DNA from: Leptolyngbya sp. PCC 6406
GTDB lineage: Bacteria; Cyanobacteriota; Cyanobacteriia; Phormidesmidales; Phormidesmidaceae
Length of the DNA stretch: 64,000 bases
Direction: 5' to 3'
Assembly: GCF_000332095.2 (NCBI RefSeq)
Contig: NZ_KI913949.1
Span: 4,091,882 to 4,155,881, forward strand
Position numbers and translations under genes: made by a program. Shown in pieces: positions 1 to 64,000 of this stretch. Under the pieces are notes generated by a model. That model was not told the origin of the DNA. It worked only from the letters and a program-made list of their open reading frames with translations, and did not search any database. Every line of letters starts with the position of its first letter. Position 1 is the stretch's first letter.

Positions 1-303
1 GTTGGCGCGGGGGGATGAATCTTGGGGGCTAGACTGGGGCGATCGCGGTTCGGGTTCCGGCTGCACCCGCCAGCGTCGTCGAGATTTTTGGGGACTCCCA
101 CCGATGCCACTGACCAACCCGATCAGGATTAGGGCGGTGATGGACCCCAGCGCGATCGCACCCATAATCCAGATCGCTAGGGGCAATGCCACCGTTCGTC
201 CCCCTAGAAAGACTAGGGGGAGCACTGGGGTCGTATTTTGCAGGGCGAAGGTGACCAATACCGCGACGAGCAGCAAGGTAACCACCAGTCGGGAGGTACG
301 CAT
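1..303 (-). CDS. LapA-domain (DUF1049) membrane protein, C-terminus cut by window edge
   Basis: The reading frame starts at an ATG (complement of 301-303) and stays open for 101 codons to the window edge, so the C-terminus is missing. The protein begins MRTSRLVVTLLLVAVLVTFA, a first membrane helix. A short QNTTPV stretch and a second hydrophobic helix (about residues 42-66) follow, then a basic and proline/serine-rich cytoplasmic tail. The helix, QN turn, helix layout is that of LapA/DUF1049 domain proteins, small inner-membrane proteins linked in Escherichia coli to lipopolysaccharide assembly. In cyanobacteria the role is not established. The frame reading rightward over the same bases has no family resemblance and is judged a shadow. 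Confidence 0.72.
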   Translation of the reverse strand, partial: MRTSRLVVTLLLVAVLVTFALQNTTPVLPLVFLGGRTVALPLAIWIMGAIALGSITALILIGLVSGIGGSPQKSRRRWRVQPEPEPRSPQSSPQDSSPRAN

Positions 304-402
304 GACTGGAAACTAAGAGACGACGGAGCCGCCTTGATCATATACCCCTGTACTTCTACCTCTGGACTTCTCCTACCTACCGCCATACTTCCTTTGGCTC
401 TA

Positions 403-1149
403 TTAGCCCAACCCCAATGAGATCGCAACCAGCAATGGACTCAATAGGAGGGCGGGTAGAAAGGAGGCGATGCGCACTTGGGCGACTTCCAGCAGACCCA
501 ACCCCAGGCCGATAATCATCATGCCGCCGACCCCAGTGGTGAGCAAAACGTGGGGATCGCTAGCGGGGTCGGGGAGGGCAGTGGCCAGCAGGCCCGCCAG
601 CAGGGAGAGGCCGCCCTGGTACAGAAGAATGCTGAGGGTGGAGAAACCTACCCCCAAACCATAGGTGCCCGTAAGTGCGATCGCGGCGAGGCCATCCATG
701 GTGGATTTGAGGGTGAGGATAGCGTTGGCCCCGGTGAGGCCATTTTCCAGGCTACCCAGAATCGCCATAGGACCAATGCAAAACAGCAGACTGGCAGCAA
801 CCCAGCCCTCGGTAAAGCGCCCTCCGCCCTTGACCTGTTTTTTCAAGACATCTCCTACGGCCCTCAGACGGGTTTCAAGCTGCCCCCATTCCCCCAGCAG
901 TCCCCCTATGACCAAGGCCAAGAGTCCCAAGATCACCCCATCTATGGGGCCAGCCTCTAGGGTAAACAGCCCCATGGCCAAACGCATCCCCAGCACTAGG
1001 GTCAAGATCCCGACGGATTGGGTGATGATCTGTTGCAAGTTACGGGGCAGATGGTGGCGCAACAGCAACCCCAGCCCTGTCCCCATTAAAATCGTGGCAA
1101 CATTGATCCAGGTGCCGCTGGTGCGCGCCCAAAAACTCAGCATGGTCAA
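403..1149 (-). CDS. DUF554 family membrane protein
   Basis: This 248-aa protein is almost entirely hydrophobic, with about six or seven membrane helices. It shows the features of the DUF554 (YdfK-like) family: an N-terminal GTWINVATILMGTGLGLLL segment, a GxxTLxxGM-like second helix, and the conserved stretch containing CIGPMAILGSLENGL near residue 125. The function of the family is unknown; it is thought to be an inner-membrane protein. Length matches the family (about 230-250 aa). An ATG two codons inside (MLSF) is an equally good start. It lies alone on the minus strand, downstream in orientation from the divergent DUF362 gene. Confidence 0.85.
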   Translation of the reverse strand: MTMLSFWARTSGTWINVATILMGTGLGLLLRHHLPRNLQQIITQSVGILTLVLGMRLAMGLFTLEAGPIDGVILGLLALVIGGLLGEWGQLETRLRAVGDVLKKQVKGGGRFTEGWVAASLLFCIGPMAILGSLENGLTGANAILTLKSTMDGLAAIALTGTYGLGVGFSTLSILLYQGGLSLLAGLLATALPDPASDPHVLLTTGVGGMMIIGLGLGLLEVAQVRIASFLPALLLSPLLVAISLGLG

Positions 1150-1337
1150 GCGTTCTCGCTAAAGGATTAAATCCATCGGGGACATTCAGTCCCATCGCCT
1201 CAAAATCCGACCCTCCAGGGTTGAGGCTGCTCAGCGTGTTCTAGCCAATTCCTATCCCGGATCTGAGCAGAGCCCAAGAAGTATCCACGTTACTATTTGC
1301 ATGGCGAATTAACCGAAATGAAGGAGTCAGCTCCGCC

Positions 1338-2303
1338 ATGGTCAGCGATGTTTCCCTTCTCCGTGCCCAGAGCTATGCCGTAGAGGATCTCCAAGCCAAA
1401 TTGGCAGCGCTGTTAGCGCCCTTGGGGGGCATGGGGGCGATTGTGAAACCGGGCGATCGCGTGTTGCTCAAACCCAACCTGCTCACCGGAGCCCGTCCCA
1501 CCAAGGAATGCGTTACCCGCCCCGAGGTGGTCTACTGCGTGGCAATGATGGTGAAGGCGGCGGGGGGCCAGCCCTTTCTGGGGGATAGTCCGGCCTTTGG
1601 CAGTGCCCATGGGGTGGCGAAGGCGAATGGCTATTTGCCCTGGTTAGAAAAGGCTGGGATCCCCGTGAAGGAACTCCACGGCCAGCGCTACGCCACGGAG
1701 GCCAGCGGCGAGTTGGCCCACCTGCTGTTGTCCCAGGAGGTGATGGACGCCGATGTGGTGATCAACTTGCCCAAGGTCAAGTCCCATGTGCAACTCACCC
1801 TGACCCTAGGGGTGAAGAACTTGTTTGGCTGTGTGCCGGGAAAAATGAAAGCGTGGTGGCACATGGAGGCGGGGAAAGATCGCGATCGCTTTGGCACCAT
1901 GTTGGTGGAGACGGCGCGGGCGATCGCACCGCAGCTCACGATTGTGGACGGCATTCTGGGCCATGAGGGCAACGGTCCTAGCGGGGGTGAACCTCGGATG
2001 CTGAGGGTTCTGGGGGCTTCGACGGATGTGTTTGCCCTAGATCGAGCCCTGGTGGCCATTCTGGGCGCTGATCCTGCAACCATTCCCACGGTGGCCCAGT
2101 CCCAGCGGTTGGGCCTGTGTCCGGCCCTGGAGGCGATCGGGTTTCCCCTGCAAAGGCCGGAGGAACTTGCGATCGCAGATTGGCAGTTGCCCGCCCAACT
2201 TGTCCCCATCGACTTTGGTCTGCCCCGCGTCCTCCGCTCCACCTTCAAGCACCTTTACATTCGCTTCATCAAGGAGCCCATAGCTGCCTACGCAGGGAAA
2301 TAG
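1338..2303 (+). CDS. DUF362 domain-containing protein
   Basis: The 321-aa protein matches the DUF362 (COG2006) family by its motifs: KPNLLTGARPTKECVTRPEVV near residues 45-65, a GDSPAFGSAHGVAKANGY segment, NLPKVKSHVQLTLTLGVKNL near residue 150, and a DGILGHEGNGPSGGEPR stretch near residue 205. DUF362 proteins are cytoplasmic and often associated with Fe-S proteins, but no reaction is established. This one carries no ferredoxin domain. The ATG at 1338 has AAGGAG about 12 bases upstream. The next gene, a slipin, begins about 40 bases after the stop on the same strand, so the two may be cotranscribed. Confidence 0.85.
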   Translation: MVSDVSLLRAQSYAVEDLQAKLAALLAPLGGMGAIVKPGDRVLLKPNLLTGARPTKECVTRPEVVYCVAMMVKAAGGQPFLGDSPAFGSAHGVAKANGYLPWLEKAGIPVKELHGQRYATEASGELAHLLLSQEVMDADVVINLPKVKSHVQLTLTLGVKNLFGCVPGKMKAWWHMEAGKDRDRFGTMLVETARAIAPQLTIVDGILGHEGNGPSGGEPRMLRVLGASTDVFALDRALVAILGADPATIPTVAQSQRLGLCPALEAIGFPLQRPEELAIADWQLPAQLVPIDFGLPRVLRSTFKHLYIRFIKEPIAAYAGK

Positions 2304-2342
2304 GCGGCGATGGCATCCCCCAATTCGCCCCAGGAGGGCACT

Positions 2343-3278
2343 ATGGAACCAATGGAGCAAAAGGTTTACGCCACCCCCACCAGCGATCATGTCTCCCTCG
2401 GAGGGCCGATCCGAGGGGTATTGTTTTGGCTTCCCGCCGTCCTAGTCTTGGCTTTGGCGCTGCGGGGCGTTCAGCCAGAAACCGTGAACCAACGGGTGCC
2501 TCACCTGACTGTTGCCGCGATCGCAAGTCTGTTGTGGAACCGTGTTGTCAGTGGCGTGCGGGTGGGGGCGGAATGGGAAAAGGGCGTCGTCCTACGCTTA
2601 GGGAAGGTTCATAGGCTTCAGGATGGGGGCCTCTTTTACGTAATTCCGGGGCTAGAGTACGTCCGCTTTATCGATACCCGCACCCTGGTACTCAACATTC
2701 CCGAGCAAAAAGCCATTACCCGCGACAACGTACCAGCGGTGATTGACAGCGCCCTATTTTTTACAGTCCGGGATCCAGAACTGGCGATTACCGCCATTCA
2801 AGACTTTCGTTTCGCCATTTCTCAATACACCCAGGCAGCCCTGCGAGATGTGGTTGGTGTTTCCACCCTGGATGAACTGCTATCGGAACGGGAGCAGATT
2901 CAACAGCGCATTGCCAGCCTTATTGACGAGCGGGTCCAAAGTTGGGGGTTAAACGTCGATTCTCTACAACTCCAGGACTTTGAACTACCGGAGGATCTGA
3001 AACAGGTAATGTCCCGGCAGGCAGCGGCGGAACGGGAAAAGCGAGCCACGATTACTAAGGCGGAGGGGGATCGTTTGGCGGCGGTGAATCTGGCAGAAGC
3101 GGGCAACCTCTTGGCCGCTAATCCTATTGCATTGAAACTCCGCACCTTGCAGACCCTCGACAGTCTGGGCAGTAGCCCCTCCAATACGGTGATTCTTTTT
3201 CCCCTGGAGTTGTCTAATATCCTCCACAAGCTTGACCCTACTCCAGATTCCTCGGAGTCCTCCGACGATCTTTCGTAA
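2343..3278 (+). CDS. Slipin / stomatin-like SPFH-domain protein
   Basis: The protein has one N-terminal membrane helix (GVLFWLPAVLVLALALRG) followed by an SPFH/band-7 domain. The domain contains EKGVVLRLGKVHRLQDGGLFYVIPGLEYV, DTRTLVLNIPEQKAITRDNV and a QAALRDVVGVSTLDELLSER segment. It ends in the typical helical region EKRATITKAEGDRLAAVNLAEAG and a short acidic tail. Slipins form membrane-associated oligomers; bacterial homologues are often paired with an NfeD protein and linked to membrane quality control. The nearest NfeD-like gene in the window is about 30 kb away, so pairing is not seen here. The ATG at 2343 was chosen over 2310 because AGGAGG lies 5 bases before it. Length from this start is 311 aa. 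Confidence 0.88.
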   Translation: MEPMEQKVYATPTSDHVSLGGPIRGVLFWLPAVLVLALALRGVQPETVNQRVPHLTVAAIASLLWNRVVSGVRVGAEWEKGVVLRLGKVHRLQDGGLFYVIPGLEYVRFIDTRTLVLNIPEQKAITRDNVPAVIDSALFFTVRDPELAITAIQDFRFAISQYTQAALRDVVGVSTLDELLSEREQIQQRIASLIDERVQSWGLNVDSLQLQDFELPEDLKQVMSRQAAAEREKRATITKAEGDRLAAVNLAEAGNLLAANPIALKLRTLQTLDSLGSSPSNTVILFPLELSNILHKLDPTPDSSESSDDLS

Positions 3279-3292
3279 CCTCTTTGTCCACC

Positions 3293-3319
3293 CGTGGGTT
3301 TCACTTCGTTCTACCCACG
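3293..3319. terminator. Convergent-region hairpin between slipin gene and moaC
   Basis: CGTGGGT (3293-3299) pairs with ACCCACG (3313-3319), giving a 7-bp stem with a 13-nt loop between two convergent gene ends. A third partial copy of the CCCGTGGGTTT motif follows near 3341. There is no long T-run, so this may be only a weak bidirectional terminator or a small repeat. Confidence 0.35.
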
Positions 3320-3358
3320 CTACGATCTGGACCCGTGGGTTTACCTGCACTCGGGTTT

Positions 3359-3913
3359 TCATGGGGTGCGATAGTCAAAGACCGGCCCGGAAGGGCCATC
3401 GCGATGGTAATCCCCAGATTTGCCGCCAACCTTACTCAAGAGCTGAATTCCCCCGATTTCCATCCCCTTATCCAGAGCCTTGGCCATGTCATAGAGGGTC
3501 AGGGCCGCCACCGCCACCGCCGTCAGCGCCTCCATTTCCACGCCCGTTTCCGCCTGGGTGCGGACTGTGGCCTGGATCCGATAGCCCGGTAGGGCCACGT
3601 CGGAGGTTAGCACCACCGCAATTTTCTGCAACGGCAGGGGATGGCAAAGGGGAATCAAGTGAGCGGTTTGCTTCGCCGCCATAATGCCCGCCAGACGGGC
3701 CGTCCCCAGTACGTCGCCCTTAGGGGCATTGCCCGCCTCAATCGCCGTCAGGGTGGCTGCGGTCATCGTGATGTGGCCGATGGCGATGGCCTCCCGCACG
3801 GTCGCCACTTTGCTGGAAACATCTACCATTTGGGCTTCGCCCCGGCCATCCAGATGGGTCAGGGCAGCAGGGGTGGCATTGGCGTCAGATTTTTCTATTG
3901 TGGGCTCTGTCAT
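3359..3913 (-). CDS. moaC: Cyclic pyranopterin monophosphate synthase MoaC
   Basis: MoaC converts the MoaA product (3',8-cyclo-7,8-dihydro-GTP) into cyclic pyranopterin monophosphate in molybdenum cofactor biosynthesis, in the cytoplasm. The 184-aa protein shows the family signature throughout: [14 protein letters not shown], the invariant [11 protein letters not shown] near residue 90, [20 protein letters not shown] with the catalytic region, and [20 protein letters not shown] with the conserved lysine and glycine cluster. The first roughly 25 residues are a variable extension, as is usual. It is convergent with the slipin gene and shows no operon partner in the molybdopterin pathway nearby. 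The start is followed upstream by the rightward tRNA-Arg gene. Confidence 0.96.
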
Positions 3914-3951
3914 TGGGCCTAGGTGCTGTGTTAATATCTAAATCTTGTTAA

Positions 3952-4025
3952 GGGCGTGTAGCTCAGTGGACTAGAGCACGTGGCTACGGACCACGGTGTC
4001 GGGGGTTCGAATCCCTCCTCGCCCG
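3952..4025 (+). tRNA. tRNA-Arg (anticodon ACG)
   Basis: The 74-nt sequence folds as a complete cloverleaf: acceptor 7 bp, D stem GCTC/GAGC, anticodon stem CGTGG/CCACG with loop CTACGGA (anticodon ACG, read as ICG after deamination), five-base variable loop, T stem with loop TTCGAAT, and discriminator G. CCA is not encoded. The acceptor stem carries one U-U mismatch at the 6-67 position. The identity is clear from the anticodon loop. Confidence 0.96.
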
Positions 4026-4050
4026 TTGAACCATGATGAATCATTTCTGT

Positions 4051-4093
4051 AAAGGGACGCTGGGCAAACCCCAGCGTCCCTTTACGAGTTTTT
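4051..4093 (+). terminator. Rho-independent-type terminator after tRNA-Arg
   Basis: AAAGGGACGCTGGG (4051-4064) and CCCAGCGTCCCTTT (4070-4083) form a perfect 14-bp stem with loop CAAAC. A second T-run follows five bases later (4089-4093). Position and strength fit a terminator for the tRNA gene. Confidence 0.85.
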
Positions 4094-4151
4094 GGCCTTC
4101 AGATTCCTGGACCTTGAGTTTTTGGCCTTCTACCCCCACACCCCCACACCC

Positions 4152-5549
4152 CTACTCCTCCACCGCGTAAACATCCCGTCCATGACTGAGAGCAAATCGG
4201 AAGGAATGGCCCAGATCCTTGCTGGAGGCCGTGACAAAGATGCCCAAAGCAATTAGGGTCATCAAGCCCGATAGACCGAAGGTACCTCGATAGCTGAGGA
4301 CATCCGCAAAGCTGCCGAAGATGGGACCAGCCATGGCAATACCCAGATCAAAACCCACCATGACTAGGCCAAAGACCTTGCCCCGCTCGTCGGGATGGGA
4401 TCGATCCCCCATCAAGGCTGCAATCATGGGGATCAACGTACCCGCTGCCCCCCCCTGGATCAGGCCCGCCAGCAAAAACATAGCTGGGGTTTCCGCTTGC
4501 CAAAACATCAGCATCGACAGGGTGTAGAGCAGCAGGCTGATGGTGATGAACCGTCCCCGCCCGTGGCGATCGGAGGCCCGCCCTACGAGCAACCGAATGG
4601 CAAAGCTGGCCAAGGCTGAGGCGGTATAGATTAGCCCCACATTCAAGTCCACCCCAGCCTCCCGAACAAATAGGGGCATAAAGGTACTCAAGGTGCCAAA
4701 GGCCAAGCCCACCATCAGCAGGATCAGGGCCGGAGTACGGATTCGAGGAGCCCATAGGAGTCGCCAAAACAGCGGGTTAGACGGTTTTTTACCCGATCTT
4801 GTTGACGCGGCGGTTGACGGGGGGATTGACGCGGTAGTTGACGCAGTGATTGATGCGGTAGTTGACGCGGTGATCGGTCTCGAACTGGGTACCCCACTCT
4901 GCTGGCTGCCCGGAAGCGGCAGATTCTTGACCTGAAGAATACACAGGAGTCCCAGTAGCCCCAGCAGCCCCATGGCCAAAAAGGCCACCAGAAAGTTGCT
5001 CCAGGTGAGCAAATAGCCCCCCAGAGCAGGCCCCAGGGCCATGCCCACGGGGTTGACGAGACTCATGTAGCCCAGCAGTTCTCCCCGATGGGCTGGGGGG
5101 GAAATATCCACCACCAAGGCGCTGTAGGCGACGACAAAGGCGGCAATGCTGATGCCGTGGCAGGCGCGAAATACCATCATTAGTGCCAGCAAGCCATTAA
5201 TCGTGACCGAGCGATCGCCCCAGGGAATCACCCAGGCCAGGGGGGGCAAGAGGCTAGCCAGCAGATACAAGAAGGGGGCAACTGCGATCGCGGCCATGCC
5301 AATCAACAGCACCAGCTTGCGTCCCCGTTCATCTGCCAATCGTGCCAACCAGGGCCGCGTGATCAACAACCCAATGGCAAAGGAGGCCATCACTACGCCA
5401 ATCTGCTGGCCAGTAGCCCCGAGGGTTTCAATAAACAACGGCAGGGTGGGCAACAGCCCTGCCAAACCTGCCCAAAAGCACAGCCCTGCCCCAAAGAGGA
5501 TGACGAGATTCCAACGGAGAGATGGGCTGAAGGTACTGAAGACGGTCAC
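4152..5549 (-). CDS. Major facilitator superfamily transporter
   Basis: About twelve hydrophobic segments and the MFS loop motif RPWLARLADERGRKLVLLIG between helices 2 and 3 identify a proton-linked drug/metabolite transporter; the second half repeats this as GRASDRHGRGRF. The frame is open up to 5711, but the N-terminal part of that longer reading comes from an intergenic repeat. The GTG at 5549 (VTVFSTFSPSLRWNLVILFG), directly before the first helix, is therefore the preferred start, giving 465 aa. The central cytoplasmic loop contains a low-complexity threonine/serine/alanine stretch encoded by a DNA tandem repeat. The substrate cannot be deduced. Confidence 0.82.
   Translation of the reverse strand: MTVFSTFSPSLRWNLVILFGAGLCFWAGLAGLLPTLPLFIETLGATGQQIGVVMASFAIGLLITRPWLARLADERGRKLVLLIGMAAIAVAPFLYLLASLLPPLAWVIPWGDRSVTINGLLALMMVFRACHGISIAAFVVAYSALVVDISPPAHRGELLGYMSLVNPVGMALGPALGGYLLTWSNFLVAFLAMGLLGLLGLLCILQVKNLPLPGSQQSGVPSSRPITASTTASITASTTASIPPSTAASTRSGKKPSNPLFWRLLWAPRIRTPALILLMVGLAFGTLSTFMPLFVREAGVDLNVGLIYTASALASFAIRLLVGRASDRHGRGRFITISLLLYTLSMLMFWQAETPAMFLLAGLIQGGAAGTLIPMIAALMGDRSHPDERGKVFGLVMVGFDLGIAMAGPIFGSFADVLSYRGTFGLSGLMTLIALGIFVTASSKDLGHSFRFALSHGRDVYAVEE
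4801..4874. repeat. In-frame 12/24-bp tandem repeat inside MFS gene
   Basis: Imperfect copies of a 12-bp unit resembling GTTGACGCGGTG, arranged in 24-bp pairs, run through this stretch. The unit is a multiple of three and encodes 8-residue ITASTTAS-like units in the central loop of the transporter. Confidence 0.8.
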
Positions 5550-6082
5550 GGTGATGCCTCGGAGGGTGATGGGGGATGATGCCTCGGGGGGTGGGGGCGC
5601 GGTTTCCGCGCCCAATGTAGCGGGTGGCAGAAAGTTTTGAATTTTGAATTGAATGTCCCGTAGGGGCAATTCCTTGCTTGCCCTGTGCGCGTAGCGGCTC
5701 CGGAGGAGCAACTGAGTCGTATAGCCCTTCGGGCAATAGCCTCCGGCATGGCTACGCTAAGGCTAACGCTAGGGCGGAGCCTGCCCGGAGGGCATAGGAT
5801 GGTTGTCCTTGTTTCTGGGTGACCCGTGATGGGGCTTAGGGGTGGGTGGTAGGTGACAGGGAGTTTTGAATTTTGAATTGAATGTCTGGTAGGGGCGCGG
5901 AAACCACGCCCAATGCAGGGTGGTGGCGTAGGGGCAAATTTGGCTCGTATTTGGGAAATCCAGAATGGGAAGCTCAAAACCCACCCTGCCTAGGAGCTAA
6001 GTTATCTGCCTTGAGGGTTGTCCGCCTTGCGGCATAGAAACGTGGTTGAATAAAAATAATGTTGCGTAGGGATACAGTCAAA
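5550..6082. repeat. Gene-free region with dispersed cyanobacterial repeats
   Basis: No supportable gene. The motif GTTTTGAATTTTGAATTGAA occurs twice (5633-5654 and about 5861-5882). Each is close to a GGGGCGCGG...CGCGCCC-type or TAGGGGCGCGGAAACC motif, and to the CCGGAGGAGCAACTGAGTCG / GGCATAGG type of short palindromes at about 5690-5800. A related GGGCAAATTTGGCTCGTATT segment (5931-5950) reappears in variant form at about 18080-18130. Open frames over this stretch are repeat-derived. Confidence 0.6.
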
Positions 6083-6178
6083 ATGGGCGGTGCAGTAGCC
6101 TATATTCTTTTTCTCGGATCCACTGTTGGCCTAGCTTTAGCACTTTATTTTGGTCTACGAGCCGCCAAATTGATTTAG
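6083..6178 (+). CDS. petL: Cytochrome b6-f complex subunit PetL (subunit 6), candidate
   Basis: The 31-aa peptide starts MGGAVAYILFLGSTVGLALA and ends in YFGLRAAKLI: a single membrane helix with a short positively charged C-terminus. This agrees with cyanobacterial PetL (about 31-32 aa) in the GAVxYIxF start and the terminal R/K-x-x-KLI. PetL is a peripheral helix that stabilises the dimeric cytochrome b6f complex in the thylakoid membrane. The ORF is too short for standard gene calling. Its last 24 bases overlap the 3' end of the convergent O-antigen-ligase-like gene. Upstream is a repeat-rich region; a GGGA about 11 bases before the ATG is a weak ribosome site. Identity is by recall of family sequences, not a search. 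Confidence 0.75.
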   Translation: MGGAVAYILFLGSTVGLALALYFGLRAAKLI

Positions 6179-7468
6179 TTGCCCAAGTTGGGACCGATAG
6201 CGCAGGATGCCGTAGATGCACCCCAGGGTAAACCATCCCAACAGTGTGGTCCTGGGGTAAGCAATAGTGAGGTCAAAGACAGAAAACAGGGTCAAGCTGA
6301 TAAAGGCCCAGTAGTACCCTAGAGCAATGGCTCGATGCTGGGGTGGCAAGGTGGGTAGAATCCGAACCCCCCGATAGAGGGTCCAACCTACGATTAAGGT
6401 CAGTGCGATCGCAACAGGAAACCCCGCCTCAGAAACCAGCATCAACCATAGATTATGAGCATGGGGCATTTCTACATACCCCGGCACCGCTTCTGGGGGG
6501 TACAGGAGCCGATAGTTGCCCAGACCAATTCCAAACCAGGGATGTTGGAGAGCATAGTCCCAAGCGATACGCCACACCCCCAAGCGAGGGTCTTGGGTGA
6601 AAATTGCCCCAGAGAGCTTGCGTCCGCCCATCCCGAAGCCAATGGTGCAGAGCAGTAATGCTCCCAACCCCCAAGCACAGGCCCGCTTTAGTCCCTTGCC
6701 CTGAGGAATGCTCCAGAGGGAAATGACAAAAATGGCTCCAGTGACCAGAATGCCATTGCGAGATCCGGTGCAAAACAAACCCACTAAATTCAGGAAGGTA
6801 ACAGTCCCCAGCCGTCCTCCCGGTTTGTAGAGCCAGCCCACAACCTTGGACTTTGCCCCCAAGTCCGTCCCCAAGGGGCAGCGCTTGACTAGACAATGGC
6901 TCAGTAACAATCCCAGCCCCAAAGCAAATACAAATCCCAAATAGCAGGCTAAGGCATTGGGACTGCCAAAGAGCAGATCGGCCCGATGACCGAAGTCGTA
7001 GTTATGCTCATAGAACAGGCGAAAACCCGGTGTCGTTCCCAGTGTTGTCCTTACCGCTGGAGCCATCAGGATATATTCCAGCACCGCAAACAGATTCACG
7101 GGAACGCTGATCACCAAGAACCAAGCCGCCCAGTCTTCCAAATATCGGAAAGGCTGGGAACTGTTGCCCAGCCACACCGCTAGGGCAGCGGTGACCCCCA
7201 TAAAGGGAAGAAAATTGGCCAGTTGCACATAGGCAACACTGCGATCGTAGGCCAACAGGGTACTCAAGATTAACCCCAAAGCCACCAGCACAAACCCTTC
7301 TCGCCACCAAAAGCTGGCCATCGCTCGGGGAGCCCTAAAGGCCATCACCCCTATCACGACAAGGAATCCAACAAAACTGACATAGCTCAAAGTCGGGAGC
7401 AGCAATATACTGATGGCCACAATTGCGACTAAAGCCCGATCCTTCATCCTGTTGATCCCCAACCGCAA
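6155..7468 (-). CDS. O-antigen ligase / polymerase family membrane protein (copy 1)
   Basis: The 437-aa protein has ten or more membrane helices and a large loop containing the Wzy_C/O-antigen-ligase signature: a GSRNG motif near residue 240 and FGIGLGNYRLLYP followed by MPHAHNLWLMLVSEAGF near residue 335. These proteins join or polymerise undecaprenyl-linked glycans at the periplasmic face. It shares motif order and many residues with the protein at 7773-9095, so the two are paralogues. The genomic context (WbaP-type initiating transferase) suggests exopolysaccharide synthesis; whether it acts as ligase or polymerase cannot be told. Its stop codon lies inside petL on the other strand. MKDRAL seven codons in is an alternative start. 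Confidence 0.85.
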   Translation of the reverse strand: MRLGINRMKDRALVAIVAISILLLPTLSYVSFVGFLVVIGVMAFRAPRAMASFWWREGFVLVALGLILSTLLAYDRSVAYVQLANFLPFMGVTAALAVWLGNSSQPFRYLEDWAAWFLVISVPVNLFAVLEYILMAPAVRTTLGTTPGFRLFYEHNYDFGHRADLLFGSPNALACYLGFVFALGLGLLLSHCLVKRCPLGTDLGAKSKVVGWLYKPGGRLGTVTFLNLVGLFCTGSRNGILVTGAIFVISLWSIPQGKGLKRACAWGLGALLLCTIGFGMGGRKLSGAIFTQDPRLGVWRIAWDYALQHPWFGIGLGNYRLLYPPEAVPGYVEMPHAHNLWLMLVSEAGFPVAIALTLIVGWTLYRGVRILPTLPPQHRAIALGYYWAFISLTLFSVFDLTIAYPRTTLLGWFTLGCIYGILRYRSQLGQLNQFGGS

Positions 7469-7521
7469 ATATTTTGATTGGGCTCAGTATGCCACCTGCG
7501 AGCTTAGTTCTATCCCCAAGT

Positions 7522-7628
7522 CTCTAAGCTGAGCCATCGACATCACCCGTTATCCAGCCCATGGCTTTTGAAAACCTGCGACAAGTTTATGGCTCTAAGC
7601 TGAGCCATCGACATCACCCGTTATCCAG
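7522..7628. repeat. Exact 36-nt direct repeat pair separated by 35 nt
   Basis: Two identical 36-nt copies, beginning CTCTAAGCTGAGCC and ending CCCGTTATCCAG, lie at 7522-7557 and 7593-7628 with a unique 35-nt segment between them. The flanking bases differ, so the copies end sharply. The dimensions equal one CRISPR repeat-spacer-repeat unit, but the sequence is unrelated to the I-C repeat in this window and no third copy is visible. The rest of the gene-free stretch 7469-7772 holds only a short palindrome GTTTCCGGAAAC near 7682. Confidence 0.9.
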
Positions 7629-7772
7629 GCTGTTGCCAGCTATCAAGCTTTTTCCACCCGTTCTTCTGCTGTGGATAACCAGTTTCCGGAAACCTCATAC
7701 TGGCGCAACCCCTCAGACACAGTAGTCAAATACGCCTCTGTGCATACATAGACCCATAGTTGCCCATCGCCC

Positions 7773-9095
7773 TCAAGGATCGCCCCTGTGAGCCAATTCA
7801 GGCAAACTCCCTAAGACCGCTAGAGATAGCCAACTCAGTAAGTTTAGGCGGGCATCGTAGAGGGTGACATCAAAAAAGGAAAACAAAGCCATCGCTAAGA
7901 AGCAATACCCATACCCCAGGGCAACCCCCTTAAGCTGGGACGTGCTAGGTAAGGCCGCGATCTCACGCGCCCCGCGATAACAGATCATCCCAATCACCAG
8001 AGTGAGCACAATCGTCAAAAATAAACCGGCCTCTGCGGCTAGGGAGAGCCAGAGGTTATGAGCATGGGGAATGCCGTCATAGCCCGGAACGCTCCCGTCA
8101 TAGAGAAACTTATAATGGCCTAAGCCATGACCCCACCAAGGTCTCTGGACAATTAGCCGCAGCGCTAACTGCCACACGTACACTCGGGGATCCTCCGTAA
8201 CCCAAGCCCAAGAGAGCGATCGTCCACCAATACCTAGAGACAGCACACTAACGACGATCGCGCCCACCCCCCCCAGCCCCAGCCAACGCATCCAGGGGTT
8301 CCGCCTCAAGGTATAGAGTCCCACCGCCAGCAGGATGAACGCCACCAAATACCCATTCCGGGATCCTGAACAATAGAGGCCAATCAACAACAGCCCCAGG
8401 GTCAGACTCAGCCAACCGCGCTGTTTAAAACGCAGTCTTTGAGCGTGATTAGGTCCGATTGCCCCATCGAAGTTACCCTCAGCGGAGACCAAAAGACCCA
8501 CGATTAACCCCATCACCATGACTCCGTAATTGGCAAAGGTATTGGGGGAATTAAACAGGGAGTAGGCTCTGGGATCGAGGGCATCTCCGGTATAAAGCCA
8601 GTCTAGGGGAGGGAACTGGGCCAAAAGCCACGGCAAGGGCTGACTCGGAACTCGTTTGAGGCCGTATTCCGCCAATGCAATGAGACTCAAAGGGAACGTA
8701 CCTATCACCAAGATCCAAGCCCAACGGGTCAGGGGCGTCCAGACTCGCTCTAGGCTTGGCAGATAAACCATCAGGGCCGCCCACAGCAAAAAGTAGGGTA
8801 AGAAATGGGCTAACTGAAGGCTGGCTTCTCCTCGGTCATGGGCTTGGAGGGTACTGATGCCCAAAAGGAGGGTAATCGCCCAAAAGCCGTGGCGATAAAG
8901 CTGCTGGGCAATGCGCTTAGGATAGCGATAGAAAATGGCCCCGAGAAAACTGACCATGCCTAGCAGGCTGACATACATGAGATAGGGTAATAGTCCCAGG
9001 CAAAAATCCAGGAATTCAGACCAGGTAAACCGGGAAGACTGACGTGGGGGTGCCACAGGCTGATTCGGATTTAGGCGCACATTAGTAGGCTCCAT
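7773..9095 (-). CDS. O-antigen ligase / polymerase family membrane protein (copy 2)
   Basis: The 440-aa, multi-helix protein has the same signature order as its neighbour: a GSRNGYLVAF motif near residue 255, WWGHGLGHYKFLYDG, and IPHAHNLWLSLAAEAGLF near residue 350. The assignment to the Wzy/WaaL-like superfamily is clear; the exact glycan substrate is not. Its start overlaps the end of the upstream WbaP-type gene by 14 bases, so the two are almost certainly cotranscribed and translationally coupled. It therefore probably acts on the lipid-linked glycan begun by that enzyme, at the periplasmic side of the membrane. A 304-bp gap holding a repeat pair separates it from copy 1. Confidence 0.87.
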   Translation of the reverse strand: MEPTNVRLNPNQPVAPPRQSSRFTWSEFLDFCLGLLPYLMYVSLLGMVSFLGAIFYRYPKRIAQQLYRHGFWAITLLLGISTLQAHDRGEASLQLAHFLPYFLLWAALMVYLPSLERVWTPLTRWAWILVIGTFPLSLIALAEYGLKRVPSQPLPWLLAQFPPLDWLYTGDALDPRAYSLFNSPNTFANYGVMVMGLIVGLLVSAEGNFDGAIGPNHAQRLRFKQRGWLSLTLGLLLIGLYCSGSRNGYLVAFILLAVGLYTLRRNPWMRWLGLGGVGAIVVSVLSLGIGGRSLSWAWVTEDPRVYVWQLALRLIVQRPWWGHGLGHYKFLYDGSVPGYDGIPHAHNLWLSLAAEAGLFLTIVLTLVIGMICYRGAREIAALPSTSQLKGVALGYGYCFLAMALFSFFDVTLYDARLNLLSWLSLAVLGSLPELAHRGDP

Positions 9096-10524
9096 CCCCC
9101 AACAAAACTACTCCAACTGTCTGCAATAAAATATAGAAATCCAACCATACTGACCAATTCCGCACGTAATAGGCATCCAGATTCACCCGTTCTGCATAGG
9201 TGATATCACTCCGTCCTGAGACTTGCCACAGCCCCGTAATTCCGGGCAAGACTCGCTTGTAAAGCTCAAATTTATCGGCATAGTGGCGAATTTCATCCCC
9301 CACTATCGGACGCGGTCCCACAAGGCTCATTTCTCCCCGCAACACATTCCACAACTGGGGGAGTTCATCTAAACTCGTGCGTCGTAGAAATCGCCCTACT
9401 CGCGTTACTCGGGGGTCATTCTTGAGTTTGCGATCGCGATTCCATTCAGCCTCTAGATGGGGATGCTGCCGCAAGTAAGTGACCAATACCTGGTCCCCAT
9501 CCCTGACCATGGACCGAAACTTCCAAGCCGTAAAGGGCATACCCCCTTTACCTAAACGCTTTTGCCCGTAAAAAATAGGGCCAGGAGAATCCAGTTTTAC
9601 CGCCAGCATAATACAGCCCATCAGCGGCAAAACCAGTACCCCCAACAACACCGTCAAGATTAACTCAATGAGCGCCTTGGTTAATCGTGGTCCCGGCAAA
9701 AACAGCCGCTGGCGAATTTCCAACCCCAGCATCCCCCCTAAATCCCTTGTACTGATCCACAGGCTGGCAAATCCAAATAAATCTGGTATCATCAGCAAGT
9801 GTGGAAAAGTGTGTCCATACTGCTCTAAAATCGACAGTAGCTTTTCCCGAGGTACCCCCGGCATAGCCACAATGGCATGGCCCACCCCCAGTTCCCGCGC
9901 TGCATAGGGAGCCAGGGAGAGTTGTCCCAAGACGGGCACCCCCTCTAGAAAGCCCTGCTTTTGGGGATCATCATCCAGCACTGCCACGGGCTTTAGCCCT
10001 AGCCCTGGTTGTCGCTTGAGGGTCCGAACCACTAACGCACCGGTTTTACCTGCCCCCAATATGAGAACTGGATGCCCCCACCACGAGCGGGGGGCGCAGA
10101 TATAGCGAATTCCCATACGTCCCAGCCAAGCCAGGGCCATAGATAGCAACCAGGCCATTAGAAAAATGCTGCGCGAGTAGGTCGTTCCCTCTCGCAGCAA
10201 AAAAATAAGCGTACTCAGTCCCAAATAGAGGGCCGTGGTCGCCACACACAGTCGCCGTAACTCATCGACCGGACTAATACCAACGCTGTATAGGCCCGCT
10301 ACGGTATAAATCAGCAATAACCCCACAATGACCGGCCATAACTGCCAGTAAAGCTGGGGATCGAATTGCCCCTTGAATGCCAGCCGGATCCCCACACTCG
10401 CACTTGCCGCCAAGATGAGGGTGATTCCATCTACTGCCAGAAGGACCGCTACCGTAGGCAGCGATCGCAGCGACAGCGACAGGGGCCGCAAAAAAGGCCG
10501 TAGAACCTGAGCACTGGGCAACAT
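9082..10524 (-). CDS. WbaP-type undecaprenyl-phosphate sugar-1-phosphate transferase
   Basis: This enzyme type transfers a sugar-1-phosphate, often galactose, from UDP-sugar to undecaprenyl phosphate and starts assembly of exopolysaccharide or O-antigen units. The 480-aa protein has the family order. Four N-terminal membrane helices are followed by a Rossmann-like CoA-binding-type domain (VLILGAGKTGALVVRTLK near residue 155) and a hydrophobic anchor near residues 285-310. The catalytic C-terminal domain shows AWKFRSMVRDGD, RRTSLDELPQLWNVLRGEMS, LVGPRP and PGITGLWQVSGRSD. Full length, no missing block. It is the first gene of a leftward operon with the O-antigen-ligase-like gene it overlaps. 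Confidence 0.93.
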   Translation of the reverse strand: MLPSAQVLRPFLRPLSLSLRSLPTVAVLLAVDGITLILAASASVGIRLAFKGQFDPQLYWQLWPVIVGLLLIYTVAGLYSVGISPVDELRRLCVATTALYLGLSTLIFLLREGTTYSRSIFLMAWLLSMALAWLGRMGIRYICAPRSWWGHPVLILGAGKTGALVVRTLKRQPGLGLKPVAVLDDDPQKQGFLEGVPVLGQLSLAPYAARELGVGHAIVAMPGVPREKLLSILEQYGHTFPHLLMIPDLFGFASLWISTRDLGGMLGLEIRQRLFLPGPRLTKALIELILTVLLGVLVLPLMGCIMLAVKLDSPGPIFYGQKRLGKGGMPFTAWKFRSMVRDGDQVLVTYLRQHPHLEAEWNRDRKLKNDPRVTRVGRFLRRTSLDELPQLWNVLRGEMSLVGPRPIVGDEIRHYADKFELYKRVLPGITGLWQVSGRSDITYAERVNLDAYYVRNWSVWLDFYILLQTVGVVLLGDGAY

Positions 10525-10703
10525 AGGCAGAATTGGTAACGTAGCTAACCAAGCCTACTCTATGACATCCCCCCAGGAGAATACCTACCCCAACCCAGAA
10601 AAAACTGCCTTTGATTGCATAAGCGGCTAGGTCGTCCAGTCAAAACCCACCACAGGACAGGTAAGCTTGCTGAACTCAACCCCGATCAAATAAATAGGCT
10701 GGT

Positions 10704-10913
10704 TCAGGTCACGATCCTTTTACGGGCTAGTTTATCGGCTCCCTGTTGGGCCGCATGGGCTCCCTGTTAGGCCACGATCGCTAATTCCTGAGCTGTCAGC
10801 AGCACCACTCCTTCAGGTATCGCCCAACGGATCCAGGTAGTGTCAATCCCCCGATAACCCCCACTCCAGCGGCGCAGAGTTAAACCTAAGCGATCACTGG
10901 CACACCAATGCTC
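10704..10913 (-). pseudogene. Uma2 (DUF820) family C-terminal remnant
   Basis: In one minus-strand frame the gene-free stretch reads WCASDRLGLTLRRWSGGYRG followed by a WIRWAIPEGVVLLTAQELAI segment. A stop comes next, then a stretch resembling the ERADRLA tail of Uma2 proteins. This matches the C-terminal third of Uma2/DUF820 nuclease-fold proteins. The N-terminal catalytic part is absent and the internal stop confirms decay. The rest of 10525-11058 shows no gene. Confidence 0.6.
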
Positions 10914-11058
10914 TGCTCCCCCTACTCCCCTTGGCGTCGATAGCCCTGGCTCCTAGTAAACCCAACAGCAAGCTTTACAACGTTTGTAGTTGTAGTGGCG
11001 ACTTTATTTCCAGTTGAGTCTCCGTAAAATAACGCAAACCACAATGGGAAAGGGAATC

Positions 11059-12621
11059 ATGGCAATGCTTACCAATGCAAATCTAGCCCTGCGTCAACAG
11101 CAGTTACGCCAATCACTCTCCAGACTGCCGGATGATGAACGTTGCAGGCTTCCATTCAGTGACGAAGAACTGAAGGCATTCCAGCAATCCCTACAGGGCA
11201 GGATCGTACTCCCTGGCGATCCTGCTTACCCCCAAGATCGTAAAGGACATTCTCTAGCACCCGATCTCCCCTATCCCTGCATCATTGTTTACTGTGCGGC
11301 TGAAGCAGATGTTGCTACCTGTTTAGCAACAGTGAGGCAATACCGCGATCAACTCACGTTTGCAGTGCGCTCAGGGGGACACAGCAACACCGGATATTCT
11401 GTAGTTGATGGCATGGTAATCGATATCAGCAACCTCAATGGGGTGTTTGTGTCCCCGGATCAGACCACTGCCGTAGTCCAGGCAGGCGCTAATTTGGGCT
11501 TGGTCAATGCCGAGTTAGATCTCTACAGGTTGCATGTTCCCGGTGGTGAATGCGCCACCGTCGGGGTCGCCGGTCACATGCAAGGTGGGGGCTATGGCTT
11601 TACCTCCCGCACCTTTGGGTTGAACTGCGACAGGGTTGAACGCATCCGCGTCATGCTCGCCAACGGCAAAATAGTCATCGCCGATGAAACTCAGAATGCC
11701 GACTTGTACTGGGCGATGCGGGGGGGGACAGGCGGCACCCTAGGGATTCTTCTCGACGTGGAATACCGCACTGTTCAGCTCGGTGATCTGTGGGCTTTTG
11801 TGCTGCAATGGCCCATTGATCAGGCGGCACAAGTGTTGCCCGAGTTGCAGAACAACTACATACGCACCGGGTTAACACCCAAACTCGGGTATCAATGTGC
11901 CTTTTCTAGGGTTCAGGGTGCGGATGACTGTTCGTTTTTGTTGATGGGGATGTATAACGGCCCCAAGGCCACAGGTGAGACATTGATAGCCCCATTGATG
12001 ACCCTCGGCACGCCAACCTTGTTACAGGAGCAGGTGGCACGATACAAAAATCTCAGCGATTTCCTGCTCAACTGGTGGGAGATACCCCCTGATTTGGAAA
12101 CTGTCTTTGAGATCAAGCAAAGCAATTATATCGCCCGGACCTTGAGTCCAGAGGAATGGACCGAGATCATTAACTATTACAAGACGACCCCCAATATCTA
12201 TAACTTGTGTGCATTGGAGGTCTATGGAGGGGCGGCATCGTCACCCCAACGGCCCAATGCGTTCATTCATCGAGATGTTGACTTTGATTTCTTTATCGAC
12301 TCATTCTTCAGCGAAAAATGGCCGGAGAGTGGCCGAAAAGCAGCAGAAGAATGGCTGGCGGGCTTTAACCAACTGCTGGAAAAATACGCTAACGGACACA
12401 AATACCAGAATTATCCCAACCGCAATAATATCAACTATCGCTGGAATTACTGGGGGGATGCTTTTAACTCCCTTCTGTTTGTCAAGGCTAAATATGATCC
12501 AACCAACTTGTTTAGCAATGAGCAGGGGCTAACACCTTATGGGCAAGAAGCGAATATCCAACGTTCTTTGGTGCCCTCTCAGTTTAAGGATGAGGCGATC
12601 GCCTACGCCCCTGGCCAGTAG
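11059..12621 (+). CDS. FAD-linked oxidoreductase, berberine-bridge-enzyme-like
   Basis: The protein has a PCMH-type FAD domain followed by a C-terminal BBE segment. Visible landmarks are FAVRSGGHSNTGYSVVDGMV, whose histidine is the usual 8-alpha flavin attachment site, and VPGGECATVGVAGHMQGGGY, whose cysteine occupies the second (6-S-cysteinyl) position. Bicovalent FAD is therefore likely. The C-terminal NNINYRWNYWGDAFNSLLF and KAKYDPTNLFSNEQ stretch is the typical BBE ending. Such enzymes oxidise sugars, alkaloids or phenolics with oxygen; the substrate here is unknown. The frame extends upstream to a TTG at 11014 and an ATG at 11044; the ATG at 11059 is preferred because of AAGGGA just before it. 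The DUF917 gene follows 160 bases later in the same direction. Confidence 0.88.
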   Translation: MAMLTNANLALRQQQLRQSLSRLPDDERCRLPFSDEELKAFQQSLQGRIVLPGDPAYPQDRKGHSLAPDLPYPCIIVYCAAEADVATCLATVRQYRDQLTFAVRSGGHSNTGYSVVDGMVIDISNLNGVFVSPDQTTAVVQAGANLGLVNAELDLYRLHVPGGECATVGVAGHMQGGGYGFTSRTFGLNCDRVERIRVMLANGKIVIADETQNADLYWAMRGGTGGTLGILLDVEYRTVQLGDLWAFVLQWPIDQAAQVLPELQNNYIRTGLTPKLGYQCAFSRVQGADDCSFLLMGMYNGPKATGETLIAPLMTLGTPTLLQEQVARYKNLSDFLLNWWEIPPDLETVFEIKQSNYIARTLSPEEWTEIINYYKTTPNIYNLCALEVYGGAASSPQRPNAFIHRDVDFDFFIDSFFSEKWPESGRKAAEEWLAGFNQLLEKYANGHKYQNYPNRNNINYRWNYWGDAFNSLLFVKAKYDPTNLFSNEQGLTPYGQEANIQRSLVPSQFKDEAIAYAPGQ

Positions 12622-12780
12622 CAGCGACGATACAACAACGTGCTGCTGGGTAGCATATATCTTAGTAGAGGTCAGTAGGGATACTGTCCTAGATCTGGCC
12701 TAAATCCGGGCTGGGGAGATTCTAAAGGAGGATGAGTTCCGTCATACTACGTAACCGCGTAACCGCAATGGAGAGCCACC

Positions 12781-14070
12781 ATGTTCCTTAGCGTACATCA
12801 CACCCCCAGCCTGACTCGTTATGAGAAATTGCCAGTTCAGTTGCAAGAGTCCTACACAGGGTTGAGCAGGCCGCTAAAGACGATTCCCTGTGATAGCGAA
12901 GCCGCACTAAAGCTGGATCAAGAATCCCGACAAGACTTATTAACGGGGGCTACCTTGCTGGCCGTTGGGGGCGGTGGCCCCAAAAGCATGGGGAAGGCTA
13001 TGCTAGCAACCCTCGATCCCCACCAGCAAATTCCCATGGTTGATGTAGATCAGGTGCGGGATGACCAATGGGTAGTCATGGTTGCCTATTTGGGATCGCC
13101 GATCGCGGCAGCCCAGTTACAGACCCCCAACTTCAACTCCTTGCAACGCTGCGTCAAGGCGCTCGAAGAATCAACAGGTGTGCAGATATCGTTTGTGGTG
13201 CCAGGAGAAATGGGAGCAGTTAACAGCATCGCCCCCCTGCTGGCGGCAAACGACATGGGTGTACCAGTCATCAATGCTGATGGTTGTGGACGAGCGGTGC
13301 CCCTCATTACTGCCACCACCTTTGGCCAGCAAAACGAGTTGATCGAGCGCTACGGTGCAGTCATTGCTAACGATGCCAACGACCCCGCCCAATATCAATC
13401 CGCCATATTCAAAGCCCACACTGCCAGCCAGATTCAGGCCAGTGCCATCGCCATGATTGGCAGTTCCGCCTACGGATTGTTGGGTGCCCTTGCAACCTGG
13501 TTGATGACAGGGGCAGAGCTGAAGCAATTTGCGGTGCCTGGAGGTCTCACTAAGGCCATTGCCCTCGGAGCGACCCTCCGGCAAAGCCGAGGCAACTATC
13601 TAGAGGATGTGCAGAATGCATTGGCCGCTATGGGACTCAAGAGCCGGGTGTTGGCTGGGGTACCCCTGAAACCACTCAAGGTAGAAATTGCTACCCAGCA
13701 GGGGCATGATCACGCTAAGCTGACTTTGCAAGTGAATGGTGGCGAGGAAACTGTAACCGTTTTCATGGTTAATGAAAACATCCTGGCCTATTCTAGTCTG
13801 CTGCCGCAGCCAATCATTATGTCGCCTGATATGTTGGCTTGGCTAGGACTAGACGGCTCTACCTGGGATAATTCTGAATTGACCGCCAAAATCCAAGCTG
13901 GAGAGGTAGGGGAACTGTATGCCCTTGGCATAGAGGCCACCCAGCCGATTGGTGCACCCAGCCAGCCCCAGCGAATCGCGTTTCGCGATGACCCTAACAT
14001 TCTGAAGGTGATGCAAGCCATCATGGCAGACCTTGGCTATGCAGGTCGCTATGTCAAGTTTCGGGCTTGA
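12781..14070 (+). CDS. DUF917 domain protein (S-methyl-thiohydantoin desulfurase-like)
   Basis: The 429-aa protein starts with a short variable tail and then shows the DUF917 pattern: LLTGATLLAVGGGGPKSMGK near residue 52, PGEMGAVNSIAPLLAANDMG near residue 140 and INADGCGRAVPLITATTFGQ near residue 162. A smaller C-terminal domain follows (residues about 300-429). DUF917 proteins are related to hydantoinase/oxoprolinase subunits, and one characterised branch removes sulfur from S-methyl-thiohydantoins. The exact substrate here is not deducible. The partner hydantoinase genes are absent; the upstream neighbour is the FAD-linked oxidase, so the two may act on one nitrogenous or aromatic compound (inference). 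The ATG has GGAG about ten bases upstream. Confidence 0.83.
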   Translation: MFLSVHHTPSLTRYEKLPVQLQESYTGLSRPLKTIPCDSEAALKLDQESRQDLLTGATLLAVGGGGPKSMGKAMLATLDPHQQIPMVDVDQVRDDQWVVMVAYLGSPIAAAQLQTPNFNSLQRCVKALEESTGVQISFVVPGEMGAVNSIAPLLAANDMGVPVINADGCGRAVPLITATTFGQQNELIERYGAVIANDANDPAQYQSAIFKAHTASQIQASAIAMIGSSAYGLLGALATWLMTGAELKQFAVPGGLTKAIALGATLRQSRGNYLEDVQNALAAMGLKSRVLAGVPLKPLKVEIATQQGHDHAKLTLQVNGGEETVTVFMVNENILAYSSLLPQPIIMSPDMLAWLGLDGSTWDNSELTAKIQAGEVGELYALGIEATQPIGAPSQPQRIAFRDDPNILKVMQAIMADLGYAGRYVKFRA

Positions 14071-14188
14071 GGTGAAGATATCACTGAGATATCACAGTAA
14101 AAAAGTAACGACCTACAGCACAATAGCCTACGAATGGGTGCTCCGATGACAATGCTATCCCCAACGTCATTCCTGGTGAATACAAGCC

Positions 14189-17100
14189 ATGGTACACCCT
14201 GTTGATGACATCACTCGTTATATTCCGAAGCTGATTATCGATTGCTTTCAGGATGATCCGCCGCCTCTAGAGGAGGCATTCAGTTATACCCGTATGGGGG
14301 CAATGCTGATGGCAGACATCTCAGGGTTCACGGCTCTGTCTGAGGGACTAACTGAGCAGGGGCCAGACGGGGCCGAGGTGCTGACCCATATTCTCAATGG
14401 CGTTTTTGAGCGCCTAGAGCGGTTAATCGCCAAGAGCGGCGGCGATGTCCTCCACTTTGCCGGAGATGCCCTCTATGCCTTCTGGTCCATCAGCGATGGG
14501 GATAATAGCGCTACCGCTGTCGCCATCGCCACCCAATGCGCCCTGGATGCACAACAAGCCCTAGGAGATTTCGTTGCGGCAGAGGGCCGCGCCATCTCCA
14601 TGCGCATTGGTGTTGGTGTTGGTGCCCTGAGCGGACTTCACGTCGGTGGTGTTTACCGCAAGTGGCACTACATGGTGCGGGGAGACGCAGTTGAGCAAGT
14701 CTGCCTAGCCCAGACTCGGGCGCAACGGGGGGAGGTAATTTTATCCCCCGCCGCCAAGACCCTGGCCCAGGAACTGTTCCTGTTAGAGCCCAAGGCCGGA
14801 GGCTATGCTCGGGTGGTCAAGCCTACTCGGGAATCTGAGGCGGTTTCTCCATCTCCGCAGCGATCGCCAGTACAGAATATCGAAGCCCTGCGGGCCTATA
14901 TTCCCAGTGTTCTTTTGGCCCGAGCGGCAGCAGGGCAGGCCGCCTACATGTCGGAATTGAGGCGGGTGACCACCCTATTTATCAGCCTTGCAGACTTTCA
15001 CAACGATGCCGATCTAGCTTTGGTTCACGCCGTTGTGCGCGATACCCAAACGGCACTCAACCGCAGAGAAGGTACCCTGAACAAGATCAGTGTCGATGAC
15101 AAGGGAGCCTATCTGATTGCGGCATTGGGGCTTCCTCCCTTGGCCCACAAGGACGATCCCGTCAGGGGTGTCCAGGTCGCCCTCGATATCCACGCTCAGC
15201 TCAATCAGTTGGGGGTACGTCACGCCATCGGAGTGACCACCGGCAAGGCATTTTGTGGGGTCGTGGGAGGGGATGATCAGCGGTGTGAATATACGGTGAT
15301 CGGCCCATCTATTAACCTGGCGGCGAGACTGATGCAAGCTGTCCTGGCTGTCCCCAGCAGTCAGGTGCCGATCTTTTGCTGCCCCGACACCCATCGCGCC
15401 ACCCGCGATGGGTTTCTCTATGAAGAGAAGCAGCCCATCCGCGTCAAGGGCAAGGACAAATCCGTTGCCGTGTACGTGCCGCTGCGGGAGCAAATCCAAC
15501 GCCCCCAGACCGTCCGGATTGTGGGTCGTATCCAGGAGCAAGTCCTGCTCAAAACAGCCCTCCAGCAGTTGGCCAGAGGGGAGGGTAACCAGACCATTGT
15601 TCTAGAGGGAGAGGCTGGGGTGGGCAAGTCGTGTCTCTCCCAAGAGCTTTGTCGGATGGCGGGGCAAGAGGGGGTGATTACCCTGCGCGGTGCTGGGGAC
15701 GTAATCGAAAAGACGGTACCCTACCATGGCTGGCGCGGCATCTTAACCCATCTGTTTGCCCTAGAACAGGGGGCCACTCCGGCAGTCCACCGGGAGCAGG
15801 TCTTAAACGCTGTTGGGTCTGCCCTAGCCAGTGATGTTGCCCTGCTCAACGATATCCTCCCCCTGGGGTTTCCAGAAGTAGTAACTGGGCTGGAGGGGCC
15901 AGCCCGAGCCGCTGCTATCAAGTCTTTAGTGTTGAGTTTGCTCCGGGCCTCGGCTGAGCGCACCCCCACCGTTATTCTCCTTGAGGACGCCCACTGGCTG
16001 GACTCCGCCTCCTGGCAACTGCTGGCAGAAGGGATTGAGACCGTGAGCCCACTGCTGGTAGTGATAGCAACCCGAGCCGTGGTGGGGCCACAGGCGATCA
16101 CCTTCCGGATGCTGATCGATCGCCCGGAAAACAGCCACATTCAACTTCAGGGCTTTGATCAGAGTGACACCGGAGCCCTGGTGGCCCAGCGCCTTGGCGT
16201 TACCCAAGTGCCTACAGAGGTGGTGAGCTTTATCCACACCAAGAGCAGAGGGAACCCTTTCTTTGTAGAGGAACTGACCGCCGCCATCCGTGAGGCGGGA
16301 CTGCTGGAGATCCACAACACCACCTGTCGCCTCCAGCAGGATGTGACCAAGCTGGAGGATCTGGGTTTTCCTGACACGGTGCAGGGGGTTGTGCTTGAGC
16401 GCATTGATGGCCTTGCCCCTGAGCACCAGATTGCCCTCAAGGTAGCCAGCGTCATTGGGCGGGTGTTTGCCGTTGCAGCCCTGAGGCAAATTCACCCGCT
16501 GTTACCCACCCAGATGAATTTGGCGGAAATTTTGGATGATCTGGAAAAGCTGGACATGACCCCCCTGTATGGCAGTGATCCAGAACCGGAGTACATTTTC
16601 AAACACCTGATCACTCAAGATGTGGCCTATAATCTGCTGCTTTATAAGCAGCGGCGAGATCTGCACCGTGCTACCGCTAGGTGGTACGAAGAGCACCACG
16701 CCGAGGAACTGGCTCCCTATTACTCGGTGCTTGCTCACCATTATCAGCGCGCTGAAGAGAGTACTAAAGCACTTCAGTACGCCATCCTGGCAGGGGATCA
16801 AGCCATCCGTACTGCCGCTTACACGGAGGCCGAGCAGCGCTATGTCCAGGCGATCGAAATGCTGGACATTATGGAGAAGGGGGCAGAACGCAACCGCCTG
16901 GAGTTGCAGTTGCGAATGAAGCAGGCCAATGTCTTGGTGATGACCCAGGGGTATCAGGCGGAGCAGGTGCGGGTTGTGTATGAACGGGCCAGGTTCCTCT
17001 GTCAGGATGTGGGCAATATGCCCGACATGCACACCATCCTGTGGGGGCTGTGGAGCTATTACCTGTTCGTGGGGCCGCTGAAGACCTGTCTCGACATTGT

Positions 17101-18067
17101 TGAGCAGTGCAATGCCATTGCTAACACCTCCGCTGACAATGGCATAAAAATGGAGGCTACTGGGGCTCTGGGCAATACTCTGTTCTGGCTGGGTCAGTTT
17201 CAGCAGGCCCGCACCCAGCAGGTCACCCTCGACGAGCTTTATCAGCAGGATGATGCTCGCAAGGAGCGAGTGCACCGCTTGGGAACAGATCCCTATGTTG
17301 CCTTCTCTACCTGGATTGCCTGGGGTGATTGGATTCTCGGTTACCCGGATACTGCCTTGGAGCGAGCTAAAAAAGCACTGGCGATCGCCCGCAGCCTCGA
17401 TCACCCTTTTTCCGTCGCACAGGCGCTACAAACCCTGTCTTGGGTTTACACATGCCGCCATGATTTTCCCCAGGCCCGCGAAACCGCTCGGGCCATGCTC
17501 ACCCTGGCGAAGGAAAAGGAGTTGGGCCTATGGATTGTGCTGGGAAATATCCTCTGGGGCCGTGCCCTAGCTGGCCTGGGGGACTTTGAGGCGGGTCTAC
17601 CGATGATGCAGGAAGGGATCGCCAGCCTACGGGCTAGCGGTAGCCGTCTGGGCATTGGCTTCTTCACCATGATCCTGACCAAGAGCCTGCTGGATGCGGG
17701 GCATCTGGAGGAGGCTTTTGAAACGGTGGATCAAGGGTTGGATGATATCCATGCCTACGGTGAAGGAGCCTATGTTACTGAACTGTACCGCCTTAAGGGG
17801 GCGGTACTGTTGGCCCAGGGAGGTAACCAAGCTGAAGAGCAGGCCCGGATGCTGTTCCACACTGCCGAGGAAATTGCCCAGGCTAAAGATGCGCGTTCCT
17901 TTCTATTGCGCATTGCCGTCAGCCTATATCAACTTGGCGATGACCCCGGTGGCACCCAATTGACCGCAGCACTGGCTCAAATGCCTGAGGGCAAGATGAC
18001 CGCAGATCAAATTGAGGCGAGAGGACTCATAGATATAGCAAGAGGCAATGTGAAGCGTGAAGCGTGA
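14189..18067 (+). CDS. Soluble-adenylyl-cyclase-like protein: two cyclase domains, AAA/NACHT-type ATPase, TPR
   Basis: This 1292-aa protein has the architecture of mammalian sAC (ADCY10) and cyanobacterial homologues. Domain C1 (about residues 35-200) carries LMADISGFTALSEGL and GGDVLHFAGDALYAFW, giving metal-binding Asp43 and Asp93. Domain C2 (about 250-420) has LRRVTTLFISLADF, LNKISVDDKGAYLI and CEYTVIGPSINLAARLM, the adenine- and transition-state-binding side. An ATPase module follows with Walker A GEAGVGKS (about 474-481) and Walker B VILLEDAHWLD (about 595). The last roughly 450 residues are helical TPR-like repeats. The predicted reaction is ATP to cAMP in the cytosol, and the sAC family is typically bicarbonate- and calcium-responsive. 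The start is weakly supported (GGTGA upstream). The second cyclase gene lies 330 bp downstream. Confidence 0.92.
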   Translation: MVHPVDDITRYIPKLIIDCFQDDPPPLEEAFSYTRMGAMLMADISGFTALSEGLTEQGPDGAEVLTHILNGVFERLERLIAKSGGDVLHFAGDALYAFWSISDGDNSATAVAIATQCALDAQQALGDFVAAEGRAISMRIGVGVGALSGLHVGGVYRKWHYMVRGDAVEQVCLAQTRAQRGEVILSPAAKTLAQELFLLEPKAGGYARVVKPTRESEAVSPSPQRSPVQNIEALRAYIPSVLLARAAAGQAAYMSELRRVTTLFISLADFHNDADLALVHAVVRDTQTALNRREGTLNKISVDDKGAYLIAALGLPPLAHKDDPVRGVQVALDIHAQLNQLGVRHAIGVTTGKAFCGVVGGDDQRCEYTVIGPSINLAARLMQAVLAVPSSQVPIFCCPDTHRATRDGFLYEEKQPIRVKGKDKSVAVYVPLREQIQRPQTVRIVGRIQEQVLLKTALQQLARGEGNQTIVLEGEAGVGKSCLSQELCRMAGQEGVITLRGAGDVIEKTVPYHGWRGILTHLFALEQGATPAVHREQVLNAVGSALASDVALLNDILPLGFPEVVTGLEGPARAAAIKSLVLSLLRASAERTPTVILLEDAHWLDSASWQLLAEGIETVSPLLVVIATRAVVGPQAITFRMLIDRPENSHIQLQGFDQSDTGALVAQRLGVTQVPTEVVSFIHTKSRGNPFFVEELTAAIREAGLLEIHNTTCRLQQDVTKLEDLGFPDTVQGVVLERIDGLAPEHQIALKVASVIGRVFAVAALRQIHPLLPTQMNLAEILDDLEKLDMTPLYGSDPEPEYIFKHLITQDVAYNLLLYKQRRDLHRATARWYEEHHAEELAPYYSVLAHHYQRAEESTKALQYAILAGDQAIRTAAYTEAEQRYVQAIEMLDIMEKGAERNRLELQLRMKQANVLVMTQGYQAEQVRVVYERARFLCQDVGNMPDMHTILWGLWSYYLFVGPLKTCLDIVEQCNAIANTSADNGIKMEATGALGNTLFWLGQFQQARTQQVTLDELYQQDDARKERVHRLGTDPYVAFSTWIAWGDWILGYPDTALERAKKALAIARSLDHPFSVAQALQTLSWVYTCRHDFPQARETARAMLTLAKEKELGLWIVLGNILWGRALAGLGDFEAGLPMMQEGIASLRASGSRLGIGFFTMILTKSLLDAGHLEEAFETVDQGLDDIHAYGEGAYVTELYRLKGAVLLAQGGNQAEEQARMLFHTAEEIAQAKDARSFLLRIAVSLYQLGDDPGGTQLTAALAQMPEGKMTADQIEARGLIDIARGNVKREA

Positions 18068-18397
18068 AGCCGTTAGCTGTAGGGGCGGGTTTGGCTTGTA
18101 TTGACTGGGCAATTTGGCGTGGTGGGCTCAAAGCCCGATCTCCCTGGGACCGCTTACTCCCGCATTGGGCGGATGACGTCAGGATAATTGCTCAAAACCT
18201 ACCATACCCGGTGCTGGGTACACCCTCGATCGATTGGTCTCCACTCCATCGTTTACTCTCCGGATATTGGGGGTAACCTGATGGGGATGATAATGACCTG
18301 TATGGGGGAATGGGTCTGGGCCTGATATCCAAGCATCACTCCTACCCCGCTGAATACCTCATCTTTATCTCAATCCTATTTGCTCAGGCCCTGTCCC
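18068..18397. other. Gene-free spacer between the two cyclase genes
   Basis: No gene is supported. It opens with a GTGAAGC triplication straddling the preceding stop (18051-18070). It also contains a GGGGCGGGTTTGGCTTGTATT segment that is a variant of the dispersed element at 5930-5990. A 70-codon open frame here has no family resemblance. Confidence 0.5.
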
Positions 18398-21300
18398 ATG
18401 GCCTCCTCGCCCCCGAGATCGCTAACTACCCTATTCGATAAACTGCCCCTGCGTATTGTGCTGGTGGTGTCCTTTGTGGTGCAGGTGGCGGCGGCAGTGG
18501 GATTGACAGCAGTACTATCCCTGCGTAATGGGCAGAAGGCGGTGAACGATCTTGCTGAACAGCTCAGCAATAATTCCACTGCCCGCATTCAAGAACATCT
18601 CAACAGCTATCTAATTCAACCCAACTTGCTCCAGCGCAACAGCCGCAGCATTCTGTTCAATGGCGATTTAACCGTCAGCGACTTTGAGGCGCTACACCGT
18701 CATTTTTGGCATCAGCTTCGCGCCTCCGATGGCATTACCAGCATTTATCTGGGGCGTGAAACGGGGGAATTTATCGGTGTACAGGAACGGGTCGATGGCC
18801 GCACAGTGTTGTGGGAAGTGACCCTTGACTCCCTGCCAGAGAGAATCACCTATCAACTCAATGATCAGGGGTTACGGGGAGCAACCATTGCCACCCAGCC
18901 CTACGATCCCCGCACCCGCCCTTGGTATCAGGCCGTTGTCCGCAATGGCCATGCCAGTTGGAGTCCGATCTACGAATTTGCCTCCCAGGATTATTCGGTC
19001 TTGGGCATTACCCTCGCCTCCCCCATCACCGGCGATGGTGGGGAGTTGGCCGGGGTGATTGCCCTAGACTTGACTCTAGAGCAGATCAGCAGCTACTTGA
19101 GGCTGCTGAACATCAGCGCCCATGGGGAAGCCTTCATTCTGGAACGCAGCGGAGAGATTGTGGCCACATCGGTCCAAGAGGCCCCTTTTGTGACTCTACC
19201 TAGTGGAAAACTGGGTCGCCTCCAGGCCACCGCCAGTGAAAATCCCAGCATTCGGGCTACCGCCCAACACCTATTGGGGCAGTTTGGCACGCTGGAGCAA
19301 ATCCAATCTGTCCAGCAGATCGCCTTCCGCCGTGACGGGGAGCGCCAATTGGTGCACATTGTTCCTTTTCGCGACGGGCGTGGCCTCGATTGGCTGATCA
19401 TCACCATCATTCCCGAAGCAGACTTCATGGGCCAGATTACGGCTTATACCCGCACCACCCTGATCCTTTGTGGCATTTCTCTCATCGTTGCCAGTCTGAT
19501 TGCCGCCCTCACTGCCCGCTGGGTAGTGCAGCCGATCCTACGGCTCAATTCTGCGGCTAAGGAGCTGGCCTTAGGACATTGGGATCAGCCCATTCCGTCG
19601 GGACGCTTTGAGGAATTGTCGGAACTTGCGATCGCGTTCCAGACGATGGCCCAACAGCTCAAAAAGTCCTTCTATGACCTCCAGGCCAGTAACCAAGAAT
19701 TGCAGCGCCTCGACAAACTCAAGGATGAATTCCTAGCCAACACCTCCCATGAGCTAAAAACGCCCCTCAACGGCATCATTGGTCTGGCCGAATCCCTCAT
19801 TGACGGAGCCAGCGGCCCCCTGCCCCGCCGCACCAAGGGCAACCTCGCTATGATTGTCGCCAGCGGTCGCCGCCTGTCAAATCTGGTCAATGACATCCTC
19901 GACTTTTCTCAACTGCGGCATAACCGCATCCAGCTCAAGGTTCAGACCGTGGGGGTGCGGGAGGCGACAGAACTGGTGCTGGGTTTGACCCAATCCCTTG
20001 CCCACCAAAAAAACCTGCAACTCATTAACGCCGTCTCTCCCCAGTTACCCCCGGTGCTGGCGGATGAAAACCGCCTTCAGCAGATCCTCTACAATCTCCT
20101 AGGCAATGCCCTCAAGTTCACCGACTACGGCATGATTGGGGTATCGGCCCAGATCATGCGGTCCCAACACGGCACGGTGCAGCCCCTATCCCCCGCTATG
20201 GCCCAGACCCGAGAGCGGGATGCTGAAGCGCCACCAGCAGCCATGGAGCCCGGAAAGACGGAAACCACAGTGGTTAAGGATCGCTTAGAGCGGGCGATCG
20301 CCCGGAAACCGCGCATCTCCTTTGTCCCCCAAGCCGGAGACCAACTGGCTATTACCGTTTCCGATACGGGTATTGGGATTCCTGCTGATCAACTAGAGCG
20401 TATCTTTGAGCCCTTTGAGCAGGCAGACGGGTCCACTAGTCGCATCTATGGCGGCTTGGGCATTGGCCTCGCCGTCACTAAGCAACTGGTGGAACTCCAT
20501 GGCGGCACCATCCAGGTGATCTCTGCTATCGGGGCGGGTTCCCAGTTCACCTTTACTCTGCCCCTAGCTCACCTGGAGAGCGCCCCCGCTCTTCAGGATG
20601 ACCTCCCCTCCACCGCCACCCTGCCCACTGTCAAGATGGCGGAGCAGGTTGCCGCCCTGAATCGAGAAGCGCTGACTCTGGTGGAACCCTTCGGTAGTGA
20701 TGACGGTGATAGTAATAACGGCGATAGTGACGCTATTGATGCCCGTCAGTTTTTAATCCTGGTGGTTGATGATGAACCCGTTAATCGCCAGGTCATTGTT
20801 AATCATCTCTCGGTACACAGCTATCGAGTCACCCAGGCCAGCAATGGTCCTGAGGCTCTAGCGATGCTATCGAATGGATTGCTGCCAGACCTGATCTTGC
20901 TGGATGTGATGATGCCCCGGATGACGGGTTATGAGGTCTGTCGCCAGGTGCGGGAACAGCACCCCGCCTATGCCCTCCCCATCGTTATGCTCACCGCCAA
21001 AAATCAAGTGGCGGATCTGGTAGAGGGGCTCTCTGCCGGAGCCAATGACTATCTGACCAAACCCGTTTCTAAGGGGGAACTCCTAGCCCGTCTGAACACC
21101 CACCTGCGGCTTTCGAAGATCAACCTGGCCTATAGCCGTTTTGTGCCTCGGGAGTTTTTGCAGTTCCTCAACAAAGAAAGCATTGTGGATGTGGAGTTGG
21201 GGGACCAAGTGGAACAGCATATGTCGGTGCTATTTGCCGACATTCGCGACTTCACCAGCCTCTCGGAACAAATGAGTCCTGAGGAAAACTTCCGCTTTAT

Positions 21301-21946
21301 CAATGCCTTTCTCTCTCGGATGGAGCCTACCATTGCAGAGCACTATGGCTTTATCGATAAGTACATTGGCGATGCCATTATGGCCCTCTTTAGTCGGGGG
21401 GCGGACGATGCTCTGCGGGCTAGTATTGCCATGCTCCAGCGTCTCCACGACTACAATATGGAACGCGCCACACGGCAACGGGCTCCCATTGCCATTGGTG
21501 TGGGCATTAATACCGGGCATCTCATGCTGGGCACCGTCGGCGGACGCAACCGTATGGATGGCACCGTCATTAGTGACACGGTGAATGTTGCTGCCCGCAT
21601 TGAGCGGATGACGCGGGCCTACAGTGTCAATCTCCTCATTTCTCACCACACCTTTATGGAGCTGGAAAACCCTAATGGCTATGCCCTACGGGTGATTGAC
21701 CGGGTCCAAATGAAGGGCAAAACCCTCTTTGTTAGTGTTTACGAGGTGTATGAGGCCGATCCTCCCACTCTCCGAGTCCTTAAGTCCGCCACGAAAACCC
21801 TTTTTGAATCCGCCCTGCTGCTCTATTTCCAAGGAGCCTATAGTAACGCCGCTGAACGGTTCCAGCGTTGTTTAGACCAATGCCCCGAAGACAAGGTTGC
21901 CGCAATTTACCACCAGCGCTGCCAAAACCATTTGCTTCGCGGTTAA
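18398..21946 (+). CDS. Hybrid sensor: dCache, HAMP, histidine kinase, receiver and adenylate cyclase
   Basis: The 1182-aa protein joins two signalling outputs. N-terminal helix (about residues 12-35); periplasmic dCache sensor (about 40-340) with a PYDPRTRPWYQAV motif; second helix and HAMP (about 355-425). The HisKA segment DEFLANTSHELKTPLNGIIG has phospho-acceptor His451, and the HATPase domain shows ISDTGIGIP-like and GGLGIGLAVTKQLVE boxes. The receiver has Asp791/792 and phospho-acceptor Asp836 (LLDVMMPRMTGYE). A class III cyclase follows with VLFADIRDFTSLSEQ (Asp948) and ISDTVNVAARIE, then a short TPR-like tail. It should sense a periplasmic small molecule and set cAMP level through an internal phosphorelay. 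A TTG six codons upstream also opens the frame; ATG 18398 is preferred. It resembles cyanobacterial CyaC-type cyclases, which however lack the Cache part. Confidence 0.93.
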   Translation: MASSPPRSLTTLFDKLPLRIVLVVSFVVQVAAAVGLTAVLSLRNGQKAVNDLAEQLSNNSTARIQEHLNSYLIQPNLLQRNSRSILFNGDLTVSDFEALHRHFWHQLRASDGITSIYLGRETGEFIGVQERVDGRTVLWEVTLDSLPERITYQLNDQGLRGATIATQPYDPRTRPWYQAVVRNGHASWSPIYEFASQDYSVLGITLASPITGDGGELAGVIALDLTLEQISSYLRLLNISAHGEAFILERSGEIVATSVQEAPFVTLPSGKLGRLQATASENPSIRATAQHLLGQFGTLEQIQSVQQIAFRRDGERQLVHIVPFRDGRGLDWLIITIIPEADFMGQITAYTRTTLILCGISLIVASLIAALTARWVVQPILRLNSAAKELALGHWDQPIPSGRFEELSELAIAFQTMAQQLKKSFYDLQASNQELQRLDKLKDEFLANTSHELKTPLNGIIGLAESLIDGASGPLPRRTKGNLAMIVASGRRLSNLVNDILDFSQLRHNRIQLKVQTVGVREATELVLGLTQSLAHQKNLQLINAVSPQLPPVLADENRLQQILYNLLGNALKFTDYGMIGVSAQIMRSQHGTVQPLSPAMAQTRERDAEAPPAAMEPGKTETTVVKDRLERAIARKPRISFVPQAGDQLAITVSDTGIGIPADQLERIFEPFEQADGSTSRIYGGLGIGLAVTKQLVELHGGTIQVISAIGAGSQFTFTLPLAHLESAPALQDDLPSTATLPTVKMAEQVAALNREALTLVEPFGSDDGDSNNGDSDAIDARQFLILVVDDEPVNRQVIVNHLSVHSYRVTQASNGPEALAMLSNGLLPDLILLDVMMPRMTGYEVCRQVREQHPAYALPIVMLTAKNQVADLVEGLSAGANDYLTKPVSKGELLARLNTHLRLSKINLAYSRFVPREFLQFLNKESIVDVELGDQVEQHMSVLFADIRDFTSLSEQMSPEENFRFINAFLSRMEPTIAEHYGFIDKYIGDAIMALFSRGADDALRASIAMLQRLHDYNMERATRQRAPIAIGVGINTGHLMLGTVGGRNRMDGTVISDTVNVAARIERMTRAYSVNLLISHHTFMELENPNGYALRVIDRVQMKGKTLFVSVYEVYEADPPTLRVLKSATKTLFESALLLYFQGAYSNAAERFQRCLDQCPEDKVAAIYHQRCQNHLLRG

Positions 21947-22002
21947 GTCCATCTCATATCAAGTCCGCTTAAATAACCACACACTATATTCATGACGAGT
22001 AG

Positions 22003-22022
22003 GGGCGAAAGGCTTTTCGCCC
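22003..22022. terminator. Hairpin in convergent gap after hybrid cyclase gene
   Basis: GGGCGAAA (22003-22010) and TTTCGCCC (22015-22022) form an 8-bp stem with a 4-nt loop, followed by another TTTTCGCCC copy. It lies between two convergent genes and could serve both as a terminator, or be one of the common GGGCGAAAGGC cyanobacterial repeats. Confidence 0.45.
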
Positions 22023-22070
22023 TTGCTTTTCGCCCTTGCCAGAATTGCGCGCAATTAGCCAGACACCATC

Positions 22071-22871
22071 TCACCAGATCCGGGGCAGTCTGGCGGGGGA
22101 GAGGACATCCAGGAGCCAACTGAGGATGGGGAGGGCCACGTGGTCGGGTAGGACTTCGATGCGGAAGGTGAAGGGCAGCAGTAACCGCACCGCTTGGGAA
22201 TCGGGAGCATTCGCGGTCATGGGCTTGATCCAGAGCAACATCCGGAGGGAATAGGTGCGTAGGGGCTCTTTCATCTCGGGAATTTTCTCTAGGTTCACCA
22301 GCATGGGCAGCGGCTCTAGGGCCGTACTATTGTCGGGGCGACGGAAAAGGACTTCGCTGGTAACCCGAGCGTTCACGCCTTGGCTGGGGTTGGCCACGGT
22401 ATAGACCTGGGGCTGGAGCAGGTCTAGGTGCATTCCCGGCACATTGCGAATGACTCGATAGGCCAGTCCGCCGTGGACTGATAGGGAACTGCTGTCCCAG
22501 TCTAGAAAAACTTGCTGGTCTGGCAACCCATTGATGACGGTAATGCCCAGATTCTGCACAGGAGGGCGCAGGGGTTGTTTGCCTTGGGGGGAAACCTGAA
22601 TCTGGACTGCGCCGATAGCTTCTTTTTTATCTGTGTTCTTAAAGAGGATCAGCTCTAGGTAGGGTGGGGCTTTGCCGGAGATAATTTGGGCCTGGATGTC
22701 GGGACGTCCTGATTGCTCTAGTTGGGAGGTGACTGCCTGTTGGAGGATATCCCCTTCTAGGATGATCTGGACCTGATCTTCCAGTTTGGCCTCGACGGAA
22801 AGGGCCATCTGATAGAGAACGTAGACGACGCAAATGAAGTAAATGGTGAGAATGAGAATGTCAGCGCCCAT
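22071..22871 (-). CDS. Conserved-looking membrane-anchored hypothetical protein
   Basis: No family is recognised. The 266-aa protein has one N-terminal membrane helix (ILILTIYFICVVYVLYQMAL) and then a mostly beta-rich soluble region without cysteine motifs. A proline-rich C-terminal end follows (LPILSWLLDVLSPARLPRIW), which could re-enter the membrane. The frame is intact, with codon use like its neighbours, and lies 60 bp downstream of the AGCS symporter on the same strand, so it may be the last gene of that transcription unit. Topology suggests an inner- or thylakoid-membrane-anchored protein; the function is unknown. Confidence 0.6.
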   Translation of the reverse strand: MGADILILTIYFICVVYVLYQMALSVEAKLEDQVQIILEGDILQQAVTSQLEQSGRPDIQAQIISGKAPPYLELILFKNTDKKEAIGAVQIQVSPQGKQPLRPPVQNLGITVINGLPDQQVFLDWDSSSLSVHGGLAYRVIRNVPGMHLDLLQPQVYTVANPSQGVNARVTSEVLFRRPDNSTALEPLPMLVNLEKIPEMKEPLRTYSLRMLLWIKPMTANAPDSQAVRLLLPFTFRIEVLPDHVALPILSWLLDVLSPARLPRIW

Positions 22872-22931
22872 GGCAATTCAAAATCCAGGCGGGATCTCTG
22901 CAAGGATAGCGGTACAGGGGGAGGATGGAGG

Positions 22932-24413
22932 CTATTTGGGGTGAAATTGGATGCCGTGGACGGGCATTTTGCCGCTCTGGAGTCGTTGCCAGTAGTCTTT
23001 CAAATCGCGGCCTACTTGGTTGGACAGTAGCAGGCAACCGAACAGGTTCGGTAGCGCGATCGCAAATAGCATCATGTCGCTAAAGGCTAGGACGGCACTG
23101 GGCTGGGTGATAGAACCGACAAAGGTGGCCCCGATGTAGAGCAGCCGATAGGGTAGGGGTGAGCGGTCCCCCGTCAGATAGCGCCAGCACTGCTCGCCAT
23201 AGTAGGCCCAGGAAACAATGGTGGAAAAGGCAAATAGACAGACCGCTGCGGTCAGCACTAGGGCAAACCCCGGCAGGGCACTGCCAAAGGCTAGGGCTAC
23301 GATCTCAAAGCCCAGAGCGGTGTCTGGGGCGACTTGATAGGCTCCGGTGACAATGCAAACGAGGGCGGTGAGATTGCAGAGAATCACCGTATCGATGAAG
23401 GGTTCTAGGGCGGCCACCAACCCCTCCCGCACGGGTTCCTGGGTGCGGGTGGCGGCATGGGCAATCGCTGCTGTACCCACTCCGGCCCCATTGGAAAATA
23501 AACCGCGCCGAATGCCCTGCACCATGACTCCCAGAACGCCGCCCCCCACTGCTTGGGGATGCCATGCGGTGGTCCAAATAGTGTGCAGAGCATTGGGGAC
23601 TTCGGTACTGTGGACGAGGATGACCCACAGTGCCGCTGCTGTGTAGAGCCCCGCCATACTGGGGACAATCGCCCCTGCTACGCTGCCAATGCGCTGAATG
23701 CCACCCAGGGTGACCAGTCCCACCAATGTCGCCAAGCCCAGGCCGTAGAGCCAACGGTAGTCTGCCAAACCAGGGAGAAGGTGTGCGATCGCAATATAGG
23801 CTTGGCTGGCTTGGAACATGTTGCCCCCGCCGATGCCCCCCAGGGCACAGAGTCCGGCGAAGGTCACCGCCAAGCCCTGACCAAGGGGCTTTAGCCCCAG
23901 GGTTTCCAGGCCATGGGACAGGTAGTACATCGGCCCACCCGCAACGGTACCATCGGCCCGTAGGATGCGGTATTTCTGAGCCAGGGTGCATTCCACAAAT
24001 TTGCTGGACATGCCCAGCAGCCCCACCAGGGTCATCCACACTATCGCTCCAGGACCGCCCAGTTGCAATGCGATCGCAACCCCAGCAATATTCCCCAGAC
24101 CCACGGTGGCAGAGAGGGCGGTGGCCACCGCCTGAAAATGGGTTACCTCCCCCGGTTCATCAGGGGTATCGTAGCGACCCAGAGCAACGTCAATCCCATG
24201 GCGAAATCCTCGCAGATTGATAAACCCCATCCGCAGCGTGAAGAAGGTCGCCCCCACCAACAGCCAAACCACAATCAGCGGCAAGCCACCAATAGTAAAG
24301 AACAGGGTCCGCTCCAGCACTATCACCGCCCCATTCAGAACCCCATCCATGGCCGCGATAGTTGCCGACCAGCCTTGGGCTATTGCGCTATCCCCACCAC
24401 TCCAATCCTGCAA
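22932..24413 (-). CDS. Sodium:alanine symporter family (AGCS) protein
   Basis: AGCS proteins import alanine or glycine with sodium across the cytoplasmic membrane. The 493-aa protein has about ten to eleven helices and the family hallmarks: FTLRMGFINLRGF near residue 60, TALSATVGLGNIAGVAIAL near residue 100, GGPGAIVWMTLVGLLGMSSK, and GIRRGLFSNGAGVGTAAIAHA near residue 310. Length fits the family. ATG at 24350 (MDGVLNG) may be the true start, since the preceding 21 residues are not typical. It begins only 22 bp after the D-ribulose kinase stop on the same strand, so cotranscription is likely. Confidence 0.9.
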   Translation of the reverse strand: MQDWSGGDSAIAQGWSATIAAMDGVLNGAVIVLERTLFFTIGGLPLIVVWLLVGATFFTLRMGFINLRGFRHGIDVALGRYDTPDEPGEVTHFQAVATALSATVGLGNIAGVAIALQLGGPGAIVWMTLVGLLGMSSKFVECTLAQKYRILRADGTVAGGPMYYLSHGLETLGLKPLGQGLAVTFAGLCALGGIGGGNMFQASQAYIAIAHLLPGLADYRWLYGLGLATLVGLVTLGGIQRIGSVAGAIVPSMAGLYTAAALWVILVHSTEVPNALHTIWTTAWHPQAVGGGVLGVMVQGIRRGLFSNGAGVGTAAIAHAATRTQEPVREGLVAALEPFIDTVILCNLTALVCIVTGAYQVAPDTALGFEIVALAFGSALPGFALVLTAAVCLFAFSTIVSWAYYGEQCWRYLTGDRSPLPYRLLYIGATFVGSITQPSAVLAFSDMMLFAIALPNLFGCLLLSNQVGRDLKDYWQRLQSGKMPVHGIQFHPK

Positions 24414-24435
24414 CCGCCGCCCTCAATGTGCACTG

Positions 24436-25764
24436 CTAACCACTATAGGCAGATTGCAGCGGTCCTCCCGCCAGTCGAGCGGTGCCCACCGCCGCTTCCG
24501 TTTCCGGGGCACAGGCTACAGGCACCCCCAGATAATCCTGACGAATCTTCGCCCAAATCGCATTTTGTGCTCCGCCCCCCGCTGTCCAGACCCGTGTTAA
24601 GGGCGTCGCCCCGAGTTCCTGCAATTGGCGGTAACCCTGGGCTTCAATCCGGGCAATACCCTCCAACATTCCCTGAAGAAATAAGGCCGGGTCCGTCGGT
24701 CTAGGCTCCAGCCGGGGAGGATAGGACGGGTCGTTAATGGGAAAGCGTTCCCCCGGTTGTAGCAGGGGATAGTAGTCCAAGTTCAAAGCGCTTTGGCGAG
24801 GCAGAGTGCGACTCAACCGCTCAATCTCGTCCGAGGTAAAGAAGTGCTGCAACACTGCGCCCCCGGTATTTGAGGCTCCCCCCACCAGCCACAGATTCCC
24901 CAAGCGATGGCTGTAGATACCCCGGCGACGATCTGTCACCGGCGTCCGGCTCAGGAGCTTGAGCACCAGGGTAGAGCCCAAAGAGGTAACCGCCTCCCCC
25001 GGTTGCTGGGCTCCACTGGCCAGAAAGGCGGCAATGCTGTCCGTTGTCCCCGCCCGTACCCGACAGTGGGTAGGCAATCCATACTGAGCTGCTGCGATGG
25101 TCAGAGACCGGCCCAAAGGGGCCATCGCACTGATCGGACCCCAGTCCGTTCCCGGCGCGACCACCTGGGGAAACAGCCGCGCCTCGGGTAAGCGCTGCAT
25201 CCAATCGGGATAGGCCAAGGCCACCACGTCATAGCCCAGCTTCAAGGCATTGTGGTAGTCACTCAGCCCCAGCCGTCCATGAAACTGGTAGGCCAGCCAG
25301 TCCGCCTGATGCAACAGATACCGCCCCCGCTGCCAGTCCTGCGCCGGAAGATACTCTCGCCACCACATCAACTTGGCCAGACTAGAGGTAGCACTGAGTA
25401 CCAGACTCTCCGGGGGGGCAATGGTAGCCAGGATCGCCCCAACGCTCTGACCACGATCGTCGTTGTAGAGCAGGGGATCGGCGATGACCTCACCCGTGGC
25501 ATCACACAGCAGTACTGTCCCTGAGGTGCCATTACAGGCGATTGCCACTGTCCCTTGGCGAATGGTCTCTGGAATTTCCGCTAAAAGCTGGTTCAGAGCC
25601 TGTCGCCACTGACCAACCCAGTCTGGTGCCTGAGTTCGGTCAGAAGTCCGGGCTGAATTCTGGCCAAAGGGCACCCGCACTTGGGCCGCGATCTGGCCCT
25701 GGGCATCCAGTGCGATCGCCCTCGCCCCCGAGGTACCAAAATCCAACCCCAGTGTGTAGATCAT
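24436..25764 (-). CDS. FGGY-family kinase, D-ribulose kinase of the cyanobacterial/plant type
   Basis: The protein begins MIYTLGLDFGTSGARAIALD, the phosphate-1 motif of the FGGY/actin-fold kinases. It follows the pattern of the characterised Synechococcus elongatus enzyme (SePSK) and plant XK-1: ACNGTSGTVLLCDATGE, SSTSSLAKLMWWREY, SDYHNALKLGYD, RAGTTDSIAAFLASGA, GEAVTSLGSTLVLKLLS and RVWTAGGGAQNAIW. These enzymes phosphorylate D-ribulose with ATP in the cytosol, possibly as salvage into the Calvin cycle. The frame extends 15 codons upstream, but ATG 25764 directly precedes the conserved domain. The family is somewhat shorter than classical xylulokinase (about 440 aa), as here (442 aa). The AGCS gene follows closely. 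Confidence 0.88.
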   Translation of the reverse strand: MIYTLGLDFGTSGARAIALDAQGQIAAQVRVPFGQNSARTSDRTQAPDWVGQWRQALNQLLAEIPETIRQGTVAIACNGTSGTVLLCDATGEVIADPLLYNDDRGQSVGAILATIAPPESLVLSATSSLAKLMWWREYLPAQDWQRGRYLLHQADWLAYQFHGRLGLSDYHNALKLGYDVVALAYPDWMQRLPEARLFPQVVAPGTDWGPISAMAPLGRSLTIAAAQYGLPTHCRVRAGTTDSIAAFLASGAQQPGEAVTSLGSTLVLKLLSRTPVTDRRRGIYSHRLGNLWLVGGASNTGGAVLQHFFTSDEIERLSRTLPRQSALNLDYYPLLQPGERFPINDPSYPPRLEPRPTDPALFLQGMLEGIARIEAQGYRQLQELGATPLTRVWTAGGGAQNAIWAKIRQDYLGVPVACAPETEAAVGTARLAGGPLQSAYSG

Positions 25765-25892
25765 GCCCAAGACCCTAGCCACAAAAAATCGGGGTACTGA
25801 ATTCAGCACCCCGATAACATCTACACCAATGATGACCAGTAAAGCGATCTCCGGGATTGGCTTTACATCAGCTCTAACAACTAGAACTACCC

Positions 25893-26402
25893 CTAAACGC
25901 TGACTTCACTCAGTTCCCGCAGGATGTAGTCAAAGGGCTCGCCTACAAAGCTAGCGTCCAGGATTCCAGCCGCTGCCACCTTCTCCTTGATCAGCTCTTT
26001 CATAATTTGAATGCCGACCACCGTGGGGGCAATGGGCACGCCCAAGGAGTTGTAGGTTTCTCTCAGACCCAGCAACACTCGTTCGTCAAGAACCGTGGCA
26101 TCTCCCGCCACTAGGGCATAGCTGCCGTAGCGTAGGTAATAGTCCATATCTCGGAGACAGGCCGCGTAGCGTCGAGTCGTATAGGCATTACCGCCCGGTC
26201 GAATCAACTCCGGCAACTGTTCAAAAAGCTTCGATCCCGCTGCCTTCACCAATTCCGCCGCATTGGCGCTGATGAGGGCTGCTGCCTGTACGCGGGCCGC
26301 CCCCGTATCAAAATAGGACTTGAGCCGCTCGATTGCCGTCTGGTCTAGATATCGTCCAGTGGAATCGTAATTGCGAATTAAAGTCGTGACTGCGTCCCGC
26401 AT
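25893..26402 (-). CDS. apcF: Allophycocyanin beta-18 subunit
   Basis: ApcF replaces one beta subunit in the terminal core trimers of the phycobilisome, next to ApcE, and helps pass energy to photosystem II. The 169-aa protein starts MRDAVTTLIRNYDSTGRYLD and ends RELSEVSV. Cys82 in RRYAACLRDMDYYLRY is the phycocyanobilin attachment site, and Asn72 in PGGNAYTTRR is the methylated asparagine position. The QLPELIRPGG segment and the extended C-terminus distinguish it from ApcB. The frame extends 16 codons upstream, but ATG 26402 gives the family start. It is monocistronic-looking, with other core genes not in the window. Confidence 0.93.
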   Translation of the reverse strand: MRDAVTTLIRNYDSTGRYLDQTAIERLKSYFDTGAARVQAAALISANAAELVKAAGSKLFEQLPELIRPGGNAYTTRRYAACLRDMDYYLRYGSYALVAGDATVLDERVLLGLRETYNSLGVPIAPTVVGIQIMKELIKEKVAAAGILDASFVGEPFDYILRELSEVSV

Positions 26403-26740
26403 GTGTTCCGCTTCTCCGCTTCTCCCAATCAGTCGAAAGCAGTTTATCACGGCGCTTCCTAGCCCTACTCGTCTTTCTGAGAAACGTGAAGCATACTGGG
26501 CTGTAATCGTTACAGTCCGAAATCTTCCGCAATACTTCCCCCGAACATCGAGGCCAAGGGATGGGTTCTAGGAGAGCAGGAATTGCCCCCCAGCGGTGCT
26601 TCCCTGGAGCGATTCCCCAGATTAAGGAGAGCGATGCGATCGCACTAGGCTGGTTGGAGACCATCACACTTCGGTCCCTGGGCTCCTCTTTCAAGCTCCA
26701 TCCGCACCGTCTGAATTCAGGATATCCCACCAGGTTTTTG

Positions 26741-26782
26741 GTATTTCCTGATACAAAAGCAGCGAACCCCTATTCATAGGAT
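26741..26782 (+). promoter_or_regulatory. NtcA-activated promoter of glnA
   Basis: GTA (26741-26743), eight bases, TAC (26752-26754) is a perfect GTAN8TAC NtcA box. Exactly 22 bases later comes TAGGAT (26777-26782), matching the TAN3T -10 element of class II NtcA promoters. The predicted start is near 26789, leaving a 5' leader of about 175 nt that includes a GGCTTC/GAAGCC hairpin near 26910-26930. The rest of 26403-26740 shows no gene. Confidence 0.9.
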
Positions 26783-26965
26783 AATTCAGACAATAAATTG
26801 CCTCAGGAGTTCTGAGTCATTGGAAGGCGTGCAATCTAGAGGGTTCCCGATGGCCATTTGTAGCAGCTAACTCACGACCCGTGAAGCAGCGATACAGGGC
26901 TTCGGAGCGAGAAGCCGTTCTAGGTTTTCCCCTCTGGACTTGGGAGACTGTATAAGGAGTATTTC

Positions 26966-28384
26966 ATGGCGACTGCTGAAGACATCTTAAAGAGAATTCA
27001 GGATGAAGGAATTCAACTCGTCGATCTGAAGTTTATTGATCTGCCTGGTATCTGGCAGCATTTGACTCTCCACATCAGCCAGATTGATGCCAGTAGCTTT
27101 ACCGATGGGGTTGCCTTTGACGGCTCCAGCATCCGAGGGTGGAAGGCCATTAACGAATCCGACATGATGATGGTGCCGGACCCTAACACCGCCTGGATCG
27201 ATCCTTTCATGAAGGAACCGACCCTAAGCATGATTTGCACCATCAAAGAGCCCCGCACCGGCCAGCTCTACGAGCGTTGTCCTCGGGCCGTAGCCACCAA
27301 GGCCATTGACTACTTGCAGGCCAGCGGCATTGGCGACACCGCCTTCTTTGGTCCAGAGGCAGAATTCTTTATCTTCGACGATGTTCGCTTTGACCAAAAC
27401 GAGCACTCCGCTTACTACTACGTGGACAGCGTTGAAGGGCGCTGGAACACTGGGCGTGTTGAAGAAGGTGGCAACCTAGCTTACAAACCCCGCTACAAAG
27501 AGGGCTATTTCCCCGTTGCCCCCACCGACACTTCTCAGGACATGCGCAGCGAAATGCTGCTGACAATGGCCTCCCTCGGAGTTCCCATTGAAAAGCACCA
27601 CCATGAGGTGGCCACGGGGGGCCAGTGCGAACTCGGCATCCGTTTTGGGGAGCTGATCCAAGCCGCTGACTGGCTGATGATCTACAAGTACTGCATCAAG
27701 AATGTGGCTAAGAAGTGGGGTAAGACCGTCACCTTCATGCCCAAGCCTCTGTTTAATGACAATGGTTCGGGGATGCACACCCACCAGTCCATCTGGAAAG
27801 ATGGACAACCTCTGATGGCAGGGGACAAGTACGCGGGTCTGAGCCAGACCGCCCTGTGGTACATCGGCGGCATTCTCAAGCACGCCCCTGCCCTACTGGC
27901 CTTCACCAATCCCACCACCAACTCCTACAAGCGCTTGGTACCCGGTTTTGAAGCGCCGGTGAACTTGGCCTACTCCCAGGGCAACCGCTCTGCCTCGGTG
28001 CGGATTCCCCTCTCTGGCGACAATCCCAAAGCGAAGCGTCTGGAGTTCCGCTGCCCCGATGCAACCTCTAACCCCTACTTGGCTTTTGCGGCGATGCTTT
28101 GCGCGGGTATCGATGGCATCAAGAACCAGATCGATCCGGGTGATCCCCTGGATGTGGACATCTACGACCTCAGCCCTGAGGAACTGGCGAAGATTCCTTC
28201 TACCCCTGGCTCTCTGTTGGATGCCCTGAAGGCGCTGGAGGAGGATCACGAATTCTTGGTCACAGGTGGCGTGTTTACCGAAGATTTCATCCAAAACTGG
28301 ATTGAGTACAAGCTGGACAACGAGGTTAACCCCATGCGCCTACGGCCCCACCCCTACGAGCTAGCCCTGTATTACGACTGCTAG
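26966..28384 (+). CDS. glnA: Glutamine synthetase type I
   Basis: GlnA condenses glutamate and ammonium with ATP and is the entry point of nitrogen assimilation; it forms cytosolic dodecamers. The 472-aa protein has every class I landmark: [11 protein letters not shown]-like start ([16 protein letters not shown]), [19 protein letters not shown], the [16 protein letters not shown] metal/glutamate region, [24 protein letters not shown] and [27 protein letters not shown] lies about nine bases before the ATG. Regulation is indicated by the NtcA promoter upstream; in cyanobacteria activity is further controlled by inactivating factors IF7/IF17, not present in this window. A strong terminator follows. 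Confidence 0.98.
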
Positions 28385-28440
28385 GGCAACCGCTTGGGTT
28401 AAGCAAGATAGCCATCCTCCCTCTGTGAACCTGTGGATCA

Positions 28441-28463
28441 GCCGCCTTCGGGCGGCTTTTTTT
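28441..28463 (+). terminator. Rho-independent terminator of glnA
   Basis: GCCGCC, loop TTCG and GGCGGC (28441-28456) form a 6-bp GC stem closed by a tetraloop, followed by a run of seven T (28457-28463), about 57 bases after the glnA stop. Confidence 0.93.
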
Positions 28464-28482
28464 GCCGTTTTTTGCCGCTAGT

Positions 28483-28620
28483 ACCGCAGGGCGTAAATCA
28501 GTCCACTATTGTCGCACCAGCCCAACTTTCTCCGGTCCCCTCTCCCCCTGGGAAAGGGCTAGGGGGAGGGGCCGAGTGTGCCACGATGGAACGGCCAGGG
28601 TATTTCCGCCGCCCAGTACT
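28483..28620. repeat. Dispersed repeat family A, copy 1
   Basis: About 138 bp, starting ACCGCAGGGCGTAAATCAGT and ending near TTTCCGCCGCCCAGTA. The centre can fold into a GTCCCCTCTCCCC / GGGGAGGGGCC hairpin. Related copies are at 40878-41004 and twice in tandem at 43832-44110. It is non-coding. With the glnA terminator it fills most of the gap to the methyltransferase gene. Confidence 0.85.
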
Positions 28621-28737
28621 AGTCTTTTCTGGGCTGCGATCGCGGATTTGCGATCGCGCCCCTGCTGCATGACCCCCTAATTTTCGTTACAATTCATCAC
28701 AACGACCCCACCTCATTAATTCACAGCACCCTTGATC

Positions 28738-29832
28738 ATGGCGGATACGTTAACCAAACTGGCCTATCAAACCTTTCAGGACGGCAAAAACTACTTTGGG
28801 TTAGGGCACAAGGCTCTGGCAACCCAGCTCCGTCTGTGGTTCAAGCCAGAGTTAAAGGTCAAGATTGAGGGCATCACCCCCGAACTTCTGGCGGAGATGA
28901 CCCGACGGCGGGACGAACTCCTCCAACGCGACTGGCAGGATGCAGAGGATGGCATCTATCCCGAATCCCTACTTTTCGATAACCCCTGGGAAGATTTTCT
29001 GCGCTATTACCCGGCCCTATGGCTAGACATGCCCAAGATTTGGGAGCGGGTGGAGCACAAGCAGTACCAGTCCTTTGATGACGACATCGATACCCGTCAC
29101 TTTCCCCAGTACTACCTCCAGAATTTCCACTACCAAACCGATGGCTACCTGAGTGACGACTCCGCCAACCTGTACGACCTCCAGGTAGAACTGCTCTTTA
29201 ACGGCACAGCGGATGCCATGCGGCGACGGGTGCTGGCCCCCCTCAAGTCCGGGCTGCAAGCGGTGAAAACCGCTAAGGCGGGCAGTCAGAGCGATGTGAT
29301 GGAGGTGACCAACGCCCACCAGATCAAGGTGCTGGATGTGGCCTGCGGCACCGGGCGCACCCTGAAGCTGCTGCGAGACACCTTCCCAGCAGCCTCTCTG
29401 TACGGGGTAGACCTGTCTCCGGCCTACCTCCGTAAGGCAAACCAACTCCTGAGCCAAGGGAGACAAACCCTGCCACAACTGATGCAGGGTCAAGGGGAGT
29501 CCTTGCCCTACCGGGACAACTATTTTGATGGCCTCACCTGTGTTTTCCTATTCCATGAGTTGCCGGGGCCAATCCGCCAACAAGTGATTGAGGAATGCTT
29601 CCGGGTGACAAAGCCGGGGGGACTCCTGGTGATCTGCGACTCGATCCAGCAGATCGATACCCCGGAACTTGAAGCGGTGATGGCTAGCTTCCCTGCAATT
29701 TTCCATGAGCCCTACTACCGGGACTATACCCAGGATGATCTGACGCAGCGTCTAGCGTCAGTGGGCTTTGAAGACATTACTACAGCAGTCCATTTCGTGA
29801 GCAAGTACTGGGTCGCCCATAAACCAACCTGA
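28738..29832 (+). CDS. Class I SAM-dependent methyltransferase with long N-terminal extension
   Basis: The C-terminal half holds a Rossmann methyltransferase domain: KVLDVACGTGRTLKLLRDTF (motif I, about residue 200), LYGVDLSPAYLRKANQLL, GQGESLPYRDNYFDGLTCVF and the post-I region CFRVTKPGGLLVICD. It resembles the Ubie/Methyltransf_11 group. The first 160 or so residues are a distinct, largely helical, aromatic-rich extension (FDDDIDTRHFPQYYLQNFHY) seen by me in cyanobacterial relatives and not assignable to a named domain. The substrate is unknown. ATG 28738 is preferred over the TTG two codons upstream. No operon partner. Confidence 0.85.
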   Translation: MADTLTKLAYQTFQDGKNYFGLGHKALATQLRLWFKPELKVKIEGITPELLAEMTRRRDELLQRDWQDAEDGIYPESLLFDNPWEDFLRYYPALWLDMPKIWERVEHKQYQSFDDDIDTRHFPQYYLQNFHYQTDGYLSDDSANLYDLQVELLFNGTADAMRRRVLAPLKSGLQAVKTAKAGSQSDVMEVTNAHQIKVLDVACGTGRTLKLLRDTFPAASLYGVDLSPAYLRKANQLLSQGRQTLPQLMQGQGESLPYRDNYFDGLTCVFLFHELPGPIRQQVIEECFRVTKPGGLLVICDSIQQIDTPELEAVMASFPAIFHEPYYRDYTQDDLTQRLASVGFEDITTAVHFVSKYWVAHKPT

Positions 29833-29864
29833 TTGTTTGCGCCTTCGTGAATGCCAATTTAATG

Positions 29865-29926
29865 ACACTTCGGCGAACAAGGGGCTTAAGCCCCTTGCCT
29901 GTCCTTAACCCGAGGGAGAACCGCTA
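29865..29926. repeat. Dispersed palindromic repeat family B, copy 1
   Basis: The core AAGGGGCTTAAGCCCCTT is a perfect 18-bp palindrome, preceded by ACACTTCGGCGAAC and followed by a TTAACCCGAG...GAACCGCTAT tail. Related copies are at 34015-34043 (split by an IS), 61951-62013 and, inverted, 63971-64000. The remainder of 29833-30146 shows no gene. Confidence 0.85.
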
Positions 29927-30146
29927 TCTCAACAGCGCCCAGACCCGGAGTAAATGATTGCAGATTGTTCCGTGGACTTTCTCCTAGCGGAAATTTGGCG
30001 CGAGCGCGGCTCAACCCCCACCACGAAGGTCTTCAGAAATTAAATGGGATCGCTATATAAGAAGATTGTTGAGTACACGGCTGACTGTTAGCGACATTCG
30101 ACCCTAATCGCACCTAGAACAGATACAAGATTTGGGCTGATGAAGT

Positions 30147-30755
30147 ATGGGCAACGTGCCAGGGACTAAAGGTTATGAAAAGGTTGCAGACAAATTTATT
30201 GAAGCTAGCCAAGCGCTGAACTTCAGCGAAGTAAACAGGAACTTCCTCAAGTTCATACTGTCCGTCGCGAGTTTCATACTGGATGCCGGAGCGGGGGTTG
30301 GTCAGAATGCGGCAGCGCTGGCGAGGCTCGGCCATTCGGTTGTTGCTATCGAACCGATGTCAGTATTCCTAGATGCAGCCCGCTCAACTTACCGAGGCAT
30401 TGGGGTGACTTGGGTCGAGGATAGCTTACCGTTGTTAAAGAAACTTGGTGATAGACCTAAGCAATTCAGTTTCATCCTAGTTGATGGAGTGTGGCACCAC
30501 CTTGAAAAGGATGAACGGGTTCAGGCTATGGCGCGATTTGCAACACTACTTTTGGACGATGGGGGAACTTGCGCAATATCGCTACGCCACGGACCGGCAG
30601 GCGCAGGAACGCACGTGTTCCCCACAGATGGTAGGAAGACGGCGGCACTGGCCAAACAATGCGGACTGGAAGTTGTGTTGCTTCTGGAGAATCAACCAAG
30701 CATCATGAAAAATAAAATTCGTGTCACATGGACACGAATAGTTGCTAGGAAGTGA
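30147..30755 (+). CDS. Class I SAM-dependent methyltransferase, possibly acquired
   Basis: The 202-aa protein has methyltransferase motif I as ILDAGAGVGQNAAALARLGH (about residue 48), an acidic ribose-binding end VVAIEPMSVFLDAAR, and the motif IV-like FSFILVDGVWHHLEKDERVQ. Then follow a LLLDDGGTCAISLRHGPA loop and a final beta strand. This is the fold of small-molecule methyltransferases; the substrate is unknown. Codon use and base composition are looser and more AT-rich than the flanking housekeeping genes, and the gene sits with an ACT-domain ORF in a short low-density island. It is followed by an attC-like inverted structure. Together these hint at horizontal transfer. Confidence 0.78.
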   Translation: MGNVPGTKGYEKVADKFIEASQALNFSEVNRNFLKFILSVASFILDAGAGVGQNAAALARLGHSVVAIEPMSVFLDAARSTYRGIGVTWVEDSLPLLKKLGDRPKQFSFILVDGVWHHLEKDERVQAMARFATLLLDDGGTCAISLRHGPAGAGTHVFPTDGRKTAALAKQCGLEVVLLLENQPSIMKNKIRVTWTRIVARK

Positions 30756-30795
30756 AGAGGCTGACAGCTTGGGAGCAGGTGGTGACGAACATATC

Positions 30796-30884
30796 GGATA
30801 ACAACCGCGCTGCCCTGGAACGAGCAACTTATGGTCGGCTGAGTGGTAAAGGTTATCTACCTCCAGTGAGCGCGAATGTTAGAC
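30796..30884 (+). other. attC-like imperfect inverted structure
   Basis: TAAC (30799-30802) with CGCGCT (30806-30811) pairs with AGCGCG (30869-30874) and GTTA (30878-30881), each pair separated by a 3-nt spacer as in attC sites. Inner CTGGA / TCCAG pairing continues the stem. The right end GTTAGAC fits GTTRRRY exactly; the left end fits RYYYAAC only in its AAC. The 83-nt span is within the attC range. No integrase is in the window. Confidence 0.35.
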
Positions 30885-31011
30885 GGGCGACTCGAAGTCA
30901 TTCAGAGAAGTTGGAAAGGGCTCCAAATTCCTTTCCCTGTTCCTTTCCCTGTCAGTGTTCAGGCAGATGTCCACATGGGAATGTTCGACCTTTATCCAAC
31001 GTTGAAAAAGT

Positions 31012-31413
31012 ATGAGCGGTGAACTAAATCTTCCGACACTTCTAAAACACATGCAGCCAGTGCGACATGGTGAGTACGCCTTTTGCGTTCTTGACGAGGA
31101 TACCTACAAGGCACTGCCTATGAGACCTCTTTGCACATTTCAGGAGCAGGAAGGTTTAACGGTTATTTTGGAGCAGGAAATTGCTGACCAGCTCAGCCTT
31201 CCGTACACCTACGTTGGCACGCTGATTACCTTAAATGTTCATTCCAGCTTAGATGCTGTCGGGTTTCTGGCGCGGATTACGAGCAAGCTTGCGAAGGCTG
31301 GGATCAGCCTCAACGCCTTCTCGCCGGTCTATCACGATCATATATTTGTTCGACCGCTAGAAGTTGAGCGTGCAATGCGTTTGTTGAGGGAGTTGAGTAA
31401 GGAAGTGCCATAG
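31012..31413 (+). CDS. ACT-domain-containing protein (COG3602-like)
   Basis: The 133-aa protein reads as a tandem of two small ACT-type folds: an N-terminal part (HGEYAFCVLDEDTYKALPMR, then GLTVILEQEIADQL) and a C-terminal part (YVGTLITLNVHSSLDAVGFLARITSKLAKAGISLN, then HIFVRPLEVERAMRLLREL). This matches a widespread family of stand-alone ACT proteins thought to bind amino acids or similar ligands. No regulated enzyme is adjacent. The ATG at 31012 lacks a clear Shine-Dalgarno sequence. It lies between an attC-like site and a structured, GC-poor downstream region, in the same possible acquired segment as the methyltransferase upstream. Confidence 0.85.
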   Translation: MSGELNLPTLLKHMQPVRHGEYAFCVLDEDTYKALPMRPLCTFQEQEGLTVILEQEIADQLSLPYTYVGTLITLNVHSSLDAVGFLARITSKLAKAGISLNAFSPVYHDHIFVRPLEVERAMRLLRELSKEVP

Positions 31414-31414
31414 G

Positions 31415-31539
31415 GTTTAACGTTATGCAGCTTAGGAATCTGCGGTCAAATAACGTACCGCTCAACCCGTTTTTTTTCCCGAGGGACAGCTCGATCTACG
31501 GGGACTTTAGTTTCACGCCAGTCCCTTAGTCCTCGGGAA
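31415..31539 (+). other. Two structured non-coding hairpin elements after ACT gene
   Basis: First hairpin: ACGTTAT (31420-31426) plus GCAG pairs with CTGC plus ATAACGT (31450-31456). Second: TTCCCGAGG...AC (31476-31487) pairs with GTCCTCGGGAA (31529-31539) around an inner GGGACT (31501-31506) / AGTCCC (31520-31525) stem. A run of eight T (31470-31477) separates them, so the first may be a terminator for the ACT gene. The rest of 31414-31727 shows no gene. Confidence 0.4.
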
Positions 31540-31727
31540 CGACAAAGCCGGAAGCGCATCTGTTCGCAGTCTGGGTAGAAAGTTATCCTAAAGCCTAAGT
31601 GCTGGAAGTGCTGGAACAATGACTTCTCAAGGCAAGGGTTCCAGCTATATGCGGTGAATTGGGCGGAGCCCTGGCCTAAGCTGCATACTAGATAGGCCGA
31701 TAGGTTAGACGGATCGCCGAAATCTCT

Positions 31728-32627
31728 ATGTATATTGCTCCTGGGTTTGAAATGCGATCGCAGGTAACCGCCCTAGGGACTATCGCCTATGGGGCTCCCC
31801 AGCCAGAACTTTGGCCCCTAAGGGAAGGGGAAGCAACAACACTGGTGTTTCTCCACGGGTTTGGGGCGGGGTCCTCTGCCTATGAGTGGTCCTTGGTGTA
31901 CCCCGCCTTTGCCGCAGACTACCGAGTGATTGCTCCAGATTTACCGGGCTGGGGACAATCGGATCACCCCGTGAGGGATTACCAAGCGGCGGACTACGAA
32001 GATGCGATCGCGGAATTTCTAGAAAAAGTCTGCCCCGAACCAGCCCTAGTGGTGGCCTCCTCCCTAACCGCCGCCCTGATGGTGCGAGTTGCCATTGCCC
32101 ATCCCGAATTAGTGCGTGGGTTAGTGCTCGTTACCCCTTCAGGTCTAGCGGACTTTGGCGAAGTCCTTGGCCCCACTTGGTTAGCCCCAATTCTGCGACT
32201 CCCCCTAGTGGATCGACTGCTGTACTGGAGTGCGATCGCCACCCGCGAGGGAGTGGCTCAATTTTTGCAAGCCCGCCAATTTGCCAATCCCCAGCGCCTA
32301 ACCCCAGAGATGGTGTCAGCCTACCTAGCCTCCGCCCAGCAACCCAATGCCGAATATGCAGCCCTATCCTTCGTGCGGGGCGATCTCAGTTTTGATCTAG
32401 CAGAGATTCTGCCCCAGTTAACCGTACCCACGGCAGTACTCTGGGGAGAGGCGGCCCAATTTACCCCCGTCGCCCTCGGAGAGCGCTTGATGGCCCTGAA
32501 TACCACGGCCATCAAGCGCTTTCAGATCCTGCCGGGGGTGGGGCTCACGCCTCAGTTAGAGCAGCCCGAAACCACCATTGCCCAGATTCGCCTGAGCCTC
32601 CAAGCTTTAGCCTTGACCCCTGTCTAG
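31728..32627 (+). CDS. Alpha/beta-hydrolase fold protein, catalytic residues apparently degenerate
   Basis: The 299-aa protein has the fold's landmarks: TTLVFLHGFGAGSSAYEWSL (oxyanion region), YRVIAPDLPGWGQSDHP and the strand-5 elbow ALVVASSLTAALMVR. Two of the usual triad positions look altered. The elbow reads A-S-S-L-T instead of G-x-S-x-G. The usual GHxPxxExPE ending is GVGLTPQLEQPE, with no histidine. The acid position region is WGEAAQFTP. It may thus be a non-catalytic or altered relative, similar to plant/cyanobacterial chloroplast-type hydrolases. Residue alignment is by eye. A second start (MRSQ) lies eight codons in. The gene ends inside a perfect 15-bp inverted repeat. Confidence 0.8.
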   Translation: MYIAPGFEMRSQVTALGTIAYGAPQPELWPLREGEATTLVFLHGFGAGSSAYEWSLVYPAFAADYRVIAPDLPGWGQSDHPVRDYQAADYEDAIAEFLEKVCPEPALVVASSLTAALMVRVAIAHPELVRGLVLVTPSGLADFGEVLGPTWLAPILRLPLVDRLLYWSAIATREGVAQFLQARQFANPQRLTPEMVSAYLASAQQPNAEYAALSFVRGDLSFDLAEILPQLTVPTAVLWGEAAQFTPVALGERLMALNTTAIKRFQILPGVGLTPQLEQPETTIAQIRLSLQALALTPV

Positions 32628-32641
32628 GCTAAAGCTTGGAG
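32598..32641 (+). terminator. Perfect 15-bp inverted repeat over the hydrolase stop codon
   Basis: CTCCAAGCTTTAGCC (32598-32612) pairs with GGCTAAAGCTTGGAG (32627-32641) across a 14-nt loop that contains most of the stop codon region. No T-run follows, so termination is uncertain; mRNA 3'-end protection is another possibility. Confidence 0.55.
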
Positions 32642-32763
32642 TATTCCAGCTAAACAATCATTACCTTGGGTCGATACCTTGGGTCGATAACCTCTGCTGC
32701 CCTAGGGGTTGCGCCCCTGGATGGTCGAGGAAAATCCAGGACAAGTATTTAGCTGGAACACGC

Positions 32764-33102
32764 TTAAGCCGGTTGCAGGCTGTCCATAGGCTCCACCACC
32801 AGAACGGTGCTGTAGCGCCGCCCTACCACCCGCACCGAAGTGCCAATAGGTAGGGGGACCGCCGGTAACCCCATCTGAGTCAGCTTGGTCGCGTCATAAC
32901 AGGCGCGCCAGCGAGATCCCTGGAATTTCACATGACCGAGTTTTCCCAGGGGAATCGGATCATCCACAATGGCGACCAGGACTCTGTCTTGCAGAGAAGT
33001 ATCGGGCCAATGACTAGGGACAAAGGCCAAGGTGTTTTCCAGAAGATGGCCGGTATCTTGATTTACGGGATCCCTGGGGAATAGGACTTTGAGTAGATTC
33101 AT
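32764..33102 (-). CDS. NfeD-like C-terminal (OB-fold) domain protein
   Basis: The 112-aa protein contains, in its second half, GKLGHVKFQGSRWRACYDAT followed by LPIGTSVRVVGRRYSTVLVV. This is the five-stranded OB-fold pattern of the NfeD C-terminal domain. No membrane helix or ClpP-like protease domain is present, so it is a short soluble form. NfeD domains are thought to partner with slipin/flotillin SPFH proteins; a slipin gene lies at 2343-3278 but not adjacent, so any link is inference. It is on the minus strand, isolated, after a repeat-free 130-bp gap from the hydrolase gene. Confidence 0.78.
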   Translation of the reverse strand: MNLLKVLFPRDPVNQDTGHLLENTLAFVPSHWPDTSLQDRVLVAIVDDPIPLGKLGHVKFQGSRWRACYDATKLTQMGLPAVPLPIGTSVRVVGRRYSTVLVVEPMDSLQPA

Positions 33103-33297
33103 GGGGCGTATCCTCCCTCAAATTGCAACTTGCGCGATCGCGGTGAGCCCGTAGCCCACCCCTGCCGAACGTGATGCTCCCTAATGGATCCTCAGGGGAA
33201 ATGGGTAAAGAATTATGCGTCTAGTAACCCTGATGGGGGGCAACCTATAGGGGATAGACGCGGGTGAAGCGGCTTCAGTTGCCTCTGGCGCGGTTCC

Positions 33298-33522
33298 CTA
33301 GAGAAACAACGCCAGGGTCAGGAGAAATCCCAGCCCCCCGATGAAGGCTGCACCTCCGGTTGCGGTTTGATCCTGGGCGGTTCTAGCGCCTTGAGGTTGG
33401 AGGTCGCGGCTAAAGTCGCAGTGGAGGCACTGGTAGAGCCCATCCTGGACACTGACCACGGCATGTTTGCCGCAGTTCGGGCATTCCATAAACGGGGTGG
33501 AAGGCAGTAGGGGAGTTTGCAT
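33298..33522 (-). CDS. Small zinc-ribbon protein with C-terminal membrane helix
   Basis: The 74-aa protein has two CxxC pairs, CPNCGKHAVVSV and YQCLHC, spaced as a rubredoxin-like zinc ribbon near residues 14-35. A polar linker and a C-terminal hydrophobic helix (GLGFLLTLALFL) follow. MECPNC at residue 12 is an alternative start. The family is not recognised beyond that; the topology suggests a tail-anchored metal-binding protein. Intact frame, no close operon partner; the divergent 2Fe-2S gene starts about 140 bp away. Confidence 0.68.
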   Translation of the reverse strand: MQTPLLPSTPFMECPNCGKHAVVSVQDGLYQCLHCDFSRDLQPQGARTAQDQTATGGAAFIGGLGFLLTLALFL

Positions 33523-33663
33523 GGCAGACTAGGGGTAGATGGCAGTCCAGCCGAGTCGCTGGTTCTATCCCTACTTTGGCCAAAGCCATCCGATGACACT
33601 AGGGGAGAAAGCTCAGAAAAACTCAGGCCCCCTCAGGAATTTTTCAGGAAGTCTTTCATCCCC

Positions 33664-34014
33664 ATGCCCTCCCCGTCTCAGCGCCACCTTGTCACCGTTT
33701 GCCAGCATCGTTCCTGTCAGCGCAATGGGTCGGAGGCAGTGCTAGCAGAATTTCAAAAACACGGAGCCCCCAACCTGATGGTGAGTGGGAGTGAGTGCCA
33801 GGGCCAATGTGGCTGTGGGCCAACGGTGCGGGTGATGTCTGACAACACCTGGTATTGCCAGGTCAAGCCGGCGGATGTCAGCACGATTGTGGAAGAGCAT
33901 TTGCAGGGGGGCAAGCCGGTGGAGCGGTTGCTCCACCCCCGCCTCCATCCCCGCAAGGACGCCTATGAGAGCTTAGCAGCCTACTACGCCAGCTTGGCTC
34001 CAGAGGAGTCCTGA
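33664..34014 (+). CDS. Thioredoxin-like (2Fe-2S) ferredoxin domain protein
   Basis: From ATG 33664 the 116-aa protein reads MPSPSQRHLVTVCQHRSCQR and then SECQGQCGCGPTVRV. Cysteines 13, 18, 45 and 49 match the four ligands of the thioredoxin-like 2Fe-2S ferredoxin family (NuoE/HoxE-like shethna type), with an additional Cys51. A C-terminal extension (about residues 80-116) is predicted helical. Such stand-alone proteins are common in cyanobacteria and are of unknown redox partner. The upstream frame is open to 33517, but that part has no resemblance to the family. The gene ends just before a repeat that carries an insertion sequence. Confidence 0.87.
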   Translation: MPSPSQRHLVTVCQHRSCQRNGSEAVLAEFQKHGAPNLMVSGSECQGQCGCGPTVRVMSDNTWYCQVKPADVSTIVEEHLQGGKPVERLLHPRLHPRKDAYESLAAYYASLAPEES

Positions 34015-34043
34015 TACACTTCGGCGAACAAGGGGCTTAAGCC
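34015..34043. repeat. Family B repeat, left part, interrupted by IS element
   Basis: ACACTTCGGCGAACAAGGGG followed by CTTAAGCC, the left half of the family B element. The last ten bases (GGCTTAAGCC, 34034-34043) are repeated at 35524-35533 on the far side of the IS, where the palindrome resumes as CCCCTTG. Confidence 0.9.
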
Positions 34044-35523
34044 GAATGGCACTGACATAAGAGAGCAAAAAAGGCTTCAAGCGCTTGATCTGTAAGAATC
34101 AAAGCGTCGAAGCCTATAACGATGCCCCTATGATGTCAAATCGTGCGGAAATCCTCAAAGAGAACTATCAGAACAGTATCGGTCTGCCCTTTGCCGAAGT
34201 GCTCTCGGAAGCAGCGATTGAGGCGGTGCTGGAGGAGCAAGGCGTCACTTATCGCCGCGTCCTCTATACGCCGATGGTCGTGCTGTGGAGTTGGCTCTCC
34301 CAAGTGCTGGACCCGGATAGCAGTCTCAGCCATGCGGTCAAGCGAGTGGTGACCTGGATGCACCTAGCGGGAGCGGTGCCCCCGTCGGCGGATACCGGGG
34401 GCTATAGTAAAGCGCGTCAACGGCTGCCCGAGTGCATTTTTCCGCCTCTCTTGCAGCGGGTCGCGAGGGCTTTACAACAGCAAGTGTCTCCCGCGCAGCG
34501 GTGGTGTGGTCGCGTCGTGAAAGCGTTTGACGCGACGACGGTCTTGATGAGTGATACCGAGGCGAATCAACAGACTTATCCGCAGCACCGCAATCAAACC
34601 GGCGAGTGTGGCTTTCCCATTCTCCGGCTGCAAGTGTGGTTTTGTGTGACCACCGGCGCGGTCCTGGAGGTGGCGATAGCCCCCTTTCAGGTGAGTGAAT
34701 GGCGCTTAGCCCGCCAACTCTATCAGAAGCTGCGCCGGGAGGATGTCGTCGTGGCCGATTCGGCCTATGGCACCTATGTGGATCTCGCTGGGGTCGCATT
34801 GAAGGGAGCCGATGCCGTCTTTCGCAAGCATCATCAACGCCGTTGTGATTTCCGGCGCGGCAAAAAGTTGGGCCGGGGAGACCACATTGTCCGTTGGCAG
34901 CGTCCGAAACGATGCCCCAAGTCCCTTTCTCCGGATGAGTTTGAGGCTTTGCCCGAGGCGCTGGAGGTGCGGGAAGTTGCTCTCTCGATTCAGGTGCCTG
35001 GGTTTCGCCCGACCAACTTTGTGGTGGTGACCACGCTGATGGACTCCAAACGGTATCCCATAGCCCAGTTAGCCGAACTGTATCAGCTCCGCTGGCAGGC
35101 CGCCGAAGTCAATCTCAGACATCTCAAAACCACCTTAGGCATGGAGATGATTGCCGCCAAAACCCCGGCGATGGTGACTAAGAGTATTTGGGTGCATCTG
35201 TTGGCCTACAATCTGCTGCGGACTTTGATGGGGGACGCTGCGGCCAACTCCCCAGTCGAGCCATTACGGCTCTCCCTACAGGGTACGCGGCAACAATTCA
35301 ACCATTTTCGACCCGAGTTCCGGCATCTCGCACCGACTCAACGACGGCGAGGCTACCAAGCCTTATTAAGCGCTGTGCAAAGGTTGATTATTCCCTTGCG
35401 ACCGAACCGTTCAGAACCGCGAGTCGTGAAGCGCCGCCCAAAACCGTTTCCCAAAATGCAGGAACCGCGCTCGGTCCTGAAAGCTAGATTGGTAGCTTGA
35501 TCCAACTTATGTCAGTGCCATTC
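34044..35523 (+). mobile_element. Complete IS4-family insertion sequence, 1480 bp
   Basis: Perfect 18-bp terminal inverted repeats GAATGGCACTGACATAAG at 34044-34061 and its complement at 35506-35523. The element is flanked by the 10-bp direct duplication GGCTTAAGCC (34034-34043 and 35524-35533). It encodes one intact transposase. Perfect ends, duplication and open frame point to a recent, probably active copy. The target is the palindromic core of a family B repeat. Confidence 0.95.
34130..35500 (+). CDS. IS4-family transposase
   Basis: DDE transposase. The N-terminal part (SLSHAVKRVVTWMHLAGAVP, SKARQRLPECIFPPLLQRVA) is the DNA-binding region. The catalytic aspartates are in KAFDATTVLMSDTEANQQTY and VVVADSAYGTYVDL. 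The glutamate lies in LYQLRWQAAEVNLRHLKTTL, an IS4-type Y-R-E-K signature (here Y-x2-R-x4-E-x6-K). The frame is 456 aa from ATG 34130; the frame also opens at a TTG at 34085, and ATG 34133 is equally possible. It fills nearly the whole element, as expected for an intact IS. Confidence 0.93.
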   Translation: MMSNRAEILKENYQNSIGLPFAEVLSEAAIEAVLEEQGVTYRRVLYTPMVVLWSWLSQVLDPDSSLSHAVKRVVTWMHLAGAVPPSADTGGYSKARQRLPECIFPPLLQRVARALQQQVSPAQRWCGRVVKAFDATTVLMSDTEANQQTYPQHRNQTGECGFPILRLQVWFCVTTGAVLEVAIAPFQVSEWRLARQLYQKLRREDVVVADSAYGTYVDLAGVALKGADAVFRKHHQRRCDFRRGKKLGRGDHIVRWQRPKRCPKSLSPDEFEALPEALEVREVALSIQVPGFRPTNFVVVTTLMDSKRYPIAQLAELYQLRWQAAEVNLRHLKTTLGMEMIAAKTPAMVTKSIWVHLLAYNLLRTLMGDAAANSPVEPLRLSLQGTRQQFNHFRPEFRHLAPTQRRRGYQALLSAVQRLIIPLRPNRSEPRVVKRRPKPFPKMQEPRSVLKARLVA

Positions 35524-35642
35524 GGCTTAAGCCCCTTGTCTGTACTGAGGGATCTGCGGGTTAATAATGTACCCAGTGGCCAGGTTTTCTCCCGAAGAGA
35601 AAAAGCCAGCCACCCCACCCATCTATTCCACAGCTATGGGCC

Positions 35643-37142
35643 TCAAACAGCGGCGGGGGTGATCTCAAATTTGAGCTTGGCTCGCTTGAAGGGTTCGGGT
35701 ATCTCGACCGGATAGTTGCCTGTGAAGCAGGCAGAGCAGAAGCTTTCCGGGTCTTGGTGGGTGGATGCCAACATGCCTTCCCAACTCAGATAGGCGAGGG
35801 AGTCTACGCCGAGCTGGGCTTCAATTTCTGCAACGGACAGGTTGGCGGCGATCAGTTGATCCTGATTGTCGGTGTCGATGCCAAAAAAGCAGGGGTGAGT
35901 GACCGGGGGGGAGGAGATCCGCATGTGAACCGCGATCGCACCGGCATCCCGCAACGCCCGCACAATTTTGCGGCTGGTGGTGCCCCGGACAATGGAGTCA
36001 TCCACAATCACGATACTCTTACCGTGGAGCACATCCTTGAGGGGGTTGAGCTTCATGCGAATGCCCGCCTCCCGCATGGATTGAGTAGGCTGGATAAAGG
36101 TGCGGCCTACGTATCGATTCTTGATCAGCCCTTCGGCGTAGGGAAGCCGCGCCTCTTGGGCAAAGCCAATGGCAGCGGGGACGCCGGAGTCAGGCACCGC
36201 CATCACCAGTTCCACATCAGCAGGAGCTTCCCGCGCCAATTGTTGTCCCAGGCGCAGACGGTAGCTGTAAAGGGTTTCCTCATTCACCACGCTGTCGGGG
36301 CGGGAGAAGTAGATCATCTCAAAGACGCATAGCTTGCGTTCCGCCCGGTTGTCCCACTGGACAGAGGTCAAGCCCGCCTCCGTAATCCACACCAGTTCTC
36401 CCGGCTGCACATCCCGCAAATAGTGGGCTCCAATAATATCTAGGGCGCAGGTTTCCGAGGCGAGGACATAGTGGGCAGGGCCATCGCAGGTGTCTGGTTC
36501 GGGACCGAGTACCCCCAGCACAAGGGGACGAATGCCGTGGGGGTCGCGGGCTCCAATGAGCCCTGTAGGAGTGCCAATCACCAGGCTAAAGGCTCCCTCA
36601 CAGCGCTTGAAGGCCGCGATCGCACCATCAATCCAGCCCCGGCCCCCATCCACGGCCTCCGCCATTGCCAGGGCAATCAGTTCCGTATCCGCTGTGGAAA
36701 GGAGCTGATGCCCCGCCTCCAGCAATTCCCCCCGCAAATCCCCAGCATTAACGATGTTGCCATTGTGGGCCAAGGCCAATTGACCCAGGCGCGTATTCGC
36801 CACCGAGGGTTGAGCATTTTCCAAATGGCTGGAACCAGTGGTGGAATACCGGGTATGGCCCACTGCAAACTGACCCACCAGTCCCTTGAGAAGAGCTTCG
36901 TCGAAGACCTGGGATACCAACCCCATATGTTTGTGGAGATGCACCGCACCTTGGTCAAAGGTGGCAATGCCCGCCGACTCTTGGCCTCGATGCTGAAGGG
37001 CATAAAGACCAAAGTAGGTCAGGGTAGCTACATCCTGCCCAGGGGCATAAATGCCAAAGACCCCACAGGCTTCCTCCGGCTTATCAGGGCGGGCGGGGGG
37101 CTCAGGGGAAACAGGTAGCAAAACGGGCGGTCGCGAAGTCAT
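35643..37142 (-). CDS. purF: Amidophosphoribosyltransferase
   Basis: PurF makes 5-phosphoribosylamine from PRPP and glutamine, the first step of purine synthesis. From ATG 37142 the protein is 499 aa with a 25-residue propeptide ending before Cys26 (EEA-CGVFGIYAPGQDV), the N-terminal nucleophile. The glutaminase domain shows LYALQHRGQESAGIA and GHTRYSTTGSS. The PRPP site is VIVDDSIVRGTTSRKIVRAL. Cysteines in HPCFFGIDT and FCSACFTGNYP with an upstream one mark the Bacillus-type 4Fe-4S enzyme. The frame runs 48 codons further upstream but without resemblance. purL lies about 300 bp upstream on the same strand, so the two purine genes form a leftward unit. Confidence 0.96.
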   Translation of the reverse strand: MTSRPPVLLPVSPEPPARPDKPEEACGVFGIYAPGQDVATLTYFGLYALQHRGQESAGIATFDQGAVHLHKHMGLVSQVFDEALLKGLVGQFAVGHTRYSTTGSSHLENAQPSVANTRLGQLALAHNGNIVNAGDLRGELLEAGHQLLSTADTELIALAMAEAVDGGRGWIDGAIAAFKRCEGAFSLVIGTPTGLIGARDPHGIRPLVLGVLGPEPDTCDGPAHYVLASETCALDIIGAHYLRDVQPGELVWITEAGLTSVQWDNRAERKLCVFEMIYFSRPDSVVNEETLYSYRLRLGQQLAREAPADVELVMAVPDSGVPAAIGFAQEARLPYAEGLIKNRYVGRTFIQPTQSMREAGIRMKLNPLKDVLHGKSIVIVDDSIVRGTTSRKIVRALRDAGAIAVHMRISSPPVTHPCFFGIDTDNQDQLIAANLSVAEIEAQLGVDSLAYLSWEGMLASTHQDPESFCSACFTGNYPVEIPEPFKRAKLKFEITPAAV

Positions 37143-37438
37143 CTTGGGCGCAAGCTCCAGAAAATGCAGTTCAAAGCCACGGTATAAAAATATCCACGGG
37201 AGAAACACCCAGGATGTTCCCATCCACCCAGAGGGTGGGAGCTGGGGGCTAACAAAGATTGCCTCAACGGGTTCAGACCCTGCCAACGCAGTCCCATAAC
37301 CCTCAGCCTTAACGCTGAGTATTGAATGAGTATTGAAGCTTCAGCATCGAAGCGTTTAAGGAAAGATTAACTCCTTCGATCCTAACATTCCCAGTTGCAG
37401 CCCCAGTTACGGTCCCAGTTACGGCCCCAGGGATGGAG

Positions 37439-39793
37439 TTAGTCCTGAAGACGGCGCGGAATGGCGTTCTGCCATTGGACGGCTAGGGTGGGAACATCCA
37501 CCTTCAGTACAATTTCTCCCGTGGTGGTGGTCAGGGTCAGACCCGCCGCCGCCGAGACGACGGTGCCTAACCGCTGCCACGGTAACCCTAGGTGCTCCTG
37601 TAACCAGGTTTCCCAAAGTGCGATCGCATCTGGAGCCACAGACACCACAATCCGGGCTCCCCCCTCCCCAAACAACAGCCGATCCCAGCGCATACCCGAA
37701 TCAGCGGAGAGAGCAAGGACAATTTCAGCCCCCAAATTGCCACTGATACAGCTTTCCGCCAAAGCCACCGCCAGCCCGCCTTCAGCGCTATCGTGAGCCG
37801 AACGAATCCAGCCCTGGTGAATACCGTAGCGACAAGCCGCCTGGACCACCAATTCCAACGCCGTATCCACCCGAGGGGGACGCCCTGCCACGGTATCGTG
37901 AACCACCGCCAGATATTCAGAGGCCCCCAGGGTTAGGCGGTCCTCCTGCTCTGAAGCCGATTCCAGCCCCAGTCCCAGCAGATAAATAGCATCCCCCGAC
38001 CGTTGCCAGCCCTGGCCACAAACCTGAGTCACATCCTCCACCAGACCCACCATGCCCACCACCGGCGTGGGGTAAATGGGGGTCGGGTTGCCCTCGTTGT
38101 CCAAGGTTTCGTTATAGAGGGAGACGTTCCCCCCAGTGACTGGCGTACTAAAGGCTTCACAGCCCGCCGATAATCCGCGACAGGCTTCCGCCAGTTGCCA
38201 GTAGCCAATAGGCTTTTCGGGACTACCAAAGTTCAAATTATCCGTCACCGCCAGAGGTTCAGCCCCCACACAACTCAGGTTCCGCGCCGCCTCTGCCACC
38301 GCCGCCTTGGCCCCCTCATAGGGATCCAGATACACATAGCGGCCATTACAGTCCACCGTCGCCGCCACCCCCCGCCGGGTTTGGGCCAATTCAGCAGCCT
38401 GGGCTCCCGCCTGGGGGCGCAGGCGTACTACGGCAGCATCGGCTCCTCCCGGCATCAGCACCGTATTGTTCTGCACTTGATGGTCATACTGACGATAGAC
38501 CCACTGCTTCGAGGCGATGGTGGGGCTATCCAGCAGCGTCAATAAGACCTGATCCCAAGACTGTTTTCCGGTCGAGAGCTGGATACCCGCCACACCACAG
38601 TTAGGCAGCTTTGCCTCAGACCACTGGCGGGCCTGCTGCACGTAGGCAGGCAGCTCGGCCATTAGTTCACGGTGGTAGAGGGGAGTGTCGTCCGCCAGGG
38701 CCGTCGCGGGAATCTCCGCAGCAATCTCTCCCTGGAAGCGAATCCGTACAATGGGCTCCGCAATGACCTCCCCTGCCACCACCGCCTGGAGTCCCCATTT
38801 TGTGAAAATATCGATCAGCTCCTGTTCTCGCCCCTTCTGGGCCACAAACAGCATTCGTTCCTGGGATTCCGACAGGAGGTATTCGTAGGGCACCATCCCC
38901 GTTTCCCGCACCGGGATCAAGTCCAAATCTACATCGACGCCGACCCCCCCCTTCGCCGCCATCTCCGAGGTAGAACAGGTGATGCCCGCTGCCCCCATGT
39001 CCTGGGCGGCAACTACGGCTCCGGTATTAAAGGCTTCGAGACAGGCTTCCACTAGGGCTTTTTCTAAAAAGGGATCCCCCACTTGGACCGCTGGGCGATC
39101 GTCCATAGACTCGTCACTCAATTCCGCGCTGGCAAAGCTGGCTCCCCCCATGCCATCTCGCCCGGTGGTGGAACCCACGTACAGCACAGGATTACCGATG
39201 CCCGCTGCCCCGGATTTGACAATGTCGGGGGTTTCCATCAGGCCCAGGGCCATGGCGTTGACGAGGGGATTACCGGAATAAGCGCGATCGAAGGCCACTT
39301 CTCCCCCCACGGTGGGCACCCCAAAACAGTTGCCGTAGTGGGCAATACCAGATACGACTCCGGTGAAAATGCGGCGGGTACGGGGGTCGGCCAGATCCCC
39401 AAACCGCAGGGCATTCAGCACGGCGATGGGACGGGCTCCCATGGTGAAGATATCCCGCAGAATGCCCCCTACCCCCGTCGCCGCCCCCTGGAAGGGCTCC
39501 ACAGCGGAGGGATGGTTGTGGGATTCAATCTTGAAGGCAAGGCGCAGTCCATCCCCTAGATCCACCACCCCGGCGTTTTCCCCTGGACCTACCAGAATGC
39601 GATCGCCGGTCGTGGGGAATTGCTTCAGCAGGGGGCGGGAGTTTTTGTAGCAGCAGTGCTCAGACCACATCACCCCAAACATGCCCAGCTCGGCCCGGTT
39701 GGGATGACGGCCTAGCCGTTGCACAATCTCTGCGTACTCGTCGGGGGTAATCCCCTCGGCAGCAATCTCTGCGGGGGAAAAGGGCACGGCCAT
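37439..39793 (-). CDS. purL: Phosphoribosylformylglycinamidine synthase subunit PurL
   Basis: PurL is the ATP-dependent synthetase subunit that forms FGAM from FGAR, with PurQ/PurS supplying ammonia. The 784-aa length and lack of a glutaminase domain fit the small-PurL type. Visible landmarks include [19 protein letters not shown] (about residue 38), [34 protein letters not shown] and [13 protein letters not shown]. They continue with [34 protein letters not shown] and a second AIRS-like domain. The gene is followed by purF after a 296-bp gap with small hairpins (CTCAGC/GCTGAG near 37303-37320) and no gene. Confidence 0.97.
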
Positions 39794-39870
39794 GCAAAAT
39801 CTCTCCAGAAAACCTCTGGATCTTACCCTGTTTACTTGGTGTCTAGGGGGCGGCTAGGACCATCCCAGCC

Positions 39871-40431
39871 CTACCAGCGCCGGGGTTGAAAAGTTTCATC
39901 ATTCACCACCACCACCGTTTCCCCGGACTGGGCCAGCACAAACAGTCCCCGCCGGTAGGCGTAGCGGGCCACCGCATCAGGGACCACCATGCCCGCTACG
40001 GCCCCCATGGCCTCCACATCGCTGTAGCGGGGCATCAAGCGCTTGAACTTGGCCAGTCGCTCTAGATGGTCATCCACATCCCCTTGGGAAAGCTTGCTTT
40101 TGACTTCCACCAATATGGCTTCTGTGGTGTTGACCACCAGTAAGTCCACCTCGAACCCTTCACCGTCGCGATGGATCGAAATCTCTGGCAGCATTTCATG
40201 GACTTCAATGCCGCGCTCTTGGAACAGCCGCACCACTGCCGGTCGCACCTGCCATTCCACAAACTCTCCCAGGCGGTTACCCAGTTTACCGAGTTCCTGT
40301 TGCAGTTGCTTCATGCGGCGATCGGTCTCTTTCATTTGAAGAGCGGTTTCCTGTTGGGAAATCGCCACTTCATTCAAGGTGCGCCAAATATCCTCGGCAA
40401 CGGTGCGCCAAGTGTCATCAGTTGTTGTCAT
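39871..40431 (-). CDS. DUF3782-like protein with coiled coil and PD-(D/E)XK-type nuclease fold
   Basis: From ATG 40431 the protein is 186 aa. Residues about 15-60 form an amphipathic coiled coil (QQETALQMKETDRRMKQLQQ). The remainder reads HRDGEGFEVDLLVVNTTEAI then LVEVKSKLSQGDVDDHLERL, a D...(E)xK arrangement typical of PD-(D/E)XK nuclease-like proteins such as DUF3782 and related families. Members are very common in cyanobacteria and of unknown biological role; a nuclease or a restriction/defence role is only inference. The frame opens 18 codons earlier but the earlier part is atypical. Isolated, 77 bp upstream of purL on the same strand. Confidence 0.75.
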   Translation of the reverse strand: MTTTDDTWRTVAEDIWRTLNEVAISQQETALQMKETDRRMKQLQQELGKLGNRLGEFVEWQVRPAVVRLFQERGIEVHEMLPEISIHRDGEGFEVDLLVVNTTEAILVEVKSKLSQGDVDDHLERLAKFKRLMPRYSDVEAMGAVAGMVVPDAVARYAYRRGLFVLAQSGETVVVVNDETFQPRRW

Positions 40432-40539
40432 GGTAAGCCGTCCAATTCTGATGAAGAGGTCACCGTTACCTGTGATCACTATCACCCTGGGGGGTGATGA
40501 AGATCCTGGGCTCTAGTCCGTGACTTCGACATACTAATC

Positions 40540-40617
40540 ATGACTCAACTCTAGCCGAGTCATCTACAGGGAACACACACCGACCGACAGGCACACGGGA
40601 GTCCTGTCGGTTTTTTA
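40540..40617 (+). ncRNA. Candidate small RNA, two hairpins around an ACACAC linker (Yfr1/Yfr2-like)
   Basis: Stem ATGACTC (40540-40546) / GAGTCAT (40557-40563) is followed by a single-stranded linker CTACAGGGAACACACACCG. Then ACCGACAGG (40583-40591) / CCTGTCGGT (40603-40611) and a T-run form a strong terminator. A -10-like TACTAAT (40532-40538) sits just before the first stem. There is no rightward gene upstream for this terminator to serve. The layout (5' hairpin, CA-rich unpaired linker, terminator hairpin, 70-80 nt) is that of the cyanobacterial Yfr1 and Yfr2 RNAs; which family it belongs to, if either, is not certain. Confidence 0.6.
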
Positions 40618-40673
40618 TTTTTGCCTATTTCCAGAGGGTGGCAGAGCCCCAGTGGACGGAAGCCTTTAGCTGC

Positions 40674-40817
40674 CATGTCAACACCGTGGATAACCTCCGT
40701 CAACGCTGGGTCGAGCAGGGCCTAGAGATGGCCTTGGAACGCAAAACGCGCCCGTCACACCCCGGCCAACAGGTCTGTGACGGAGAGGCAGAAGCCAAGC
40801 TGATTGCGCTGCGTTAA
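40674..40817 (+). pseudogene. IS630-type transposase helix-turn-helix remnant
   Basis: One frame reads VDNLRQRWVEQGLEMALERK followed by TRPSHPGQQVCDGEAEAKLI and a stop. This matches the second helix-turn-helix segment of IS630-family transposases (RxRWVEEGLExALxRK...DGxxEAxLIAL). No catalytic domain and no terminal repeats remain. The rest of 40432-41004 contains the candidate small RNA and a family A repeat. Confidence 0.6.
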
Positions 40818-40877
40818 AGTCTGTTGACTGGCAGTTCACCACCGCCGATGCGCGCCTTCGCCTCAAGCGGCTTTACC

Positions 40878-41004
40878 CATAAATCAGTCCACTATTGCCG
40901 CGCCAGCTCAACATTTTCCGGTCCCCTCTCCCCGTGGGAGAGGGCTAGGGTGAGGGGCCAAGTGTGCCACGATAGAACGGCCAGGGTATTTCCGCCGCAG
41001 ACTA
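40878..41004. repeat. Dispersed repeat family A, copy 2
   Basis: Diverged copy of the element at 28483-28620: ATAAATCAGTCCACTATTG..., a GTCCCCTCTCCCCGTGGGAG hairpin region, GTGTGCCACGATAGAACGG and TATTTCCGCCGCAGACTACT. It reaches to the stop codon of the leftward lipoprotein gene. Confidence 0.85.
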
Positions 41005-41739
41005 CTAGTCATCCTCTCCACTGAACTCAGGCACGTCAATCTTGCGACTGCCCGCTGTGCCCTTGGGGACATCTGGAAAGGGATTGGTACTGGTATTCGC
41101 TGAGGTGGGTGCAGCCGCAGCTTGAGCCTCGCTGCCATTGCTCGCAGTGGTCCCGGTGCCAGTGGCAGCAGTGGGGGAGGCAACAGGGGCAGAGGCGATG
41201 CCACGACGCACTTCTTGCCAGGTCAGATCGCCTTCTGGACTGATCTTGATCAAGACCATTTCCACGCGCTCCTGTCCCAGGTCAACGCCTCCCACCACGC
41301 GACATTCAAAAATCTCTCCCGGCTGATTGATGCGGTACAGGTCGCCGCAATCTACCACTGCACGCTTACCCAGGGTTTGGGACAGGGTGGATTGGATTTT
41401 AGCTTCCACTTTGCCCAGGTTTAGGATCACCGCTGAGTTGGGAATATCCCACTCCACCGTGCCCTCATTGTCCTGCTGGGTGACATTGATGGTGAATTGG
41501 CCCTCGGGCTTCAATTGCCCCACACAGCGAAAATAGCCCCCGGCTTGACGGGGAATATTGCGGGGACATTGCACCTGGTGCAGGTTTAGCCGCCGCCCTT
41601 GGCGCTCAATACTGGCCTGGATCTCAGTTTCCAGCGTGGCCACATCTAGACCCCTGGAACAGGCCGTGAGGGCCAATAGTCCGAGCACCAGACCGATGCA
41701 ACGGAGGTGACCTATGGAACTGGGGAAAACATATCGCAT
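41005..41739 (-). CDS. DUF4333 lipoprotein
   Basis: The 244-aa protein has a signal peptide with lipobox LTAC (lipidated Cys about residue 27), so it is predicted to be anchored to a membrane on the periplasmic side. Two DUF4333-like modules follow: one with VATLETEIQASIERQGRRLN and two cysteines (about residues 32-95), one with LGKVEAKIQSTLSQTLGKRA and VDCGDLYRINQPGEIFEC (about 108-165). The last 60 residues are low-complexity alanine/threonine/serine. DUF4333 domains have no known function. The gene ends within a family A repeat. Isolated on the minus strand. Confidence 0.78.
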   Translation of the reverse strand: MRYVFPSSIGHLRCIGLVLGLLALTACSRGLDVATLETEIQASIERQGRRLNLHQVQCPRNIPRQAGGYFRCVGQLKPEGQFTINVTQQDNEGTVEWDIPNSAVILNLGKVEAKIQSTLSQTLGKRAVVDCGDLYRINQPGEIFECRVVGGVDLGQERVEMVLIKISPEGDLTWQEVRRGIASAPVASPTAATGTGTTASNGSEAQAAAAPTSANTSTNPFPDVPKGTAGSRKIDVPEFSGEDD

Positions 41740-42043
41740 TAGACCCTCATACCCAATCCTGAAATAAGCCCTACGGACTCCCTAGGGGTTTTGTATCAGA
41801 TACAGAATCCACGTGCAACTGTCATGGCATCGGGGGAATTGCGCCCCTTGCTGCCTTGACTTGCGGCTTTAATCTGTATGCAGTATCTCTCTGTCGTCTT
41901 GATCACGACGGATCAAGGTATGGCTATCACTATAGATTTTGTGCCAGATCTCTGGGTAAAGCGGATGTTAAGGGGTGGGGCAATCATCCCAACCCCATAC
42001 CCAACCCCATAATAAAGGGGATGATTCTTCAGACTTCTTGACG

Positions 42044-43555
42044 ATGGCAAAAGACCTGCGGGCGTTTCTGACTCAGCTAGAGAACCGAGGGCAACTCCGG
42101 CGAATTACGGTGCCCGTCGATCCAGACCTGGAGATTGCGGAAATTGCCAATCGGCTGCTGCTGTCGGGGGGACCGGCCCTGCTCTTTGAGAATGTCAAAG
42201 GGTCCAATATGCCCCTCGCTATCAATACCCTGGGTACGCTGGAGCGGGTGTGCTGGGCCTTTGGCATGGAGGATCCGGCGGAATTGGAGGCCATTGGTCA
42301 AAAACTGGCTCTGCTCTACCAGCCTCGGCCCCCTAAGAGCTTTGCCCAGGCCATTGATTTGGGCAAAGCGCTGTTTGACGTGGTCAAGGCGAAGCCCGAT
42401 CGGGATTTGTTTCCCCCGTGTCAACAGGTGGTGTTGAAGGGGGATGCGGTGGACCTGAATCGGCTACCCCTGTTGCGGGTTTACGGCGGTGATGCCAATA
42501 GGGTGATCACGCTGGGGCTGATGGTGACGAAGGATCCGGAAACGAAAATTCCCAATGTGGGGGTCTATCGTCTGCAACTCCAGTCTAAGAACACGATGAC
42601 GGTGCAGTGGTTGTCGGTGCGTGGCCCTACTCGTCACCTGCGGAAGGCGGCGGAGCGGGGGGAGAAACTGGAGGTTGCGATCGCGATTGGCGTCGATCCC
42701 CTGCTGATACTGGCGGCGGCCACCCCCCTGCCCATTGACCTGTCGGAATGGCTCTTTGCGGGACTCTACAGCGGTCAGGGCGTCCACCTAGCCAAGGGTA
42801 AAACCGTAGATCTCGAAGTCCCAGCCCAGTCCGAACTGGTGCTAGAGGGCACCATCACACCGGGGGAAACCGCCGAAGATGGCCCCGCTGGGGATCACAT
42901 TGGCTACTACGGCCCCATCCGGGAAAATGCCCCCCTAATCCGCTTCCATGCCCTTACCCATCGCAAGAACCCCATCTACATGACCTCCTTCAGCGGGCGA
43001 CCGCCGAAGGAAGACGCCATGATGGCCCTAGCGCTGAATCGCATCTATACGCCGATCCTGCGGATGCAGGTGCCGGAAATCCAAGATTTCTTTCTGCCCA
43101 TGGAGGGCCTAAGCTACAAAGCCGCGATTATCTCCATCGACAAAGCCTATCCCGGACAGGCGCGGCGGGCGGCACTGGCCTTTTGGACGGCCCTACCCCA
43201 GTTCACCTACACCAAGTTCGTCATCGTGGTGGACAAGGCCATCAATATCCGCGATCCCCGCCAGGTGATGTGGGCGGTGACTTCCAAAGTGGACCCAGCG
43301 CGGGATGTGTTTATCCTGCCGGAAAATCCCTTTGATAGCCTGGACTTTGCCACGAGTAAGCCCGGTTTGGGCAGTCGTATGGGCATCGATGCCACCACTA
43401 AGGTTTACCCGGAAACCGATCGGGTTTGGAGTGATGAACTCACGTCGGATCCGGAAACCGCCGCCACGGTCGATCGCCGCTGGGCCGAATATGGCTTAGG
43501 GGATATAGTCCTGGATGATGTCAATCCCAACCTGTTTGGCTACGACCTGCGCTAG
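42044..43555 (+). CDS. UbiD family decarboxylase
   Basis: UbiD enzymes use prenylated FMN to (de)carboxylate aromatic or unsaturated acids; in many bacteria one member serves quinone synthesis. From ATG 42044 the protein is 503 aa, starting MAKDLRAFLTQLENRGQLRR. Landmarks are DPDLEIAEIANRLLLSGGPA, NVGVYRLQLQSKNTMTVQWL, HLRKAAERGEKLEVAIAIG, AEDGPAGDHIGYYGPIRENA and LPMEGLSYKAAIISIDKAYP. Acidic and arginine residues for prFMN and Mn/K binding are in place by family pattern. In cyanobacteria, plastoquinone/phylloquinone synthesis does not clearly need it, so the substrate is open. The UbiX partner is not in the window. The gap 41740-42043 shows no gene. Confidence 0.92.
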   Translation: MAKDLRAFLTQLENRGQLRRITVPVDPDLEIAEIANRLLLSGGPALLFENVKGSNMPLAINTLGTLERVCWAFGMEDPAELEAIGQKLALLYQPRPPKSFAQAIDLGKALFDVVKAKPDRDLFPPCQQVVLKGDAVDLNRLPLLRVYGGDANRVITLGLMVTKDPETKIPNVGVYRLQLQSKNTMTVQWLSVRGPTRHLRKAAERGEKLEVAIAIGVDPLLILAAATPLPIDLSEWLFAGLYSGQGVHLAKGKTVDLEVPAQSELVLEGTITPGETAEDGPAGDHIGYYGPIRENAPLIRFHALTHRKNPIYMTSFSGRPPKEDAMMALALNRIYTPILRMQVPEIQDFFLPMEGLSYKAAIISIDKAYPGQARRAALAFWTALPQFTYTKFVIVVDKAINIRDPRQVMWAVTSKVDPARDVFILPENPFDSLDFATSKPGLGSRMGIDATTKVYPETDRVWSDELTSDPETAATVDRRWAEYGLGDIVLDDVNPNLFGYDLR

Positions 43556-43632
43556 GAGATGGGGGGCTCAGGATTGCAGACTGCCCTCGATAGGGTTATC
43601 AACTCAAAGCGGGACAAATGTCCTGGGGAGAA

Positions 43633-43653
43633 GTTAGGAGTTAGGAGTTAGGA
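43633..43653. repeat. Heptanucleotide tandem repeat (GTTAGGA x3)
   Basis: Three exact tandem copies of GTTAGGA, a short tandemly repeated sequence of the kind common between genes of filamentous cyanobacteria. Confidence 0.9.
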
Positions 43654-43831
43654 GCCAGAATATGGAATTGCGTTGCTCATAGCGATCGCCCTGCTGCTAC
43701 CCCGCGCCGGAATGGAATTCCGCCGCTCATAGCTACCGTCCTCTAAAAGAGGACTCCTGAATTGGGGATTCCAGCAAACACAAGGGTTTCCCCTTGGCAA
43801 ATAGGTAGATTACTTCCGCCGCCCAGTATTA

Positions 43832-44110
43832 CTACCGCAGGGCGTAAATCAGTCCACTATTGTCGCACCAGCCCAACATTTTCCGGTCCCCTCTCCCCGT
43901 GGGAGAGGGCTAGGGTGAGGGGCCGAGTGTGCCACGATGGAACGGCCAGGGTATTTCCGCCGCCCAGTATTACTACCGCAGGGCATAAATCAGTCTACTA
44001 TTGTCGCACCAGCCCAACATTTTCCGGTCCCCTCTCCCCGTGGGAGAGGGCTAGGGTGAGGGGCCGAGTGTGCCACGATGGAACGGCCAGGGTATTTCCG
44101 CCGCCCACTA
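43832..44110. repeat. Dispersed repeat family A, two tandem copies
   Basis: Two nearly identical copies with a period of 141 bp (for example ACCGCAGGGC at 43834 and ACCGCAGGGC at 43975), preceded by the last roughly 20 bp of a third copy (43814-43833). Each holds a CCCCTCTCCCCGTGGGAGAG centre. With the heptanucleotide repeat they fill the gap 43556-44115; there is no gene. Confidence 0.92.
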
Positions 44111-44115
44111 GGTAA

Positions 44116-45384
44116 CTAGGAAATCGGGTCTTGGGGCTGCTGGCCGTGGCGAGAACTACGGCTGCGATTGAGGTGGTAAGCCTCTGACTTAGCCCGCTTG
44201 CGGGCCACCATACCTTGGCCCTTCGTACCAAAGGCTGTGGACAGGTCCTCCAGCGCTTCACCTTCCGCCGCGATCGCGGCGGAAGCAGGGGCCGCTCTGA
44301 GCAACTCACCAGTTTGGCGTAGGGATGCCGCCGCGCTCCCAAAGTCACCAACATCGGCAAAGGCCACGGCCTCCTGGCGAGCACGGGCAGCCATCAGCAG
44401 CGCCACCTGTTCTTGCACCTCCCCATGGGCCGGGAAGTCGCTCATTTGCTCAGGGCTAACCACCGGCAGATATAGTCCTGCCTCCAGTTGTTGGGGTTCC
44501 GCTTGGTCCGGGGTCTGCCACCGCAGTTGCACCTGTAAGACCTGGGTGCCCATGGACAGGGCCGGAATCTGTAGGCGCAAGGCTACATACAGGGGGGTAC
44601 CAAGGGTCAGATTGGGCAACTTCAAGGCCCCTTCGGGCGTGCGCTCCAGATCATTCAAGATATCGCTGATCACCCCCTGAGCCTGGGGGTTCAGGCTCAG
44701 GGTGACACTATGGCCGAGAGTGGTCGCCAGCCCCTGTAACTCAGCTTCAAAGATGGCGGGCAATTGATCCGGGGACTCGATATGGAAGAAATTACCGTCG
44801 CCGCTACGGGCCATCGCTTCCAGCAGATTTTCGTCATAGTCAGTCCCGACCCCCAGAGCGGTGGTGGTAATCCCCCGCTGCATTAACCCGTGCACATCCT
44901 GAGCGATCGCATCAGGATTCGTTTCCCCTACATTCGCTAATCCATCCGACAGGAGAATGACTCGGTTCAAATGGGCCGGGTTGAGGTATTGACTCACCTG
45001 CATGCCCCCATTCACCCAGCCGCCATGGAGGGCGGTGGAACTACCGGGGCGAATGCGGTGCACTTGGTCGATGAGTCGTTGTTTATCGGTGGCAAGGGTA
45101 CTGGGAATTTCTGTCTGAACGTGGGTGTCAAACAGGGTAAGGCTGAGGCGATCGCTGGGTAGCAGTTGCTCAATGCCATAGGCAATGGCCCGACGGGCGT
45201 AGTCGATTTTGGCCCCCTGCATGGACCCAGAACGGTCTAGGACAAAGCCCAGATTGAGGGGAGGACGGTCGGGCAGGGCGGTAACCGCCGGCGGGGTGAT
45301 TTTCACCAGCACATCCAGCGTGATGGAGCGCTGGGCGGCGATCGCCCCATGCATGGGGATGATGGAGAGGATGGGTTGACTCAT
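44116..45384 (-). CDS. VWA-domain protein
   Basis: The 422-aa protein contains a von Willebrand factor A domain (about residues 42-215) with an intact MIDAS: Asp50, Ser52 and Ser54 in LGFVLDRSGSMQGAKIDYAR, a central threonine region and LSDGLANVGETNPDAIAQDV. A beta-rich domain (about 220-330) and a helical C-terminal region (ALLMAARARQEAVAFADVGD, about 335-405) follow. No signal peptide, so it is probably cytoplasmic; VWA domains bind metal and partner proteins. The gene overlaps the upstream MerR-like gene by 4 bases, so the two form a translationally coupled unit. The target is unknown; a MoxR-type ATPase, the usual partner, is not nearby. Confidence 0.88.
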   Translation of the reverse strand: MSQPILSIIPMHGAIAAQRSITLDVLVKITPPAVTALPDRPPLNLGFVLDRSGSMQGAKIDYARRAIAYGIEQLLPSDRLSLTLFDTHVQTEIPSTLATDKQRLIDQVHRIRPGSSTALHGGWVNGGMQVSQYLNPAHLNRVILLSDGLANVGETNPDAIAQDVHGLMQRGITTTALGVGTDYDENLLEAMARSGDGNFFHIESPDQLPAIFEAELQGLATTLGHSVTLSLNPQAQGVISDILNDLERTPEGALKLPNLTLGTPLYVALRLQIPALSMGTQVLQVQLRWQTPDQAEPQQLEAGLYLPVVSPEQMSDFPAHGEVQEQVALLMAARARQEAVAFADVGDFGSAAASLRQTGELLRAAPASAAIAAEGEALEDLSTAFGTKGQGMVARKRAKSEAYHLNRSRSSRHGQQPQDPIS

Positions 45385-46061
45385 GGAGCAGACCTCTTGG
45401 CTTGAAATAGGGGTTTGAGCATTTGAGCGATCAGTTGCAGCAGATTCTCAAGCTCTTGAGGGGTGCTGGGGGGGACAAAGTCCTCCCGCACCTGTACTTC
45501 TAACCCCGGTAGCACCGTTACCCGTCGCCAGCGGGAAACGGGGGAGCCCCACTCTGGGGCAACCAGGGATTCAGCGGTAGACCGTTGGGGTGCCGGGGCG
45601 GCGGGCGGCGGCATAGACCGAGCAGATCTGGCTGCTGGTGGGGCCGCTGGTGGGGCCGTGCGTGCTTGTACCGATTGCAAAAAGGCCAAGGCGGGATTCG
45701 CCGCTGCCACGGTGAGCTGCATGCCCCCCTGGAGCAACGCTTCCAAATCGGGATTGGCTTTAATCGTGATGGGCTGGATGGCGGTGGTGCTGTAACCCTC
45801 CGGAAGTAAACGGCGCACGATCAGCAATTGCAGCAGATGGCGATAGGTATACCGGGCTTCTCGCCCCTGCCGTTGGGGGCGATCGACGACCCCCTGGGTG
45901 GTGTAATACCGCACCAGTCGCGGGTTCACCGTTTCCGGTGGGTGCGCTTGGGGGTCAGTGGCATTGGGAAGAAACTGGGGCAGAAGGTGGTTCGATACCT
46001 CTACAAAGGTCTCCAAATCCCACTCGGGGTTGGCCTGGGCAATCTGCTGCAATGTGCTCAT
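45381..46061 (-). CDS. MerR-like transcriptional regulator coupled to VWA gene
   Basis: The 226-aa protein has a winged helix of MerR type at about residues 45-95 (RLVRYYTTQGVVDRPQRQGR, EARYTYRHLLQLLIVRRLLP), followed by an alanine/proline-rich linker. A short C-terminal helical region (QELENLLQLIAQMLKPLFQA) may oligomerise or contact the VWA protein. No effector-binding cysteines are present, so a metal sensor is unlikely. It is the first gene of the pair; its 3' end overlaps the VWA start (ATGA type). The predicted promoter directly upstream carries a dyad that could be its own operator. Why a MerR regulator is fused by coupling to a VWA protein is not known to me. Confidence 0.8.
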   Translation of the reverse strand: MSTLQQIAQANPEWDLETFVEVSNHLLPQFLPNATDPQAHPPETVNPRLVRYYTTQGVVDRPQRQGREARYTYRHLLQLLIVRRLLPEGYSTTAIQPITIKANPDLEALLQGGMQLTVAAANPALAFLQSVQARTAPPAAPPAARSARSMPPPAAPAPQRSTAESLVAPEWGSPVSRWRRVTVLPGLEVQVREDFVPPSTPQELENLLQLIAQMLKPLFQAKRSAP

Positions 46062-46067
46062 GGCCCT

Positions 46068-46096
46068 ATGGTAATCACGACAATATGGATTGTCAA
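46068..46096 (-). promoter_or_regulatory. Promoter with dyad, predicted leaderless, for MerR/VWA operon
   Basis: On the minus strand TTGACA (46091-46096), a 17-bp spacer and TACCAT (46068-46073) form a good sigma-70 promoter. The dyad GACAAT-ATGG-ATTGTC (46079-46094) overlaps the -35 and spacer. Only six bases separate the -10 from the ATG at 46061, so the transcript should start at or next to the start codon. Confidence 0.65.
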
Positions 46097-46242
46097 TGAC
46101 AGCCTATTTGCCTGGATGGTGACGCGATCGCAATTATCCCAAAATTCAGTCGAACCTAATGGCACCATAATGCTGAGAGGCCGCGATGGTCTCCGATCGG
46201 CCAAAGGCCATCCCATTCCGGACCCGAGATCCCCTACCGACT

Positions 46243-47853
46243 ATGCTCCGCCTCAAGGAAATCAAACTACCGCTAGATCATCCCGAAGCTGCCCTTCAGG
46301 AGGTGATCCTCAAAAAGCTACACCTTGCCGCCGCTGACTTGACCCGCTACACCATCTTCAAGCGCAGCTATGATGCCCGCAAAAAGGGGCAGATCACCCT
46401 GGTCTACATCGTTGACATCGAGACGCCGAAGGAAAAGGCCCTCCTGAAACGGTTCAAAAAAGACCCCCAGGTGGCCATCACCCCAGACCTCACCTACCGT
46501 CCTGTCCTCCAGACTCCTGGGGATCTGCCCTTGCGCCCGATCGTGATTGGCACCGGACCCTGTGGCATGTTCGCAGGGTTGCTGCTGGCGCAGATGGGCC
46601 TGCGACCTCTCTTGCTAGAGCGGGGGAAATCCGTGCGCGATCGCAGTGTGGATACCTTTGGCTTCTGGCTCAAAAAACGCCTCAACCCCGAGTCAAACGC
46701 CCAGTTTGGTGAGGGGGGCGCAGGCACCTTTTCCGATGGCAAACTCTACAGCCAGGTCAGCGACCCGAAACACTACGGGCGTAAGGTGTTGACCGAGCTG
46801 GTGAATGCGGGGGCCTCCCCAGAAATTCTCTACATTAACAAACCCCACATCGGCACCTATCGCCTGGTCAAAATTGTGCAAAATTTGCGGGCCACCATCG
46901 AAGCGCTGGGGGGCGAAATCCGCTTTCAAAGTCGGGTCCAGGATATCGACATTGATCAGGGTCGGGTGCGCGGCGTCACCCTGGAAAATGGGGAATACCT
47001 GGCCTGCGATCGCGTGGTGTTGGCCATTGGTCACAGTGCCCGCGATACCTTTGAAATGTTGCTGGATCGCGGTGTTTACATCGAGCCCAAACCCTTTTCC
47101 ATTGGCTTTCGCATCGAGCATCCGCAATCGCTGATCGATCGCTGCCGCTTTGGCGATCAGGCGGGGCATCCCCGCTTGGGGGCGGCGGATTACAAGCTGG
47201 TACACCACTGCCAGAATGGGCGATCGGTCTACAGCTTTTGCATGTGTCCGGGGGGCAAGGTCGTCGCGGCGGCCTCGGAGCCGGGGCGGTTGGTGACCAA
47301 CGGCATGAGCGAATATGCCCGGAATGAGTCCAACGCCAACAGCGCGATCGTGGTGGGCATCATCCCAGAGGTGGACTATCCCGAGGGGCCGCTGGCGGGC
47401 ATAGCCTTGCAGCGGCAGTTGGAGGAACGGGCCTTTGCCCTAGGCGGTGGCACCTATGAGGCTCCCGGTCAACTGGTGGGGGATTTTCTCGCCCAGCGTC
47501 CGTCCACGGCCTTTGGGTCGGTGCATCCCTCCTACAAACCAGGGGTGAAGCTGGGGGATTTGGGGGGGAGTTTGCCGGAATATGCGATCGCGGCCATCCG
47601 CGAAGCCCTGCCTGCCTTTGACAAAAAAATCCACGGGTTTGCCATGGCCGATGCGGTGTTGACGGGGGTTGAAACCCGCACGTCTTCACCCATCCGCATC
47701 AAGCGCAATGAACACTACGAAAGTGTGAATACGGCGGGGCTCTATCCCGCCGGAGAAGGCGCGGGCTATGCTGGGGGCATTCTGTCGGCGGGCATTGATG
47801 GCATTCGAGTAGCGGAGGCAGTGGCCTTGAGTTTGGTGTCGGATGGAAAATAA
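46243..47853 (+). CDS. FAD-dependent dehydrogenase (COG2509-like)
   Basis: From ATG 46243 the protein is 536 aa. An N-terminal alpha/beta domain (about residues 1-95: LRLKEIKLPLDHPEAALQEV, LTRYTIFKRSYDARKKGQIT) precedes a Rossmann FAD domain PIVIGTGPCGMFAGLLLAQM (about 103) with a LLLERGKSVRDRS acidic end. Further landmarks are FGEGGAGTFSDGKLYSQVSD, VLAIGHSARDTFEMLL and a C-terminal GLYPAGEGAGYAGGILSAGI. This is the uncharacterised FAD-dependent dehydrogenase family COG2509, widespread in cyanobacteria and plastids. The reaction is unknown. The frame opens 19 codons earlier; the MLRLKEI start matches the family. It is divergent from the MerR/VWA operon. Confidence 0.9.
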   Translation: MLRLKEIKLPLDHPEAALQEVILKKLHLAAADLTRYTIFKRSYDARKKGQITLVYIVDIETPKEKALLKRFKKDPQVAITPDLTYRPVLQTPGDLPLRPIVIGTGPCGMFAGLLLAQMGLRPLLLERGKSVRDRSVDTFGFWLKKRLNPESNAQFGEGGAGTFSDGKLYSQVSDPKHYGRKVLTELVNAGASPEILYINKPHIGTYRLVKIVQNLRATIEALGGEIRFQSRVQDIDIDQGRVRGVTLENGEYLACDRVVLAIGHSARDTFEMLLDRGVYIEPKPFSIGFRIEHPQSLIDRCRFGDQAGHPRLGAADYKLVHHCQNGRSVYSFCMCPGGKVVAAASEPGRLVTNGMSEYARNESNANSAIVVGIIPEVDYPEGPLAGIALQRQLEERAFALGGGTYEAPGQLVGDFLAQRPSTAFGSVHPSYKPGVKLGDLGGSLPEYAIAAIREALPAFDKKIHGFAMADAVLTGVETRTSSPIRIKRNEHYESVNTAGLYPAGEGAGYAGGILSAGIDGIRVAEAVALSLVSDGK

Positions 47854-47859
47854 GCCAGA

Positions 47860-48123
47860 TTTCGCGGCCCATACGCCGCCGCAAGACCGACCAGAGCAGT
47901 GGCATAAAAGGCAATTTGCAGAGAATGGCCTATCGGCTTCTTGTCCCATTTATCGACAAAATTCGAGGTAGTCATCTACGGAATCCTGAAAGGCTTGTTT
48001 GGCTTCTGCAACGGTATCCCCTTGGAACGTGACCACATCACGAATATCAAGCACGCGCCCAAAGATGATGCCTGCCTCTTCATCAATTTCAAGCTGCCCG
48101 GTATAGCCTTTGTAGCTCAACAT
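47860..48123 (-). pseudogene. Broken HicB-family antitoxin
   Basis: ATG at 48123 opens MLSYKGYTGQLEIDEEAGII followed by FGRVLDIRDVVTFQGDTVAE and QAFQDSVDDYLEFCR, a textbook HicB N-terminal domain. A TAA (47950-47952) stops it at residue 57, exactly where family members continue with a GxEPxKPFSGK stretch. Reading through gives GQEADRPFSAN, after which the frame is lost and no ribbon-helix-helix remains. A short upstream frame ending IIHSVRIEEAE overlaps the end of cas3 and may be the last residues of a lost toxin. The 57-aa product might still be made. Confidence 0.7.
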
Positions 48124-48189
48124 AATCAAAAGGGTTACTCAGCTTCTTCAATACGTACTGAATGGATTATTCGAGTTTTTCCAGAAGAT

Positions 48190-50256
48190 CTATATGACAC
48201 TTGCTTGTAACATCTCGGAAGCACCGAAGTCTTTGCTGTAGAAGGATAAAGGCCAAATCGTAAGACCACAAGCATGTTTTTCTGCCAGAGGCTCCCATTT
48301 TATTGGCAAATTTATTGTATAGGGTTGTAGACTTCTCCATTGTGACTCAGATAAACTTTCAGAAAGTAGTAATTGGTCCATTAATTCCATGCCTTTTCCC
48401 CAAGGAACAAAAGCTGAAAATTGATGAGTATCTTCAATGATTTTAAATTTTTCCTCGACCTGTTCAAACTTTAAGTTACGACGCAAACTCTGAATTTCAT
48501 ACTTGTCACCAGAGAGGGCATCATAGCACTTGGAATAATACAGGGCAATCATATCCAGGAGATCGCTATTTAAATCGTGTGTTTTTAGAACTTCTTGAGT
48601 TATGTTGCTCCGAGCCCTGTAGTCACTAGATGGATAATTTGCACCATCTAAATTGAAAATCTGAACGACAGCATTTTGCCAAGGCAGTTTATTCTCTCGA
48701 TTACAGCGTCCAGATGCTTGAATTATGCTGTCTAGGGGTGCCATTTGACGTAATACCAAGGGGAAATCCAGATCAATTCCTGCCTCAACGACCTGAGTGC
48801 TAATCACGTGACATGATTGAGGGTTGCTAGGATCAAGACGGCGAAGAATTTCTTCTAGTACTTGCTGACGATGGGCAGGAACCATCCGTGCCGATAAATG
48901 AAACCAATTGCCGTCGATATTATCAGACAGCGACAAAAATCCTTCTTTTGAAAGTTTAGTAGTGTTGACAATTGTGAGTGATTGCTTGTTAGAAGCAATA
49001 CAGTCTATTAAATTAGGCCATTGCCAGTTGTCAAAACTAACTTTGTAGTTCACACGACGAGTTTGCTCAAAAAAATACTCGCATTTAGCATCAGAAATAA
49101 TGTCGATGCATTGCCGATCGAATTCTTTGTCGATATTTCTGAAACTAGGTTGGGTAGCTGACATCAAAAGAACTGAGCAACCCCAATCATCCACCAAGCT
49201 TCTTAAAACATCTAGAATTGGTCGAGCATATTCCAATGGAATCGTTTGTGCTTCGTCGATTAGAATGCAACGCCTCATTAAGTGGGAAAGTTTACGGCAC
49301 TTTGCTGGCGAGCGGGCAAATAAGGATTCATAAAACTGAACTCCAGATGTACAAATTACTGGCTTGTCCCATCGCTCAGTGGTAAGTTTGTAATCTGCTG
49401 CTTCCTCTTCCGAGGGCTGAAAATCACTGTAGTGGGCTAGAACAGGAACATTAAGTGCTTTGCAATAAACCTTCCATGTCTGGTCAATAACACTCTTGAG
49501 GGGGCCAACATACAAAATGCCTTCCAAATCAGTATTTGCTTGACAATGAGCGATCGCAAACTGGAGAGATGCCATCGTTTTACCTACTCCAGTAGGGCCT
49601 GTTAGCCGGAATAGCCCACGAGGTAATGCTGCTTTCGCCATACAATCAGCAGCAAACTCACGCCGTAACTCAGCAAGTGTGCCGTCAGAATGACGAGGAT
49701 TGAAACACGTGGAAAGTGTAGATATCAAAGACGCTCCGTTCGAGTCAGATGGAGCGATACCCGCAGCGTCAATCCGGTCTGCATCGACTAAACAACCAAA
49801 GAGCATCCGAATTGCTAGTTCTTGACGCTCCTTTCTCCGTCTTCCCTGAAAATTGAACTCAGGCAGCTCAACTGGCAAGAAACCAGCAATTTCTGCCACT
49901 GCCTCATCTTTGGCAGCTTCCCAATCTTTTGCACGTTCAGTAAAGTCATCTCCCTCAAGGTGTTGTTTGTCTCTCAACCCTCCATGATGCCCAGCGATCA
50001 CAAACGTTAGAGAGGGAACAGCCAATGGTCGCTTGGTTAGTGATCGAGCCAGCATAGCCCCATGTGGGCTGTGCGGCACTCTTCGCCCACCGTCTAGAAG
50101 ATAGTTCTGCCACTGTTGCAAAATTTTGCCGAGGTCATGCCACAGTCCCGCGTAGTAACCAACCTCCTTCCACTGGGGTGGGAGTCGTAAGGCTGTTTTG
50201 TCAGCTACACCAAGCAGATGATCTTTAAGTAACTGCCCTGGCCGCGCATATTTCAT
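48190..50256 (-). CDS. cas3: CRISPR-associated helicase/nuclease Cas3 (type I-C)
   Basis: Cas3 is recruited by the Cascade complex and degrades the target strand. The 688-aa protein has an N-terminal HD nuclease with AGLWHDLGKILQQWQNYL (about residue 36), HSPHGAMLA and FVIAGHHGG, then a superfamily 2 helicase. The helicase shows Walker A LTGPTGVGKTMASLQF (about 215), box II LIDEAQTIP (DEAQ rather than DEAH), SATQPSF, QVVEAGIDLDFPL and QASGRCNREN. It is somewhat shorter than many I-C Cas3 proteins. Unusually it points away from cas5-cas8c-cas7 instead of leading them. A 60-nt spot count gives about 47% GC, below the flanking genes. The C-terminus overlaps a toxin-antitoxin remnant. Confidence 0.95.
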   Translation of the reverse strand: MKYARPGQLLKDHLLGVADKTALRLPPQWKEVGYYAGLWHDLGKILQQWQNYLLDGGRRVPHSPHGAMLARSLTKRPLAVPSLTFVIAGHHGGLRDKQHLEGDDFTERAKDWEAAKDEAVAEIAGFLPVELPEFNFQGRRRKERQELAIRMLFGCLVDADRIDAAGIAPSDSNGASLISTLSTCFNPRHSDGTLAELRREFAADCMAKAALPRGLFRLTGPTGVGKTMASLQFAIAHCQANTDLEGILYVGPLKSVIDQTWKVYCKALNVPVLAHYSDFQPSEEEAADYKLTTERWDKPVICTSGVQFYESLFARSPAKCRKLSHLMRRCILIDEAQTIPLEYARPILDVLRSLVDDWGCSVLLMSATQPSFRNIDKEFDRQCIDIISDAKCEYFFEQTRRVNYKVSFDNWQWPNLIDCIASNKQSLTIVNTTKLSKEGFLSLSDNIDGNWFHLSARMVPAHRQQVLEEILRRLDPSNPQSCHVISTQVVEAGIDLDFPLVLRQMAPLDSIIQASGRCNRENKLPWQNAVVQIFNLDGANYPSSDYRARSNITQEVLKTHDLNSDLLDMIALYYSKCYDALSGDKYEIQSLRRNLKFEQVEEKFKIIEDTHQFSAFVPWGKGMELMDQLLLSESLSESQWRSLQPYTINLPIKWEPLAEKHACGLTIWPLSFYSKDFGASEMLQASVI

Positions 50257-50364
50257 AAAACTTTATGCCCTAGACGTACGCATGAACTAATATAGGCGAT
50301 ATTACTTTCGCCAGAACAGAAGAACTGATGGGCTGTATACATGGTTGCCAAGGAGGTGGGCTCT

Positions 50365-51063
50365 ATGAGCCATAAGCGACCTTATCGCATCAAAGTAGAA
50401 GGGAAATATGCTCTGTTTAGTCGCCCTGAAACGCAGGCAGAGCCGATCTCCTATCCCATCATGCCGCCTACAGCGGCGGAAGGTCTACTCGAAGCCATCT
50501 TCTGGAAGCCGGAATTCGACTGGCATATTTTAGCGATTGATATGCTTGAGCCAGTTCAGTATGCCAATTTCACTCGCAATCATATTAAAGATAGACAACG
50601 GCCTGGTAAAAGCGTCATTGCTAAGGATATGCGGGTTCAAACTCATCAGGCAGTTCTGAAGGATGTTGCCTATGTTATTGAGTGTGACATTCAATTGCGG
50701 TCTGAACTGACAGGCAATATTGGCAAGTATTGTGAACAGTTTGAGCGTCGTATGGACTCTGGAGGGTGTTTTCAGCAGCCCTTTCTAGGCATTCGGGAAT
50801 TTATGGCAGATTTTTCTTGGGCTACCGATGAGGACAGCCTTTGTTTGGATTACCGCGATTGTGGGCGAATGCCATTGAAGATTCATTACGTGCCTGATCC
50901 AGATGGACGTATTCAATGGCGCGATCGCATAACCCGTGAATATGTTCGAGGACGAGCTGAAACCGAATGGTTCGATGCGGAAATAAAAGCGGGTCGGTTA
51001 GTTGAAAAAGCTAGAGACACCCTGCCTTTACCAAGGCATCTGGTTACAAGTGGAGGTATCTGA
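50365..51063 (+). CDS. cas5c: Type I-C Cas5 (Cas5d), crRNA-processing endoribonuclease
   Basis: In I-C systems, which lack Cas6, Cas5d cleaves the pre-crRNA and stays bound to the 5' handle in Cascade. The 232-aa protein shows the family pattern: YRIKVEGKYALFSRPETQAE, SYPIMPPTAAEGLLEAIFWK, PVQYANFTRNHIKDRQRPG and QQPFLGIREFMADFSW. AAGGAGGTG six bases before ATG 50365 decides this start over the ATG at 50341. The stop codon overlaps the cas8c start (TGATG), so the genes are coupled. Confidence 0.95.
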   Translation: MSHKRPYRIKVEGKYALFSRPETQAEPISYPIMPPTAAEGLLEAIFWKPEFDWHILAIDMLEPVQYANFTRNHIKDRQRPGKSVIAKDMRVQTHQAVLKDVAYVIECDIQLRSELTGNIGKYCEQFERRMDSGGCFQQPFLGIREFMADFSWATDEDSLCLDYRDCGRMPLKIHYVPDPDGRIQWRDRITREYVRGRAETEWFDAEIKAGRLVEKARDTLPLPRHLVTSGGI

Positions 51064-52919
51064 TGTTAAGGGAGTTATATAGCCTTAGTCAGCATGTCGA
51101 AGAAGTATTGCCACCGATTGGATACGGCTTAGTTGAAGCGCATATTGCGATTAGTGTTGATCCTCCAGTCATATTCCTTCCCAAAGTTACAGAAGATTCA
51201 AAAGGGAAAGAACGGCTGGGTGAGAAGCTTTACTTGCCAGACTTTGTGAGATCAAGTAATCATCGGCCTTTAGCAGTAGCAGATACTGCTGATTATATTT
51301 TGGGAATTGGGAAACATGGTCTAATTCGTCGTCCCATGTATTTAGATCTGTTGAAAGAATGCCTCAATGAGACCCAAGATGAAGCCGTTGAGGCGGTATG
51401 GCAAGCAGTTCAAGAACTTGATGTCGAAGCGATACGTAAAAGCTGTAGCCCTTGGTTCGACAAAGGTGAACCTCTAGACAAAGTAAGAATCATCTTTATC
51501 TACAAAGGAGAACTAGTGACGGATCGCTCCTCTGTCCAAAAGTTTTGGGGGCGCAAGTTCACAGAACTTTTGACTTCTTGGGAGGTAAATGACTCAAAGA
51601 AAAAGAAGGCAAATAAGAATTTACTTCCTAATGCTGAACCACAAAGTTTTAGAGAAGGTATCTGTAGCATTACAGGCGATCTTAGACAGTTTGTTGGCCC
51701 CACCTTACCCGTAATGATCAAGGGCGTTCCCAACACTCAGGGCAAGGGTGCGGCATTGATGAGTTTCAACTGCGAGTCTTTTGAATCGCGTCAGTGGAAG
51801 GATTCAGAACACGCACCATTAGGGTTTGAGGTGGCAGAGCGATCGCATCAAATGCTGAATCGCTTACTACGAGAGAAAAGACATTCCTATCAGCAGGGAA
51901 AGACAAAGTTTGTCTACTGGGGAGAGTATGACACTGGGTTAAATCCAGATATTTGGGATAACCCAGACGATCTCTGGGATGACGATTCTGCCACAGTAGC
52001 GCAAATGATATTTATCAGCCCTGAGCAGCCCCAAGGATTTAGTACCGAGGCTTGTAAGTCTGAACGCTTTTACTTGGCAATCTTAACAGGATGTGACGGG
52101 CGAATTGCTATCAGTCGTTGGGATGAATTGACTCCTCAAACAATTGCCGATAACGTTACTCGCTATATTCAAACTCAAAAGGGAATTTCAGGTTACAGAG
52201 CTCGTCCGATTTGGCAATTGGCTGGTGCGTGCTTTCGTGATCCGGCTAAAGAGCAAGTTGATGGCGTTGTCCGAGCACTGGTGAATAATGCCTTGTGGGG
52301 AGCTGCAATTCCTGAATCTATTGTAAGACAAACGATTGAACGCATCTATCTTGACTTGTTTTCGGATAAGCGTGATTTAAAAAAGTATCACGGACGTTAC
52401 TATGCCCGTTTCCAAATTCTTGCTCTGTACTTAGGACTTATGACTGACAAACGACCTTTGGAAATTTCTCGTCGGCTTGGGGCCATTGCCTATCTTATGC
52501 ACCATGCTGAGATGAAAGCACGAAACCTAGATGATCCTGGGAAAACGGGTGTGGCAACCTCTTTAAGAGCACTGGCAACTACACCCAAGCAGGTATTCGG
52601 CAGACTGTATCAGAATGCGATTCTCTATCACTTGCCAGCGCCTTGCAAAGATGGAGAACCTCAAAAACAGGAATCACGTCGCCGTAATCTCAAGCGAACA
52701 GGAAAGTTGATACGTGAAGAATTTGGCAAGTTGGTGGAAATGAATTTATCTCCTGAAACCGACTTGCCGACTACTTTTAGCCTTGACGAAAGTGCTTGGT
52801 TTTATCTGGGTTGGGGAATGCGTGAAGCCACATTTTGGGATGGCGTTGAGAGTAATAAAAGCAACTCAAACGCTGTAGCCGATGACCAAGAAACCATGGA
52901 AACTGAGGACGAAAACTAA
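51063..52919 (+). CDS. cas8c: Type I-C Cascade large subunit Cas8c (Csd1)
   Basis: Cas8c recognises the PAM in I-C Cascade and in many systems also encodes, by internal initiation, a small subunit (Cas11c). The 618-aa protein begins MLRELYSLSQHVEEVLPPIG, the Csd1 start. It contains GEYDTGLNPDIWDNPDDLWD, the conserved middle region with RARPIWQLAGACFRD, and YYARFQILALYLGLMTDKRP and RLGAIAYLMHHAE in the C-terminal part. It overlaps cas5 and cas7 by single-base-shared start/stop codons. A 60-nt spot count gives about 42% GC. Whether an internal Cas11 start exists was not resolved; methionines around residues 470-490 (YLMHHAEMKA) would be in the right region. Confidence 0.94.
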   Translation: MLRELYSLSQHVEEVLPPIGYGLVEAHIAISVDPPVIFLPKVTEDSKGKERLGEKLYLPDFVRSSNHRPLAVADTADYILGIGKHGLIRRPMYLDLLKECLNETQDEAVEAVWQAVQELDVEAIRKSCSPWFDKGEPLDKVRIIFIYKGELVTDRSSVQKFWGRKFTELLTSWEVNDSKKKKANKNLLPNAEPQSFREGICSITGDLRQFVGPTLPVMIKGVPNTQGKGAALMSFNCESFESRQWKDSEHAPLGFEVAERSHQMLNRLLREKRHSYQQGKTKFVYWGEYDTGLNPDIWDNPDDLWDDDSATVAQMIFISPEQPQGFSTEACKSERFYLAILTGCDGRIAISRWDELTPQTIADNVTRYIQTQKGISGYRARPIWQLAGACFRDPAKEQVDGVVRALVNNALWGAAIPESIVRQTIERIYLDLFSDKRDLKKYHGRYYARFQILALYLGLMTDKRPLEISRRLGAIAYLMHHAEMKARNLDDPGKTGVATSLRALATTPKQVFGRLYQNAILYHLPAPCKDGEPQKQESRRRNLKRTGKLIREEFGKLVEMNLSPETDLPTTFSLDESAWFYLGWGMREATFWDGVESNKSNSNAVADDQETMETEDEN

Positions 52920-53797
52920 TGGAAGTTTATCTTGATCCAGCTAAGCGTCACGATGCTGTGCTGTTAGTAGATATCACAGATGGGAATCCCAATGGTGACC
53001 CTGATGCAGGAAATCAACCACGCATCGATCCGGAAACGCGACAGGGACTTATGACGGATGCTTGTATTAAACGCAAACTCCGTAACTACGTTCAAGTTGT
53101 AGGGGAAGGACAAGAAGGATTATCAATCCTAATTGAAGACGGTGCTATTTTGCGCGATCGTTTTCAACCCGCCTTTGAAGCAAATGAAGTTGAATATAAA
53201 GGTGGCAAAGGCAAAAAAACGTCTGCTGAACAGCAGGAGAAACTCTCTTCTTGGTTGCAGGAACGTTATTGGGACTTACGTATGTTTGGCGGGGTGCTTG
53301 AATCAGAGTTGCGAGCAGGCCAAGTATGGGGGCCTGTACAAGTTGGTATTGCGCGCAGTATCGATCCAGTCCTACCCATGACAATGACGATCACACGCTG
53401 TGCCAGTTCTAATCTCCAAGAAGGCAAAGACCAAAAGACAATGGGGAAAAAGGAACTCATTCCCTATGGGCTTTATCGTGCCTATATTACCTATAGTCCT
53501 CACCGCGCTCCTAGTAGTCTTACCAGCAATGACCTCAAGCTTTTATGGAATGGCTTCTGCAAGTGCTGGGATTTCGATCGCAGTAGTGTTCGTGGCTTTA
53601 TGAATTGCCGTGAACTAGCCATTTTTACCCATGAAAATAAGTACGGTAATGCTTCGGCATATAAGCTCTTTGAGAAGGTTGAAATTGAGAAGAAGCCTGA
53701 AATCGGAGTCCCCCGCAAGTTTGCCGACTACACCGTCACCGTCAACACCACCGACCTACCATCAGGAGTAACCCTCACCCGCCTTTGCGAAGGCTAA
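52919..53797 (+). CDS. cas7c: Type I-C Cas7 (Csd2), Cascade backbone
   Basis: Cas7 forms the helical filament along the crRNA. The 292-aa protein carries the family start VLLVDITDGNPNGDPDAGNQ followed by PRIDPETRQGLMTDACIKRK and LRNYV. A GVLESELRAGQVWGPVQVGI segment, then MTITRCASSN and KKELIPYGLYRAYITYSPHR follow, in the usual order. The ATG shares its A with the cas8c stop. About 50 bp after its stop the operon is interrupted by a Uma2 gene instead of continuing directly to cas4. Confidence 0.95.
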   Translation: MEVYLDPAKRHDAVLLVDITDGNPNGDPDAGNQPRIDPETRQGLMTDACIKRKLRNYVQVVGEGQEGLSILIEDGAILRDRFQPAFEANEVEYKGGKGKKTSAEQQEKLSSWLQERYWDLRMFGGVLESELRAGQVWGPVQVGIARSIDPVLPMTMTITRCASSNLQEGKDQKTMGKKELIPYGLYRAYITYSPHRAPSSLTSNDLKLLWNGFCKCWDFDRSSVRGFMNCRELAIFTHENKYGNASAYKLFEKVEIEKKPEIGVPRKFADYTVTVNTTDLPSGVTLTRLCEG

Positions 53798-53845
53798 TGG
53801 TACCCCTACCGCCGCCTGTCCCCTCAGCCTGGAGGAAGACTCCCA

Positions 53846-54454
53846 ATGATTGCTCAACCCCAGACCTCGCAACACTATTCCCCCAGTGATTATCTCGACC
53901 TAGAAGTCGCGTCAGAGATGCGTCACGAATATATCAACGGAGAAATCGTGCCCATGACAGGCGGCACCCCCAATCACAATCGCATTATTCGTAATCTCTG
54001 TACGGCGCTGACATTAGCAGTGCGGGGGCAAGCCTATGAAGTCTTTATCGCCGATCAGCGCCTCTGGATTCCAGATGCTCAAATTTACACCTACCCCGAT
54101 GTCATGGTCGTAGCCGGAGAGTTGACCTATCAGCCGGGGCGACGGGATACCCTGACTAACCCGCTGTTGATTGTTGAAGTGTTGTCCCCCTCTACCCGCA
54201 GTTATGACCGGGGCGACAAATTTGCCGCTTACCGCACCATCCCCACCCTGGCGGAATATCTACGGGTCGATCAATCCAGCTACCAAATTGAACACTATGC
54301 CAAAACAGGTGCAAAGCAATGGCTGCTGCAAGTCTACGATCAGCCGGAGACGACGCTACAACTCACAACGCTAGAGGTTGAGATCGCACTCACCGACATC
54401 TACGACAAAGTGCAATTTGAAGCCGCCCCCTCAGAACCCCCTGCTCAAAACTAA
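53846..54454 (+). CDS. Uma2 (DUF820) family nuclease-fold protein inside cas operon
   Basis: The 202-aa protein matches Uma2/DUF820, a PD-(D/E)XK-type family hugely expanded in cyanobacteria: YSPSDYLDLEVASEMRHEYI, NGEIVPMTGGTPNHNRIIRN, YPDVMVVAGELTYQPGRRDT, PLLIVEVLSPSTRSYDRGDK and YRTIPTLAEYLRVDQSS. The D...ExL core is present. GGAGGAAG lies just upstream of the ATG. The biological role of Uma2 proteins is not established. It sits between cas7 and cas4 in the same direction and could be read with either; position rather than sequence suggests insertion, since Uma2 is not a known I-C component. Confidence 0.92.
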   Translation: MIAQPQTSQHYSPSDYLDLEVASEMRHEYINGEIVPMTGGTPNHNRIIRNLCTALTLAVRGQAYEVFIADQRLWIPDAQIYTYPDVMVVAGELTYQPGRRDTLTNPLLIVEVLSPSTRSYDRGDKFAAYRTIPTLAEYLRVDQSSYQIEHYAKTGAKQWLLQVYDQPETTLQLTTLEVEIALTDIYDKVQFEAAPSEPPAQN

Positions 54455-54456
54455 AC

Positions 54457-54642
54457 ATGCAATTTATGCAAGTCAATAAAGCTCTGATCGACTCCCTCGG
54501 AGTGGCCAATACCCTGAGATTTTTACAGCAACTAGGGGTGGGCTACGGCGACTATACGCAAGAACGCCACCAGTGGCTTGACCCGTTATCTCTCGACGAT
54601 TTTCGTAACTACGTCAGAGGCAAGCAGGAGGATGCAAGATAG
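54457..54642 (+). CDS. 61-aa hypothetical protein paired with Uma2 gene
   Basis: The short protein starts two bases after the Uma2 stop, so it is tightly linked to it. It reads MQFMQVNKALIDSLGVANTL, then RFLQQLGVGYGDYTQERHQW and LDPLSLDDFRNYVRG. The helix, GxGDYTxER, W/LxxLSLDD pattern resembles small cyanobacterial proteins often found beside toxin-antitoxin-like or Uma2 genes; I know of no assigned function. An internal methionine (MQVNK) is an alternative start. It is followed by a stable hairpin and then cas4. Confidence 0.7.
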   Translation: MQFMQVNKALIDSLGVANTLRFLQQLGVGYGDYTQERHQWLDPLSLDDFRNYVRGKQEDAR

Positions 54643-54686
54643 CACCTTTACTTAGGACGCGAAGAACAAGGGTGCATTTTACTTCT

Positions 54687-54705
54687 CCCCCCTTTTCAAG
54701 GGGGG
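54687..54705. terminator. Stable hairpin between effector-side and adaptation-side cas genes
   Basis: CCCCCCTT (54687-54694), loop TTC and AAGGGGGG (54698-54705) form a very stable 8-bp stem, followed by another GGGGGG run. The CCCCCTTTTCAAGGGGG motif is a common cyanobacterial intergenic repeat. Here it could reduce read-through from cas7/Uma2 into cas4-cas1-cas2. No T-run is present. Confidence 0.5.
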
Positions 54706-54782
54706 ACTAAGGGGGGTGATGCAGGATGTTGCTCACCCCCACGGCGCTTAATGCTTACGGATGAACTTGGCGACAATTAACC

Positions 54783-55424
54783 ATGAGCGATGCGACTAAA
54801 TCCCCCGACGACTACCTGATGATCAGTGCCCTCCAGCACATGGTCTTTTGTCCCCGTCAGTGTGCCCTCATCCACCTAGAGCAGGTATGGGAAGAAAATC
54901 TCTACACCCTGCGAGGGCAGCGGGTTCACGAGAAAGTTGATGTGCCAGAGCATGAGCTAATCGAGGGCATACGGGTCGAGCGGGCCATGCCCCTGTGGTC
55001 GCACCGCCTGGGGTTAACGGGCATCGCCGACGTGGTCGAGTTCCTGGCCGATGGTACCCCCTACCCCGTGGAGTATAAATCCGGCTCTAAAAAAGCCCGC
55101 GAGGCCGATGATATTCAGCTCTGTGCCCAAGCCCTGTGTCTAGAGGAAATGCTGGGCTGTGCCGTGCCCCGTGGGGCGATCTTTCACCATGCTTCGCGGC
55201 GGCGGCGGGAGGTAGTGTTTGACGACGGGTTGCGATCGCACCTCCGAGCCACCATTGACGACCTGCGCGCCCTCCTGTCTCAAACCGCCCTGCCCCCGCC
55301 CGTTGCCGACAATCGCTGTCGCGATTGTTCCCTCCTTGAAGCCTGTCTACCCCATGCGCTTCAGGGGTTTGCGAACACCGCCCGCCGCAACAATCCCTTC
55401 GCGATCGCAGATTCTGCCCCATGA
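54783..55424 (+). CDS. cas4: CRISPR adaptation protein Cas4 (I-C)
   Basis: Cas4 trims prespacers and checks the PAM during spacer acquisition. The 213-aa protein starts with LMISALQHMVFCPRQCALIH, contributing the first Cys ligand. It then has the RecB nuclease core (RLGLTGIADVVEFLADGTPY, PVEYKSGSKK, DDIQLCAQALCLEEMLG) and ends with DNRCRDCSLLEACLP, giving the C-terminal Cys ligands of the 4Fe-4S cluster. Its last codon overlaps the cas1 start (ATGA). A 60-nt spot count gives about 52% GC, higher than cas8c. Confidence 0.95.
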   Translation: MSDATKSPDDYLMISALQHMVFCPRQCALIHLEQVWEENLYTLRGQRVHEKVDVPEHELIEGIRVERAMPLWSHRLGLTGIADVVEFLADGTPYPVEYKSGSKKAREADDIQLCAQALCLEEMLGCAVPRGAIFHHASRRRREVVFDDGLRSHLRATIDDLRALLSQTALPPPVADNRCRDCSLLEACLPHALQGFANTARRNNPFAIADSAP

Positions 55425-56452
55425 AGCAAATTCTCAATACCCTGTATGTGCAAACCCAGGGAGCCTACCTCCGTCTTGACCATGACACCCTCCAGGTGGA
55501 AATTGAGAAGCAGAAGGCGCTCCAAATGCCCTTGCACCATCTCGGTGGCATCACCGTGTTTGGCAATGTGTTGCTCAGCCCATTTTTGATTCATCGCTGT
55601 GCCGAAGATGGGCGATCGCTGGTTTGGCTGACGGAATATGGTCGCTTCAAGGGGCGTTTGGCGGGCAACACAACGGGCAATGTATTGCTGCGGCGATCGC
55701 AGCATGAAGCGTTGAACCAGGCGGCGGCAACCCTGGACATTGCCCGCTACGTAGTCGCCGGGAAACTGCAAAATACGCGCAATGTGTTGATGCGCGCAGC
55801 TAGGGAAGCGAAGGCAGAGTGCGATCGCAGTCAACTTGCCCAAGCCGCCGCCACCCACGCTGAAGCCATTCGCAACACAGAAAAAGTCGCCGATCTAGAC
55901 AAGCTGCGGGGCATTGAAGGCTATGCCGCCAAGGCTTACTTTGGGGCCTTCACCGCCATGGTGCGACAAAACCGGGATGTATTTGCCTTCACGGCGCGAT
56001 CGCGCCGCCCCCCCAAAGACCCGATCAACGCCCTCCTCTCCTTTGTCTACACCCTGTTGGTGAGCGAATGTGTCGCCGCCTGCGAAGGGGTAGGGCTAGA
56101 TCCCCAAATGGGCTATCTCCACGCTTTGCGCCCTGGTCGCCCTGCCCTAGCCCTGGATCTGATGGAGGAGTTAAGGGCACCCCTAGGCGATCGCCTAGTG
56201 CTCACCCTGATCAATCGCGGCCAACTGACCCCCGAAGATTTCATCGAACGCCCTGGGGGAGCGATTCATCTCACCAAAGAAGGTCGAGCGACTTTGCTGG
56301 CGGCCTATCAAAAGCGCAAGCAGGAGGAGGTTTTTCATACGGTGATTGATGCCAAGGTGCCCCTGGGTTTGATGTCCCATACCCAGGCCCGTCTCTTGGC
56401 CCGTCATCTGCGCGGTGATGTGCCAACGTATCAGCCATTCATTTTGCGCTAA
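55421..56452 (+). CDS. cas1: CRISPR integrase Cas1 (I-C)
   Basis: Cas1 with Cas2 integrates new spacers at the leader end. The 343-aa protein starts MKQILNTLYVQTQGAYLRLD, the I-C Cas1 start. It has an N-terminal beta domain and a C-terminal helical active-site domain with Glu166 (KLRGIEGYAAKAYFGAF), His234 (MGYLHALRPGRPALALDL) and Asp246. These correspond to the metal-binding triad. The gene is intact, contains several HIP1 octamers and reaches about 60% GC in a 60-nt spot count, like ordinary host genes. It is coupled to cas4 and followed by cas2 after 20 bp. Confidence 0.96.
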   Translation: MKQILNTLYVQTQGAYLRLDHDTLQVEIEKQKALQMPLHHLGGITVFGNVLLSPFLIHRCAEDGRSLVWLTEYGRFKGRLAGNTTGNVLLRRSQHEALNQAAATLDIARYVVAGKLQNTRNVLMRAAREAKAECDRSQLAQAAATHAEAIRNTEKVADLDKLRGIEGYAAKAYFGAFTAMVRQNRDVFAFTARSRRPPKDPINALLSFVYTLLVSECVAACEGVGLDPQMGYLHALRPGRPALALDLMEELRAPLGDRLVLTLINRGQLTPEDFIERPGGAIHLTKEGRATLLAAYQKRKQEEVFHTVIDAKVPLGLMSHTQARLLARHLRGDVPTYQPFILR

Positions 56453-56472
56453 TCCATTGGAGCAAAACAGCT

Positions 56473-56763
56473 ATGGATATCCTGGTCACCTATGATGTCA
56501 ATACTGAAACGAAGGCTGGGCAGCGCCGCCTGCGTAAGGTTGCCACAACCTGCAAAAACTATGGCCAGCGGGTTCAGTGGTCAGTATTTGAATGTCGGGT
56601 CAATCAGGCCCAGTATGAGACTCTAAGGGCGACTTTGGTCAGCATTATTGATCCCAAGTTAGACAATCTCCGGTTCTACAAGCTCCCTGGTCCCCGCGAG
56701 AAATATTTTGAGCAGTTTGGCATTGATCACTACAGGGATTTTGATGAACCGCTGATCCTCTAG
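56473..56763 (+). CDS. cas2: CRISPR integration factor Cas2
   Basis: The 96-aa protein has the ferredoxin-like Cas2 fold: first strand MDILVTYDVNTETKAGQRRL with the conserved Asp8, then VATTCKNYGQRVQWSVFECR and a NLRFYKLPGP strand. It forms the central dimer of the Cas1-Cas2 integration complex. The C-terminal YFEQFGIDHYRDFDEPLIL is typical for I-C. It is the last cas gene; its stop is 173 bp before the first repeat. Confidence 0.96.
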   Translation: MDILVTYDVNTETKAGQRRLRKVATTCKNYGQRVQWSVFECRVNQAQYETLRATLVSIIDPKLDNLRFYKLPGPREKYFEQFGIDHYRDFDEPLIL

Positions 56764-56936
56764 ACCATCCGCGAACCCTTAGCACTGCTTCGATCCCTAG
56801 GGGGTTCGCGTTCCTTATCTATCAAGCGTTTCAGCAGTTTTTGACGATGATGATGGGTTGTCTGGGTTCTAAAAGTTGGGGGTTCGCGCCAGTAATGGCT
56901 AGGATGCGCTCCCAGCAAGGGTTTGGTATACTCGCA
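56764..56936 (+). promoter_or_regulatory. CRISPR leader with inverted and direct GGGTTCGCG motifs and -10 box
   Basis: CGCGAACCC (56770-56778) is inverted as GGGTTCGCG (56802-56810), and the 11-mer GGGGGTTCGCG (56800-56810) recurs at 56878-56888. TATACT (56927-56932) is a good -10 element ending four bases before the first repeat, so pre-crRNA probably starts within repeat 1. The -35 match is weak. The leader lies on the cas2 side, consistent with the degenerate repeat at the opposite end. Confidence 0.7.
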
Positions 56937-59222
56937 CCAGCGCCCAGCCTCCAGGCTGGGTGAGGATTGGAACGAGCTAAAACCGTCAGTTTGCGCGGGC
57001 TTAACCCCGCCCCAGCGCCCAGCCTCCAGGCTGGGTGAGGATTGGAACCCGATCTCCCGTGCAGTCCTGGCGCACAACCCGCCCCAGCGCCCAGCCTCCA
57101 GGCTGGGTGAGGATTGGAACTTAATCGAAAGGTATCGCCTTGATCACCAGCGTTGTCAACCAGCGCCCAGCCTCCAGGCTGGGTGAGGATTGGAACAGAA
57201 GTTAAATCCCACGACCCCTACCGGATCCGACATCCAGCGCCCAGCCTCCAGGCTGGGTGAGGATTGGAACTACAGTCCCCATTTGGCTTGGGTTCCAGGG
57301 TAAAAGCCAGCGCCCAGCCTCCAGGCTGGGTGAGGATTGGAACCCAATGCATCTAGCTCAAGCCCAAAGTGCTGAAAAGCCAGCGCCCAGCCTCCAGGCT
57401 GGGTGAGGATTGGAACTCATATCCCGAGATCACTACCGCTCCTTGCAACCCCAGCGCCCAGCCTCCAGGCTGGGTGAGGATTGGAACAACAGAGCGGCAA
57501 ATGAAAGGCGATGACCCTGACTACCCAGCGCCCAGCCTCCAGGCTGGGTGAGGATTGGAACCAGATTTGTTGGTATTGATAGGCAACGGTCAGCATCCAG
57601 CGCCCAGCCTCCAGGCTGGGTGAGGATTGGAACCCCCCTGATATCCCATGCGCTCCATAGGAATATCCCAGCGCCCAGCCTCCAGGCTGGGTGAGGATTG
57701 GAACTGAACTGCTGTAATCGATGCCCCCTGCTCGATCCCAGCGCCCAGCCTCCAGGCTGGGTGAGGATTGGAACAGCTTTTGAAGCTAGTTAATGGCTAC
57801 CTAAAGAACACCAGCGCCCAGCCTCCAGGCTGGGTGAGGATTGGAACTGGTAATCGAGAGGGGATATTTATTGACATCAGATCCAGCGCCCAGCCTCCAG
57901 GCTGGGTGAGGATTGGAACAGAACATGCAACCCCTAGACCATGCCTCTGGGACGCCTAGCCAGCGCCCAGCCTCCAGGCTGGGTGAGGATTGGAACTGCA
58001 TAGCGAAGTGACCCATCAGGCCGTTTTCTCTGCCAGCGCCCAGCCTCCAGGCTGGGTGAGGATTGGAACGCCAATCCCAGGATGGTGGATACCCTCCGCA
58101 CGCCAGCGCCCAGCCTCCAGGCTGGGTGAGGATTGGAACGCTCAAGATCTCTGCTGCTTCGGAGGTGGCACCCCAGCCAGCGCCCAGCCTCCAGGCTGGG
58201 TGAGGATTGGAACAAGCGGCGCACATCGCCCCATGAGGAGTGGATTCCAGCGCCCAGCCTCCAGGCTGGGTGAGGATTGGAACAAAGACTGGCTAGCCTC
58301 TACGCCCTATCGGGATCCAGCGCCCAGCCTCCAGGCTGGGTGAGGATTGGAACCTGCAATTGCAGAAATCTCTGCCGATGCCCAGCTACCAGCGCCCAGC
58401 CTCCAGGCTGGGTGAGGATTGGAACCCCGAACAATGGCACCCTGCGGTGGTGTACGCGCCAACCAGCGCCCAGCCTCCAGGCTGGGTGAGGATTGGAACC
58501 ACCGATGGTTGCCCGTGGCACTCCAGAGGGGGTCTAGCCAGCGCCCAGCCTCCAGGCTGGGTGAGGATTGGAACACAACGTCATTGCCGTCTCTGATCTG
58601 AAAAGACCCACCAGCGCCCAGCCTCCAGGCTGGGTGAGGATTGGAACTATCCATTTGCCGTGTAAAATCCCGCGATTATAACCAGCGCCCAGCCTCCAGG
58701 CTGGGTGAGGATTGGAACTCATCCAACACCGCATAGGTCACGCCAGGGGGTGGGGCCAGCGCCCAGCCTCCAGGCTGGGTGAGGATTGGAACCGGATGAT
58801 GAGGATTTGGTTGCGGCGACCATTGCCCAGCGCCCAGCCTCCAGGCTGGGTGAGGATTGGAACTTTGACGCTATGGACACCGCTGGCGCTGGCATTTGCC
58901 AGCGCCCAGCCTCCAGGCTGGGTGAGGATTGGAACCTAGGGATGCTCCTCTACGTGCTCATCTACATCGTCCCAGCGCCCAGCCTCCAGGCTGGGTGAGG
59001 ATTGGAACCGCACAACAACCCGGCAACGATCGCAACGCGGATACCAGCGCCCAGCCTCCAGGCTGGGTGAGGATTGGAACGGTCTCTGGGGGAATGCTGC
59101 CCGCGCCACAGTTCCAGCGTCCAGCCTCCAGGCTGGGTGAGGATTGGAACTAGCATCAGATAAGCCTCTGTCAGGTCGCTAGTTGCCAGCACCCAGCCTG
59201 GAGGCTGGGTGAGGGTTGGAAC
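56937..59222 (+). CRISPR. Type I-C CRISPR array, 32 repeats, 31 spacers
   Basis: The 37-nt repeat starts CCAGCGCCCAGCCTCCAGGC and ends TGGGTGAGGATTGGAAC. It is palindromic in the middle (CCCAGCC-TCCA-GGCTGGG, 7-bp stem) and ends ATTGGAAC where most I-C repeats have ATTGAAAC. First repeats start at 56937, 57012, 57084, 57160, 57234; the last at 59044, 59114 and 59186. Spacers are 33-40 nt. Repeats 1-30 are identical; repeat 31 has one change (GCGTCC). Repeat 32 has several changes (GCACCC, loop TGGA, GAGGGTTGG), marking the old trailer end. Open frames through the array (a SAQPPGWVRIGT-like peptide on one strand) are artefacts. No spacer source could be identified. Confidence 0.99.
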
Positions 59223-59275
59223 AGTACACCCATGCTCAAAGAAGCGGGGACATTCCCCAGCCCCTTAATCGAACC

Positions 59276-59785
59276 CTATCCGTTGCGGCGCTTCAGGGCA
59301 AGACCTGTACCCGCTGCCACCACCGAACCTAGGATCATCATGGGCTCAGGCACGCTAACCTCAGGCGTATAGTCGCGGGTGTAGAGGGACAGGTGGGATA
59401 GGGTAGGTTGCTGTCCGCCTTGATTCGTAATACCGACGGTAGACCAGTTGATGACAGAGATGTCATCCGTTAAATACAGGGTGTAGCTATTGGCAGCCTT
59501 GACAGAAAAGGCCCCAGCCCCGGTCAACCCCGTAGACCAGATTCCATCCTTAGTGGTGGTACCCCCCGACAAAAAGGTGCCGAATCCTTCATCAGACTTA
59601 CCTACCAAACTCCAAGGGCCAGGAGCTGCCAGGGTATTAAGGTTGGTAATGGCGGTTCCTGTGGCACCAGTATCATTGCCGCTAAAGGTACCCAAAAGGG
59701 TAGCAGCGGAAGCAGACATGGCCGAAAGGGAAACGATGCTGGCGGTCAGAACGGAAGTGCCAAGCAAAGCAGCAATTGTTTTCAT
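59276..59785 (-). CDS. PEP-CTERM sorting-domain protein
   Basis: The 169-aa protein has a signal peptide (MKTIAALLGTSVLTASIVSL to ASA, about residue 27). The mature domain is serine/threonine/glycine-rich (about 28-135), and the PEP-CTERM tripartite end is VPEPMMILGSVVAAGTGLAL KRRNG: the VPEP motif, a membrane helix and a basic tail. Such proteins are cut by exosortase (EpsH/Crt type) and exported to the surface or matrix; the exosortase is not in this window. AAGGA precedes the ATG. It points toward the array and lies between the array end and a CRISPR remnant. The function of the mature part is unknown. Confidence 0.88.
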   Translation of the reverse strand: MKTIAALLGTSVLTASIVSLSAMSASAATLLGTFSGNDTGATGTAITNLNTLAAPGPWSLVGKSDEGFGTFLSGGTTTKDGIWSTGLTGAGAFSVKAANSYTLYLTDDISVINWSTVGITNQGGQQPTLSHLSLYTRDYTPEVSVPEPMMILGSVVAAGTGLALKRRNG

Positions 59786-60265
59786 AGAAGTGTCCTTCTC
59801 ATTACGCGAGTTATCTTCTGGGTGAGGCTACGGTTCTAGAGACCTAGTACTTTTCGGCATAAGCCTTGTCACCGATATGTCCACCCTGCGGGAAGAGCAT
59901 AGACGCGAAGCGGCTACCTCTACATCCCCTTTCTTGAATGCCGTCAGGCTATACTCCTTTTCCCAGAAAGGGAGAAGGGAAGCCGAACGGTGAGGTCCAA
60001 CCGGGTGGGAATTTATGCGAAGTAATACTAGTGTGTTAGTAGTAAATATTCTCCATATCAGTACGTAAAGAGTGTCATTGCCGATTTCACGGAATCTTCT
60101 TCATGAACTATGAGCACCCATACAAGTGGGATTGCTACCAGTAGAAGGCCATGTTCTTTACGGGATAAGTCTTTGAGCCCCTCAGTTTCCTCGATTAATA
60201 TCCCCTCACCCCCCATACTCACCTCACTAAAGCCTGATGATTCCCCCTAGGGGAGAGTGTTCCAA
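59786..60265. other. Gene-free stretch upstream of PEP-CTERM gene
   Basis: No supportable gene. It must hold the leftward promoter of the PEP-CTERM gene. It includes an AT-rich segment at about 60000-60070 (AATACTAGTGTGTTAGTAGT) and a small CCCCTAGGGG palindrome at about 60245. No repeat copies were seen until 60266. Confidence 0.5.
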
Positions 60266-60374
60266 TCAGTGCCCAGCCTACGGGCTAGGTGAGGATTTGA
60301 GCAGCGATTTGGATATCAGGCGATCGCCCAGTTCTAATCCTCACCCAGCCTGGAGGCTGGGTGAGGATTAGAAC
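60266..60374 (+). CRISPR. CRISPR remnant: degenerate repeat, 35-nt spacer, repeat forming a 44-nt palindrome
   Basis: 60266-60302 aligns to the 37-nt repeat with 7 mismatches. 60338-60374 aligns in the same orientation, also with 7 mismatches, and shares the CACCCAGCCTGGAGG variant with the last repeat of the main array. The 35 nt between fits a spacer. The spacer's last bases (GTTCTAA) and the second repeat together make a perfect inverted repeat 60331-60374, with 21-bp arms ending AGGATTAGAAC around a GG centre. It lies about 90 bp upstream of ispH. Confidence 0.85.
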
Positions 60375-60461
60375 ACAAGTACCCTAGACAGAAATTAGGC
60401 CCCCCAGTGTGATGCGTACCCAGATATCCTAGGTAGGGAATAGCTGCCGCCCAGGAGCGTC

Positions 60462-61682
60462 ATGGATACCAAAGCATTTAAGCGATCGCTGCATCAATCC
60501 GACAAATACTTCCGCAAAGGCTTCGGTCATGATGAAGACGTGGCCGACCAAATGCAGACAGAATACAACAGCAGCCTGATTCAGAAAATCCGTGATCACA
60601 ATTACGTCTTCACCCAGGGACAGGTGACCATTCGACTAGCCAAAGCCTTTGGCTTTTGTTGGGGCGTCGAGCGGGCAGTAGCCATGGCCTACGAAACCCG
60701 CCAGCATTTTCCCAGCGAACGGATTTGGATCACCAACGAAATCATTCACAATCCCGGCGTCAACCAGCGTCTGCGGGAGATGGATGTCCACTTCATTGAA
60801 CTGGTAGATGGTCAAAAGGATTTCTCCGGCGTCGGGCCAGGGGATGTGGTGATTCTGCCCGCCTTTGGGGCCAGCGTCCAAGAAATGCAGTTCCTCAACG
60901 ATCGCGGCTGCACCATCGTCGATACCACCTGTCCTTGGGTCTCCAAGGTGTGGAATACAGTGGAAAAGCATAAAAAGAAGGCCCACACCTCCATCATCCA
61001 TGGCAAGTACGCCCACGAGGAAACCGTCGCCACCAGTTCCTTTGCCCAGACCTATCTGGTGGTGTTGAACCTAGAGGAAGCCCAGTATGTGGCGGATTAC
61101 ATCATGCAGGGGGGCGACCGAGAGGAATTCCTGACTAAGTTCCGCCATGCCCACTCGGAGGGCTTTGACCCCGATCGGGACTTGGAGCGCATCGGCATCG
61201 CCAACCAAACCACGATGCTGAAGGGGGAAACCGAGGCCATCGGTAAATTGTTTGAGCGCACCATGCTGCAAAAATATGGCCCCCAAGCCCTGAACGACCA
61301 TTTTCTTGCCTTCAACACCATCTGCGACGCCACCCAAGAACGCCAAGACGCCATGTTTGAGTTGGTGGATGAAGCGGATAAAACGGTGGACTTGATGCTA
61401 GTGATCGGCGGCTACAACTCCTCCAACACCACCCATTTACAGGAAATCGCCATCGACCGCACCATTCCCTCCTACCACATCGATGGGCCAGAGCGGATTG
61501 GTCCCGGCAACCGCATCGAGCACAAACCCCTCCACGGTGATCTCACCGTGACGGAAAATTGGCTCCCCCCTGGACCAATCACCGTTGGCGTCACCTCCGG
61601 AGCCTCTACCCCCGATCGTGCTGTAGAAGTTGCGATCGCACGCATCTTTGAGCTCAAGGCCGCCCCCGTCCCTGTGGCATAG
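60462..61682 (+). CDS. ispH: 4-hydroxy-3-methylbut-2-enyl diphosphate reductase
   Basis: IspH catalyses the last step of the MEP pathway, giving IPP and DMAPP for carotenoids, phytol and quinones. The 406-aa length is the cyanobacterial/plant type with an N-terminal extension. The 4Fe-4S cysteines are in [28 protein letters not shown] and [16 protein letters not shown]. Substrate-binding histidines are in [13 protein letters not shown] and [16 protein letters not shown], and the conserved SSNTTHL is near residue 330. AGGAGCG precedes the ATG. A CRISPR-derived palindrome lies just upstream and could be within its promoter or leader. Confidence 0.97.
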
Positions 61683-61737
61683 TCCATCCTTTTGGCTAGC
61701 CCGCGAGGATGAGACCAATGTCTGCGGGGAAAAGACG

Positions 61738-61922
61738 ATGACCCAGACTAAGGTGAAGCTTGCCTCCTTTGAGACGTATCTCACCTACAGCTTCCTGATC
61801 TCGTCGTATTACGCCAAGAGCATTTAGAACTGACCCAACGACGACTGACCATTACCCTAGACATGCCACCCCCGCGCCTGATTGCAGAAGTCGAAATCTG
61901 TAGTCTTATAGCGGTTCCCTAA
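61738..61922 (+). pseudogene. Uma2 (DUF820) pseudogene with internal deletion
   Basis: ATG 61738 opens MTQTKVKLASFETYLTY, the N-terminus of a Uma2 protein. After a deletion the next frame reads PDLVVLRQEHLELTQRRLTI followed by TLDMPPPRLIAEVE, the central domain, then a stop at 61920-61922. About 60 central residues and the C-terminal half are missing. Confidence 0.75.
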
Positions 61923-61950
61923 TAGATGAGGTACAGCTCAACTTGATGGC

Positions 61951-62013
61951 AATTCGGGGAACAAGGGGCTTAAGCCCCTTGCCTGTACTTAACCCGAGTG
62001 AGAAGCACTATAT
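61951..62013. repeat. Dispersed palindromic repeat family B, copy 3
   Basis: AATTCGGGGAACAAGGGGCT, then the TTAAGCCCCTT palindrome half, CCTGTACTTAACCCGAGTGA and an AGCACTATAT tail. It closely matches the copy at 29865-29926. A TATAGCGGTTCC segment at about 61910 is the complement of the usual tail. The rest of 61683-62128 shows no intact gene. Confidence 0.85.
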
Positions 62014-62128
62014 TTCGGAGAATTGGTATAAAGGGGCGGGCGGCACTGGGCTGTGCACAGGACTGTATCAGCCCAGCAGCAGTTGACCTAGTGACAGAGA
62101 CTCCGCCGCCACCTAAGGCTACGGGGGA

Positions 62129-62614
62129 TTATGGGGCTAGAAGGAGTTCTGGGGGTAGTTCTAGAGAGGCAAAGGGGGAACCGCTCTTCATCACCAAATC
62201 GGTCACAGAAACAATACCCAACAGGGTATTACTTTGGATTACCGGAGCCCGTTGAATCCCCGTGTCTGCAAAGATCTGGGCGGCAGCTTGCAGGCTGAGA
62301 GAAGGCTCCATCGCGATGCAGGGCTGGCGCATGATGTCATGGACCCTCACCCGCTGAGGATCTAGACCCCGAGCAAAAACTCGGTAGACAATGTCGCGCT
62401 CAGTGATGATGCCGTAGGGAGTCTGGTCACTGGGGCGCTCGACAATTAGCGATCGCACGCCATAGTCCTGCATCTGAGCGATAGCCATCGCCACACTGGC
62501 ATCGCGGTTAATCATCTGCACCGTCGTTGTCATAACATCAACGACCGTGGCCTCGGCCTTAGCGACCGTCCCTGAAACTGTCTTTGTTGCTGGATGTGCG
62601 ATCGCCCTACCCAT
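62129..62614 (-). CDS. CBS-domain pair protein
   Basis: The protein consists essentially of two CBS domains. The first runs VVDVMTTTVQMINRDASVAM through GVRSLIVERPSDQTPYGIIT to ERDIVYRVFARGLD. The second runs VHDIMRQPCIAMEPSLSLQA through GIQRAPVIQSNTLLGIVSVT to DLVMKSG. Tandem CBS modules bind adenine nucleotides and regulate partner proteins. ATG 62614 is chosen because GGAGAGG lies just upstream; the frame also opens at 62680. The length is 161 aa. No catalytic domain is attached and no clear partner gene is adjacent; ndhO and mutM lie upstream on the same strand, separated by about 160 bp. Confidence 0.88.
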   Translation of the reverse strand: MGRAIAHPATKTVSGTVAKAEATVVDVMTTTVQMINRDASVAMAIAQMQDYGVRSLIVERPSDQTPYGIITERDIVYRVFARGLDPQRVRVHDIMRQPCIAMEPSLSLQAAAQIFADTGIQRAPVIQSNTLLGIVSVTDLVMKSGSPFASLELPPELLLAP

Positions 62615-62774
62615 AACCCGACCTCTCCCTATAAATTGCACGTTAAAGTGTGCGCTAAGGCACACCTCTAGTGTCTCCATTCTCGTGAGACAAGGTCAGT
62701 CCGTCGGGCTTTTGGGCAAAACTTTGTAGCTTTTGGAGACCTTCCGTCATAGAAAAGCTATCAGTCGTCCAGAC

Positions 62775-63005
62775 TCAGGAGCCCACATCAAACTTTTCAA
62801 GCTGATCAAGCCGTAGCCAAATATTGGGGGTCGGAACGTGGCCAAAGTTCACCAGCGCGTAGTCTGCGCGGGTTTCAACAATCTCACCCCTAGTTTCAAA
62901 CAAATAGGGGGGAAAACGATTGTCACTGGCCTTCGCCTCTACGCTATTGGCCAACTTTTCCTGAATCGCCCGGACCAAATCGCCCCGCTTAAATGTGCCC
63001 GCCAT
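62775..63005 (-). CDS. ndhO: NAD(P)H-quinone oxidoreductase subunit O
   Basis: NdhO is a small stromal/cytoplasmic subunit of the photosynthetic NDH-1 complex involved in cyclic electron flow. The 76-aa protein reads [60 protein letters not shown] and LDQLEKF. This matches the cyanobacterial/plant family over its whole length, including [13 protein letters not shown] and [13 protein letters not shown]. The gene lies about 50 bp after mutM on the same strand, which may be a joint transcription unit. Confidence 0.96.
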
Positions 63006-63057
63006 AGTATTCCTTCAGCCCAAGTAAACCGTCATTAATTACTGCATTGTAGAACCT

Positions 63058-63906
63058 TTAGCGCTGGCAACTGGGGCAGTAATGGGCCGATCGTCCCCCT
63101 AATTTGAGGCGCTGAATCGTTGTCCCACAGATACGACAGGGTTCGCCATCACGCCCATAGACCCAGGCCACACCACCATAATTGCCGTTGATACCCTGAA
63201 CATTACGAAAGTCGCTAAAGGTAGTCCCCCCCGCCTCAATACTGTCATGAAGCACCCTACCAATGGCTGCATGGAGTTTGGCTATACGAGGACGCCCTAA
63301 ATGCTTACAGGGGACCTGGGGGCGAATGCCGCTGATAAACAGAGCCTCATCAGCATAAATATTGCCAATCCCCGCCACCAAGGATTGATCCAGCAAGGCA
63401 TTTTTGATGGGGCGCAGCCGATGGCGCGTCGCCTGGTAGAGATAGTCCACAGAAAAGGACTCGCTGAAGGGCTCCGGTCCCAAAGCCGCCATGCCCATCA
63501 TCACCTGCTCCGGCCTTTGTTCCGGGGAAATCCACCACATCCGGCCAAAGGTGCGCTGATCGACAAAGCGCAATTCGCAATTTTCCGGGAAAAACAGCCG
63601 CACCCGACAGTGGCTAGTCACGGGTTCCGTCGCCTTCTCCCAGAGGAGTTGACCCGTCATCCGCAGATGTACCCCCAGCCATCCCGCTGCTATCCCCGCT
63701 ACCGTCTCTAATTCTGCTAGAAGATACTTGCCACGCCGTCCCCAATGGATAACCTGCACGCCCGTCATCCCCGCCAAAAAGCCATCAACTGATTCAGGGT
63801 GGGCAATAGTGCGCGGTAGCAACACCGCTCCCCCCGCTATCGGTTGGTGTAGCGTTGCTTGATTCAGACCTCGACAAACCGTTTCAACTTCTGGAAGTTC
63901 TGGCAC
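63058..63906 (-). CDS. mutM: Formamidopyrimidine-DNA glycosylase
   Basis: MutM (Fpg) excises oxidised purines such as 8-oxoguanine and nicks the strand. The 282-aa protein starts MPELPEVETVCRGLNQATLH, giving the catalytic Pro2 and Glu3 after Met removal. It has the GRRGKYLLAEL lysine region, VGIGNIYADEALFISGIRPQ (helix-two-turn-helix) and the C-terminal zinc finger CRICGTTIQRLKLGGRSAHY with CPSC. Full length and intact. The next gene on the same strand is ndhO. Upstream of the start the window ends in a family B repeat. Confidence 0.97.
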   Translation of the reverse strand: MPELPEVETVCRGLNQATLHQPIAGGAVLLPRTIAHPESVDGFLAGMTGVQVIHWGRRGKYLLAELETVAGIAAGWLGVHLRMTGQLLWEKATEPVTSHCRVRLFFPENCELRFVDQRTFGRMWWISPEQRPEQVMMGMAALGPEPFSESFSVDYLYQATRHRLRPIKNALLDQSLVAGIGNIYADEALFISGIRPQVPCKHLGRPRIAKLHAAIGRVLHDSIEAGGTTFSDFRNVQGINGNYGGVAWVYGRDGEPCRICGTTIQRLKLGGRSAHYCPSCQR

Positions 63907-63970
63907 ACCTGCAATCGCCTATCGTGCGAAGTTCAATCGTGGAGCCTGTTTTGTCAGGCCATCAGCCAGG

Positions 63971-64000
63971 GATATATAGCGGTTCCCACTCGGGTTAAGT
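63971..64000. repeat. Family B repeat tail, inverted, cut by window edge
   Basis: ATATATAGCGGTTCCCACTC followed by GGGTTAAGT is the reverse complement of the ACTTAACCCGAGTG...GAACCGCTATAT tail of the family B element. The palindromic core should lie just beyond the window. Confidence 0.75.

Follow-up and report, generated by a model that had tools for sequence, protein, structure and literature searches.

The second of two degenerate CRISPR repeats that lie, outside the array, beyond the leader-distal end of the type I-C array in Leptolyngbya sp. PCC 6406 has probably been rewritten by one intermolecular template switch, which would have converted a decayed repeat and the end of the spacer in front of it into a perfect 44-nt palindrome. 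The feature is most likely a new instance of known processes, viz. a minor but clean mutational fossil and not a regulator. Our analyses were centered on a stretch of 64,000 nt (referred to here as the window) from this genome, which comprises 5.78 Mb in three contigs.

Locus Organization

The features of the locus that are relevant to this work, with their positions in the window, are as follows:

48190-56763, both strands: type I-C cas locus with a complete gene set
48190-50256, minus strand: cas3 of the type I-C cas locus
within 48190-56763, plus strand: cas5c, cas8c, cas7c, cas4, cas1 and cas2 (in this order) of the type I-C cas locus
56937-59222, plus strand: type I-C CRISPR array (32 repeats, each 37 nt long), following the cas genes
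59186-59222, plus strand: terminal array repeat with the loop GG, from the comparison of repeats
59276-59785, minus strand: gene for a small PEP-CTERM protein, between the array and the remnants
60259-60302, plus strand: 44-nt imperfect palindrome of element 1, its right 37 nt being the first degenerate repeat
60266-60302, plus strand: element 1, degenerate repeat (30/37 identity to the array repeat)
60303-60337, plus strand: remnant spacer of 35 nt, its last 7 nt being part of the mirrored arm of element 2
60331-60374, plus strand: 44-nt perfect palindrome of element 2, its right 37 nt being the second degenerate repeat
60338-60374, plus strand: element 2, degenerate repeat (30/37 identity to the array repeat)
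60425-60432, plus strand: conserved -10-like box of ispH, TATCCTAG, from an alignment of nine upstream regions
60462-61682, plus strand: ispH, 4-hydroxy-3-methylbut-2-enyl diphosphate reductase (NF009911, 692 bits)

The 37-nt array repeat, CCAGCGCCCAGCCTCCAGGCTGGGTGAGGATTGGAAC, is itself an imperfect inverted repeat with the stem CCCAGCCT/AGGCTGGG. Repeats 1-30 of the array are identical, the 31st carries one change and the terminal repeat (CCAGCACCCAGCCTGGAGGCTGGGTGAGGGTTGGAAC) carries four; the period of the array is 70-77 nt and its spacers are 33-40 nt long. A gene that precedes the cas locus is located far from ispH in those relatives that allow its placement, and the PEP-CTERM gene has no ispH neighbor in the relatives compared. 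Positions 59881-59985, just upstream of the remnants, belong to a dispersed intergenic repeat with a hairpin around TTTTCCCAGAAAGGGAGAAGGG, which has dozens of relatives in the same genome and in genus-mates.

The Two Remnant Repeats and Their Palindromes

A preliminary description of this DNA had reported two degenerate repeats in the orientation of the array, 35 nt apart and about 1.04 kb beyond it, and our comparisons bear this out. Each of them is identical to the array repeat at 30 of 37 positions, compared with 2 to 15 in neighboring registers, and the pair begins 1,043 bp past the end of the array in the same orientation, with a start-to-start distance (72 nt) and a spacer (35 nt) that both fall within the ranges of the array. 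Cores of the repeat with at most two mismatches occur 34 times in the window, where 0.03 are expected. Both elements thus appear to be type I-C CRISPR repeat remnants, an assignment that is supported by their repeat-derived sequence, by an orientation and spacing which are those of the array, and by the location of that array beside a complete set of I-C cas genes. The spacer between them (60303-60337) includes the cyanobacterial HIP1 octamer GCGATCGC (GGCGATCGCC).

The perfect palindrome of element 2, GTTCTAATCCTCACCCAGCCT-GG-AGGCTGGGTGAGGATTAGAAC, occupies 60331-60374 and has a GG loop; as previously described, the end of the spacer mirrors the repeat, which results in perfect arms of 21 bp. 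It is the longest perfect short-loop hairpin of the window (the runner-up has 16 bp), and its predicted RNA fold has an energy of -38.3 kcal/mol (z -10). When the mirrored left six bases are set aside, element 2 is identical to the array repeat at 28 of 31 positions and two of the three differences are the inverted loop. Element 1 has a 44-nt imperfect palindrome of its own, which the preliminary description overlooked; it is in the same register as that of element 2 and folds over its full length (-18.1 kcal/mol, z -3.0). At the left end of the palindrome of element 1 stands GTTCCAATC, which reproduces the last nine bases of the array repeat in exact reverse complement and has no other copy on the plus strand of the window.

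Origin of the Perfect Palindrome

Seven positions distinguish element 2 from the array repeat, viz. four of its first six bases, the two loop bases (CC to GG) and one base of the tail (G to A). The first six bases mirror the tail of the element itself, and the A of the tail is paired by a mirrored T in the other arm. The mirroring of its own tail is complete across the 13 outermost positions of the element (13/13), compared with 2 to 7 such positions in the 32 repeats of the array. Homogenized arms with an inversion of the bases between them are known products of intermolecular template switching at short inverted repeats (PMC8604942), and quasipalindromes are hot spots of template-switch mutation in Escherichia coli (PMC7202029). 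In the sequence of events that we infer, the tail change from G to A came before the switch. At the stem of the repeat, a replicating polymerase would then have moved to the complementary strand, synthesized the left arm against the right arm of that strand, and returned to its original template. In this single switch, the final 7 nt of the spacer and the initial 6 nt of the repeat would be overwritten with the reverse complement of the 3' tail of the repeat, so that the changed tail base was mirrored as well, and the 2-nt loop would be inverted (CC to GG); the product would be a perfect palindrome of 44 nt.

One switch of this kind accounts for both the 13-nt mirrored tract and the inverted loop, and hence for six of the seven differences of element 2, so that it becomes needless to suppose that perfection was kept despite decay; apart from this event, element 2 is just one substitution away from the array repeat. 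Element 2 combines two features, viz. a continuous mirror tract that reproduces the other arm in reverse complement and the loop inversion (GG for CC) which intermolecular switching predicts, a combination that element 1 does not cleanly display. The gene-conversion event that had been suggested earlier for this palindrome finds support here if it is understood as template switching, i.e., quasipalindrome correction. The unmirrored state that would have preceded the switch was not found in the relatives examined, and the array repeats serve as the sole stand-in for the ancestor.

The weakest point of this reading is element 1, in which the outer nine bases alone are mirrored and the four inner bases, AGTG, resemble the CAGCG of the repeat itself, a pattern that one simple switch does not give. 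Element 1 is probably an earlier, incomplete version of such a switch, and it may represent a partial switch that began at a chance match further out. Related I-C repeats (L091, L092, and L093) have UNCG-type loops (UCCG, UUCG), and the loop of element 1 is UACG (60279-60282), as against UCCA in the array of the window; element 1 may accordingly descend from an older version of the repeat. The terminal repeat of the array has its loop inverted in the same way and carries in addition an A that completes its stem. The same A is present in the I-C repeat of a genus-mate (CCAGCACCC) and may therefore be ancestral, which leaves the loop as the only argument for a switch in the terminal repeat. The loop variant that element 2 shares with the terminal repeat, pointed out in the preliminary description, is indeed GG in both, and the loop of element 2 could thus have come from this variant repeat, leaving the 13-nt tract alone to be explained.

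The same product, loop GG included, would result from a head-to-head fusion, in which an inverted and a forward copy of the repeat recombined via their shared stem, the left half of the result being reverse and the right half forward. Such a fusion, which would also explain the presence of GTTCYAATC at the left end of both elements, should however have lost the array-like spacing of 72 nt and the 35-nt spacer. Element 1 moreover retains the CAGTG of the forward repeat, and all other exact array-type repeats nearby share one orientation. We therefore regard a fusion as unlikely and favor the template switch.

Relation to ispH and Possible Functions

The two elements both fold over their full length, and the palindrome of element 2 is located 88 bp ahead of the essential gene ispH. 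These observations could be taken to indicate that selection keeps the hairpin as a regulatory or protective RNA or DNA element before ispH, or as a terminator on the side of the array. However, the hairpin has no T-run and no terminator call, our consensus scan revealing neither a terminator nor a sigma-70-like promoter near the palindrome, and no known RNA family reached its gathering threshold in 54000-64000. Nine upstream regions of ispH, including that of the window, align on a TATYCTAG box about 30 nt before the start codon. This likely -10 box of ispH (60425-60432) lies about 50 bp downstream of the end of the palindrome at 60374, and an ispH mRNA started from it would exclude the hairpin. 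The proposal of the preliminary description that a long hairpin forms in the RNA in front of ispH is thus unlikely to hold for the ispH transcript. The hairpin is also absent at ispH in relatives: upstream of ispH in 29 of them, including three genus-mates, no repeat-like sequence was detected (best local scores of 7 to 13, compared with 44 here), and the congeners examined have neither the remnant repeats nor the palindrome at this position.

The preliminary description had further suggested selection on the grounds that the palindrome is perfect while the repeats have decayed. This argument is weakened by the single event that gives six of the seven differences, and also by the frequency of perfect hairpins in this genome. 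In a sample of 16 stretches of 20 kb each (320 kb in total; loops of at most 4 nt), we counted five further perfect hairpins, whose arms measure 20 to 26 bp, or about one hairpin of at least 20 bp per 64 kb; one of the five overlaps a long frame, and the other four lie clear of frames of 150 codons. This count is irrespective of the origin of the hairpins, and it makes a perfect 21-bp hairpin unremarkable here, so that selection cannot be read from perfection alone. A selected hairpin, for which there is no positive evidence, is in our view very unlikely, and since nothing points to a current function we infer that the hairpin has none.

CreA units, which contain degenerate repeats within CreTA modules (PMC9458426), have the same anatomy as the two remnants and their spacer, and a complete I-C effector is encoded nearby. 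The remnants might on this basis be viewed as an ectopic CreA- or CreR-like guide, whose repeats and spacer yield a crRNA-like RNA by which the I-C effector is directed to a promoter in the chromosome. We consider this highly improbable. Targets of the spacer were searched for at full length within the window and with its first 18 nt alone across the genome, and neither search identified a target in which PAM and seed are both plausible. No site in the window matches more than eight leading bases of the spacer, those sites in the window that are preceded by TTC match at most 8 of its first 12 bases, and the matches to its first 18 nt in the genome, the element itself aside, are at the level of controls. 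The 3' side of the second repeat would in addition be sequestered in the long stem.

Occurrence in Other Genomes

The possibility that the palindrome belongs to a dispersed repeat family with no relation to CRISPR, which the preliminary description had itself raised, can practically be dismissed, for while the genome does hold dispersed intergenic repeats (e.g., around 59881-59985), the 44-nt form is represented by a single copy in this genome and by none in 58 relatives, and its core is otherwise found in the array only, except for one two-mismatch hairpin. A REP/MITE-type family, which would be present in many copies, is hence excluded for this genome, where the palindrome is single-copy. 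Apart from the array, our genome search found the core at this locus only, the exception being the two-mismatch hairpin at C1:5022515. A viral origin was also considered and rejected: neither the repeat-core pattern nor the initial 21 nt of the spacer has an exact match in viral contigs, and matches in phages are at chance level only.

Searches of GTDB contigs, a set that may omit the genome of the window itself, for mirrored repeats retrieved one unrelated hairpin from a Bacteroidota MAG. The exact form GTTCCAATC..GATTGGAAC was found in none of 386 genomes of the phylum, a pattern which element 2 itself escapes due to its G to A change. In I-C arrays with related repeats from three other genomes (G049, G127, and G192), the stretches examined are free of mirrored repeats and of repeats with an inverted loop.

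Two other loci are recorded here as separate observations. In another cyanobacterium (L094:10850-11620, G227:C110), I-C-type repeats of 36/37 and 29/37 identity surround one exact repeat, forming a solo or degenerate ectopic group with no array within the 20 kb examined. In the MAG of a genus-mate (L117, L121; G002:C364), the I-C cas1 reads as two pieces that overlap (identities of 73% and 87%), a TGA being present in one of them, and the repeats at the end of the contig have small indels.

Significance and Comparison with Known Systems

The locus shows how the inverted-repeat nature of a disused CRISPR repeat can feed a known mutation mechanism, and it cautions that a perfect palindrome beside an essential gene need not signal selection. 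A broader proposal is that template switching at repeat hairpins recurrently turns the repeats at the trailer end into long hairpins, which can become ectopic RNA elements. Three neighboring candidates for such switching (viz. the terminal repeat, element 1, and element 2) are present here; since mirrored repeats are absent from the other genomes searched, recurrence is argued from this one locus, and we consider the proposal quite unlikely. If it held at trailer ends in arrays elsewhere, it would amount to a testable path by which array repeats become ectopic ones.

The remnants resemble the CreA of CreTA (PMC9458426) in that two degenerate repeats beyond the array flank one spacer, and differ from it in that no target with a PAM and seed was found here and no creT-like gene was recognized. 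They are similar to the degenerate CRISPR repeats of trailer ends in their location beyond the leader-distal end, in their array orientation, and in their array-like spacing and spacer length. Unlike these, they sit inside 44-nt palindromes, and 1,043 bp with a PEP-CTERM gene lie between them and the array. In the open-access literature we found no account of template-switch correction in CRISPR repeats. With quasipalindrome correction (PMC8604942; PMC7202029) the locus shares the conversion of an imperfect inverted repeat with a short loop into a perfect one, the arms being homogenized and the loop inverted in one step; however, while the known cases are from genes and reporters, the correction proposed here runs from a CRISPR repeat into its spacer.
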